From: a virus
IMG/VR virus record: IMGVR_UViG_3300042542_000517
Coordinates: 1-35,646 of that record
Direction: 5' to 3' (one strand)
Length of the DNA: 35,646 nt
Shown here in pieces: positions 1 to 35,646 of this stretch (position 1 is the stretch's first letter; each line of letters starts with the position of its first letter). The notes below the pieces were generated by a model. That model was not told the DNA's origin, did not search any database, and saw nothing but the letters and a program-made list of their open reading frames with translations. Made by a program: the position numbers and the translations under genes.

Positions 1-127
1 TCATAAGACTCCTCGGATTCGGCTTCGCTATCATTGGCTTCGAGTTGGGTTTCCGGTTGTTCCTGTTCGGAGCCTTCTTGCCCACCCATAAGACCCATGA
101 TAGCGTCGGCTGCACCACCTACGTCTA
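1..127. repeat. Terminal direct repeat, left copy (circular-contig overlap)
   Basis: The first 127 bases are identical to the last 127 (35520-35646). The repeat lies inside one open reading frame that continues unbroken across the join, so the molecule is circular or circularly permuted. A length of exactly 127 equals a common largest k-mer size of short-read assemblers, so the repeat is most likely an assembly overlap and not a biological terminal repeat. Confidence 0.97.
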
Positions 128-170
128 ACTGAGTATTCCCTTCCGGGGTCATACTTCCAGTATCGCTCAT
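1..170 (-). CDS. Scaffolding protein, N-terminal part (continues from window end)
   Basis: This is the 5' part of the scaffolding-protein gene whose bulk lies at 34721-35646. Read across the circular join, the frame extends upstream of the internal Met at 98 to an ATG at 168-170. That ATG is preceded by AGGA at 7-base spacing, whereas the internal Met has no comparable site. The true protein is therefore 322 residues, beginning MSDTGSMTPEGNTQ. Seen as a linear contig the gene looks truncated; that is only an effect of where the contig was cut. Confidence 0.9.
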   Translation of the reverse strand, partial: MSDTGSMTPEGNTQLDVGGAADAIMGLMGGQEGSEQEQPETQLEANDSEAESEESY

Positions 171-189
171 ATATATTTCCTAAATTATA

Positions 190-204
190 TCGGGAACCGC
201 CCGA
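190..204 (-). other. Intercistronic hairpin upstream of the scaffold gene
   Basis: A 5-bp inverted repeat (TCGGG, 5-base loop, CCCGA) fills the 40-base gap between the 76-residue gene and the scaffold gene. No T-tract follows on the minus strand, so it is not a convincing intrinsic terminator. A matching hairpin lies after the capsid gene (33729-33752). Together they bracket the scaffold-capsid pair and may mark mRNA ends or processing sites, which is an inference. Confidence 0.4.
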
Positions 205-210
205 CTCGGA

Positions 211-441
211 TTACAAAATCTTTAGTTTTTTAGCATCAATCTTCTTCTGTGCCGATAGCCCTTCAAGGTACGTTTCGACAATATCTAGCGTCCTAAGCGT
301 CATGTATGCCTGTTCTCTGGTCGAGATGTCATCATACTGGCTCAATGCAAACTTGTTAAGTTCTGCTGTCTTTAGTTCCGACATCATTTGCTGGAACCAC
401 TCATCTTTCAGCAGGTTTTCAGCCCAAAGAGATTTGTCCAT
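211..441 (-). CDS. Small conserved head-region protein, function unknown
   Basis: A 76-residue protein, charged and predicted largely helical, with no recognisable catalytic motif. Its ATG overlaps the stop of the preceding gene by one base (TAATG), so it is probably translated by coupling from that gene. It sits between the portal and scaffold genes. Short helical proteins with a pattern of this kind (an EQAY/TLRTLDIVETYLEGL stretch near the C-terminus) occur at this position in podovirus head modules, but I cannot assign a function. A small head-assembly or minor virion role is the natural guess from position alone. Confidence 0.75.
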   Translation of the reverse strand: MDKSLWAENLLKDEWFQQMMSELKTAELNKFALSQYDDISTREQAYMTLRTLDIVETYLEGLSAQKKIDAKKLKIL

Positions 442-794
442 TAGTACCCCAATAATCCCACAGGAACACGCAATTCATTTGGTGACGCAAATGGAGACAT
501 ACCCTGAGACTGACGATAGTTAGCAAATAACTCAGCCTTACGGTACATATCATCCGTTACGTCATTTCCTCTTAGCAATGAATTAACCTCGTTTTGCGTA
601 AGGGTTGGAACCAATGCCGGGAAACTTCTGCCGCTATCATCCGTCATTGAAATCTCAGTGGCAAATCCATCTCTTGCTGGCAACATTCCAAAATAACCCT
701 TGCCCTTCATTTCTAGCGGCTCAGAGGCTTTTTCGGCAAATCTAGCACCGTAAGACCTAATTCCCTGCTGAATGATTTCGTCTAGCAATCCCAT
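441..794 (-). CDS. Conserved phage protein between portal and scaffold, function unknown
   Basis: This 117-residue soluble protein is coupled to the portal gene by a TAATG junction. The centre and C-terminus hold a pattern I recognise from phage proteins next to portal or internal-virion genes: KGxGYFGMLPARDGFATE, DDSGRSFPALVPTLT, then a C-terminal QGMSPFASP. In some phages a similar block is fused to larger internal proteins. There is no signal peptide, membrane segment or enzymatic motif. It is likely a virion or assembly component; the exact role is unknown. Confidence 0.75.
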   Translation of the reverse strand: MGLLDEIIQQGIRSYGARFAEKASEPLEMKGKGYFGMLPARDGFATEISMTDDSGRSFPALVPTLTQNEVNSLLRGNDVTDDMYRKAELFANYRQSQGMSPFASPNELRVPVGLLGY

Positions 795-2902
795 TACATC
801 TGCCTTGACGTTAGGTTACCTAGCTCTTTAATCGCCTTCAGGACAATATCAGCCTGTTTGTTGCGGCTATCCTCGTCAGCCAAGTCCATCGCCAGAATAG
901 CTTGCAACTGCTTGACCGCCAACTCTGCCTCACGAATCCGCATATCTGCTGCGTTCTGTTCGGCTTTCATAGCGATCTCAATACCCTTACGAGTATATTC
1001 AGCCTCGAGCGACTGCTTCTCTAGCTGGAGCTTTGCAGCCTCGATTTGCGCCTTAGCCTCGGTCTTCTCACGCTCTACCTCTGCGATTAGACGAGTAGCC
1101 TCTGCTTGCATATCTGGTTCAGGCTCTTTTGGCTGAGACAATGCTGCGTTCTGCTCAGGGGTGATCTCGTTAAGGAAAGCCTTAGCATCCTTAAAGCCAG
1201 CCGACTCAATCAATCTAGCCAAGGTATCGCGGTACTGAGCCACAGATACCAGAGGATTACTCGGACCGAACTGAGTCAGGGCTTGTTCCTGCTTGCCTAA
1301 AATCATCTGGAGCATGGCTAGTTTCTGATCCCGGTCACCTGAACCCAAGCCTACGTTAATCGCCACATCGTATTGATTCGTCCATGTACGAGGATCAAAC
1401 GCCACAAACTTGCCACGCATACGGACAATCTTGGCTTGGTCTTGGTATTTGCCCAATAGATGCAAAATGCCCTTAAACAGCGACTTAACGCCTGTCTCAG
1501 CAAAGATTCGAGCGATTAACTCCAGCTTGCCAGAGTTCGACTTCATCATCGCGGCAATAGCCGTAGCACTCACGTTATTGAGTACGTCAGGATCAAGACC
1601 CTGTTGCTGGTCGCTAACGCCTGTACGTTTAGCCTGAACCGCATCCATGTACTCGAGCAACGGGAAAGCCTGAGCCGTTACCGCAGGAACCTCAATCGGC
1701 ATAATCGCACCCTGAGACTTCATACGGACAACGCCACCCGGAGTAGCGTTCAGCACGTCATCCAAGTTCACCTGACCATCCACAACCCCGATACGAGCAT
1801 TGTTCGTTAGGTACAGGTTATCGAGCATCTGACGGGTTACAGTGGACTTGATTAGCTGGATGTCCATCGTCCGGTCAGCCAAGCTTTGCCCAAAGAACTT
1901 GTGCGGGATAGGGATCGGACACAGGCTATGGAACGGAACTAGATCGCATTCCTCGTCATCTAGGATTTCGCTACCTGCATAAACAATCTTACGCAGTTCA
2001 GCGATACCGTCACCATTAACGTCAATCTTGATATAGCACTCGTATACCTCACAGACCTGCATCGTAGGGTCAAGGCTGATATTCTCATCCGGCTGCTCAC
2101 CCTGAGAGAATCGGGCTACTCGTTCCGTTGTGTACTGCAAGTCATCGTAAGAAGGCAATCCCTCGACCACATCCTTATCGAACCCCATCGCTACCAACTC
2201 ACTACGAGTCATTAAGCGACGATGAGCCACGAACGGGCTATCCTCAATAGTTCTTGCCGATTTGCTAATCAAGAATTCTTCAGGCGGTACGTTCTCAATC
2301 TTGACGCAGCCGTACTTTCTGACCTTCTTAACCTTGACATCAAAGTAAGGAATCTGGATCGGGAAACCCATCGGGTCAACGCCACCGTCAATAAACTCGA
2401 CGTTCTGGCTGACTACTTCAATGGCAGGATCAGATAGCAGTAGGGCTAGCTCATCCTCTGTCAGGTTCTTGTAAGATTCCTTATTGACATCCTCTTTGGC
2501 ATCCCAATAAGCCTTGACTACGCCGACCTTCATCATCAGCGCGTCCTTGAACCAGTTATGTAGGAGGATTAGACCCTCATTCTCACGGTAGAACACCCAG
2601 TTGCAATAGTCGGTAGCCTGTCTAGCAGACTGCTCATCTTCTGGAGTCTGCGGCTCAAAAGAGACAATATCCTCGGTAGTCGTAAAGACTCGGATAAGTT
2701 GCGGTAACGCACCGTCGATAGCCTCAGCTACCTCGCCAGTAACGATCTGGCTGCGTCCTTCAACCTCGTTACCATAGGGATAACGCAGGTAATACTCGAG
2801 GGCTTTAGCCCGTTGGTCTGTTGTCTCGGTATCAATGTACCCAATAGAGTTATCGATTTCATTTTCGATAATGCTCTTGATCTGACCGTCATCCATCTTC
2901 AT
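794..2902 (-). CDS. Portal protein (podovirus, SU10/P22-like size class)
   Basis: This 702-residue protein directly downstream of the large terminase is the portal, the dodecameric ring at the capsid vertex through which DNA is packaged and ejected. Length fits the roughly 700-residue portals of P22- and SU10-type podoviruses. The N-terminal third has the typical pattern with YYLRYPYGNEVEGRSQIV and a TTTEDIVSFEP stretch; the middle holds LVPFHSLCPIPIPHKFFGQS, which matches the conserved portal core (PxPHxxxGxS). Residues about 570-680 are Glu/Lys/Ala/Gln-rich and strongly coiled-coil, probably the barrel or crown region. It starts 26 bases after the terminase stop and ends in a TAATG junction with the next gene. 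No frameshift or missing segment is seen. Confidence 0.92.
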   Translation of the reverse strand: MKMDDGQIKSIIENEIDNSIGYIDTETTDQRAKALEYYLRYPYGNEVEGRSQIVTGEVAEAIDGALPQLIRVFTTTEDIVSFEPQTPEDEQSARQATDYCNWVFYRENEGLILLHNWFKDALMMKVGVVKAYWDAKEDVNKESYKNLTEDELALLLSDPAIEVVSQNVEFIDGGVDPMGFPIQIPYFDVKVKKVRKYGCVKIENVPPEEFLISKSARTIEDSPFVAHRRLMTRSELVAMGFDKDVVEGLPSYDDLQYTTERVARFSQGEQPDENISLDPTMQVCEVYECYIKIDVNGDGIAELRKIVYAGSEILDDEECDLVPFHSLCPIPIPHKFFGQSLADRTMDIQLIKSTVTRQMLDNLYLTNNARIGVVDGQVNLDDVLNATPGGVVRMKSQGAIMPIEVPAVTAQAFPLLEYMDAVQAKRTGVSDQQQGLDPDVLNNVSATAIAAMMKSNSGKLELIARIFAETGVKSLFKGILHLLGKYQDQAKIVRMRGKFVAFDPRTWTNQYDVAINVGLGSGDRDQKLAMLQMILGKQEQALTQFGPSNPLVSVAQYRDTLARLIESAGFKDAKAFLNEITPEQNAALSQPKEPEPDMQAEATRLIAEVEREKTEAKAQIEAAKLQLEKQSLEAEYTRKGIEIAMKAEQNAADMRIREAELAVKQLQAILAMDLADEDSRNKQADIVLKAIKELGNLTSRQM

Positions 2903-2928
2903 AGCAAATCCTTAACGGGTTTTGCTGA

Positions 2929-4185
2929 TTATACAATCCATTTGGTCGAAATTGGCAACGTTGTCTGCCATGAACTGTCATTCTCGTCAAGACCTATAGC
3001 CAGATAGCGGAAAGCGTCACTCATGTGGCTAGACCAGTCGTGTAGCGGCTTCTCATAAAATATCTGCCTACGCTCGTCATGCTCCCGACGGTAGTTCCTC
3101 AGCGCATCTAGCCCCGGCTTAACCCTCGGATGGAACCAGCACCGAGGCAGCAATCGTCTAACAGCCTGTATCCCGTCAGCCACCGACAATCTAGGCGCAA
3201 CCGTTATCGATAGCCCTGCTTCCTCTAGCACTTCCTTGCGGCTCTTGCCTGTGCCTAGCTCTCGAACCTGTACGTCATGAGGCAGGATTTGAGTGAACCC
3301 TGCATAGTCGTTCTCTTTAAGCCAGCGGACGTACCAATCTAATCCCTGTCCATGGTTTTCGACGCAATCGAGTAATCTAACCTCTTTTCCAGCCAGTTGC
3401 GCAACCCATATAGCCGTCGAGTCACCCATTCCAAGATCCCATGCAACAAAGCTACGACACAGATCGTCGCGAGGAAAATCAGTAATATGGCTATCCCTTT
3501 CAAGGTCGTTAATAATTTTGCCATAGTAAGACCCTTCGACCGCTGCGTTAAAGGAACACTCGAACTCTTGGTTGTACCGATCCTCACCCATCTCTCGATA
3601 GGCTGCTTTAAGCTCTGCGTCCGGCAAAACCCCTGTCTGGCTAGCCTTGAACTCTAGGAACTTCCAGCCTTCTTCGGTCTTAGCCCTGTCTGCTAACTCA
3701 GCGAAATGGTTATTACCTTTAGGAGTGCCAATGAAACAAGCCCACCCAATACGGTCGGCAAGAGCAGGTCGGACGATTTCGTTCCAAATGCGTGGGTTCT
3801 GATCGCCAACTTCGTCGATAACCACGCCATCAAAATACTGCCCCCTAAGACTGTCAGGATTATCAGACCCATATAGACTAACCCGACGCCCATAAAAATC
3901 AGCGCGTAACTCAGAGACATTGTAGGTAGCTCCTAGTGATCTGGTGTACTTCTGAAGGTAATCCCACGCTACCCTTTTGGCTTGTCCGTAGGTAGGCGCA
4001 ATGTAGGCAAATCGTGGGTCTGGCTTGTCGCACTCGATAGCAGACTTGATGAGATGGTTGATAGCCGAAACAGTCTTTCCCATGCGACGATGGGCAACCA
4101 CCACAGTAAAACGATGCTGCTCAATCGCATCATGTATCTCTAGCTGCTGATCTCGCGGCTCGTAAGGAATGACAATCTCTGTCAC
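2929..4185 (-). CDS. terL: Terminase large subunit (ATPase and nuclease)
   Basis: This 418-residue DNA-packaging motor cuts concatemers and pumps DNA into the prohead. The ATPase domain has Walker A AHRRMGKT (31-38), Walker B VVIDE (121-125) and coupling motif FIGTPKG (151-157). The C-terminal RNase H-like nuclease carries acidic residues expected for two-metal catalysis: D250 in AWDLGMGD, D304 in LPHD and D390 in HMSDAFRY. Length is usual for the family. The start is GTG at 4185, whose GTGA overlaps the stop of the 23-residue zinc microprotein upstream, so translation is likely coupled through that tiny gene. Small terminase, microprotein, large terminase and portal follow in the canonical order. 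Confidence 0.95.
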   Translation of the reverse strand: MTEIVIPYEPRDQQLEIHDAIEQHRFTVVVAHRRMGKTVSAINHLIKSAIECDKPDPRFAYIAPTYGQAKRVAWDYLQKYTRSLGATYNVSELRADFYGRRVSLYGSDNPDSLRGQYFDGVVIDEVGDQNPRIWNEIVRPALADRIGWACFIGTPKGNNHFAELADRAKTEEGWKFLEFKASQTGVLPDAELKAAYREMGEDRYNQEFECSFNAAVEGSYYGKIINDLERDSHITDFPRDDLCRSFVAWDLGMGDSTAIWVAQLAGKEVRLLDCVENHGQGLDWYVRWLKENDYAGFTQILPHDVQVRELGTGKSRKEVLEEAGLSITVAPRLSVADGIQAVRRLLPRCWFHPRVKPGLDALRNYRREHDERRQIFYEKPLHDWSSHMSDAFRYLAIGLDENDSSWQTTLPISTKWIV

Positions 4186-4253
4186 TTAACGTATCCGCAG
4201 TTCAGGCATTTGTTGTTCACTAGGAACGCGCTGCAACTTGGGCAGTTAATCAT
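4182..4253 (-). CDS. Zinc-ribbon microprotein (23 aa) between the terminase genes
   Basis: An ATG at 4253 opens a 23-codon frame encoding MINCPSCSAFLVNNKCLNCG followed by YVK. Two CxxC pairs (CPSC and CLNC) form a minimal zinc knuckle. The frame overlaps the end of the small terminase gene by 8 bases, and its TGA overlaps the GTG start of the large terminase by 4, so it fills the junction exactly. This tight fit and the clean four-cysteine pattern argue for a real gene. I recall similar CxxC...CxxCG micro-ORFs next to terminases in other environmental phages. Function is unknown; a terminase cofactor or nucleic-acid-binding role is speculation. Confidence 0.7.
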   Translation of the reverse strand: MINCPSCSAFLVNNKCLNCGYVK

Positions 4254-4596
4254 CTTGTACGTCATCTTTAGCCTTCCCGCCCCATCGGACGATCATTTCC
4301 TGTGCGCCACCATTAGCCCCAGTAACCTCTTGCTTCTGCGTTTCAGCCCATCGCATCTGAGCCTTAGTCCACCAGATCAACGCAGTCGTATCACCGCCCT
4401 GAGCCTTGCTAAACAGCGTCTTGGCTATCTGTGCGCTGGCTTTAGCCTTGCCTACGTCTAGCTCAGTCCGATAATGCTTCCGCAGCGTCTTGTCATCGAT
4501 GCCTATCAATGCGCCTATCTGCTCATGGGGCAAGCCTAGTCCTGCCGATGTCTCGACTATCCGCTTGTTTTCTTCTGTTGGCTTATGCTCTACCAT
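4246..4596 (-). CDS. terS: Terminase small subunit
   Basis: A 116-residue protein directly upstream of the large terminase. The N-terminus contains a helix-turn-helix-like stretch (residues about 10-45: KRIVETSAGLGLPHEQIGAL then IGIDDKTLRKHY), as in small terminase subunits that recognise the packaging site. The middle, with AQIAKTLFSKAQGGDTTALI, matches the helical oligomerisation region common in this family. The C-terminus is acidic and probably disordered. The start ATG lies 17 bases after the methyltransferase stop. Position plus domain pattern makes the call solid even though small terminases vary greatly in sequence. Confidence 0.88.
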   Translation of the reverse strand: MVEHKPTEENKRIVETSAGLGLPHEQIGALIGIDDKTLRKHYRTELDVGKAKASAQIAKTLFSKAQGGDTTALIWWTKAQMRWAETQKQEVTGANGGAQEMIVRWGGKAKDDVQDD

Positions 4597-4613
4597 TTTA
4601 TTGAGGGTAAATG

Positions 4614-5804
4614 TTACTCATCTGTTAACAATACGGCTTTCTTGCCGGTGAAATCTTCCCATCTCTTTACTATTACATCACAGTATTTAGGGTCTAGTTC
4701 CATTAGTCTTGCATATCTTCCATGTTTCTCGGCTGCAATCATAGTTGTGCCAGATCCACCAAAGCTATCCAGCACTATATCGCCGCCCTTTGTGTTGTTA
4801 AGCATTTGGTAAGCAAATAGCTCCACGGGTTTCATGGTGGGATGTTCGCCGTTCCTCGCTGGCTTGTCAAATTCCAAGACGGTTGTCTGTTTTCTGTCAG
4901 CCGCCCAAAGATGACCAGCACCATCCTTCCAACCGTATAGGCAAGGTTCATGCTTCCAATGGTAGTCCTGCCGACCCATGACCATTACTGACTTTTTCCA
5001 TATCAAACATTGACGTACCGTCCATCCCGCATCTTTAGCGGCACCTCGGAAGTTATAACCTTCTGAGTCGGCGTGCCAGATGTAAAAAACAGCTCCGCCT
5101 TTCATTACGGTGTCTGCGGTTACATAAGCGTCTCGCAAAAATTGACGAAACTGATCGTCAGCCATGCTGTCATTTTGTATTTTTAACGCATCTTTAGTCT
5201 TGCCTTCATAAGCCACGTTATATGGCGGGTCGGTTAGCCACATATCCACCAACTGCCCGGCGCACAGTTTTTCCATGTCGGTAATACTGCACGAATCCCC
5301 ACACATTAACCGATGATTGCCAAGTTGATAAATATCTCCTAGCTTCGTCTTAGGTTCTACCGGAGTCTCAGGTACGGCATCCTCGTCCGTTAATCCGTCC
5401 ACCTGCTCAGGCTCCAGCAGCTTATCTAGCTCTTTAGGGTCGAATCCGAGTACGTCCATCTCGAACCCTTGATCCTTTAAGTCGGCTAGTTCCAACGATA
5501 ACAAGGTCGTATCCCAACCTGCGTTCATGGCTAGTTGATTGTCGGCAATAACGTAAGCGCGTTTCTGGCTCTCCGTCATGTGCGCTAACTCAATAACAGG
5601 AACTTCCTTCTGCCCTAGCTTTCTTGCAGCCAGTAGCCGCCCATGACCAGCTATAACGCCGCTTTCCCCGTCCACAAGGATAGGGTTAGTCCAGCCGAAT
5701 TCTTTGATACTCGCCGCGATTTGAGCTACTTGACCGTCAGAATGTGTCCTGCTGTTCTTGACGTAAGGGATGAGCTTCTCTACTGAGACTGTCTTTATCT
5801 GCAC
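4614..5804 (-). CDS. ParB-like nuclease-fold domain fused to DNA adenine/cytosine-N4 methyltransferase
   Basis: This 396-residue fusion has an N-terminal ParB/sulfiredoxin-fold domain (about 1-125) with the ParB box VIAGHGRLLAARKLG at 50-64. The C-terminal part (about 155-390) is an N6-adenine or N4-cytosine DNA methyltransferase. Its catalytic motif IV TDPPYNV is at 191-197, the SAM-binding motif I DSFGGSGTT at 346-354, and KPVEL at 325-329. Motif IV precedes motif I, giving a beta-class-like order. No restriction endonuclease is adjacent, so it is an orphan enzyme, probably protecting phage DNA from host restriction or marking DNA. It sits immediately before the terminase genes. All catalytic motifs look intact; target sequence cannot be read from this window. 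Confidence 0.92.
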   Translation of the reverse strand: MQIKTVSVEKLIPYVKNSRTHSDGQVAQIAASIKEFGWTNPILVDGESGVIAGHGRLLAARKLGQKEVPVIELAHMTESQKRAYVIADNQLAMNAGWDTTLLSLELADLKDQGFEMDVLGFDPKELDKLLEPEQVDGLTDEDAVPETPVEPKTKLGDIYQLGNHRLMCGDSCSITDMEKLCAGQLVDMWLTDPPYNVAYEGKTKDALKIQNDSMADDQFRQFLRDAYVTADTVMKGGAVFYIWHADSEGYNFRGAAKDAGWTVRQCLIWKKSVMVMGRQDYHWKHEPCLYGWKDGAGHLWAADRKQTTVLEFDKPARNGEHPTMKPVELFAYQMLNNTKGGDIVLDSFGGSGTTMIAAEKHGRYARLMELDPKYCDVIVKRWEDFTGKKAVLLTDE

Positions 5805-5824
5805 TTTGCACTACCTTTCCGGTG

Positions 5825-6532
5825 TCATGCGTAAATAAGTTCATACATATCTGGGCGGTTCTTCATTATCCACGCCCTCGGTTCCTCATGGCTTTTCTTG
5901 AAATCAACGCCTATCGTCTGGCTCCCTGCGTGATGCACATAAGCCCTACTGACGAAATGCTGATAACCCGCCACGTTTAAGTCATGACATATTATATTAT
6001 CTGAATACCAATTAGTTGATGGGAACTTGGCTACGTTCCATGCTTCTCGGCTAATGCTTGCCCAGATAGGCGCAATCACTGGAGCAACCTTAATCTGCTG
6101 CTCACTTTCCCACCCTAGCGCACTTCGTCTATCCCCATCGACCGGGAACCGTATGTTCTGATCCGGCAATACATAGTCGCTCCTAGCCCCCAGAAACCCG
6201 ACTTTGAAGCCTCTTTCTCTCAAAACCTCAGCATCTTCTCTCATTAACGATAGCGTATTTGGATTAAGAACCACATCATCGTTAGCTAAAATCAATGAGT
6301 CAAACTTTCCATGCTCAAAGGCGTAGTCAACGGCTGCGTTATAAGCATCTCCAAAATTGGTAGCAGGATTGGGTCGGTAGATGAGATTGTCTGTGATTTC
6401 TCTTGCTCTAGCCCATAATCCCAAATTATTACTACATAAGTAAACGGGCAGCTTGTCACCATAGCAACGAATAGACTCCAACAGCACCGTTATGCCGGGA
6501 TTGTTTACCGTACAGATTACGATTGCTTGCAT
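5825..6532 (-). CDS. Family 2-like glycosyltransferase
   Basis: A 235-residue protein with a GT-A fold pattern: an N-terminal beta-strand [13 protein letters not shown], a nucleotide-sugar region, NFGDAYNAAVDYA (residues 59-71) and a metal-binding ILANDDVVL (81-89) where the aspartates would coordinate Mn2+/Mg2+ and the sugar nucleotide. Length is that of a single catalytic domain; there are no membrane segments. Its start overlaps the end of the methyltransferase gene upstream by 16 bases, forming a coupled acetyltransferase-methyltransferase-glycosyltransferase cassette. It may modify a virion glycan, the host surface polysaccharide or a modified base; acceptor and donor are unknown. Confidence 0.82.
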   Translation of the reverse strand: MQAIVICTVNNPGITVLLESIRCYGDKLPVYLCSNNLGLWARAREITDNLIYRPNPATNFGDAYNAAVDYAFEHGKFDSLILANDDVVLNPNTLSLMREDAEVLRERGFKVGFLGARSDYVLPDQNIRFPVDGDRRSALGWESEQQIKVAPVIAPIWASISREAWNVAKFPSTNWYSDNIICHDLNVAGYQHFVSRAYVHHAGSQTIGVDFKKSHEEPRAWIMKNRPDMYELIYA

Positions 6533-7050
6533 AAAATGACACTCATCGAATCTACAGCCCTCGGAGTTCTTAGTATTTCTGCGTCAGTTAATTTCTTTTT
6601 TGCTAATTCATTGCCGTACTCGGACAGGTTAAACGCCATTTGCTTTAGGTGGAACCGATCTTCCCAACCTAAGTACCAATGCCAATCAGTGTAGTACAGC
6701 CAGCTATTCTCGTTAAACGCCCGTACATGGGTCGGGTCTTGCCAAGCCCCTAGACTTAGCTCGTAGGGGACGTGAATATGGAACTCGCCTCCCGGTTTTA
6801 GCAGATTCTTGCAATTCGTCATCGCCCCTACCAAGTCCGGGATATGCTCCAGAACATCGTTAGCAATGATTTTATCGAACATCTCTGGCTTAATCTCAAC
6901 CTCACCAAATCTGGTCTGGACTATCGCCCCATATCTAACTTTCGATATATCCACTTCCCAATCCGGCTTTACCCTAGCCTGAATGTCAGCGTTTAGGCAG
7001 TCATCCCGCCAATCCTTGCCGGAACCTAAATTAAGCGTTAAGGGCTGCAA
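6517..7050 (-). CDS. Class I SAM-dependent methyltransferase
   Basis: A 177-residue Rossmann-fold methyltransferase. Motif I is the N-terminal [20 protein letters not shown] (4-23) with the glycine-rich loop and acidic residue after the second strand. [12 protein letters not shown] (61-72) is the typical DxLEH signature of small-molecule methyltransferases of the methyltransferase-11/23 type, and [13 protein letters not shown] is post-motif. Such enzymes often methylate sugars or sugar nucleotides. It overlaps the acetyltransferase gene by 20 bases and the glycosyltransferase gene by 16. Partner genes suggest glycan tailoring rather than DNA methylation, which is an inference from context. 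Confidence 0.87.
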
Positions 7051-7540
7051 TTAAGTCCTCTACCTTGTCTGAACACAATAACGGAATTAACTCGTTTATA
7101 CGGGCTTCTGGAAGCTCCCACCAGGGGTTTTGTAGCAACTTCTCTATCTGATCCCCGTTAAAACGGTACTTTAAGACCTTAGCAGGGTTCCCACCGACTA
7201 CCGCATACGCAGGAACATCCTTAGTCACCACAGACTTAGCCGCTAAAACAGCACCATCGCCTATCGTCACCCCGGACATAATCGTGCAGCCTGAGCCGAT
7301 CCAGACATCATTCCCGATGACTACATCACCCTTAGTCGCTGGATGTCCGTCACCATGCCAAGGGAATATTTCCTCATTGATATGCCCGAAAGGGTAGGTT
7401 GTCACCCAATCCGTCCGATGATTCCCACCTAGAAATATCTCGACGTTATCGCCAATTGAGCAAAAAGCCCCGATTAAAACGTCAGCCTTTTCGCCCCAAT
7501 GCCGGACAGTAATGTTTTCCAGCCCGTAGCTGTATCTCAT
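7031..7540 (-). CDS. Left-handed beta-helix (hexapeptide) O-acetyltransferase, CatB/Vat-like
   Basis: A 169-residue acyltransferase of the xenobiotic acetyltransferase type. Hexapeptide repeats [15 protein letters not shown] and [20 protein letters not shown], then [19 protein letters not shown], build the beta-helix. The loop [14 protein letters not shown] (38-51) carries the family's catalytic histidine (H41), and [14 protein letters not shown] is the conserved acetyl-CoA-proximal end. The WW-containing C-terminal tail ([11 protein letters not shown]) is typical too. Neighbouring methyltransferase and glycosyltransferase genes overlap it in series, so it probably O- or N-acetylates a sugar in the same product and does not detoxify antibiotics. 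It overlaps the upstream lysine-rich gene by 4 bases (ATGA). Confidence 0.9.
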
Positions 7541-7836
7541 TTTTTCTTGTTTCTTGCGGATATAGCGGCTGCTTTGGACTTTGCATCAGCCTTAGAACTG
7601 GCTCCCCATGCCTTTAGACTCAGGAGCAACCTAGTAGGTTCACCGTTAGGCTTACGTTCTGCTCCGGGCATATTACCCATCCGGGCTAGAAATGATGCGC
7701 GTCTAGGATTATCACCAGACTTGACCGGAGCCTTCAGGTCTGAACCCGGATTCTCAGCCTCGTAGGACTTGCGACCCTTCTCATTTAAGCCACCTTTAGG
7801 GTTCTTGCCAGCCTTCTTAGTCCATGCTGCGCCCAT
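7537..7836 (-). CDS. Lysine-rich conserved phage protein (DUF6321-like)
   Basis: This 99-residue, strongly basic protein has the N-terminal pattern [20 protein letters not shown] followed by [13 protein letters not shown] and [16 protein letters not shown]. This is a signature I recognise from a widespread phage family of unknown function (called DUF6321 from memory). The C-terminus is Lys/Ala-rich. No membrane segment or catalytic motif is seen. It is the last of four consecutive basic microprotein genes and overlaps its neighbours on both sides. Nucleic-acid binding or a virion-packaged basic protein is plausible; nothing in the sequence proves either. Confidence 0.78.
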
Positions 7837-7975
7837 TTTTGCCCCGTTTTTGCTTGCCCATGGGAATCTTGATCTCGATTTCTATTTCATTAACACCGTT
7901 CTTTTTCTTCTCTTTTTCTTCGTCGAGATACTCTTTTAGCAACTCTTTGTCAGATTTCTTTTGACCGTTCTTCAT
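7817..7975 (-). CDS. Lysine-rich microprotein, 52 aa, function unknown
   Basis: The frame starts at the ATG overlapping the previous stop (ATGA) and encodes 52 residues beginning MKNGQKKSDKELLKEYLDEE, with an alternating charged KEKKKNGVNEIEIEIKIPMG core and a basic tail. About half of all residues are charged. The C-terminal 20 bases overlap the start of the next gene. No known family is recognised. It is supported by the four-base overlap, by continuity with similar genes on both sides and by the lack of any other frame there. Confidence 0.6.
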   Translation of the reverse strand: MKNGQKKSDKELLKEYLDEEKEKKKNGVNEIEIEIKIPMGKQKRGKNGRSMD

Positions 7976-8124
7976 TTTTTCCTCGGCTTGGCTGTTTTAG
8001 CGGCTTCCTTAAAATCTGCCTTAGTAGGCGCACCTTTAGAACCTACCTTACGCATCTTCTCGCCACTACCCTCGGCAATACGTTTGCGCTTGGCATTGAT
8101 ATTTGCGTAGAGTCCGGGCTTCAT
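7972..8124 (-). CDS. Basic microprotein, 50 aa (MKPGLYANI family)
   Basis: A 50-residue protein starting MKPGLYANINAKRKRIAEGS and continuing with GEKMRKVGSKGAPTKADF, then a Lys/Ala tail. I recognise the MKPGLYANIxAKRKRIxxGSGExMRKVGxKGAP pattern from many environmental and cultured phages, where it lies beside the DUF6496-like gene found here directly upstream. Start and stop both form ATGA overlaps. Function is unknown; high positive charge suggests nucleic-acid or membrane-surface contact. Confidence 0.75.
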   Translation of the reverse strand: MKPGLYANINAKRKRIAEGSGEKMRKVGSKGAPTKADFKEAAKTAKPRKK

Positions 8125-8279
8125 TTCTTCTTTCCCTTCTTAGTCATACCAGCTTCGCTCATGGCAATAGCTACGGCTTGCTTAGGATTGGTCACGACCT
8201 TACCGCCCTTGCCTGAGTGCAGAGTTCCTTCTTTGAACTCGCCCATAACCTTGCCGACCTTCTTCTGAGCCTTAGACAT
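8121..8279 (-). CDS. Basic microprotein, 52 aa (DUF6496-like)
   Basis: A 52-residue protein with the pattern KKVGKVMGEFKEGTLHSGKG followed by KVVTNPKQAVAIAMSEAG and a Lys-rich tail. This is the signature of the DUF6496 phage and bacterial family as I remember it. The start overlaps the end of the Ref-like nuclease gene by 8 bases and the stop forms ATGA with the next gene. Its family role is unknown. The four consecutive basic genes from here to 7537 look like one conserved block. Confidence 0.75.
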   Translation of the reverse strand: MSKAQKKVGKVMGEFKEGTLHSGKGGKVVTNPKQAVAIAMSEAGMTKKGKKK

Positions 8280-8571
8280 CTTTTTCATTTAGCAACTCCA
8301 TAACTAAGTCTTGCAGTTCAGATTCAGTCACGGAATACCGCCGCTCAAATGCCTTACGACCTAAACCGTGATACCCAGTATTACCTCTATGATGCTCAGG
8401 ACAAAGGGGAATAGCATTAGAATGAGAATTCCTGACTCCCAGTCCTAACCCTATCCCCCTTATGTGGTGAATCTCAGCAGGTGTGCCTGCGTATCCAAGT
8501 TTGTAACATAATATGCAACCTATGTCAGCAATCTCGGATAAAAACTTACGTTCATTTTCCCGCAATAGCAA
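8272..8571 (-). CDS. Ref-family (RecA-dependent nuclease-like) HNH protein
   Basis: A 99-residue HNH-type protein. It shows GCILCYKLGYAGTPAEIHHI (18-37) with a CxxC pair and the HH dyad, then NAIPLCPEHHRGNTGYHGLG (52-71) with the second metal-ligand cluster, and FERRYSVTE. This matches the phage Ref family (recombination enhancement function; the P1 member is a RecA-dependent nuclease). Length fits the catalytic core alone; the P1 N-terminal DNA-tail is absent. With the ERF annealing protein and PD-(D/E)XK proteins elsewhere, it likely acts in phage recombination or Holliday-type intermediate processing. It overlaps both neighbours. Confidence 0.82.
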   Translation of the reverse strand: MLLRENERKFLSEIADIGCILCYKLGYAGTPAEIHHIRGIGLGLGVRNSHSNAIPLCPEHHRGNTGYHGLGRKAFERRYSVTESELQDLVMELLNEKDV

Positions 8572-8734
8572 ACCTCTTAGACGGATAATTTACAAACGAT
8601 TCACCCTCATTGCACTCCTCGCAGCAGGTAACGATCTCGCCAGACATATCCCTAGCCCTCGGAACCTCATCCCAATCTACTACCCAACCGCAATACTCAC
8701 ATTGTGCCAAATTGCTGTCATCGATCTCGTTCAT
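8552..8734 (-). CDS. Small zinc-finger protein, 60 aa
   Basis: A 60-residue acidic protein with two cysteine pairs, CEYCGW (12-17) and CCEEC (37-41), separated by a short acidic loop, consistent with a single zinc ribbon. There is no membrane segment. The start overlaps the upstream stop by ATGA and the end overlaps the Ref-like gene by 20 bases. It belongs to a set of five small CxxC...CxxC proteins in this genome. A nucleic-acid or protein-adaptor role is possible; function is unknown. Confidence 0.72.
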   Translation of the reverse strand: MNEIDDSNLAQCEYCGWVVDWDEVPRARDMSGEIVTCCEECNEGESFVNYPSKRFAIAGK

Positions 8735-9057
8735 TGTGTCACCCTATCCATAGTTCGATTAGAAGCCTCCTGAGACCGCCATACGTCGATCCGAGCCTGT
8801 GCTGCTATCAACTTCCACCTAAGTTCTTCAGCAGCCTCTACAGCCGCCTGAAGCCCTTTTAGTAAGGCTTGGTACTCTGGATGAGCATAAGCCTGATTCT
8901 CCCTGTCAGCGACCGTATTCCCGATAGCCTGACTGAACAGGATTGCTTTCTTGCTTTTCCGAAACTCCTCTAGGTAAGTAACCTCGGCTTTAGCCTTAGC
9001 GTAAGCCGTAGAGTTCCGGTAGATAAAGTCGATTGCCTCATGAGGATCAACCTGCAT
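8731..9057 (-). CDS. Conserved helical phage protein, function unknown
   Basis: I place the start at the ATG at 9057 (MQVDPHEAIDFIYRNSTAYA), giving 108 residues. It has GGAG upstream and matches related proteins that begin with a DPxEAIDF-like motif; an upstream in-frame codon at 9090 would overlap the previous gene by 44 bases. The body is a long helix with AKAKAEVTYLEEFRKSKKAI, then a heptad-like stretch EYQALLKGLQAAVEAAEELR and WKLIAAQARIDVWRSQEASN. This pattern recurs in phage replication or recombination modules; I remember it near ERF/exonuclease genes but know no function. Confidence 0.75.
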   Translation of the reverse strand: MQVDPHEAIDFIYRNSTAYAKAKAEVTYLEEFRKSKKAILFSQAIGNTVADRENQAYAHPEYQALLKGLQAAVEAAEELRWKLIAAQARIDVWRSQEASNRTMDRVTQ

Positions 9058-9223
9058 TTGCCTCTCCGATAGAGATTCGGATTGCCTCAATCAGCTTCTC
9101 AGCGTTCTCAGGCGAGATAGACAGGTTTGCGCTACCGTTGGACAACATCACGTTAATCCAGACGTTCTTGCCAACCGTATCGACAAAAATTGCTGTGTAT
9201 TCGTTTACTCCTTCAACTTTCAT
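9047..9223 (-). CDS. Small protein, 58 aa, function unknown
   Basis: ATG at 9223 is preceded by AGGGGG and opens 58 codons: MKVEGVNEYTAIFVDTVGKN, then VWINVMLSNGSANLSISPEN and a helical end. The pattern suggests a small beta-sheet domain followed by one helix. Codon use looks like its neighbours, and its stop overlaps the next gene by 11 bases. It is the first gene after a strong terminator, so it is either expressed by read-through or from a start inside the preceding unit. No family is recognised. Confidence 0.65.
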   Translation of the reverse strand: MKVEGVNEYTAIFVDTVGKNVWINVMLSNGSANLSISPENAEKLIEAIRISIGEANAG

Positions 9224-9233
9224 AATGCCCCCT

Positions 9234-9254
9234 AAAAACCGGGGTTTCCCCCGG
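9234..9254 (-). terminator. Strong intrinsic terminator after the 72-residue gene
   Basis: On the minus strand a 6-bp GC stem CCGGGG, GAAA tetraloop, CCCCGG is followed at once by TTTTT (plus-strand positions 9234-9238). This is a textbook rho-independent terminator. It starts 8 bases after the stop of the 72-residue gene and precedes the start of the 58-residue gene, so it closes the leftward unit that contains 9263-9481. Confidence 0.85.
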
Positions 9255-9262
9255 ATGATTAA

Positions 9263-9481
9263 TTACTTGCGAATTGTTAAAGAATCAAGAATCATGTTGG
9301 ATTCTTTGCGAGTAAGCACTTCATTACTTGCCACTTCCCAACCGATACAGCTATTTGTACGAGACGGACGATGAATAATTACTCGCACATTGTCACTTCC
9401 ATCGTCTTGTATTTCTAAGACACCACCATACGCATACTGGTTATCAGCAGAACAATTAAGATCGTATTCGGTAATTTTCAT
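9263..9481 (-). CDS. Insulated small protein, 72 aa, function unknown
   Basis: This 72-residue protein, MKITEYDLNCSADNQYAYGG onward, has a mixed beta-rich pattern with an IIHRPSRTNSCIGWEVASNE centre and a short C-terminal helix. The Shine-Dalgarno site AAGGAG lies 7 bases upstream of the ATG. It is unusual in being alone: 115 bases with tandem repeats and a candidate promoter lie upstream, and a strong terminator follows only 8 bases after its stop. Almost every other gene overlaps a neighbour. That arrangement suits a separately controlled early gene, such as a regulator or host-takeover protein. I recognise no family. Confidence 0.75.
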   Translation of the reverse strand: MKITEYDLNCSADNQYAYGGVLEIQDDGSDNVRVIIHRPSRTNSCIGWEVASNEVLTRKESNMILDSLTIRK

Positions 9482-9525
9482 CTAGTTCTCCTTAGTCATC
9501 CCGCTGTGTGCTGCGGTATGGACGT

Positions 9526-9554
9526 ATCTTCTCAAAACTGTTTCGGAGCGTCAA
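9526..9554 (-). promoter_or_regulatory. Candidate sigma70-type promoter for the insulated gene
   Basis: On the minus strand TTGACG (9554-9549, 5 of 6 to consensus) is separated by 17 bases from GAAGAT (9531-9526, 3 of 6). The predicted start would leave a leader of roughly 35-40 bases with the Shine-Dalgarno site. The -10 box is weak, so a phage activator bound at the repeats immediately upstream may be needed; that is inference. Confidence 0.35.
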
Positions 9555-9565
9555 CACATTTATTT

Positions 9566-9601
9566 CTATCGGTAAACACATTGCTATAGGTAAACACTAT
9601 T
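9566..9601. repeat. Two tandem 18-bp repeats, candidate operator
   Basis: Two adjacent 18-base units, CTATCGGTAAACACATTG and CTATAGGTAAACACTATT, match at 14 of 18 positions, with an invariant GGTAAACAC core. They lie just upstream of the candidate promoter and overlap the 3' end of the nuclease gene. On the minus strand CTATAGCAATGTGTTTAC (9589-9572) matches CTATAGAAATGTTTTTAC at 13229-13246 on the plus strand at 16 of 18 positions, within the divergent control region. A shared regulator site is likely. Confidence 0.6.
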
Positions 9602-9875
9602 CCCGGCAAACCTCTTTCACCGCCTTTATCGCGTCAATCACGTTACTGACAACAGTTACCTGCCCTTTCCAACTGTGATGCCACAAGACTTGATCCGGGG
9701 TTAGCTTGGCTTTATCGTCCTTCTTTATCTCTAGCAGGACGTTTTTGCCCTTGTAGCCAACGAGAATATCCGGGCAACCCTTGCCTACCGCATGGAGATG
9801 CTCGACTTCCATCCCCAAGCGTCTTAGCTCTTTGACGATATCGACCTGATTCGAATCCACTCGTTTATAGACCAC
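9597..9875 (-). CDS. VRR-NUC-like PD-(D/E)XK nuclease
   Basis: A 92-residue single-domain nuclease when started at the GTG at 9875 (MVYKRVDSNQVDIVKELRRL), which has AGGGG 7 bases upstream and lies 11 bases inside the previous gene; a longer upstream start at 9968 would cover half of that gene. Catalytic motif: GCPDILVG (D36) and LLEIKKDD (E49-I-K51), then LTPDQ and WHHSWKG. This is the VRR-NUC / Holliday-junction-resolvase-like arrangement, usual length for stand-alone phage members. It likely cuts branched DNA during replication or recombination. It is the last gene of the replication unit. Confidence 0.85.
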   Translation of the reverse strand: MVYKRVDSNQVDIVKELRRLGMEVEHLHAVGKGCPDILVGYKGKNVLLEIKKDDKAKLTPDQVLWHHSWKGQVTVVSNVIDAIKAVKEVCRE

Positions 9876-10065
9876 GCCAATCCCCTTTCTTGCCCCGGTT
9901 ACCAAGCTCCCATTGGATGCGGCAATCTTTCTCCAGCTTCTCCCGCCTATCACCCTTGACCCTAGCAAGATAGTCCATTGCCTTGCCCCTGTCCTCTACT
10001 CTCCATGCTAAGACTTGGCGCACCTCGCACCTGTGCCTATGCTCTAAAACTTCCTCGGTTATCAA
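9865..10065 (-). CDS. Small conserved replication-module protein (DUF7696-like)
   Basis: This 66-residue basic protein is recognised by the pattern EEVLEHRHRCEVRQVLAWRV and GNRGKKGDW at the C-terminus, shared by a phage family lying next to helicase or nuclease genes (DUF7696 in my memory). I chose the TTG at 10065 as start, preceded by AGGA with 6-base spacing; the in-frame TTG at 10071 directly abuts that site. The gene overlaps the helicase end by 29 bases and the nuclease start by 11, so all three are probably coupled. Function is unknown. Confidence 0.75.
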   Translation of the reverse strand: MITEEVLEHRHRCEVRQVLAWRVEDRGKAMDYLARVKGDRREKLEKDCRIQWELGNRGKKGDWRGL

Positions 10066-11035
10066 AATCAATCCTAGCCCCTATTCTTTCCACAAATTGC
10101 TGGCTTAGACTGTCGTACCAAAGTCCGTACCACTCCTGACCGTCACCGTTCCGCTGCTTCTCGCACATTAGGTAGGTATCCGGCTGAGTCTCGTCTATCT
10201 GCTCACCCCTATTTTTAGCGTTTTCCTTCTTCTTGTTGCGCCACACCAAAAAGACGTTATCCACCTGATCCGAGATAGACCCCGATCCCTTTAGGTCGTT
10301 CTTATTCGGCTGAGTCTCATCCGTCTGTTGTTTGCGGATATGGTGGACTAGGTGAACATGAACGTTATGATCTCTCGCCAGTGCAGTTAGCTCGTCGATA
10401 AAAGACTTCTGACCGTTGAAGTCATCCTCGTTCTTCACGCACTTCATTAGGCTGTCGATGATGATGTGTTTAACGCCTAGCTCTGTGGCGCAGTACCGAG
10501 TCATGGCTATCACCTTCTCTGGTGACGTAGTTCCCTGCTGGTCGTAAAGGTACATATTACTACCTAGAAACTTGTCCATCCGGTCAACCATCTTCGTGAT
10601 GAATCCTGCCCTGTCGTGAGTCAACGGATCATCCAGCGATTCCCCGGAGAACTGTCTAAGCATCCGTTGTAGCGTTCTTTCTGGCTTCATCTCGAACGAT
10701 GCTATGCAGACCGACTGATTTTGCTTGACCAAGTGCAGCGCGATTTGACCAGTGATTAACGACTTACCGCCACCGTTAGAACCAGCGTAAACAGTAACCT
10801 CGCCCTCACGATAGGCAAAGGAATCATGCGTCTTAGTCCAAGGCATCACAACTTTTCGCTCTACCGTTTCCGATAGGTAGGACTCTTTGACCGACTCCAG
10901 CCAATCCCTAGCCTTCCTTACCCGGATCGTTACATCGTTAGCGTGAAGGTACTTCTCTACGTCAATAGTCTCCGATTTTAGGATTCTGGCTTTCCTAGCC
11001 TCATCTAGCTCTATCGCCCTTGCTTCAATGCTCAT
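10037..11035 (-). CDS. DnaB-like replicative helicase (RecA-type ATPase)
   Basis: A 332-residue hexameric-helicase ATPase. Walker A is AGSNGGGKS (84-92), Walker B HIIIDS (190-195), and the HLVHHIRK motif (228-235) is the DnaB/gp4-type sensor region; SGSISDQVDNVFLVWRNKKK fits the following conserved strand. The N-terminal 80 residues lack the DnaB N-terminal domain or a catalytic primase domain. Unwinding at the phage fork, driven by ATP, is the likely job. The upstream genes supply a zinc-finger primase domain and a DUF1376 protein; no polymerase is encoded, so host polymerase III is probably recruited. The start overlaps the previous stop by ATGA. Confidence 0.9.
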   Translation of the reverse strand: MSIEARAIELDEARKARILKSETIDVEKYLHANDVTIRVRKARDWLESVKESYLSETVERKVVMPWTKTHDSFAYREGEVTVYAGSNGGGKSLITGQIALHLVKQNQSVCIASFEMKPERTLQRMLRQFSGESLDDPLTHDRAGFITKMVDRMDKFLGSNMYLYDQQGTTSPEKVIAMTRYCATELGVKHIIIDSLMKCVKNEDDFNGQKSFIDELTALARDHNVHVHLVHHIRKQQTDETQPNKNDLKGSGSISDQVDNVFLVWRNKKKENAKNRGEQIDETQPDTYLMCEKQRNGDGQEWYGLWYDSLSQQFVERIGARIDFDNRGSFRA

Positions 11036-11451
11036 CGTTTCTCCCCATATTTGAACAGCAGTTCTTTTTTAATCAAAAACGCTTTCTTTTTGTTCCTATC
11101 GCCAGCACCTACAAACTCTACATATACCAATTTATTCTCGATAATGCAGTGAATAATGTCTCTAGGTCTGACCCATAAAAAAACATCTCCATCGTAAAAA
11201 ACCCACCACTTAGCCTCGGTTGCCAACAATGCCGATGGGTTGCCAGACATCTCGACTTCAACAACCAGATTCCCTGTCTCTTTAGACATCGGGTCGTACT
11301 TCACCTCAACGCCTGTGCCTGTCTCCGGTATCCAAATGTCGTAGCCCTTGAAACCATCAATCAACGTAGCGCATGGATACTTTTTACGGATACTCGCAAG
11401 CACCTGCATTTCAATGGCTATGCCGCGTTTAAGGTCATCGTGGAATGTCAT
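11032..11451 (-). CDS. PD-(D/E)XK endonuclease-like protein
   Basis: A 139-residue protein with a clear PD-(D/E)XK core: GFKGYDIWIPETGTGVEVKY, where D38 and the E49-V-K51 pair are the expected metal ligands and lysine, preceded by a helix containing E14. The remainder, with ALLATEAKWWVFYDGDVFLW, resembles the following strand and helix of restriction-like folds. Substrate is unknown; nicking, resolving or restriction-type cleavage are possible. It lies inside the replication unit, overlapping its neighbours by 4 and 17 bases, and is distinct from the VRR-NUC-like gene further down. Confidence 0.75.
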   Translation of the reverse strand: MTFHDDLKRGIAIEMQVLASIRKKYPCATLIDGFKGYDIWIPETGTGVEVKYDPMSKETGNLVVEVEMSGNPSALLATEAKWWVFYDGDVFLWVRPRDIIHCIIENKLVYVEFVGAGDRNKKKAFLIKKELLFKYGEKR

Positions 11452-11737
11452 TTCTCTCCTTAATTTTTGCCAGAAGCATCGTTGAGAACTCGGTTGGCTT
11501 TTTCGTTAGGTTCCAGATCGTCTTGACCTCTGCGGTAGATAAGTCTTTCCATCCAGCATCAACGACTTTCCAAATAGCATCAACAACTTCCTCTGGCTCA
11601 GGCTCTTTCGGAAACTCAATCAGCGGCTCTCCGGCTAATCTTTCTGCAATGACTTTCGTTAGGGCATGGTTTGTGTACATCAGCTTTAGAATATTCAGTA
11701 GCTCCTCAGCCTCATCTGTCGTTAATTCAATCGTCAT
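11435..11737 (-). CDS. Replication-module protein, 100 aa, function unknown
   Basis: This 100-residue acidic, helical protein begins MTIELTTDEAEELLNILKLM. The centre has a proline/glutamate stretch EFPKEPEPEEVVDAIWKVVD. No motif for catalysis or metal binding is seen. It overlaps the nuclease gene downstream by 17 bases and follows the primase-zinc gene by 8 bases, so it is co-expressed with replication genes. It could be a helicase loader-like or accessory factor, but nothing in the sequence shows this. Confidence 0.7.
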   Translation of the reverse strand: MTIELTTDEAEELLNILKLMYTNHALTKVIAERLAGEPLIEFPKEPEPEEVVDAIWKVVDAGWKDLSTAEVKTIWNLTKKPTEFSTMLLAKIKERNDIPR

Positions 11738-11745
11738 AGTCTCCC

Positions 11746-12174
11746 CTAGTTAATGTAGCTTACCGCTTCGTTGATTCTGGATAGAGCCGTTTTAAGCCGT
11801 TTTCTGTCCTCGGCTGATACTTCCCTACCCTCGCTTACGTCAAACGCCGCTATGGACGTTACAAGTGCCTCAAATTGGATTATTTTCAGCAGGTCTGTTG
11901 CGTAAAACGGTCTGCGGACTGGTTTATTGAAATGTTGTTCCTTTAATCGGTCTAAATTGTTGTCGCTAGGAAACAGGTCTGTCAAGTCCATTCCTACGGC
12001 TTCAACGATTTGATGCGCTGAACATCCAGCAAAGCACTTGAGCAGGATTCGACCGTCATCAGTTTCCGTTATGGCAAGACTCGGAGACTTATCGCCATGA
12101 GCAGGACAACAAGCAGTCCAGCGACCTTTAGAACCTTTGACCTTTTCGAGTTTGTTTAGCAAGTTTCCAATCAC
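11746..12174 (-). CDS. Primase zinc-binding (CHC2) domain protein, stand-alone
   Basis: A 142-residue protein whose N-terminal half is the CHC2-type zinc finger of bacterial and phage primases: CCPAHGDKSPSLAIT with C23 and H26, then ILLKCFAGCSAHQIVEAVG with C47 and C51. The C-terminal half is helical, with no Toprim motif (no ExGxxD) and no RNA-polymerase domain. In family members the finger recognises the priming site; here the catalytic part is missing and not encoded elsewhere in the window. Host DnaG may supply the activity. It overlaps the upstream DUF1376 gene by 4 bases. Confidence 0.85.
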   Translation of the reverse strand: MIGNLLNKLEKVKGSKGRWTACCPAHGDKSPSLAITETDDGRILLKCFAGCSAHQIVEAVGMDLTDLFPSDNNLDRLKEQHFNKPVRRPFYATDLLKIIQFEALVTSIAAFDVSEGREVSAEDRKRLKTALSRINEAVSYIN

Positions 12175-12800
12175 AGCACTTTCCTCCCCATAAAGTTATC
12201 GTTAGGAGCAGACTTCTTAATCCAGTCGGCTTCAAAGCCTCTCCACCCTCTAGCGCACATTAGTTCGAAAACACTCTCTAACGGCATACCAGCCTTTCCA
12301 GCTTCTTTTCTAATTTTGTTAACAACCGTATCCGTAACGGAAGCCTTTAAGCCTTTTCTATGGCGCAACCAGTCTTTCCAAATTAACTCTGATACGTCCT
12401 CTGGACGCGTAATAGTCTTTTCTTGGTTCTTGGTTATTGGTTTATGGTTATTGGTTGGTTGCACGTCCGTTGAACGGGCGTTAGACCGACGTTCAGCAGA
12501 TGCCCTACCAGCCCTAGATGCTTGCTCAATTTTCCCTCTGTAATGGGCTATTTCCTTATCTGCTCTGACGTTAATCCAACCATCTTCAGTCAACGTAAAG
12601 AATTCCTCTAAAACGGACTTAACCTCGGATTCGTAGTCGCGCAAATTGATCTGACGTGCAACGGACGTTAAACCGGAGTTCAACGGACGTTCATGGAGAT
12701 AGTAGAGATCGAGTAATCGCCTGTAGGCAATATCCTCAATAGGAGACAAATGACGGGTATGACTGGCGTAATCGCCAATATTGAATTGGTAGTAGTGCAT
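12171..12800 (-). CDS. DUF1376-type replication (replisome organiser-like) protein
   Basis: A 209-residue protein. The N-terminal domain has the signature YYQFNIGDYASHTRHLSPIE, then DIAYRRLLDLYYLHERPL, that defines DUF1376, a family typical of phage replication modules and likely to act in origin binding or helicase loading. The middle is Arg/Ser/Asn-rich linker with THNHK-like low complexity; the C-terminal part (about 140-200) forms another helical domain with GWRGFEADW, as in phage O-like initiators. ATG at 12800 has TGAGG 5 bases upstream. It is the first large gene of the leftward replication unit. Confidence 0.87.
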   Translation of the reverse strand: MHYYQFNIGDYASHTRHLSPIEDIAYRRLLDLYYLHERPLNSGLTSVARQINLRDYESEVKSVLEEFFTLTEDGWINVRADKEIAHYRGKIEQASRAGRASAERRSNARSTDVQPTNNHKPITKNQEKTITRPEDVSELIWKDWLRHRKGLKASVTDTVVNKIRKEAGKAGMPLESVFELMCARGWRGFEADWIKKSAPNDNFMGRKVL

Positions 12801-12900
12801 ATTAGCCTCACGTTATTGGCTGTCGTTACTTAAAAAGGTGGGTTTGGCAGGACGGTAACGAATCGTCTTTTCAGGAGCTACCCTAGCCATTCCCTGTGAA

Positions 12901-13077
12901 CTATACCGTAATGTTTCTCAACTGACAAATCTTACAAACATTGTGTTCCTTGAACTGCATTGACGATCTGGACTTCTTGCAGCCAGCGCAATATCTCAGC
13001 CCATGATGGTATTTCTTAATCGTTCCAGTTTTGTCGCTTAACGTTGGAACTGAGAGTTTTGAAGGTTCTTCTTTCAA
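12901..13077 (-). CDS. Small zinc-ribbon protein, 58 aa, overlapping frame
   Basis: From a TTG at 13077, with AGAGGG 7-8 bases upstream, 58 codons encode a hydrophilic start and then YHHGLRYCAGCKKSRSSMQF followed by HNVCKICQLRN. The cysteine pairs CAGC (30-33) and CKIC (48-51) make a clean zinc ribbon. No ATG is available; the frame is open further upstream to 13131. It overlaps the 3' end of the 52-residue gene by 62 bases in another frame. The strong cysteine pattern supports the coding call; the start is uncertain. Confidence 0.55.
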   Translation of the reverse strand: MKEEPSKLSVPTLSDKTGTIKKYHHGLRYCAGCKKSRSSMQFKEHNVCKICQLRNITV

Positions 13078-13174
13078 CTGGTTGCCCTCTAGGAGTTGTC
13101 TTTCTAGGTTCAGGGTACTTCTCTAGCTTAGGTTGCGTTTCTTGCAATCTTTTTAATGTTTTCTCGTATTTCAT
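13016..13174 (-). CDS. Small basic protein, 52 aa, first leftward gene
   Basis: From ATG at 13174, 52 codons encode MKYEKTLKRLQETQPKLEKY, then a PEPRKTTPRG segment and a basic C-terminus ending NWND. It is the first reading frame of the leftward unit after the divergent control region, with only a weak ribosome site (TGAG). The protein is very basic and probably binds nucleic acid or is intrinsically disordered. It has no recognised family. The downstream zinc-ribbon frame overlaps it. Confidence 0.5.
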   Translation of the reverse strand: MKYEKTLKRLQETQPKLEKYPEPRKTTPRGQPVERRTFKTLSSNVKRQNWND

Positions 13175-13309
13175 TGTCTCATAATGTTGTTGTTTGGTAA
13201 TAGAATGTTCCTATAGGATTTGATTTATCTATAGAAATGTTTTTACACCTATCTGTTAAGGTATGGCATTATTTCGACGTGGCAATTGATTAATCAACTA
13301 GGGGCAAAC
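13175..13309. promoter_or_regulatory. Divergent control region between leftward and rightward early genes
   Basis: This 135-base non-coding stretch lies between two diverging genes and is AT-rich. It holds a perfect 10-base palindrome TCCTATAGGA (13209-13218), the 18-base element CTATAGAAATGTTTTTAC (13229-13246) shared with the repeats at 9566-9601, and a perfect 12-base palindrome TTGATTAATCAA (13286-13297) just upstream of the rightward ATG. I could not identify -35/-10 pairs of convincing quality on either strand, so promoter positions are left open. A phage regulator probably controls both directions here. Confidence 0.65.
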
Positions 13310-13513
13310 ATGAAAACGATGACCGGGGATACTAACTCTGAATCAATTTATAACTGCGCTAAATGTGGCGTATCTCTTTGGAACGATCATGGCTGGAAAC
13401 TTAGTGATGGTACAGTCATTTGCAGAAAAGATGATAAGTGTGGTCATCGTCAAATCCGCAATCAAATTGAAGCAGCAAAAGCATTAGGGACTTGGGCTCC
13501 GCGTTGGCGGTAA
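13310..13513 (+). CDS. Small zinc-binding protein, 67 aa, first rightward gene
   Basis: I chose the ATG at 13310 because it is preceded by AGGGG at 5-base spacing; an in-frame TTG at 13286 lies inside a palindrome. The 67-residue product has SIYNCAKCGVSLWNDHGWKL then VICRKDDKCGHRQIR. Its four cysteines are in two pairs, CAKC and CRKDDKC, as in a treble or zinc-ribbon finger. It is the first gene of the rightward early operon, so it is a good candidate for an early regulator or host-directed protein. No family is recognised. Confidence 0.72.
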   Translation: MKTMTGDTNSESIYNCAKCGVSLWNDHGWKLSDGTVICRKDDKCGHRQIRNQIEAAKALGTWAPRWR

Positions 13514-13530
13514 CTTATTAGGGGATAAAT

Positions 13531-13860
13531 ATGAACGCACAGGAATTCGAGCAGTTTTTACTTTACGAACTGTTAGACGGTCATCCAGATGATGTGCTTT
13601 GCCACATGACAGCCGCAGATATTGGCGAGGAGTTTTCACAGATGTTATGGGTTTGGTCGCAGCATCATCAAAATCCTATCCAATTGAGAGACAGTATGCA
13701 ACGGTTCATTATCAACATGATTAACCGTACTGTGAAGTCTAAGAACTTGCCTGAATACGATGAGACTGACGAGGATCGGCATTTCGAACATCAAGACAGG
13801 CTGTATCAGGAACACAAAGACCGGGAAGCAGAAAACTACTTTAAGGAGAAAGAAGCATGA
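13531..13860 (+). CDS. Early protein, 109 aa, function unknown
   Basis: A 109-residue acidic, mostly helical protein: MNAQEFEQFLLYELLDGHPD, a middle with QDSMQRFIINMINRTVKS-like helices, and a very charged C-terminus. The ribosome site AGGGG is 6 bases from the ATG. It lacks signal peptide, membrane segment, cysteine cluster or catalytic motif. It lies second in the rightward operon and its stop overlaps the next start by ATGA. Confidence 0.7.
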   Translation: MNAQEFEQFLLYELLDGHPDDVLCHMTAADIGEEFSQMLWVWSQHHQNPIQLRDSMQRFIINMINRTVKSKNLPEYDETDEDRHFEHQDRLYQEHKDREAENYFKEKEA

Positions 13861-13967
13861 ACAAACTATTCAGGACAGACGATAAGCTAGCTGACTTCAT
13901 CGACCGTCATTCTGGTAAAGTCATCTTTCTAATGTTTCTACTGGCTTTGTTATTGGATAGCGTATGA
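13857..13967 (+). CDS. Small membrane protein, 36 aa
   Basis: The ATG overlaps the previous stop (ATGA) and the stop overlaps the next ATG the same way, so this 36-codon frame fills the gap exactly. The N-terminal half is hydrophilic (MNKLFRTDDKLADFIDRHSG) and the C-terminal half is one hydrophobic segment, KVIFLMFLLALLLDSV, long enough to span the membrane. Single-span micro-proteins in phage early regions can block superinfection or alter the host envelope; that is only a possibility here. Confidence 0.65.
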   Translation: MNKLFRTDDKLADFIDRHSGKVIFLMFLLALLLDSV

Positions 13968-14134
13968 CATCAATCCTAGACCCATCATTCAAATATGTCT
14001 CGTCTGGCAAAACAAACATTCGTAAGACTTTTGACCGTATTCGCAAAGAGCAAAAGGAGGCTGCAAAGATACAAGCTAATGAGAAAGCACAACCTAACAA
14101 TATCATCTTCAATAAAAAATTCGCTAAAGGATAA
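13964..14134 (+). CDS. Conserved small basic protein, 56 aa
   Basis: This 56-residue protein, MTSILDPSFKYVSSGKTNIR followed by KTFDRIRKEQKEAAKIQAN, resembles a phage family I have seen in Burkholderiales phages, with the pattern LDPxFKYxxSxxTNIRxTFxRIRKEQ. It is basic, helical in its second half, and found next to recombination genes such as the ERF gene that starts 4 bases after its stop. No function is known to me; an accessory role in recombination is guessed from position. Confidence 0.72.
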   Translation: MTSILDPSFKYVSSGKTNIRKTFDRIRKEQKEAAKIQANEKAQPNNIIFNKKFAKG

Positions 14135-14137
14135 ATA

Positions 14138-14791
14138 ATGGATAACCGTCAACAGGAGCAAGAAGAACAGCAGCAATGGCTTGTGTATGAAAAATTACAG
14201 AAAGCCAGAGTCAAGCTCCAGAATATAGAACTCAAAAAGTCAGGGCATAACAAGTTTGCAGGGTATCGCTACTTTGAACTGACCGACTTCCTGCCTACCG
14301 TCAACTCGATATTTGCTGAATTAAAGCTCTGCCATACGTTAGAGTTCACCAGTGATCTAGCGACAATGCGGGTCATTGATACTGAGGATGGTGGCTGCGC
14401 TAAGTTCACTTGTCCTATGGCTTCTGCTCAACTCAAGGGTTGTCATGAAGTCCAGAATCTAGGCGCATCGATTACCTACATTACTCGGTATCTGCTGGTA
14501 ATGGCTCTTGCTATCTGTGAGCATGACGCACTAGATGCGACTACCGGATCAGAAGAACCTAAGTCCGCAAAGCCTGTCACTAAGTCGGTATTTGACGAAC
14601 TAGACTCAGAGTCACAGGACGAAATTCGTAGCTATGCAGCCGATGTAATTATGTTCATCCACAAGGATAAGGTAGGCGAGGCTGTGGAGTACATCAATTC
14701 TCTGGAACTGGATGCGGATTTAAAAACTGCACTCTGGAGCCAGTTGGATAGCAAGCAACGATCAGCAATTAAGAAATTCACTAAAGGATAA
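14138..14791 (+). CDS. erf: ERF-family single-strand annealing recombinase
   Basis: A 217-residue protein with the core of ERF proteins, the phage-P22-type single-strand annealing recombinases: LQKARVKLQNIELKKSGHNK, FAGYRYFELTDFLPTVNSIF near the N-terminus, and QNLGASITYITRYLLVMALA (about 106-125) followed by CEHDALD, which is the G-S/A-x-x-TYxxRY hallmark. The C-terminal 70 residues are an acidic linker plus a small helical domain. It probably anneals complementary single strands in replication-linked recombination, working with the SSB-like protein encoded 2 bases downstream and with the Ref-like and VRR-NUC-like nucleases. No matching exonuclease of the lambda type is seen. Confidence 0.87.
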   Translation: MDNRQQEQEEQQQWLVYEKLQKARVKLQNIELKKSGHNKFAGYRYFELTDFLPTVNSIFAELKLCHTLEFTSDLATMRVIDTEDGGCAKFTCPMASAQLKGCHEVQNLGASITYITRYLLVMALAICEHDALDATTGSEEPKSAKPVTKSVFDELDSESQDEIRSYAADVIMFIHKDKVGEAVEYINSLELDADLKTALWSQLDSKQRSAIKKFTKG

Positions 14792-14793
14792 TC

Positions 14794-15033
14794 ATGGAAT
14801 ACGATAATACTAATCGCGGTATGTTAGGGCGTAACACTAACAAGCAGTCTGACAAGCATCCAGACTACTCCGGCACGATCAATATCGATGGCAAGGATTA
14901 CTGGCTCTCTGGATGGCTTAAAGAAGGCAAGAACGGTAAGTTTTTCTCTCTAGCGGTTAAGGAGAAGGAAACCAAGAAGCCAGCAAAGAAAGTAGAGTTT
15001 CAAGATGATGATCTTAGTGACGCACCATTCTAA
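14794..15033 (+). CDS. SSB-like small protein with acidic DDLSDAPF tail
   Basis: This 79-residue protein has MEYDNTNRGMLGRNTNKQSD at the N-terminus, then a compact beta-rich YSGTINIDGKDYWLSGWLKE segment and FFSLAVKEKE. It ends in DDDLSDAPF, closely resembling the acidic PF-terminal tip by which bacterial SSB recruits partner proteins. The pattern NRG...DKHPDYxGxINxxGKxYWLSxW is shared by a common phage and plasmid family. It likely binds single-stranded DNA or docks on SSB partners, working with the ERF protein next door. The fold is smaller than a full SSB OB-domain. Confidence 0.75.
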   Translation: MEYDNTNRGMLGRNTNKQSDKHPDYSGTINIDGKDYWLSGWLKEGKNGKFFSLAVKEKETKKPAKKVEFQDDDLSDAPF

Positions 15034-15042
15034 GGAGAAACT

Positions 15043-15189
15043 ATGAAATACTTATTCGCACTCTGGTTAGCTCTCACAGCCCCTATCGTTTGGGCTAGCT
15101 GCTCGACACATAGCTATTACTATGATGGTCGGTATGTGACCTGTACAACCTGCTGTTATGGTGGCAACTGCAATACAAGTTGCTTTTGA
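15043..15189 (+). CDS. Secreted cysteine-rich peptide, 48 aa
   Basis: ATG at 15043 has AAGGAG upstream and encodes a signal peptide MKYLFALWLALTAPIVWA, with cleavage likely after WA. It is followed by a mature peptide of about 30 residues with seven cysteines and many tyrosines (SYYYDGRYVTCTTCCYGGNC). No lipobox is evident, since the first mature residues are SC. Such disulfide-rich exported peptides are odd in a phage recombination operon. It may act in the periplasm, for example to exclude superinfecting phages; that is a hypothesis. I recall similar short secreted peptides in other phage genomes, function unknown. Confidence 0.75.
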   Translation: MKYLFALWLALTAPIVWASCSTHSYYYDGRYVTCTTCCYGGNCNTSCF

Positions 15190-15394
15190 TTATGGAGGAA
15201 AGCGGATGCCAGCTTTTCGATTAACAAATCGTCAAGGATAGAACTGGTGAAGCGAGTACTCCACCCTTAAGCCTAGCGATAGGTGGCGCGAATAACCTAC
15301 GCAGCATACGCACAGTCTCCTATCAGGTAGGTTTCTCCCCTCTGTGTGAGTATGTTGACAGCCCGGAAAGACGGGCATTAACTCAGGAGAAAAC
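15190..15394 (+). ncRNA. Structured non-coding leader or small RNA upstream of the HTH gene
   Basis: This 205-base stretch has no convincing gene. It contains a series of inverted repeats: CGATT-AACA-AATCG (15218-15231), CCACC/GGTGG (15261-15286), AACCTAC/GTAGGTT (15294-15333, 7 bp, 26-base loop) and GCCCG-GAAAGA-CGGGC (15361-15376). CACAG at 15311-15315 can instead pair with CTGTG at 15342-15346, so two folds may compete. The last hairpin is 8 bases ahead of the AGGAG ribosome site of the HTH gene. It could be a regulatory leader, a small RNA or an attenuator; which of these is not shown by sequence alone. Confidence 0.4.
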
Positions 15395-15586
15395 ATGGAA
15401 CTGCTGGACTATTTACTTAAGACCTACGACATCAAGAATGACCGCCAATTAGCCCTAACGCTAGGCGTATCAACCCCGACTATTAGCAAGATTCGTAACG
15501 AGCGATATGGCGTATCGGCTAGCATGATGATTGCCATTCACAAGACCTTTGCTATGCCTATTGAAGAAATTGAAAGTTTCCTATGA
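15395..15586 (+). CDS. Small helix-turn-helix DNA-binding protein (Cro/XRE-like)
   Basis: The 63-residue protein is a single XRE/Cro-type fold: MELLDYLLKTYDIKNDRQLA, then LTLGVSTPTISKIRNERYGV, which forms the helix-turn-helix (residues about 17-38), and a C-terminal helical part. The AGGAG site is 5 bases from the ATG. Size and position in the rightward operon suggest a Cro-like regulator that could bind the palindromes or 18-base elements at 13175-13309 and 9566-9601. No CI-like partner is seen. The stop overlaps the next start (ATGA). Confidence 0.82.
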   Translation: MELLDYLLKTYDIKNDRQLALTLGVSTPTISKIRNERYGVSASMMIAIHKTFAMPIEEIESFL

Positions 15587-15891
15587 GCTATGAAGCAACC
15601 GAATTGTTAGTAGTCCGTTGGGGTGAGGCTAGAGGAATCATCCAGAACTCAGACTCTAAGACGCAGCTATTGAAGGCTTTTTCTGAGATGGGAGAATTAG
15701 CAGATGCGATTACCAAACGAGATCGTGACGCAGTTATCGATGGACTTGGCGATGTTCTTGTATGCCTCACTATGGTTGCTGCTATTGAAGATGTCGATCT
15801 AAAACACTGTTTTCAGTCAGCCTACGAGCAGATTAAGGATCGCAAGGGCTTTCTGAACAAGGAAGGAGTATTCGTTAAAGATGACAAATGA
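15583..15891 (+). CDS. MazG-like nucleotide pyrophosphohydrolase
   Basis: This 102-residue all-alpha NTP pyrophosphatase has helix motif FSEMGELADAITKRDRD (E35 and E38) and GLGDVLVCLTMVAAIED (D57), giving the ExxE...GD pattern of the MazG/dUTPase-like superfamily that binds Mg2+ and a nucleotide. Length fits a single catalytic domain. Phage MazG proteins are thought to alter nucleotide pools or (p)ppGpp signalling in infected cells; substrate here is unknown. It overlaps the HTH gene by 4 bases and the next gene by 11. Confidence 0.85.
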   Translation: MSYEATELLVVRWGEARGIIQNSDSKTQLLKAFSEMGELADAITKRDRDAVIDGLGDVLVCLTMVAAIEDVDLKHCFQSAYEQIKDRKGFLNKEGVFVKDDK

Positions 15892-16075
15892 CATTGCTAA
15901 AGCTATCGATATGGTCAATGGCTGGTGGGCTAAGTCTATCGTCGCTATCCTGCTCTGCGTGATCGGATGGTATGTCGGTGGGATTCAGACCGAATCTAGG
16001 ATCGCTTCTGACTGTAAGTTCGCAGGAGCCTTTAGAGTCGACATCCAAGCATTTACTTGCCAGCGCAGATTATGA
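15881..16075 (+). CDS. Small membrane protein, 64 aa
   Basis: A 64-residue protein with a hydrophobic segment SIVAILLCVIGWYVGGIQ (about 19-36) preceded by a tryptophan-rich interface, so it most likely spans the inner membrane once. The hydrophilic end carries two cysteines. It overlaps the MazG-like gene by 11 bases and its TGA overlaps the next ATG. Role unknown; it is the third membrane- or export-targeted small protein in the rightward operon. Confidence 0.65.
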   Translation: MTNDIAKAIDMVNGWWAKSIVAILLCVIGWYVGGIQTESRIASDCKFAGAFRVDIQAFTCQRRL

Positions 16076-16281
16076 CTAAATTTTGCACCAGTTGCCAAGC
16101 CATTAGAGACATAGAGGGTGGAGTTACCAGACCGACTAGGGGAACTACTCGCTGGATATGCAAGTCCTGTATCGAGAAGAAGTCTCTGAGTATCTACCGG
16201 AACCTATCCGGGAAGCCGACTCCAGTAAACCACATTAACAGAATTGCAAGACAGCTAAGGGAACGAAATGGGCAGACCTAG
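16072..16281 (+). CDS. Zinc-ribbon protein, 69 aa
   Basis: I place the start at the ATG at 16072, which forms ATGA with the previous stop; an in-frame TTG at 16057 is a weaker choice. The protein begins MTKFCTSCQAIRDIEGGVTR and has CTSC and CKSC pairs about 25 residues apart, forming a zinc ribbon, followed by a basic tail ending RQLRERNGQT. The pattern recurs in phage early genes; it probably binds nucleic acid. Function is unknown. Confidence 0.72.
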   Translation: MTKFCTSCQAIRDIEGGVTRPTRGTTRWICKSCIEKKSLSIYRNLSGKPTPVNHINRIARQLRERNGQT

Positions 16282-16462
16282 AAAGAATCCTGACGATCCT
16301 AAGTGGCAAGAGCCAAAAGAAAGCCCAGTTAATGACGATTGGCGTATCTTCTTCGCAGCGGCTCTAGGAGGCTTAATTGCTAGGGGTAGTGGTCAGACCT
16401 ATGACCAGATGATAAAAACAGCCTCAGAGATCGCTACAGAGGCTCAGAAGTCACTTTCTTAG
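16268..16462 (+). CDS. Small protein, 64 aa, last gene of the rightward operon
   Basis: This 64-residue protein, MGRPRKNPDDPKWQEPKESP and onward, has an N-terminal basic GRPRKNP tag of the AT-hook type and a C-terminal helical part with a short apolar stretch (IFFAAALGGLIARGSG). It overlaps the zinc-ribbon gene by 14 bases. Its 3' end runs over the last 12 bases of the spanin gene on the other strand and also contains the minus-strand terminator. Function unknown. Confidence 0.65.
   Translation: MGRPRKNPDDPKWQEPKESPVNDDWRIFFAAALGGLIARGSGQTYDQMIKTASEIATEAQKSLS
16412..16444 (-). terminator. Intrinsic terminator of the leftward late operon
   Basis: Read on the minus strand, AGCCTC (16444-16439) and GAGGCT (16425-16420) form a 6-bp stem with a 13-base loop, followed by G and TTTTT (16418-16414) then ATC. 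It lies just after the i-spanin stop and inside the coding region of the last plus-strand gene, so it ends the late transcript. The loop is long, so strength is uncertain. Confidence 0.6.
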
Positions 16463-16912
16463 GGCTTCGTATTGGGTGTAACACTGCTTGAGGGCTGACC
16501 TGAGTTCGTCGGCTTCTCTAGCGACCCTGACAAGAAACTCTCCATCCTCTCGGTAAAGCTCTTTTCCGCTACAGGATGATGGTCTAGTGCCGGAGGAATT
16601 GGGCAAGGAACTTGTTTCGGTGGGGCGGGTTTGACGCTGCTGCAAGCTGTTAGAAAGAGCATTAGCCCGAGCGTTAATATTCCTGATTTCCGCATCTTTC
16701 TCTTTCCTTAACTGGTCAGCGTTAGCCTGTAACTCCTGCTCCTTAGCCCTAGCTTCTTCCTGAGCCTTAGCGTACTGAGCATATTGCTCAGCTTTCTCTT
16801 TATCCCAAGCCTGTTGTACCTCAGCCTTGCCTAGCTGGTGTCCTTGATACAGACCTCCGGCTCCTGCAACGCCTATGGCTGCTACAACGCCAATGATGAC
16901 GTAAGGGTTCAT
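16451..16912 (-). CDS. Rz: i-spanin (Rz-like)
   Basis: This 153-residue protein has an N-terminal transmembrane anchor (about 4-22: YVIIGVVAAIGVAGAGG) followed by a long Glu/Gln/Ala-rich coiled coil (30-95), typical of the inner-membrane spanin that bridges to the outer-membrane partner and disrupts the outer membrane in the last step of lysis. The partner o-spanin is encoded completely inside it in another frame. A serine/threonine-rich linker separates the coiled coil from the C-terminal domain. The start overlaps the previous gene by ATGA. Tail-to-tail overlap with the plus-strand operon is 12 bases. Confidence 0.9.
   Translation of the reverse strand: MNPYVIIGVVAAIGVAGAGGLYQGHQLGKAEVQQAWDKEKAEQYAQYAKAQEEARAKEQELQANADQLRKEKDAEIRNINARANALSNSLQQRQTRPTETSSLPNSSGTRPSSCSGKELYREDGEFLVRVAREADELRSALKQCYTQYEALRK
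16459..16695 (-). CDS. Rz1: o-spanin lipoprotein (Rz1-like), nested in Rz
   Basis: The frame encodes 78 residues with a lipoprotein signal MRKSGILTLGLMLFLTAC and lipobox LTAC (Cys18), followed by a proline-rich mature part (KPAPPKQVPCPIPPAL), the hallmark of Rz1-type o-spanins. It is entirely contained in the i-spanin gene, in a different frame, as in many phages with embedded Rz1. AAGGA lies about 9 bases before the ATG. It probably forms the outer-membrane half of the spanin complex. A small number of such nested genes reach this length; no frameshift is seen. Confidence 0.9.
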   Translation of the reverse strand: MRKSGILTLGLMLFLTACSSVKPAPPKQVPCPIPPALDHHPVAEKSFTERMESFLSGSLEKPTNSGQPSSSVTPNTKP

Positions 16913-17088
16913 TTCGGCGGTACTTTTGTGCCATCAAGTTTCTTGTGAATCTTGACCTCACGGCATACCTGTACCTCTTTACCCTGTCTTTTCTCAGCGT
17001 GACAGACCTTCTTTGTCTCGCCAGCGTGAATGTTAAACACAAGAAATAAACTAAGAACGACAGTTCCAACCATTCGTATCGCAATCAT
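16909..17088 (-). CDS. Secreted small protein, 59 aa, in lysis module
   Basis: This frame fits exactly between two ATGA junctions: its ATG overlaps the stop of the 140-residue gene and its stop overlaps the i-spanin start. It encodes MIAIRMVGTVVLSLFLVFNI, a signal peptide with cleavage likely after HAG. The mature part of about 37 residues is lysine-rich and has two cysteines (VCHAEKRQGKEVQVCREVKI), a probable disulfide. Similar two-cysteine secreted basic peptides occur in other phage lysis modules, as I recall; function unknown. Confidence 0.75.
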   Translation of the reverse strand: MIAIRMVGTVVLSLFLVFNIHAGETKKVCHAEKRQGKEVQVCREVKIHKKLDGTKVPPK

Positions 17089-17507
17089 GTGATCTCCGGG
17101 TGTGGTGGTTGTTCGGGTGCTGCTTTACCGTTATAACCTGCTGAAGCCATTGGTGCAATCGTTGGCTCCATACGAACAGGAGCTTGTACGGGTGACGGTG
17201 GTGGTGCTTTAGGTGGGTCAGTCCAATCACTCGCCTTAGATACTCCGGGTGGTGGATCGATCAACTTAGCAACCCCATCCTTACCTTTAATTGCAAGCAA
17301 TGTCGCTAATGCGCCTAGTATGTATTTAGACATATCAGACAGCAGCATAAAGAACTGCTTATCTGCTGGTGCTATAGCGTTCATCGGCTGAGTGACAAAA
17401 ACAACCGAATACATCGCTAGGCTAGACATCATCAAAAGCACCATACAAAAGGTAGTGCCAATGACTAGCTTAATGACTGAATCAATCTGGTCAGGACTCC
17501 ACTTCAT
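17085..17507 (-). CDS. Membrane protein with proline-rich tail, 140 aa
   Basis: A 140-residue protein with two membrane segments (about 13-37, LVIGTTFCMVLLMMSSLAMY, and about 62-74, YILGALATLLAIKG), then a proline/alanine-rich C-terminal tail of about 60 residues (PPKAPPPSPVQAPVRMEPT). It lies between a lipoprotein and a secreted protein in the lysis region. It could be an additional holin, pinholin or antiholin, but the topology does not match one class clearly, so I leave the function open. Confidence 0.7.
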   Translation of the reverse strand: MKWSPDQIDSVIKLVIGTTFCMVLLMMSSLAMYSVVFVTQPMNAIAPADKQFFMLLSDMSKYILGALATLLAIKGKDGVAKLIDPPPGVSKASDWTDPPKAPPPSPVQAPVRMEPTIAPMASAGYNGKAAPEQPPHPEIT

Positions 17508-17686
17508 TTTTCCTCCGGCTTAAAGTCGGCAGCAGGTACTAATTGATCTGGACAGGTTCCCGTTACAGCACAAGTAGGACGCTGGCACTCAGGTTTATTC
17601 CAGTTTTTGTTATCTTGGCAAGGATAACGGAACCTATCCTCACAGCCTACGAGACTAAGAATGAACAACAGCCAAAGCACGCGCAT
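17504..17686 (-). CDS. Small lipoprotein, 60 aa
   Basis: The start is the ATG at 17686 (GAGG 6 bases upstream), giving signal peptide MRVLWLLFILSLVGC with lipobox LVGC at Cys15; an upstream in-frame start would overlap the endolysin more and lack a signal sequence. The mature part has six further cysteines in a CEDRFRYPCQDNKNW, CQRPTCAVTGTCP arrangement. I recognise the RFRYPCQD...NW...C pattern from many phages near lysis genes; it is probably an envelope lipoprotein, possibly affecting superinfection or lysis. Confidence 0.78.
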   Translation of the reverse strand: MRVLWLLFILSLVGCEDRFRYPCQDNKNWNKPECQRPTCAVTGTCPDQLVPAADFKPEEK

Positions 17687-18293
17687 ACTGAGCCTCTCTA
17701 TCTTCCATACCCTTGTAACCACCGTTAATGACCTTAGTCATGCCTCGTAAGTCTGTGGCATCAGCGAATCGATTGAGCTTGTTAGTCTCCCAGAACCAGC
17801 AAGCAGATTGAGCAGCACCTTCAAACGTCTGTGTGTACTCTGAGGCTTGTTCTGGAGTCATCTCGAGGCTAGCAGCGAACCAAAAATAGTTATCCTTGCC
17901 GGTAAGCTGGATCAGTCCTCTACCCTTGTATCTAGCCCCATCTCCGCTAGCCTCGTCACCGTTACCCATGCGGTTAGCATAAACATGGTTAGCGATCTTA
18001 TCCGGCTGTTTAGCGTAAGCCTTAGCCTGTGAATCTGTAGAGAAATACTTAGGGAAAACTTTAAGGAGTCCTGAAGCAGAGTAGTTCAGGTTTTCCGTTA
18101 GCCATACGAACCCACCTGATTCATGATGACATTGGGCTAGGAAAGCCGCTATACGGTTTGGAGTCGTTATTTCGTATTCTTCTAGGAGCGACTTACCACC
18201 TAGTTCGGTCTGCTGGCTGAATAAAGCGTCATACCATTGATCCGAGTACTTAGAGTGAGGAATAAATTTCCTGAAAGCATTGCGGTCAATCAC
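17655..18293 (-). CDS. Endolysin, GH19 (chitinase-fold lysozyme-like)
   Basis: This 212-residue glycoside hydrolase family 19 enzyme cleaves the peptidoglycan glycan backbone. CHHESGGFVWLTENLNYSAS has the first catalytic Glu58 and a second acidic residue Glu67; the hallmark YKGRGLIQLTGKDNY follows (122-136). It has no signal peptide or membrane segment, so export depends on the holin. The start is GTG at 18293 with GAGG 7 bases upstream, overlapping the previous stop; an ATG start is not available. It is followed by a lipoprotein gene overlapping its end. Confidence 0.93.
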   Translation of the reverse strand: MIDRNAFRKFIPHSKYSDQWYDALFSQQTELGGKSLLEEYEITTPNRIAAFLAQCHHESGGFVWLTENLNYSASGLLKVFPKYFSTDSQAKAYAKQPDKIANHVYANRMGNGDEASGDGARYKGRGLIQLTGKDNYFWFAASLEMTPEQASEYTQTFEGAAQSACWFWETNKLNRFADATDLRGMTKVINGGYKGMEDREAQYARALAVVHS

Positions 18294-18498
18294 GATACAT
18301 CCTCTCTATCAGTATCTCTCGCCGGAGTTCTTTCATCTTCCTAATCTCGATGATAGCGGCTTGATGAGCATAGTACATATCGTAGTACATGAAAGCCAGA
18401 ATAGGCATTACGATAAAGAAAGTTAATAACACCGCCATGACAGTAATCAATAAAGTCCAAGGGATGTTTTCATCATCGCGCTTCTTGTTGTCAGCCAC
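18286..18498 (-). CDS. Small membrane protein, 70 aa (GTG start), lysis module
   Basis: I chose the GTG at 18498, with GGTGGG about 6 bases upstream, which gives 70 residues beginning MADNKKRDDENIPWTLLITV. An ATG at 18591 would add 31 residues but lies deep in the upstream gene without a ribosome site. The protein has one or two closely spaced membrane segments (LLITVMAVLLTFFIVMPILA) and a basic tail. It overlaps the upstream 229-residue gene by 52 bases in another frame and the endolysin start by 8. Role in lysis or host-membrane modification is unknown. Confidence 0.65.
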   Translation of the reverse strand: MADNKKRDDENIPWTLLITVMAVLLTFFIVMPILAFMYYDMYYAHQAAIIEIRKMKELRREILIERMYRD

Positions 18499-19136
18499 AT
18501 TAGACCCACCGCCCAAATCACCACGAAAATTACTCCGGAAACCCACGCCACTTTTGACTTGATTTCCGCTATCCTTTTTCTTCGTCTCCATGATGCTATC
18601 TGAGCTAGCCTAAGTTCTTCCGCATGAGCTTCTTCTTGCTCTTTGACGATACGCTGCCACATTTCTTCGAACTTGCTCCACAATGATCCTAGCTCTGGTG
18701 GAGCCTTGTAAACCATCGTTTCGCGTATCTCAACTAACATCGCATCAAGCCGAGAAGTAATCAATATCCGCTTTAATGCTCTCCTACCTATCGATTCCTC
18801 ACCCTTATAGACCTGTTTGGCTTCTAACTGCTCTTTGAGGAATAGCTTACTGATAGAATCATAAGCATCCATCAATGCGCCTAGCTGGTTGCCAATGTCC
18901 GTAAACACATCGTTAGGGTCAGCCTTGGCTATCTCCTGAACCCGCTGGACTTCAGCGTTATATTGCTGTTTCTGTACCGGGGTTGGGTCAACAATCTTCT
19001 GATACTGCGCCTTCAGATCATCCAGCACATCCTTAACGTCACCTGCTGCACCTTTAATATCCTTGTAAAGTTTGCAACTGGCTTTAACGGCACTGACCGC
19101 AGCATTAGCAGCAGCAAGTAGCGTTAGCGGATCGAT
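18447..19136 (-). CDS. Membrane-anchored helical protein, probable AUC start (229 aa)
   Basis: The reading frame is open upstream of the first usable GTG (19028), giving IDPLTLLAAANAAVSAVKAS, a start-like sequence that in the related family I remember begins MIDPxT. The codon before it is the TAA stop of the holin gene, and the codon at the expected start is ATC, with GAGG 5 bases upstream. GTG at 19028 has only AAGGA directly against it. So AUC initiation is the best reading, 229 residues. The body is helical with a C-terminal membrane segment (about 197-215: VAWVSGVIFVVIWAVGLMWL). Function unknown; it lies between holin and endolysin. Confidence 0.6.
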   Translation of the reverse strand: MDPLTLLAAANAAVSAVKASCKLYKDIKGAAGDVKDVLDDLKAQYQKIVDPTPVQKQQYNAEVQRVQEIAKADPNDVFTDIGNQLGALMDAYDSISKLFLKEQLEAKQVYKGEESIGRRALKRILITSRLDAMLVEIRETMVYKAPPELGSLWSKFEEMWQRIVKEQEEAHAEELRLAQIASWRRRKRIAEIKSKVAWVSGVIFVVIWAVGLMWLTTRSAMMKTSLGLY

Positions 19137-19337
19137 TTATTCCTCTGGATCAGACTTCTGATTCTTCTTAGCAATCTGTAAATGCTGGTGCTTAAACCAA
19201 GTACCAATTAACAAGCCTATAACACCGATTGCTAAACCACCAAGCGCAGCGAATTCATTAGCTGTAAGACCAAAAAAAACGGCAGTCGCAGAACCGCCGT
19301 AAGTTGCCGCAGTAGATGCTTTACCTATGTCAACCAT
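19137..19337 (-). CDS. Holin, HP1/class II-like
   Basis: From the ATG at 19337 (GAGG 6 bases upstream, overlapping the fibre stop) this gene encodes 66 residues: MVDIGKASTAATYGGSATAV, then a second hydrophobic segment (FAALGGLAIGVIGLLIGTWF), and a charged tail KHQHLQIAKKNQKSDPEE. Two short membrane segments separated by a tight turn and a basic C-terminus fit class II holins of the HP1 type. It forms pores that release the endolysin at lysis time. An in-frame TTG start would add four residues but lacks a ribosome site. Confidence 0.8.
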   Translation of the reverse strand: MVDIGKASTAATYGGSATAVFFGLTANEFAALGGLAIGVIGLLIGTWFKHQHLQIAKKNQKSDPEE

Positions 19338-20535
19338 TTCTAGCCTCAAGTTGTTCGATACGCTGGCTCATCTCTTTTACTGCGTTAATCAGAGCAAACG
19401 TGAGTTCTGAAATATCTACAATCTTAAAACCATTGTTGTCAGTTTTTACACAATTAGAAAAGGCAGTACCTTCAAGTTCCTGAGCAATAACCCCAACAAA
19501 CTGCTGTGATGGGCTATCAGACTTCATGAACTCAGCGGTATAACGGTAGTTCTTAGGTTCAATCTGTTTTAGTTCCGCTAGACCCTTATTGTAGGAAGTA
19601 ATGTCTTGTTTGTAACGAGAATCTGAATAGCTGTTAAATGAGCCACCACCTTGTTTTTGAACATCTGACATCGTAAAACCAGCAGTAGTGCCATTTACAA
19701 AAAATCTTAAACTACCGGGGTCATTTGCACCGACTTCAGAAGAATTTTGTATTCTTAGCTGTGCTTCTCTGGTCGTGCCACTGCTATTAAAAAAAAGCGA
19801 GTTGTAAGTATCAAAATTCAAACCAGTAGCACTTCTAATACCAGTGTTAAACGTCTTAACTCCTGCAAATGTTTGAGCAACAGTGCTAACAACCCCTGAC
19901 ACTGTATTTGTAGCAGCAGGAAGTGCTGCTGATGTCCAAGCATTACCGCTAACAGTTAACACATTCCCAGCCGTACTAGCGGATACTGAAGATACAGCAC
20001 CAGTTCCATTTCCAACTATGACCGCGCCAGATGCGATTGTCGCAACACCAGTGCCGCCATTGGCAACGGCTAATGTCCCACCTAGCGTGATAGTTCCAGA
20101 CGTTGTGATAGGGGAACCAGTAACCGATAGCCCTGTTGTACCACCAGACAATGCAACACTAGAAACACTGCCAGAGCCAGATGTCACAGTACCCCAAGAA
20201 ACAGTAACGCCGTTAGTTGTTAGGTACTTACCTGAATTATTTGTTTGAGTCGGCATCAATGCGTTAATCGCGTCTGCTGCCGTAGTTTTGCCAGTACCAC
20301 CTTGAGCTATCGGCAAAGCGTTCGTCAATGTCACGTTACCAGATACAGATAAATCACCACCGACAGTAAAGTTATCTCCAGCTAGACCAGCTTGCTGATC
20401 CTTTAGCTGTGCCATTAGCTCCCGGATTGCATTGTTAATTGCCGATGGTGGGCAACCTTCAGCAATGTTAATACCGTCAATATCAGTATTGTTTGCCGGA
20501 GTTGAGCTAAATTCGCTAATCTTTGTCTTTGCCAT
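19330..20535 (-). CDS. Tail fibre with C-terminal S74 self-cleaving chaperone
   Basis: A 401-residue fibre. The N-terminus MAKTKISEFSSTPANNTDID and the SAINNAIRELMAQLKDQQ stretch are the usual anchor region of podovirus fibres. The middle is a Thr/Ser/Gly-rich repetitive shaft, with IAQGGTGKTTAADAINAL at 76-93. The last 98 residues match the intramolecular chaperone of the S74 peptidase family: catalytic SDSRYK (Ser304 and Lys309) and a helical C-terminal coil ending in ISELTFALINAVKEMSQRIE. It probably trims itself before Ser304 after trimerisation. It likely binds the host surface. Position next to the lysis genes is common. Confidence 0.88.
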   Translation of the reverse strand: MAKTKISEFSSTPANNTDIDGINIAEGCPPSAINNAIRELMAQLKDQQAGLAGDNFTVGGDLSVSGNVTLTNALPIAQGGTGKTTAADAINALMPTQTNNSGKYLTTNGVTVSWGTVTSGSGSVSSVALSGGTTGLSVTGSPITTSGTITLGGTLAVANGGTGVATIASGAVIVGNGTGAVSSVSASTAGNVLTVSGNAWTSAALPAATNTVSGVVSTVAQTFAGVKTFNTGIRSATGLNFDTYNSLFFNSSGTTREAQLRIQNSSEVGANDPGSLRFFVNGTTAGFTMSDVQKQGGGSFNSYSDSRYKQDITSYNKGLAELKQIEPKNYRYTAEFMKSDSPSQQFVGVIAQELEGTAFSNCVKTDNNGFKIVDISELTFALINAVKEMSQRIEQLEARNG

Positions 20536-20538
20536 GAT

Positions 20539-22575
20539 TTATTCCCTTGACTCTAACATTCCGTAATCAGTTAATAATTGAGCAGTACCAGCCCAACGTT
20601 TTGCCGATGTAGGAGACATTTTCCGCAATTCTTTGAGTCTGTTAATTCCGTCTGGACTTGTTATGATTTTAGCAATTTGTTCAGCATTTACAGCAGCATC
20701 TTTACGGATAGCCCAATCTGCCAAGACCTTAGCAGGTTGATCTAGTTTAATCCCGCCAACAGTTCTAGCAACACCAGTTGTAATGCTTGTAATAGGAGGA
20801 TTCTTAAACATTTCCTCAGTCACTAGCTGATTAAATGCCGTATCTGAACCTAGTTTCTTAGCCCTTCCAGCAGCCTCTAAAACCTCAGCTAAATCACGCA
20901 ATGCCTTAAATTGATCTGGTGACAATGCTGCTTGCATAGCCTTCATCTGCTTAGGATCGCCGATAATGATGTTTTGCCAAGTATTACCAGTATCTAACTT
21001 TAGACCTTGCTGAGTCTTTGCCGGTTTCTTAGCTAGTGTCCATTGTTCCTCTAGGAAAGCCCTCGTTACAGCATTCCATGCTTCCTCGCCACCACCAGCA
21101 ACAATTTGCTGTTTAGCGTAACGGATCGTTCCAGGACTTGGATTAGCAAAGATTCTATTAGCAAAGTTCTTCAGATTGTCAGGAGACATCTGCATTAACG
21201 AAACGCCTGTAATACGCTCATTAAACTCGTTAATAGGCTGAGATAGCCTCTCAAATGCCCTATTCGCAGCAATGTAGTCAGGGTTCTCCTTACCCATCTG
21301 TTCTAGCAGGTTGTTCTTGATTACTGTTAGCTTTGCCTGAACTGTTTTATCTAAAGAACTAAACGCATCTTCCTTGAACATCGCATCAATCTCAAACTTT
21401 GAGTTTTGCAAATTAGGAAGACGGTCTTCTGGAACAAATGTTTTTAAGGTATTACCTTCTGCATCAATTTCTGGCTTTTGCAGCAAATCTTTTATTTTTC
21501 GCAAATAACCAGCAGCACGACCAGTAGGAGGCTGCGTCTTTAGCATATTGTCAATCTGGTTCAATACTGGAGCAGTATTAACAGGAACAGATAATTCAAA
21601 TGCCTTTTCATAGATAGGGGTAACGGCTGCATCCCTATCAGCGATTAGCTTCTGTTTTTGTTGCTCTAACGCAGCCACTCCTCGATTACCAGCAACAGCA
21701 GCATCCTCTACCTGAGAAATAGTTGACAGATAGTCATCCACTGCACTCTGTACCTTAGCTTCTCTTTCTTTATAGAACTGCTGCATTACTTTAGAGGATT
21801 CAGCAACATTCCCCATAACCTTCTGCTGACCTAACAAAGACGATAGGTTAGTCAACTCCCCCGGGGTTAATGGGATTCCATACTGACCTGACTTAGCTCT
21901 AAGTGATGCAACTAGCTTAGGATCAACCTGAGCAATATCCCGCGCCAGTCTACGTTCTTGGAAACCCTTGCGAACAGCAGGAGCTAATTCAGCAACACCC
22001 GACAATAAGCCAGAAACACCTACTTGAAATGGATCAACCTCTTGACCCGCTATGCTTTGTGCAAGTTTCTGCCGTAAATAATTTGTTCCAGCAGCAACAG
22101 TACCGACACCAGTAGCAGCCGCAGCCGTACCTACTGGGCTTGTTATCGCTAACGGAGCCAAAGCGACACCAGCAGTAACGTCAGGAACCATCTCTGCTAC
22201 ATCAGGAGCATAGTAAGCAGCAGTAGCCCCTAAGCCAGAAACTTCTTTATAGAACTTGCCGTCATCAGCCTGATAAGCAATGTCACCATCAATAATGCGG
22301 TATCTATTTGGAGATATGCCACGCTGTTTAGCAAAATAATTAACAGCCGCTTGCTTGTCTGTAGGGATGCCACCCATAAAAGCAGTAACCATACTCGCAC
22401 CCTTAGATGGGTCTGATATGGCTTTAGGCATAGGCTCTATCGGCGCAAATTGACCATAACCAACTTGCTTACCTGAAGTTGCCTTATTCCCATAAAGCAA
22501 CTCATCCGTTACATTGCTAGATGCAGCAGGTTTACTTGCACTATCACCGTAAAGCAATTCATCAGTAATAGCCAT
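20539..22575 (-). CDS. Internal virion (ejection) protein, 678 aa
   Basis: A 678-residue helical protein with an Ala/Val/Gly-rich membrane-like stretch (about 125-165) near the N-terminus, followed by long helical regions with Gln/Lys/Leu heptads. The N-terminus carries an exact duplicated heptapeptide TDELLYG (3-9 and 23-29). Length and composition match a podovirus ejection or pilot protein that enters the cell envelope with the DNA. It follows three other internal-protein candidates in the same run. No peptidase or lytic-transglycosylase motif is visible, so a muralytic function is not supported. Confidence 0.75.
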   Translation of the reverse strand: MAITDELLYGDSASKPAASSNVTDELLYGNKATSGKQVGYGQFAPIEPMPKAISDPSKGASMVTAFMGGIPTDKQAAVNYFAKQRGISPNRYRIIDGDIAYQADDGKFYKEVSGLGATAAYYAPDVAEMVPDVTAGVALAPLAITSPVGTAAAATGVGTVAAGTNYLRQKLAQSIAGQEVDPFQVGVSGLLSGVAELAPAVRKGFQERRLARDIAQVDPKLVASLRAKSGQYGIPLTPGELTNLSSLLGQQKVMGNVAESSKVMQQFYKEREAKVQSAVDDYLSTISQVEDAAVAGNRGVAALEQQKQKLIADRDAAVTPIYEKAFELSVPVNTAPVLNQIDNMLKTQPPTGRAAGYLRKIKDLLQKPEIDAEGNTLKTFVPEDRLPNLQNSKFEIDAMFKEDAFSSLDKTVQAKLTVIKNNLLEQMGKENPDYIAANRAFERLSQPINEFNERITGVSLMQMSPDNLKNFANRIFANPSPGTIRYAKQQIVAGGGEEAWNAVTRAFLEEQWTLAKKPAKTQQGLKLDTGNTWQNIIIGDPKQMKAMQAALSPDQFKALRDLAEVLEAAGRAKKLGSDTAFNQLVTEEMFKNPPITSITTGVARTVGGIKLDQPAKVLADWAIRKDAAVNAEQIAKIITSPDGINRLKELRKMSPTSAKRWAGTAQLLTDYGMLESRE

Positions 22576-22577
22576 GA

Positions 22578-24014
22578 TTACTCCATTAAGCCAAATTCAC
22601 GCGACAAAATAGCCCTGACGATTGCCTTGTGATTAGAGTCTTTGTCATCGTAGGCTTTACCACCAAACAATTTATTGTCACCCTTTAACGCTGCCTCACG
22701 TTGACGCATCAATGTAGGGATTTTATTAACATCAACATCAGTTAATTTCAAACCGCTTTGCTTAATATATCCAAGTCTTGCCTCATACAGCCGACCTTCT
22801 CTGATCTTTGCTTGTAACTTTGATAAAAACTGAGTCGGACTATCTTTCTGCGGATCAGGAACACCTTTTCTAATACGGGCTTCCTCATCGCCAGAACCTA
22901 CAGCAGCACCAGTAATCATATTTATATAACTATTTAACTGGTTATAAGAGTTTTGAGCAAATTCAGCATAATCTCTTAATTCAATAGCTTGCTCTGGTGT
23001 CGGCTTTTTGCCAAGTCTTTCTAGACCAGCAACAGCCTCCATTTTTAATTGGAATGGCTTTTCCAAATATTTAGGGTTAAAGTTTGATGCAATACTTTGT
23101 AGATTCAAGCGATTCTGACCCAACTCAAGCAACTGAGTATCTACTTTGTTTGCGCCTTCTTTACCTAAAGGAACTGCACCCGGAGGCATTACATTGATAT
23201 TTGTACTAGGGATTTTTTCTTTTAGGAACTGCTCATAAGTCTTTTTCCCACCTTGAGAAACATAAAATTTGTATTCCTCAATGCTTGTAGCAGGTTTGTC
23301 AATAGCTGTACCTTGTACTAAATCTATTTTCCCATTTGCATCAACTTGATATTTTTGACCACCAGAAGTAGGCAAGCCGAATTGAGTTGCCTCATCTGAA
23401 GTTAGTATTTTTGCTTTTGTCTTTGGAGTTGTCCCAGCGACAAGCTCAATTTCTCCAGTAGGCTTTCTCTGATAAATAGCTCCCTCTGGCAATCCAAGAG
23501 CAATAGCTTCATCTGGATTGATAACTTCAGCCTTTGCTTTTGGCGTACCAGCGAAAATAACCTTGCCTTGTGGCGTTATAACTGTTTGATTTTCACTAAG
23601 CGTAATCGGCTTTTTCTCTGCTGCCTCACGTTCAGCAACGATACGGAAAGCACCAGCCGGATTAGTATCAAACTCATCAGCCAGATCAGGATATTTCAAC
23701 TTCATCGCCTGAACGCCAGCAATTTGACGCTGCTGCAAAGCGAGTTGCTGTTGCTGCACTAGGTTCTGTAAGCCGGATTGATATGTCTGACCTGCTCCAC
23801 CATAACCAGCCAACAATGCGCTAGTAATGTTTTGGAAGGCAGAACGAGGCGCACCACCAGCACCCATACCCTGAGCCAAAGCAGCAGCAGAACCGAGCAA
23901 ACCAGCTAGATTTGCTCTCTTTTGCAATGATGCAGTTTGATCCGCACCTAGCAGACCCTCATACCCAGATGGCGCACCACCAAAGATATTAGGGATGTAA
24001 TCTTCTAGTGCCAT
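22578..24014 (-). CDS. Internal virion (ejection) protein, 478 aa
   Basis: A 478-residue, Gln/Ala/Lys-rich protein with an N-terminal alanine/glycine segment (LAGLLGSAAALAQGMGAGGA), then long helical stretches. It contains imperfect ~38-residue repeats beginning with KAEVINPDEAIALGLPEGAI, KAKILTSDEATQFGLPTSGG and similar, each a (V/L)xPDEAxxxGLP unit. The rest looks like coiled coil. No catalytic motif is seen. Position between two other ejection candidates suggests an inner-core protein that leaves the capsid with DNA. Confidence 0.75.
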   Translation of the reverse strand: MALEDYIPNIFGGAPSGYEGLLGADQTASLQKRANLAGLLGSAAALAQGMGAGGAPRSAFQNITSALLAGYGGAGQTYQSGLQNLVQQQQLALQQRQIAGVQAMKLKYPDLADEFDTNPAGAFRIVAEREAAEKKPITLSENQTVITPQGKVIFAGTPKAKAEVINPDEAIALGLPEGAIYQRKPTGEIELVAGTTPKTKAKILTSDEATQFGLPTSGGQKYQVDANGKIDLVQGTAIDKPATSIEEYKFYVSQGGKKTYEQFLKEKIPSTNINVMPPGAVPLGKEGANKVDTQLLELGQNRLNLQSIASNFNPKYLEKPFQLKMEAVAGLERLGKKPTPEQAIELRDYAEFAQNSYNQLNSYINMITGAAVGSGDEEARIRKGVPDPQKDSPTQFLSKLQAKIREGRLYEARLGYIKQSGLKLTDVDVNKIPTLMRQREAALKGDNKLFGGKAYDDKDSNHKAIVRAILSREFGLME

Positions 24015-24021
24015 ATGTCAC

Positions 24022-24483
24022 CTATATCAGACTGAATTGAGGGACTGAAGATTGGTATCCCATAGATTGCTCTGACTGCCTTGGCGTACCTCTTAGCAAC
24101 CCGGCATTTACAGGTGGCTTTGGCGTAAGTTCTTGTTGTGCAAAGTCAGTAGCCAAGTTCATAGCAACCGGATTTTCTTGACCAAACTTCATGAACGACT
24201 TAGGCACTTGCTGTAGTGTTGCCATTAACGCCGGTTTAGCCATTGTTGCGCCAGCAGCAGTATTCATAGCACCCATCGACAACGCAGGATTAGCCGCTAT
24301 GCTAGCAGTCTGAGCAGCACCAGCAGCGGCAGCACCAGCACCAGCACTAGCAGCAGCAGCACCACCAATTCCACCACCAACAGCACCTAGTAACGCACCT
24401 TTAAGTGGATTACCACCCCTAGCGGCAGACATACCACCACCTAAAGCAGCACCAACCATAGCCATACTTACAGGATCAGCCAT
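24022..24483 (-). CDS. Alanine/glycine-rich internal virion protein, 153 aa
   Basis: This 153-residue protein has an extremely Ala/Gly-rich N-terminal third (GAAAASAGAGAAAAGAA) with GxxxG zipper-like spacing that could insert in a membrane, followed by a less biased C-terminal half. Composition and position are typical of podovirus ejection proteins. TAATG overlap couples it to the 332-residue gene upstream. Exact role unknown. Confidence 0.7.
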   Translation of the reverse strand: MADPVSMAMVGAALGGGMSAARGGNPLKGALLGAVGGGIGGAAAASAGAGAAAAGAAQTASIAANPALSMGAMNTAAGATMAKPALMATLQQVPKSFMKFGQENPVAMNLATDFAQQELTPKPPVNAGLLRGTPRQSEQSMGYQSSVPQFSLI

Positions 24484-25481
24484 TATTTACCCCCTGAAGT
24501 AGCTGTCTTAGTTTCCAATGGAGTGCCTTGGAAAATGTCAGTAGCCCTTTTCAGCCAATCCAAAGGCAATTCTTGTGCTTTAAGCCTTCCCATAATTGCA
24601 TCTCTGTCGTAAGCCTCATAGCCCTGACCAACCTGTAGCAATCGCTGAATGTCTGCGTAATCCTGAGCAGCCAATCCCGGAGCCATTCCAGCAGCTTGTT
24701 GCTGTCTAGCCAAATCCTGAGCCGTAATATCAGAAGCAGCCCCCAAAGCACCCAATCTAGTCTGTAAAGCCCATTGCTCGCCAGCCGTTAGACCTTGTGC
24801 GCCAGCAAATCGATTCGCTATAGCCTGTTGCTCAAGTGACCCCAAGCGACCCATAGCAGCCTCTTGAGCCTGACGCTCCAACTGGTAATTCTGGAGATAA
24901 GCCTTTTGGTTTTGTTCCGATAATGCGCGAGCTAATACATCTTGTGATTTAGCAGTTTGCTGTGCCATCGCACCAGAACCGTAACGACCAGCAGCAGCGG
25001 CTTGAGCTTGTAGATTCTTCATGCTCTCGCCAAATGATTCACCAGCTAAACGATTAGCCTGTGACAAAGCACCCTGAAGATACTCACTACCACCACCTAA
25101 GTAAGCACCGCTAGCAGTCGATTTCGTTAGCCTAGCCGCCTCAGATTCAGCCTGATTTTCCATCATGGCACGATAGAAATCGGAAGATGGATCACTAGCA
25201 CTCATGCCCATTGCCTCTATTTTTGAGGCATAAGGGTTCATATAGCTCATTTGCTGAGATATGGTGTTTTGAGCCTGTGAAAGCAGCGGAGAACCAGCCA
25301 AGGCTCTTTGTTCCGCTAATTTCATCGCTTGTAACGTCTGAGAGGATGGTCCAACCGCTAAAGTCTCCGGTTGATAGCCCATACCTTGATAAAGCCGCTT
25401 GGCTTCTTCTAAGCCAAATTTAAGATACGGCTTAAATTCCGGGTCGATTTCTGTCTTAGTTTCACTTCCACCGCCACCCAT
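24483..25481 (-). CDS. Internal virion protein, 332 aa
   Basis: A 332-residue, Gln/Ala/Leu-rich helical protein, with short N-terminal MGGGGSETKTEIDPEFKPYL, which resembles the start of many internal virion proteins, and heptad-like stretches throughout (e.g. RLAGESFGESMKNLQAQAAA). No enzyme motif is visible. It sits directly after the GNAT-like gene and is coupled to the 153-residue protein. Likely part of the internal core or tail-entry complex. Confidence 0.72.
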   Translation of the reverse strand: MGGGGSETKTEIDPEFKPYLKFGLEEAKRLYQGMGYQPETLAVGPSSQTLQAMKLAEQRALAGSPLLSQAQNTISQQMSYMNPYASKIEAMGMSASDPSSDFYRAMMENQAESEAARLTKSTASGAYLGGGSEYLQGALSQANRLAGESFGESMKNLQAQAAAAGRYGSGAMAQQTAKSQDVLARALSEQNQKAYLQNYQLERQAQEAAMGRLGSLEQQAIANRFAGAQGLTAGEQWALQTRLGALGAASDITAQDLARQQQAAGMAPGLAAQDYADIQRLLQVGQGYEAYDRDAIMGRLKAQELPLDWLKRATDIFQGTPLETKTATSGGK

Positions 25482-25482
25482 A

Positions 25483-25884
25483 TCACACCTCGCTAATCCA
25501 TTCTTTAGGACGGAAGCCGTAAGCCTTAGCCCTACGAGTCCATCCCGGACGATGGCTAGAAAAACTCAGGTATTTCATACCGTTTTCTCTTGCCATATCT
25601 TTGATAAATTGTAAACCTTTTTCAACCGATTGATAATCATTTTCTAACGCCCAAGCAGCCCAAACGTGGAGTTTCTGCTCTATCGGCTGTAATACAAAAA
25701 AGCCAACAAAATGATTATCCTTGAGCCCGACAAATAGAAAAGATTTCCTATTCCAACAGTCTGCGTACACATCCTCTGGTATCCAGTTTTCAGGGCTTCT
25801 CTTTTTTATTTCCTCTAGTCCGGGCTTGACGCTTTTCCACCAATCTCTAATTTGGTCAGGCTCGATATATTTGAATTCAATCAT
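25483..25884 (-). CDS. GNAT-like small protein (T7 gp13-like)
   Basis: The 133-residue protein has the shape of a GNAT acetyltransferase: helical start, FLFVGLKDNHFVGFFVLQPI as central strands, a helix LQFIKDMARENGMKYLSFSS and a C-terminal YGFRPKEW, which is the typical last strand. The acetyl-CoA-binding P-loop (Q/RxxGxG/A) cannot be found, so catalysis is doubtful. T7 gp13, an internal protein, has similar GNAT-like character, and the gene heads the run of internal virion proteins here. I infer a structural or core role rather than enzymatic acetylation. Confidence 0.72.
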   Translation of the reverse strand: MIEFKYIEPDQIRDWWKSVKPGLEEIKKRSPENWIPEDVYADCWNRKSFLFVGLKDNHFVGFFVLQPIEQKLHVWAAWALENDYQSVEKGLQFIKDMARENGMKYLSFSSHRPGWTRRAKAYGFRPKEWISEV

Positions 25885-26669
25885 CCGACGATAATGTATC
25901 CATAAGTTTTATTTGCCGTACTGTTAGCCCAATGACTGACAGTCGCTTGCCCTTGTTGCTGGCTTGAAACGTAAAGATTCGTTGTAGCCGATGGCGCAGC
26001 ATAGGATACCGTAACAATAGCACTAGGAACTGACGGACGAGTAGGAGATGTACTCGTATCAAAATGCTCTAACGAAACACTAGTGCTAGTCGTTCTCCAC
26101 ATAATTTCGACATAATCACCTGCGTTCATTTCTAAAAAGAAATTTATCGCAGCAATTAAGTGAGACGGATCACCAGAGCCTCTGCGTGTTGGCAGGTGGA
26201 ATCGGCTATTTGAACCAGCTACATTAGTGCCATTCTTACGGAACCAAATATCTACGTCTTGACCATCATTTGACGTATTTTTGTACTGTAAAGAAAACTG
26301 AATGTTGTAAATTCCATAATTCCTGACGTTTAGCCTAGAACTATCAGAAATGTAAACTCCATTGGAATAATCTGTTGTGTTAAAGGTAACTGCATAGGCT
26401 GTAGTCGTGTTCGCAGCCGTTTGGTCTGTGGAGTCCTGAAACGCCCCGTAAGGAGCCGAATCAGCCTCAGCAGCATCAGATGTAGGGACAAAGAAAATAA
26501 GACTGTCGTAGCCTATACGCTCGTCGTAAAGGGTCGTTGTGACCGCATTTCCTGTCGCTAGTGTCAGACTACCCGAATTATTGGTCTTACCGTCCATAAT
26601 GCCGCGAATTACCTCGGCAACGGCTCGTTCATCTCCCCCAAATGGCGGTAATGTCCGAAATTTCGTCAT
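25881..26669 (-). CDS. Fibre or spike protein with C1q/TNF-like jelly-roll domain
   Basis: A 262-residue protein: a short N-terminal anchor ([20 protein letters not shown]), a linker, then a beta-rich domain of about 130 residues with [20 protein letters not shown] and [20 protein letters not shown], the signature of C1q/TNF-like jelly-roll trimers found in phage fibres. The last part is a Ser/Thr-rich extension ending in a beta-strand. Probably a trimeric host-binding or decoration protein. Starts by ATGA from the nozzle gene. Confidence 0.75.
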
Positions 26670-28303
26670 CTTGCACCAGCCTTTTGCACATCAACCTCTA
26701 CACCGACAATCGTACTCCAGCTAGTATCTCCAGCATTAGTCTTGACCGATAGCCTGTGGAACCTTCCGTTAGACCTCAATGGAACACGACCATCACCGTT
26801 AGCAGTTGTGTAACTTGTGAACTGAGGAGGCTCAGATAAGGCTTGTCGAGAGGCAATAGCTACCAATCCCGTTGAATTATCAACGTAAGGTCGTGCCATC
26901 GTTATCATACTTTGCCCAATATCAACGTCACCGCTAGACACTGTTGCTGGCATTACCGCGCCATCAAACACAATGATTTTCTGCGCTCTGACACCTGCGA
27001 ATAACTGCAAACCGCCAGCCCAAACAGGAGAATCTAGCGGAATATCCAGCGTATCAAGATTGTTATCGTAATTATCAACCTGCTCCAATGTTGATGAAGG
27101 AGTCAAAATGTACGAAATCGACGTTATGTCCGTTGATGCGTAAGACCATTTCTTTAGCTGGATGTTATAAATCAACATCAAGCTACCACCCTCTTTAGCT
27201 GGGAAGCACCAAAAGACAAGACCCTTAATCGGGTCAACCGTCGATGACATTGTGTTGGCAATATTGGTCAAAATAGCATTGTCAAAGAACCAACGGTTTA
27301 CCTTTTCAGCACCAATAGGGATGACGTTCTGACCATCGCAAGCATAAAATCCATCGTCAGATAGGAAGTAAGTCAAACCACCAAACTGAATAATCGAACC
27401 AGAGGAAATGCCGCCCAATGTTCTCGAAATAGCATCGAATTGGAAGAAAAACGGACTTCCCGAATAAGTCATTCGGTAAATCGCTCTTTCTAGGAAGATC
27501 AGACCGTATTCACCGCCAGCAAGACCTGTGACATTGCCGCCATCAGGCAAATACTGGGAATCAGACTGACTAAACAGGCTAGGAACCCAATTAACCTCGT
27601 TGTTAATGTCAGACCAGAAGACCTTAGACTCCTCGCCAGCAATGTAAGCAGCCACCACAAAATCACGCACAACCGTCACATACTTAGCTGGCGGAGCATT
27701 GCCAGTTGCAGTAATGGTAGTGCTAGATACCGTCTGGCTTGAGCTTACGGAATAAGTGCCATTGCCACCTGTGCCTGTGCCGTAGCCTGTAATCGTCGTG
27801 CCACCAGTAACGCCAGTTCCGCTTAATGTCTGCCCTACGACAATCGTGCCGTAACTGACGTTAGTAACCGTTAGGGTTGTGCCAGAGATCGAGCCAGTTA
27901 GTCCAGCATCATCAAGACCATAGACGTATGCCCCGCCACTAATGTCAAACGACTGCAATTTCGTTAGACCATTAGCCATGATTATCTTCGAACCGAACTG
28001 GGTAATATCCCACGATTCAATAGGCGAGTAACCAGAAGTTGTCAGCGGGTCAAGTGTCGTATCAGTAGGGTCAAACTTAAAGACCTGAGTAGCACCAGCC
28101 GCAAACAGGTTATTTGTACTAGCGTACTTACCAGCAAAAGCCACTAGCAATGACTGACCAGCGTTAGAGGAATAATCGGCTGCATCCCTAACAGGAGCAT
28201 ACCCATTCATTACCGGATAGCAATTTTTTGCATCAGTTACACCGCCCATGATACTAGGCTGGTCTGGTGTCCATTCCCCGAAATTTATTCTTGTCGTAGC
28301 CAT
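26666..28303 (-). CDS. Tail nozzle-like protein (P22 gp10/SU10 type) with inserted domain
   Basis: A 545-residue protein with the beginning [20 protein letters not shown] and a middle of [40 protein letters not shown], and [14 protein letters not shown], all characteristic of the beta-propeller nozzle (P22 gp10 family, phage stabilisation) that closes the short tail. Between DDAG (134) and [10 protein letters not shown] (203) there is an extra Gly/Thr/Ser-rich domain (about 135-201), [20 protein letters not shown], which is a portable module seen in many phage proteins and is not part of the propeller core. Length without it would be about 478. Confidence 0.85.
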
Positions 28304-28704
28304 GTATCACCCACCGGAGAGACTTTCGTCCATTCTTCACCGTAAATCATGCCTTTTGTCGTTACCACAGCACGACCTAAAACAGATATCGTCCCACTAA
28401 GCCGCTGAATACCACCAAATGCCACGACTTCAGCTTTAGCAGTAACCGACGCACTCGCACTAACGTCATTGTTTGCCGCAGCGGTAACTAAAGACCTACC
28501 TAAGATGCTTGCGCTTGCCAATACACCATAGCCACCGTTAGCCGTTACCGTAGCAAGACCGTTAATCGAGCCAGAACCATACTTATAGACCGTACTACCC
28601 GACGTTACAACAGCATTGCCATTTATTGCTGCCGAGGCAACTACCAACGAGGCAATATTGCTTTCAGATAACGGCGCAGACGATAATGGCAATATCCCTA
28701 GCAT
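28285..28704 (-). CDS. Tail protein with five short tandem repeats, 139 aa
   Basis: A 139-residue protein rich in Ala, Gly, Ser, Thr and Val. Residues about 18-122 comprise five imperfect units of roughly 20-23 residues, each with hydrophobic-alternating strands such as [29 protein letters not shown] and [13 protein letters not shown]. This suggests a small beta-solenoid or spiral fibre segment. It ends with the [14 protein letters not shown] tail that resembles short C-terminal ends of tail genes. It overlaps the nozzle gene by 19 bases. No known family is certain. Confidence 0.7.
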
Positions 28705-29142
28705 TTACGGCTCCACCGCCCAATTAACTTCCCAAGGGAACCCCTGCTGCAAAGGAATATCTCTCAAGGCTTGGCAATAATCTATCCATGCCTGAGATGG
28801 TGACATATCACTACGGAAACGCCAATCTGTCTCTGACAATCGACGATTACGCTCATTTCTTACCGCTTCAGCTTGATTGGCATCAACTTCCGCAATAGCC
28901 TGTGCGTCCATATCTACAACGGAAAACTTGGTAAACCACTTACCATTAATTTCTTGAACGCCATCTCTAATGACACTCTGATACCGAGTAGCCTGTGGCT
29001 CAGGGCTATTCAATACTGGATCGGCTCCAAATTCGTTTAGTAGCTGCTCATTCAATTGCATAGGGAAGCTAGTATTCCGATGAAGCGACCGAAAATCCGC
29101 TTCGGTAACTACTTGCCATGTTTCTCTAATCCTAATTTCCAT
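28705..29142 (-). CDS. Tail-fibre assembly chaperone-like protein
   Basis: A 145-residue protein whose C-terminal half carries the pattern RNRRLSETDWRFRSDMSPSQ and YCQALRDIPLQQGFPWEVNW, which is the hallmark of tail-assembly chaperones (Phage_tail_APC type: RxxxLxxTDW, WxxYRQxLRDIPxQxGFP). It follows the large repetitive fibre gene and probably helps its folding or trimerisation. The N-terminal half is variable (about 1-80). An 8-base gap separates it from the fibre. Confidence 0.82.
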   Translation of the reverse strand: MEIRIRETWQVVTEADFRSLHRNTSFPMQLNEQLLNEFGADPVLNSPEPQATRYQSVIRDGVQEINGKWFTKFSVVDMDAQAIAEVDANQAEAVRNERNRRLSETDWRFRSDMSPSQAWIDYCQALRDIPLQQGFPWEVNWAVEP

Positions 29143-29150
29143 GATTACCT

Positions 29151-31064
29151 CTATGCAATCGCTAAGAAGATAAATGTTGCGCCATTTGCGTTAATCGCCG
29201 CTGGTGCTGTACTGCTTAACTCGAAACCAGACGAAAAAGCGTCAATGTAGTCAGTATTTGTAACGTCTGCCGCTGTTGTATTGATAAGCATAAACGGATC
29301 GTTTCCAGCAATAATGCCTCGCGCTGTATCGTAAACGTACCAATCACCAGTTGAACCAGAAAGCCGCTTAATCATTACAAATCTTGCGCCGCTAGTAAAG
29401 CCGCAGTTGATCTGATTTGTTGTTCCTGTGCCAGTATATGTGCCTACCTTAGATACACCCGTTACTGATGCGAACAAATACGCAACGTAAGTCGCTGTAT
29501 TCGTATTTACATCTGCATTTGTGCCAACTGTAAAGACGCTAGATGTTGGGCTGGTGTCGTTCCAAAACGTAGCATCGTCAGCAGTTGCAGCATTAGAGTT
29601 CAGCAACAAATAATCTGTATTGTCATTGTTCGCGTAAACAGCCCAATCGTTAGCTGCACTGCGGCACTTGACAATCATCAACTCTGGAACAACACCCAAA
29701 TTATGGGATACGGTTCTATTTGCACCAGTTCCGGTATAGCAAACCACATCAAAGAAGCCAGCAGCACGACTAAACAGATAATTGATATATGTATTCGCAG
29801 ACGCATTTGTAATTGTTGACGTAGTGCCAACCTTGACACCATTCATAACGTCCCAAGGGCTAGCTTGCAAGATAGTTACGCCAGCGGCTACCTGAGCAGC
29901 AGTCGTATTTGATACAAGATAGTTTGTGCTAGTCAATCGCTGCGTTTGAAGCCAAGCAACAGCCGAACCTCTGTTTTTGATAATCGCAAAGTCGGCAACA
30001 TTGCCACCTGAAACGGTAGCGTTAGCTCCTGTGCCGCTTCTTGCAGTTATGCCTAATACAGATGTACCCGTTGTAGGCTCTCTCATCAAGCCTCGACGTA
30101 TCGCTATATAGACATAATTACCACCGTTTGCGTTATAACCAGCGTCAGTTGTATTTAACTGGAATCCTGTTGCTGTTGGGGTTACAAACGTACCCGTTGA
30201 TTCTGCATTGCCAGAGTTAGGGTTTAGCTCAGAATCCGTACCTCCAACAACAAAGCCCCTAATATTGTCAATTAAATGCCAATCTGAAACGTCATCAGTT
30301 CTCTTTATTAGCAAGAATTGAGGCTCATACCCTAGTGTTACAGATGTGCCAGTTGCGTTACCGTTTCCAGTATATGACCCACAACTTACTGCGTTTTCAG
30401 AACCAATCTCACCAAATCCAGCAGCATTGTGAGCAAACGCATAAATTAGTTTTGTACCTGTTGTAGCTGCCGATGTAACCGTGAGCGTAGTACCAGATAT
30501 GCTAAATGCAGCCGATGTCGTAACAGAATCAGTAGTGTTTAATACCAATCGATCTGAACTACCTAACGAACGATGCCATACGATCCAGTTTGATGTTGCA
30601 CCTGAATCTCTAAAAATTACGCAGCCAAGTGTTCCAAGACTTGAAAGATCAACAATAGTAGGCGTTCCGTTTGTATGGGATACTTTTTTTATTTCAAAGA
30701 ACTTAGATTGCTTACGAAATGCCCATGATACATAAGTGGAAGCATTAGTATTTAACTTTGCTAAAGTTCCTATCGTAAACCCATTGTTATTAAACGCGGT
30801 TAATCCATTAACTTGTGTTGTTTGCGCTGTAGTTAAGTCAGTAGCAAGATCAAACGTAGCCCCTCTTTCCGTATCATATAGGGCATGGCTAGAAATTGCC
30901 GATCTAGTCTTTATCCAAACCAAGCCACCCTCACCGCTAAGGTCAATGTTATTGACTATCGACTGACTTGAGCCTGTACCAGTGTAAAGATATGTAGAAA
31001 ACACATCCTCAATAAATGCAGGTTCAACGGCAGAGGCAGCACTTTGTAACTTTTTAGCAAGCAT
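29151..31064 (-). CDS. Large repetitive tail protein (DUF7483-like repeats), 637 aa
   Basis: The start is the ATG at 31064, forming TAATG with the previous stop; earlier in-frame codons to 31211 would overlap the upstream gene and encode a Cys/Trp-rich, non-homologous stretch. The 637-residue protein contains six degenerate repeats of about 100-112 residues, starting near 27, 129, 231, 343, 443 and 543. Each has a TGxG...Q/V-like strand, an (L/V)xIK(R/N/T) core and ends in AxYVxYLF-like strands. This resembles the DUF7483 family of environmental phage tail proteins. It likely forms an elongated fibre or spike with carbohydrate-binding jelly-roll-like domains; ligand unknown. Confidence 0.85.
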   Translation of the reverse strand: MLAKKLQSAASAVEPAFIEDVFSTYLYTGTGSSQSIVNNIDLSGEGGLVWIKTRSAISSHALYDTERGATFDLATDLTTAQTTQVNGLTAFNNNGFTIGTLAKLNTNASTYVSWAFRKQSKFFEIKKVSHTNGTPTIVDLSSLGTLGCVIFRDSGATSNWIVWHRSLGSSDRLVLNTTDSVTTSAAFSISGTTLTVTSAATTGTKLIYAFAHNAAGFGEIGSENAVSCGSYTGNGNATGTSVTLGYEPQFLLIKRTDDVSDWHLIDNIRGFVVGGTDSELNPNSGNAESTGTFVTPTATGFQLNTTDAGYNANGGNYVYIAIRRGLMREPTTGTSVLGITARSGTGANATVSGGNVADFAIIKNRGSAVAWLQTQRLTSTNYLVSNTTAAQVAAGVTILQASPWDVMNGVKVGTTSTITNASANTYINYLFSRAAGFFDVVCYTGTGANRTVSHNLGVVPELMIVKCRSAANDWAVYANNDNTDYLLLNSNAATADDATFWNDTSPTSSVFTVGTNADVNTNTATYVAYLFASVTGVSKVGTYTGTGTTNQINCGFTSGARFVMIKRLSGSTGDWYVYDTARGIIAGNDPFMLINTTAADVTNTDYIDAFSSGFELSSTAPAAINANGATFIFLAIA

Positions 31065-31744
31065 TATGCGTTTCCTACTCTCGCGCCATAGACTTGACTG
31101 CCAACCTTCCAAAGAACAATTGCTGTATACCCTGTAGAAACCAATGCAGGAGCAAGACCAGCATCGGTTTTCCAAACAACACCAGAACCGCCCCACGTCG
31201 CATCTGTCCACGTCAATGAATACGACGTTCCATCGTCAACCATCAACGTAACAGCCTCTCCAGCAACAAAGTTAGTTCCCTTTGGTGTACGACTTGCACC
31301 CAAAGTAATCAACTGTATAGAACCGTTAGCGGGATTGATCTCAAACGCTGCACCGTCTGTAATAGTGAAAACGTCCTCAATGATCGTTCCAACAATCGTT
31401 GGGTCGGTTAGCGTCTTGTTCGTTAAAGTTTCTGAACCGTCTGTCGTAACTGCGCGTTCACCGGTATAAGTAACAAACACATCTTTAGTGCCAGCAGCAA
31501 AATCAACCGCGCTATTGCTGTTTGATGATTTCAGTACCGTAGTTCGAGCTAACGTACCCGTCCCAACAGTACCAATACCAATCTCCCAAGCAGCACCGAG
31601 AGTAATCGTGTAATAGCAAGTATTACCATCGCCAATCGCCGACCCAAAAGTACGAAACCCAGTTACCGCGCCGCCCAGTGTGAGAGTGCCTGTGCCGGTC
31701 GTGGTGGACGTTTCCCGAACTCGGTCAGCAATTATTAAAGGCAT
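31064..31744 (-). CDS. Tail protein, 226 aa, function unknown
   Basis: A 226-residue beta-rich protein: IIADRVRETSTTTGTGTLTL, an anchor-like beginning common to phage structural proteins; a middle with VLKSSNSNSAVDFAAGTKDV and FVTYTGERAVT; and a YSLTWTDATWGGSGV-type ending. Family members occur in environmental phage tail modules between adaptor and fibre genes. No enzymatic motif is visible. The end is coupled to the large repetitive fibre by TAATG, so it may be its anchor. Confidence 0.75.
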   Translation of the reverse strand: MPLIIADRVRETSTTTGTGTLTLGGAVTGFRTFGSAIGDGNTCYYTITLGAAWEIGIGTVGTGTLARTTVLKSSNSNSAVDFAAGTKDVFVTYTGERAVTTDGSETLTNKTLTDPTIVGTIIEDVFTITDGAAFEINPANGSIQLITLGASRTPKGTNFVAGEAVTLMVDDGTSYSLTWTDATWGGSGVVWKTDAGLAPALVSTGYTAIVLWKVGSQVYGARVGNA

Positions 31745-31746
31745 GA

Positions 31747-32133
31747 TTACTCCAGAGTCACAGAAAGGTTACCAGACGAGATTGTAAACACATCACCAGA
31801 AGCAATCGACTTAGACGAGTCTAATGGCGTGTGATACAGCAGGTTGCCGCTAGTCGAGGCATCCAGAATACCGATATGCGTCACAGTTCCCCATGTACCT
31901 GTTGCTGTTGGGAATGTTACTGCTGCACTATTTGTTGATACACCGTTGCTAGGCGCACCAAAAGTAACCGATGTACGAGCATACGAACCACCAGAAACTT
32001 CCGTTCCTGTATTGCCATCACCCGGATCACTTGTGTACAGACCTACATAAACCGTTGTAGGGCTTGTGTAGCTTGTATTGCGGAGAGTAGCGTTAATTAG
32101 CGCGTTCTCCAGATAATTGGACATCTCAGCCAT
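31747..32133 (-). CDS. Small conserved tail protein, 128 aa
   Basis: A 128-residue beta-rich protein with the recognisable pattern LENALINATLRNTSYTSPTT, VYVGLYTSDPGDGN, then a Gly/Thr-rich middle and ATGTWGTVTHIGILDASTSG, matching a widespread phage family of small structural proteins (VYVGLYTxxPxxxG hallmark). It lies directly after the adaptor gene; probably a tail-completion or decorating protein. Exact function unknown. Confidence 0.8.
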   Translation of the reverse strand: MAEMSNYLENALINATLRNTSYTSPTTVYVGLYTSDPGDGNTGTEVSGGSYARTSVTFGAPSNGVSTNSAAVTFPTATGTWGTVTHIGILDASTSGNLLYHTPLDSSKSIASGDVFTISSGNLSVTLE

Positions 32134-32136
32134 GAT

Positions 32137-32757
32137 TTACCTCACGTTATAAGACATAGACATTGGTTGACCACTGTACTCACTTGCTTGGTCGGACGTA
32201 GAGATAGAATCAATCGCCCTAGAATACAAGGAAGCCCAAGTCTGCACCCTTGCATCATTCATCAAATACGGTTCTGCCTCTGTTAATGACGCATAGAGCA
32301 ACGCATCAGGCACATAAGCCAAGAATACGTTACTAGCTGTCGAATCTGATAATACAGGAGGCTTGGCGTAATACAACATCTGCGCCGTATAAGACGAATC
32401 TGGAACCGGAGCTAATTGCATCTCCGCACCTAGAATAGTGTAATCAACAGGCTTGCCGCCATCCGTTACCCTAGATTCCTGATAAAACGAGTTAGGAGCC
32501 TTGTAACGGAGCGTAGTGATCGGAGTCGTATTGAGATGAATGTCTCTCATCTCTAAGAAATCGGTAGGCAATCCAAGTGTTGAATCGCCTCCCGTTGTGC
32601 TTGCTGTAGCTACAACCAACATCTGACGAATTCTTAGGTCTCTCTGCAGCCTAGTCTCAGCCAGACGGATAAAGTCCGGAATAACTGAAGTAAGATCGCT
32701 ACGAGCCAGATAGTTAGCTATCGTTGTTTTTAGCTCGCTATAGGTCGTAAGTGCCAT
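32137..32757 (-). CDS. Head-tail adaptor protein (SU10-adaptor-like)
   Basis: A 206-residue protein with the hallmark beginning TYSELKTTIANYLARSDLTS and FIRLAETRLQRDLRIRQM, then LPTDFLEMRDIHL, and the C-terminal YVPDALLYASLTEAEPYLMN. This matches phage adaptor proteins that sit below the portal in short-tailed phages (SU10 and P22 gp4-like role). It also connects the capsid module to the tail genes. Length fits the family. Confidence 0.87.
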   Translation of the reverse strand: MALTTYSELKTTIANYLARSDLTSVIPDFIRLAETRLQRDLRIRQMLVVATASTTGGDSTLGLPTDFLEMRDIHLNTTPITTLRYKAPNSFYQESRVTDGGKPVDYTILGAEMQLAPVPDSSYTAQMLYYAKPPVLSDSTASNVFLAYVPDALLYASLTEAEPYLMNDARVQTWASLYSRAIDSISTSDQASEYSGQPMSMSYNVR

Positions 32758-32758
32758 G

Positions 32759-33412
32759 CTATTCCTCTAATTGTTCAAAATCTTTCCAGCCATATTCGTA
32801 AGTGCCAATATGACGAATGTGCATCGATAATTCGTGATCTACATACGTCTGAAAGCCCTCAGAACCAGCCTTGACGCAGAAATACACATCCTCACCACAC
32901 ACACCATTAGCACCCCATCCAGCATCGAACCAAGGTCTGCCCGTCTTTTCGAATACTTCCCGACGGATCATCACAGCACCAAACCCAACCGCTGTAACCT
33001 CCTCAATGCCTTCCTTGCCGCGAGAGTCAACATTCGACCAGTGATGCACCAATGTCTCGCCATCCATACGCTTAGTCAGCAGTTTTGCCGTAGGCGTAAC
33101 AGGCTTTCTTCTGGTCGTAGCATTAACACCAACTATCGGCACTTCCCTACTTAGCATTATGGTAATCATATCGTGAGGGAATCGCATATCGCTATCAATA
33201 AACAATAGCGCGTCACAACCCTCTTTCAATGCTACCTCTGCCAACTTCTCACGCTGGTCAAATATCAGCGTTCCCGGCATTGTGTACATACTCAGACCGC
33301 CTTTGCCATCCTTGCAACGTACTGACGCATCATGCGCTGTCATTCTTGCAAAGTCAAAAGCAAAACCAGTATGCACCTCATCCCGGCATGGGACGCAAAC
33401 ACCAACTCTCAT
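32759..33412 (-). CDS. Glycosyltransferase-like (GT-A) protein in the head module
   Basis: The 217-residue protein has N-terminal RVGVCVPCRDEVHTGFAFDF, then LAEVALKEGCDALLFIDSDM (with DSD at 73-75), and VTAVGFGAVMIRREVFEKTG later, a pattern of GT-A glycosyltransferases. The metal-binding DSD is in the expected place. It is unusual for a glycosyltransferase to sit between capsid and adaptor genes. It may glycosylate the virion or host surface with the 5825-7540 cassette, or be a virion protein with a GT fold. No acceptor motif is visible. Confidence 0.75.
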   Translation of the reverse strand: MRVGVCVPCRDEVHTGFAFDFARMTAHDASVRCKDGKGGLSMYTMPGTLIFDQREKLAEVALKEGCDALLFIDSDMRFPHDMITIMLSREVPIVGVNATTRRKPVTPTAKLLTKRMDGETLVHHWSNVDSRGKEGIEEVTAVGFGAVMIRREVFEKTGRPWFDAGWGANGVCGEDVYFCVKAGSEGFQTYVDHELSMHIRHIGTYEYGWKDFEQLEE

Positions 33413-33711
33413 ACAGTACCCCTATACGTTTTCCAAACAGCATTATCAGGATCGTTCAGCCACCTAGCAAAACCAACGTCATCGACCACGTTAAAGCCCT
33501 TCATAATACCTTTCTGGTTCAGTACATCTATGACCGTAAAGGGTATTCGAGCAACGTGATGCAGTTCGTTTAGGTGTCCTTGCCGAGATTTATCGTAATC
33601 CAGTTGCTTCTTATTGGCTTCGATAATCTCTGTTACATCCTGCTTAGTCTCGATGACAATCCCGCCATCACCGTCTTCAAATGCTGTTTGAGTCCGTATA
33701 GGTTTACTCAT
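33409..33711 (-). CDS. Conserved protein downstream of capsid, 100 aa
   Basis: A 100-residue soluble protein. The middle with SRQGHLNELHHVARIPFTVI and the end DPDNAVWKTYRGTV match short proteins located immediately after the capsid gene in several environmental podoviruses, as I remember them. There is no catalytic motif. It is separated from the capsid gene by a hairpin and overlaps the glycosyltransferase-like gene by ATGA. A minor head or head-completion protein is plausible. Confidence 0.72.
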   Translation of the reverse strand: MSKPIRTQTAFEDGDGGIVIETKQDVTEIIEANKKQLDYDKSRQGHLNELHHVARIPFTVIDVLNQKGIMKGFNVVDDVGFARWLNDPDNAVWKTYRGTV

Positions 33712-33728
33712 AAATTCCTTTTGTAGGT

Positions 33729-33752
33729 AGCCCCCACCGTTAGGCAGGGGCT
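33729..33752 (-). other. Hairpin after the capsid gene
   Basis: The gap between capsid gene and the 100-residue gene holds an inverted repeat, AGCCCC ... GGGGCT, 6 bp (10 bp with two G-U pairs) with a TAAC tetraloop on the minus strand. No T-tract follows, so it is more likely an mRNA processing or stability element, or a partial attenuator, than a full terminator. It could raise capsid mRNA relative to downstream genes. The upstream partner is at 190-204. Confidence 0.5.
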
Positions 33753-33764
33753 ATTTGCTACTTA

Positions 33765-34709
33765 TTACAGAGACATATCAAGGTCAGCAACGATGCCATG
33801 TGCGGCTTCGTTCTTAACCTCGAGCGTTACTTCAGCCAAGAGCTGAGTGTTCTCGCTATCGCCGGTCTTAGCCAGATCATTGGTCTGGAATGGACGCAGG
33901 TAAGCAAGTGCTGCGTACTCAGGATCAAGGATCAGAGCATCACGGGTACGCATGAAGCGGTTAGGAACAACCGACATCGTGCCAAAGTCCGACATATAAA
34001 CGTCAGCCGCACCGATAATGGTAGTCGGAGTATTGCCCGGAGCCATGTAACGCTGTGCAGCGATACCAGCAAACGACGATACCTTCTGCTTACCAGCAGC
34101 ACCAACCATCAGAATCTTCGGAGAACCGCCCGATACGAACACCTCGGAAACAACGGTCTTCAGCAGAGTCTCAGTGAAGGTACGCTGTGTGCCATCGGTA
34201 CGGGTCGAAACACCGATAGTCGCAGGGTCAGAACCACCCGAACCAACGTCCGAGTTAGTCTTGATCCATGACAGGATCGAGCCGAGCTTACGAGCAACAG
34301 TCGATGTGCCAGCCGAACGACCTTGGTTAGCCAACAGGATGGTTTCCAGATCGCGCTTCAGTTCAGCAGAAGCCTTAGCCAACTGGTAAGCCTTTTCCGA
34401 CTTGCGACCAGCCTTGTTCACTGTGTCCAGAGTACCCGAAACCTGAACGGTCTTTTGGATGATCTGAGTGTAGTTACCAAGACGGACGGTAGGAGACAAG
34501 GTTGCCGATGTAGCGTCTGCACCTTCAATCGCAGCGTTAGCCGTAGTAGCCGCAGCCAGCGAGTCAGTCTGCCACTCATGGTAAACGGCGGTAGCCTTAG
34601 TCTTGCCAATAGAAGACATAAATGGTGTCTCGGTTGGCGAGATGTCATAGATGATGTCGGTCAAATCTTCGCGCTGACCAATTGCGCTATGTGCTGTAAA
34701 TGTAGGCAT
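33765..34709 (-). CDS. Major capsid protein (SU10-like)
   Basis: This 314-residue protein is the HK97-fold major capsid protein of the SU10/DUF5309-like type. The N-terminal MPTFTAHSAIGQREDLTDII and DISPTETPFMSSIGKTKATA are hallmarks, followed by TLSPTVRLGNYTQIIQKTVQ and PNRFMRTRDALILDPEYAAL near the C-terminus. No N-terminal procapsid protease domain is seen. It follows the scaffold by 11 bases and the two genes form a coupled pair. A HK97-type cross-linking residue cannot be assigned from sequence alone. Confidence 0.93.
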   Translation of the reverse strand: MPTFTAHSAIGQREDLTDIIYDISPTETPFMSSIGKTKATAVYHEWQTDSLAAATTANAAIEGADATSATLSPTVRLGNYTQIIQKTVQVSGTLDTVNKAGRKSEKAYQLAKASAELKRDLETILLANQGRSAGTSTVARKLGSILSWIKTNSDVGSGGSDPATIGVSTRTDGTQRTFTETLLKTVVSEVFVSGGSPKILMVGAAGKQKVSSFAGIAAQRYMAPGNTPTTIIGAADVYMSDFGTMSVVPNRFMRTRDALILDPEYAALAYLRPFQTNDLAKTGDSENTQLLAEVTLEVKNEAAHGIVADLDMSL

Positions 34710-34720
34710 GATTTAATTCC

Positions 34721-35646
34721 TCATAAGAAACGTTCAAATGCTTTAGCGGCATCAGCAACCCTTCCGGTCTGCTTTGCCCTAGCCTTAAGTTTTTTCATTT
34801 CATCGCTAGCATCACGAGGCTGAGAAACGCCAGACTTCATTACTTTAGGAGCCTCGTTTACCTTCTTCGTGATTCCCGGCTTTGCAGACTGTAATTTGTC
34901 GTACTGCATCGCTTTCCATAGCGTTAAAACCTGTCGCGAGTCATAAATTCCCGACAATTCCTGTTCTGTGAATCCTAGCTTCTGACCAAACTCACGCAGT
35001 TCTCGACGAGCTACCTCACCCTTCTGTGGGTCAGCATACTCAGGTATTGCCTCTGCCAGTTTACGAGCTTCAGCCTGTATTACATGACCGAGTTGCTCCT
35101 GACGTTCCTGATCCTGCTGCTGCGCAATTCGCTGTCGTTCAGCCTGAACTTGAGCTAACTGCTTTTCCCGCTGTGATAACTCTGCGACCTTAACTGCGTA
35201 CCCAATAGGGTCGGTTTCCTTCAGATACTCCAGATTCTCAGTTTCTGGCTGCTGGTTAAGCATCTGCTCAATCACCTGCAACCGTTCTGCATATTGGTCA
35301 CGCAGATACCTAGCTTCCTCGATACGCTGCCTCTCTGCTTCTACGGCTTTGCGTTCTTCTGCTACGGCTTGCGATTTCTTCGTATAGTCTGTGCCAAGTT
35401 GATAAGACTTGATAAGCTCATCAAGGGTTACCTCTTTTTCCTCACCAGCGGCTTTCACCCTGTATTTAGGAGGCTCCTCGGCTTCTTCATCGCCTTCATC
35501 TTGTTCTACCTCCGATTCATCATAAGACTCCTCGGATTCGGCTTCGCTATCATTGGCTTCGAGTTGGGTTTCCGGTTGTTCCTGTTCGGAGCCTTCTTGC
35601 CCACCCATAAGACCCATGATAGCGTCGGCTGCACCACCTACGTCTA
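34721..35646 (-). CDS. Scaffolding protein (main part; 5' end at 1-170)
   Basis: The full 322-residue protein begins across the join at position 170. The first 75 residues are strongly acidic (SEAESEESYDESEVEQDEGD), then comes a YRVKAAGEEKEVTLDELIKS motif with YQLGTDYTKKSQAVAEERKA that is the hallmark of podovirus scaffolds. The middle is a long coiled coil rich in Glu, Gln and Arg (about 110-205), and a basic C-terminal tail ends RVADAAKAFERFL, which in scaffolds binds the capsid protein. The gene lies upstream of the capsid gene in canonical order. It should leave the procapsid during packaging; no protease is seen. Confidence 0.9.
   Translation of the reverse strand, partial: DVGGAADAIMGLMGGQEGSEQEQPETQLEANDSEAESEESYDESEVEQDEGDEEAEEPPKYRVKAAGEEKEVTLDELIKSYQLGTDYTKKSQAVAEERKAVEAERQRIEEARYLRDQYAERLQVIEQMLNQQPETENLEYLKETDPIGYAVKVAELSQREKQLAQVQAERQRIAQQQDQERQEQLGHVIQAEARKLAEAIPEYADPQKGEVARRELREFGQKLGFTEQELSGIYDSRQVLTLWKAMQYDKLQSAKPGITKKVNEAPKVMKSGVSQPRDASDEMKKLKARAKQTGRVADAAKAFERFL
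35520..35646. repeat. Terminal direct repeat, right copy
   Basis: This is the right copy of the 127-base repeat described at 1-127. It lies in the 5' part of the scaffold gene and is in the same frame as the left copy, so the gene can be read through once the ends are joined. Confidence 0.97.

Follow-up and report, generated by a model that had tools for sequence, protein, structure and literature searches.

The window, by which we mean the whole stretch of DNA that was analysed, is a 35.6-kb virus record (35,646 nucleotides) from IMG/VR. It contains a short plus-strand operon at about 13.3–16.5 kb that includes a 205-nt gap, and the question raised by this locus is what such a gap is for. 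In order, the operon comprises ERF and SSB genes, a gene for a 48-amino-acid secreted Cys-rich peptide, the gap, a Cro/CI-type HTH gene, a MazG-type gene and small genes. Based on comparison with related phages, we propose that the gap is probably a cis-acting regulatory RNA leader. Its surroundings are organized as follows.

14794–15033, plus strand: SSB gene (phrog_7364, 2.5e-18), the typical upstream neighbour of module A (see below) in relatives
15187–15189, plus strand: stop codon TGA of the upstream small peptide gene; the stem of module A begins 3 nt on, and relatives cluster at 3–8 nt
15385–15389, plus strand: Shine-Dalgarno (SD) sequence AGGAG of the HTH gene
15395–15586, plus strand: Cro/CI-type HTH gene of 63 amino acids with its ATG at 15395, the first gene 3' of the RNA (Pfam Phage_CI_repr 8.7e-07, HTH_3 1.6e-05)

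An earlier note on this DNA had described the gap as a gene-free leader rich in inverted repeats. Between the TGA at 15187–15189 and the ATG at 15395 there is indeed no plus-strand open reading frame of at least 50 amino acids, and a 54-amino-acid frame on the minus strand is only mechanical. The repeats are real as well, including a 7-bp pair (AACCTAC 15294–15300 / GTAGGTT 15327–15333), CACAG 15311–15315 / CTGTG 15342–15346 and GCCCG 15361–15365 / CGGGC 15372–15376, and the final hairpin ends exactly 8 nt 5' of the AGGAG at 15385, as had been stated. The 7-bp repeat, limited to the closest relatives of the window and lost in sister phages, is thus probably incidental. Folding alone could not settle the question of structure, since the single-sequence folding energy of the gap is only modestly low: the plus strand has a z of −1.97, with 5 of 200 shuffles folding equally well, and the minus strand a z of −1.0. 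Single-sequence folding was therefore rejected as proof, also because the minimum free energy (MFE) fold of the middle third relies on non-conserved repeats. A putative leader peptide (MEESGCQLFD, ATG at 15192) was discarded too, its ATG being absent in relatives such as L078 and L015.

Comparison across phages is more informative. The HTH protein as query led to 21 viral loci. Among the closest relatives the leader hardly changes, whereas the flanking genes vary; relative L007 has a different upstream gene, yet its leader starts at the same place 3' of the stop codon. Distant relatives retain some parts of the leader and alter others, indicating that the leader is modular. In the gap we distinguish three sense-strand modules, A (15193–15265), B (15270–15355) and E (15357–15377). 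Compensatory changes are found in the stems of each, which is the test that the earlier note had itself proposed, and its structured non-coding regulatory leader is well supported. Invisible from the single sequence was its composition of independent modules, each recurring across many phages. The gene of the Cys-rich peptide (MKYLFALWLALTAPIVWASC..., 15043–15189 in the window) behaves as a cassette, located 5' of module A in the clade of the window and between A and B elsewhere (L060, L063, L073, L076).

Module A is built from the following elements.

15193–15265, plus strand: module A as a whole, an irregular hairpin with a putative loop-E/bulged-G core and the conserved 3' flank ACC (covariance model R1, 70.1 bits, the window being within the training set)
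15193–15197, plus strand: 5' arm of P1, UGGAG, pairing with CUCCA 15259–15263; relatives have GAGG/CCUC, GGGG/CCCC and other pairs
15198–15203, plus strand: conserved GAAAGC facing GCGAGUA 15252–15258, a predicted bulged-G (sarcin-ricin/loop E type) internal loop with a GC/GC pair
15208–15212, plus strand: 5' arm of P3, GCCAG, pairing with CUGGU 15244–15248; sister phages have GCUGG/CCAGU, a two-sided change
15213–15243, plus strand: variable apical domain, usually a hairpin, with a fast-changing sequence

The outer stem was evaluated on matches to an inner-core pattern from which this stem had been left out. Among the matches listed, the first four pairs of P1 are formed in 100 of 112 distinct copies, compared to 26 copies on average and at most 39 when the partners are shuffled, and the pair types include GC, CG, UA, AU and UG. 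With its AGUA/GAA signature, the core GAAAGC/GCGAGUA is consistent with a bulged-G (loop E) motif. This core is near-invariant in alignment A2, though it belonged to the search patterns; since these patterns fixed the bases concerned, sequence conservation in each set of module A copies is partly by construction. The tip, on the other hand, varies in both length and sequence. T-arm-like stretches appear in some tips (L073, L241, L273), e.g., GCCGGTTCAACTCCGGC in L073. Of 98 copies, 64 have an A and 27 a C immediately 3' of the outer stem, 85 have a C at the second position and 75 a C at the third.

At one inner pair of module A, G-C (22 of 48) and G-U (20 of 48) alternate freely, which favours RNA over DNA. 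This alternation bears on the idea that the element is a single-stranded DNA structure serving replication or recombination, for which the frequent ssDNA-binding and recombination gene neighbours, including those of non-homologous families, could be invoked. Loop E is moreover a motif of RNA, and the element is intergenic and on the sense strand; we consider a DNA structure hardly likely at all.

Of the elements in the gap, module A is the one present in hundreds of phages from freshwater and the sea. A search of viral contigs with a gapped pattern built on its two ends retrieved 83 stretches, the inner-core pattern at least 120 viral matches, a descriptor search 272 matches against 1 in the reversed sequence, and a broader descriptor search 201 distinct copies. 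IMG/VR thus holds at least 200 distinct copies, often in tandem with arrays of up to three, and usually at one site per phage; a match was present in 28 of 30 virus records tested, at a single site in nearly all. Many copies are related, so that these counts overstate the number of independent events. While BLAST of a 558-nt region against phage records gave no match, a 55-nt consensus found one deposited phage, the circular MW202879, with the same layout (R1 40.9 bits, 5 nt 3' of a stop codon and 5' of a ribbon-helix-helix gene). Good copies are also found in assemblies of Limnohabitans, Comamonas, Pelomonas and other Burkholderiales, which suggests Burkholderiales as the host group; Comamonas odontotermitis (L175) and Burkholderiaceae bacterium 16 (L168) are two examples of carriers. 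In bacterial genomes the element is rare: among those of the Limnohabitans family, 4 of 401 have an R1 match. Mimicry of a host RNA was rejected on this basis: with 397 of the 401 lacking a match, no common host RNA resembles module A at that threshold.

The compact, stable folds and the strong conservation of the core across many lineages might also be expected of a trans-acting phage small RNA that is released from the operon and captures a host RNA or protein. There is, however, no linked terminator, the position is fixed relative to the flanking genes and the variable apical domain has no conserved seed, making such a small RNA very improbable.

The placement of module A is constrained on one side. 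In 117 of 139 stop-led copies it starts 3–8 nt after the stop codon, most commonly at 5 nt, compared to about 2% per 5-nt bin for random positions, while its spacing from the next start is highly variable. Thirty copies have neither a stop codon nor another module in front of them; a TATAAT-like box lies 3–12 nt upstream in 27% of these (5.5% in shuffles). In L216, L224, L225, L248, L263 and L277, module A directly follows a sigma70-like promoter and not a stop codon; L263 and L277 also have a terminator-like hairpin just 5' of that promoter. The interpretation given in the earlier note is thus supported in part, with control of the Cro-like gene being plausible: module B lies mostly 5' of HTH genes, while module A is anchored more tightly to the preceding stop codon or promoter than to the next start.

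The genes 5' of module A usually encode SSB, Enc34-type ssDNA-binding or other replication/recombination proteins, and the ssDNA-binding neighbours belong to non-homologous families (OB-fold SSB, Enc34 ssDNA-bd, DUF669). On the 3' side there is usually a DNA-binding regulator or a replication gene, and the genes found there include HTH, phrog_1123, MazG and DNA-polymerase-like ones. In 21 annotated records a short early operon is split at the site into a part with SSB/ERF-type genes and a following part with HTH, MazG or DNA-polymerase-like genes. By eye, the gene directly 5' of module A is HNH-type endonuclease-like in L007, L191, L236 and L321.

Its location right where the upstream cistron ends would suit an element for mRNA processing or stability (an RNase III, E or P site, or an end protector), by which the SSB message would be separated from that of the regulator. 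RNase P recognises RCC, and the conserved ACC beyond P1' (15263–15265 in the window) is similar to it, a likeness seen by eye only. Yet where a copy starts at a promoter, there is no preceding message to be split off, and no T-loop is conserved in the variable apical domain. Altogether, a processing element seems quite unlikely.

Stop-codon readthrough was discarded, as the median in-frame extension is 16 codons and 50 of 139 frames pass the module, a number comparable to those for the two other frames (38 and 60). An intrinsic terminator or attenuator was discarded as well: no U-tract directly follows P1', and an intrinsic terminator lies within 160 nt downstream in only 1 of 175 copies, which is not above background. 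The same count speaks against antitermination of the HK022 put kind, in which the nascent RNA would bind RNA polymerase and suppress downstream termination. In favour of this mechanism are the similar length (about 70 nt), the early region and the occurrence of sites both after promoters and within early operons (PMC9378689). However, put as published consists of two stem-loops with a triplex, whereas module A is a single interrupted hairpin, and just 0.7–1.2 kb of operon follows in the window and many relatives. We regard put-like antitermination as an improbable function of module A.

Module B has a different architecture, with the following parts.

15271–15302, plus strand: H-type pseudoknot of module B; helix Pa pairs GCC 15271–15273 with GGC 15285–15287, and helix Pb pairs GCG 15276–15278 and UAG 15280–15282 with CGC 15300–15302 and CUA 15297–15299, respectively, leaving A15279 bulged
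15304–15355, plus strand: P2 of module B, with GCAUAC/GUAUGU, a conserved G/UGA internal loop, CACAG/CUGUG and a CU-rich apical loop (alignment A3, 100% of cells paired, with two-sided changes)
15333–15341, plus strand: CU-rich apical stretch of module B, which could pair with the SD region GGAGAAA 15386–15392 (predicted in the MFE fold)

In 49 distinct module B sequences, two interleaved helices are followed by a long stem with the fixed G/UGA internal loop; the version of the window has a one-base bulge in the second pseudoknot helix. CACAG/CTGTG, previously read as a competing pairing, turns out to be a conserved helix in this long stem. Cells with two-sided changes number 97 compared to 22 in shuffles, although the relatedness of the sequences means that such counts overstate independent events, and covariation reaches a score of 0.33, compared to 0.11 for shuffled sequences, the pseudoknot helix included. 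Covariance model R2 gives 58.8 bits for module B of the window, which is itself within the training alignment. Module B can occur apart from module A (L091), and is located mostly 5' of HTH genes of the same HTH family as in the window, sometimes 5' of other genes.

The preference for HTH genes of one family is in line with a translational switch, in which the CU-rich loop of module B would mask the SD sequence of the HTH gene and open upon binding of a ligand or protein, either riboswitch-like or autoregulatory. In the window, pairing of UUUCUCC with the SD region GGAGAAA is possible and forms part of the MFE fold, the complementarity has a rank of 0.03 and SD accessibility is 0.21 compared to 0.42 in shuffled leaders; masking is also supported in some sister leaders. 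Over 48 distinct leaders, however, SD accessibility is not below that of shuffles (0.47 vs. 0.45), and in L014, a close relative, the SD is predicted to be open. Complementarity between the apical loop and the SD region is near compositional expectation (12.7 vs. 11.5). Masking of the SD by module B as a general feature is thus unsupported across the leaders compared, and a translational switch appears unlikely as the explanation of the leader.

The last module of the gap is a small hairpin.

15357–15377, plus strand: module E, a UGACA flank and the hairpin GCCCG-GAAAGA-CGGGC

Elsewhere its stem is swapped for CCCCG/CGGGG, CUCCG/CGGAG or GCCGG/CCGGC, with the GAAAGA loop and UGACA kept, and some sister phages have another hairpin in its place at a similar distance to the ribosome site. 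A promoter with TTGACA at 15355–15360 was rejected: relatives have CAGACA at this site, so that the conserved item is the flank of hairpin E and not a −35 box. Two further putative structured modules, C (CCAAGACGCAUGAGGA...UCCUCAGUCGUGUUGG) and D (AGUAGGCCAUAGGGCGAUAGUGGCAUAACGCACAC...), lie up to about 500 nt 5' of the HTH start in L057–L076 and are sometimes repeated.

Comparison thus establishes the folds and that they lie in sense orientation, that the modules recur, and that module A is located at the first untranslated nucleotides. Because module A consistently falls on the first bases without ribosome cover, either after a stop codon or at a transcript start, a protecting or gating cis leader is favoured. 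As a full explanation, we put forward with slightly less than even confidence a compound cis-acting structured mRNA leader, composed of modules A, B and E, that would protect or gate the downstream half of the early operon. The conserved internal loops of module A may serve as the receptor for a trans-acting factor, probably one of the host, and module A would shield or gate the stretch free of ribosomes, countering its loss through Rho or RNases. The regulator or replication genes downstream could then be expressed at a level set separately from that of the abundant SSB/recombination genes, and module B would most likely add a gene-specific layer of control on the HTH gene. The specific shielding or gating mechanism is tentative. 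With only about 1.2 kb of genes downstream in the window, a strong need for polarity protection is not obvious, and simple shielding would not require so sequence-conserved a core. The genes that follow also vary from phage to phage, so that the regulatory output may not be a single one.

A strict core combined with a free tip, one fixed site in hundreds of phages and near absence from the genomes tested of the host family together imply a shared host partner. More speculatively, phages of Burkholderiales and other aquatic bacteria may carry undescribed, interchangeable RNA cassettes at the points where ribosomes come off the mRNA, which would be recognised by a host factor and split early operons into separately controlled halves. 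Module A would be the common receptor with a variable head and B a pseudoknot, accompanied by E as well as C and D. Identifying the host partner would show a general way in which phages set early gene expression, and covariance models R1 and R2 make the family easy to annotate.

Among known RNA families no counterpart was found: Rfam 15 gave no match at gathering score in the window or seven relatives, and none at E ≤ 1 in three loci carrying further modules; at E ≤ 10 the best match was nuoG, with 14.4 bits against a cut-off of 33 bits. Recurrent in hundreds of phages and without an Rfam match, module A appears to be a type of viral regulatory RNA that has not been described before. A literature search retrieved no description of it, with a 2017 survey of 224 motifs and the supplementary alignments of 2010 and 2017 being outside the comparison; the risk remains that part of the element already figures in that survey.

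Several known systems share individual features with the leader. The preQ1-II and SAM-II riboswitches sequester the SD sequence with a short H-type pseudoknot just 5' of the start codon; the leader described here differs in having no Rfam match, no general SD masking and no linked metabolic gene. The autoregulatory pseudoknot in the 5' leader of the SSB gene 32 of phage T4 is likewise a phage pseudoknot tied to an SSB gene, but the present RNA lies 3' of the SSB gene. GOLLD and ROOL are phage RNAs of about 650–800 nt that form cages and are often found near tRNA islands; they are similarly conserved, structured and of unclear function, whereas the modules here are 70–90 nt and intercistronic (PMC12286853). 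HK022 put, a structured RNA of early phage transcripts, is comparable to module A in size and in being placed both after promoters and farther into operons, a functional analogy only; the fold of module A differs from its published description, and module A has no linked terminators (PMC9378689). Nearest in layout is STAXI (RF01728), described in PMC2864571, which also tabulates a Burkholderiales-1 candidate motif without an Rfam entry. STAXI is a pseudoknot of unknown function with UUCG loops, repeated two to three times near ssb in Enterobacteriales, and its authors raised the alternative of an ssDNA structure for their motif. Its Rfam model has no match in the sequences searched. In our modules, found in aquatic phages, the repeated unit A is a loop-E hairpin and pseudoknot B is separate, present once per array in the leaders read. 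Both systems nevertheless arrange tandem structured elements, including pseudoknots, near genes for ssDNA binding or DNA handling.
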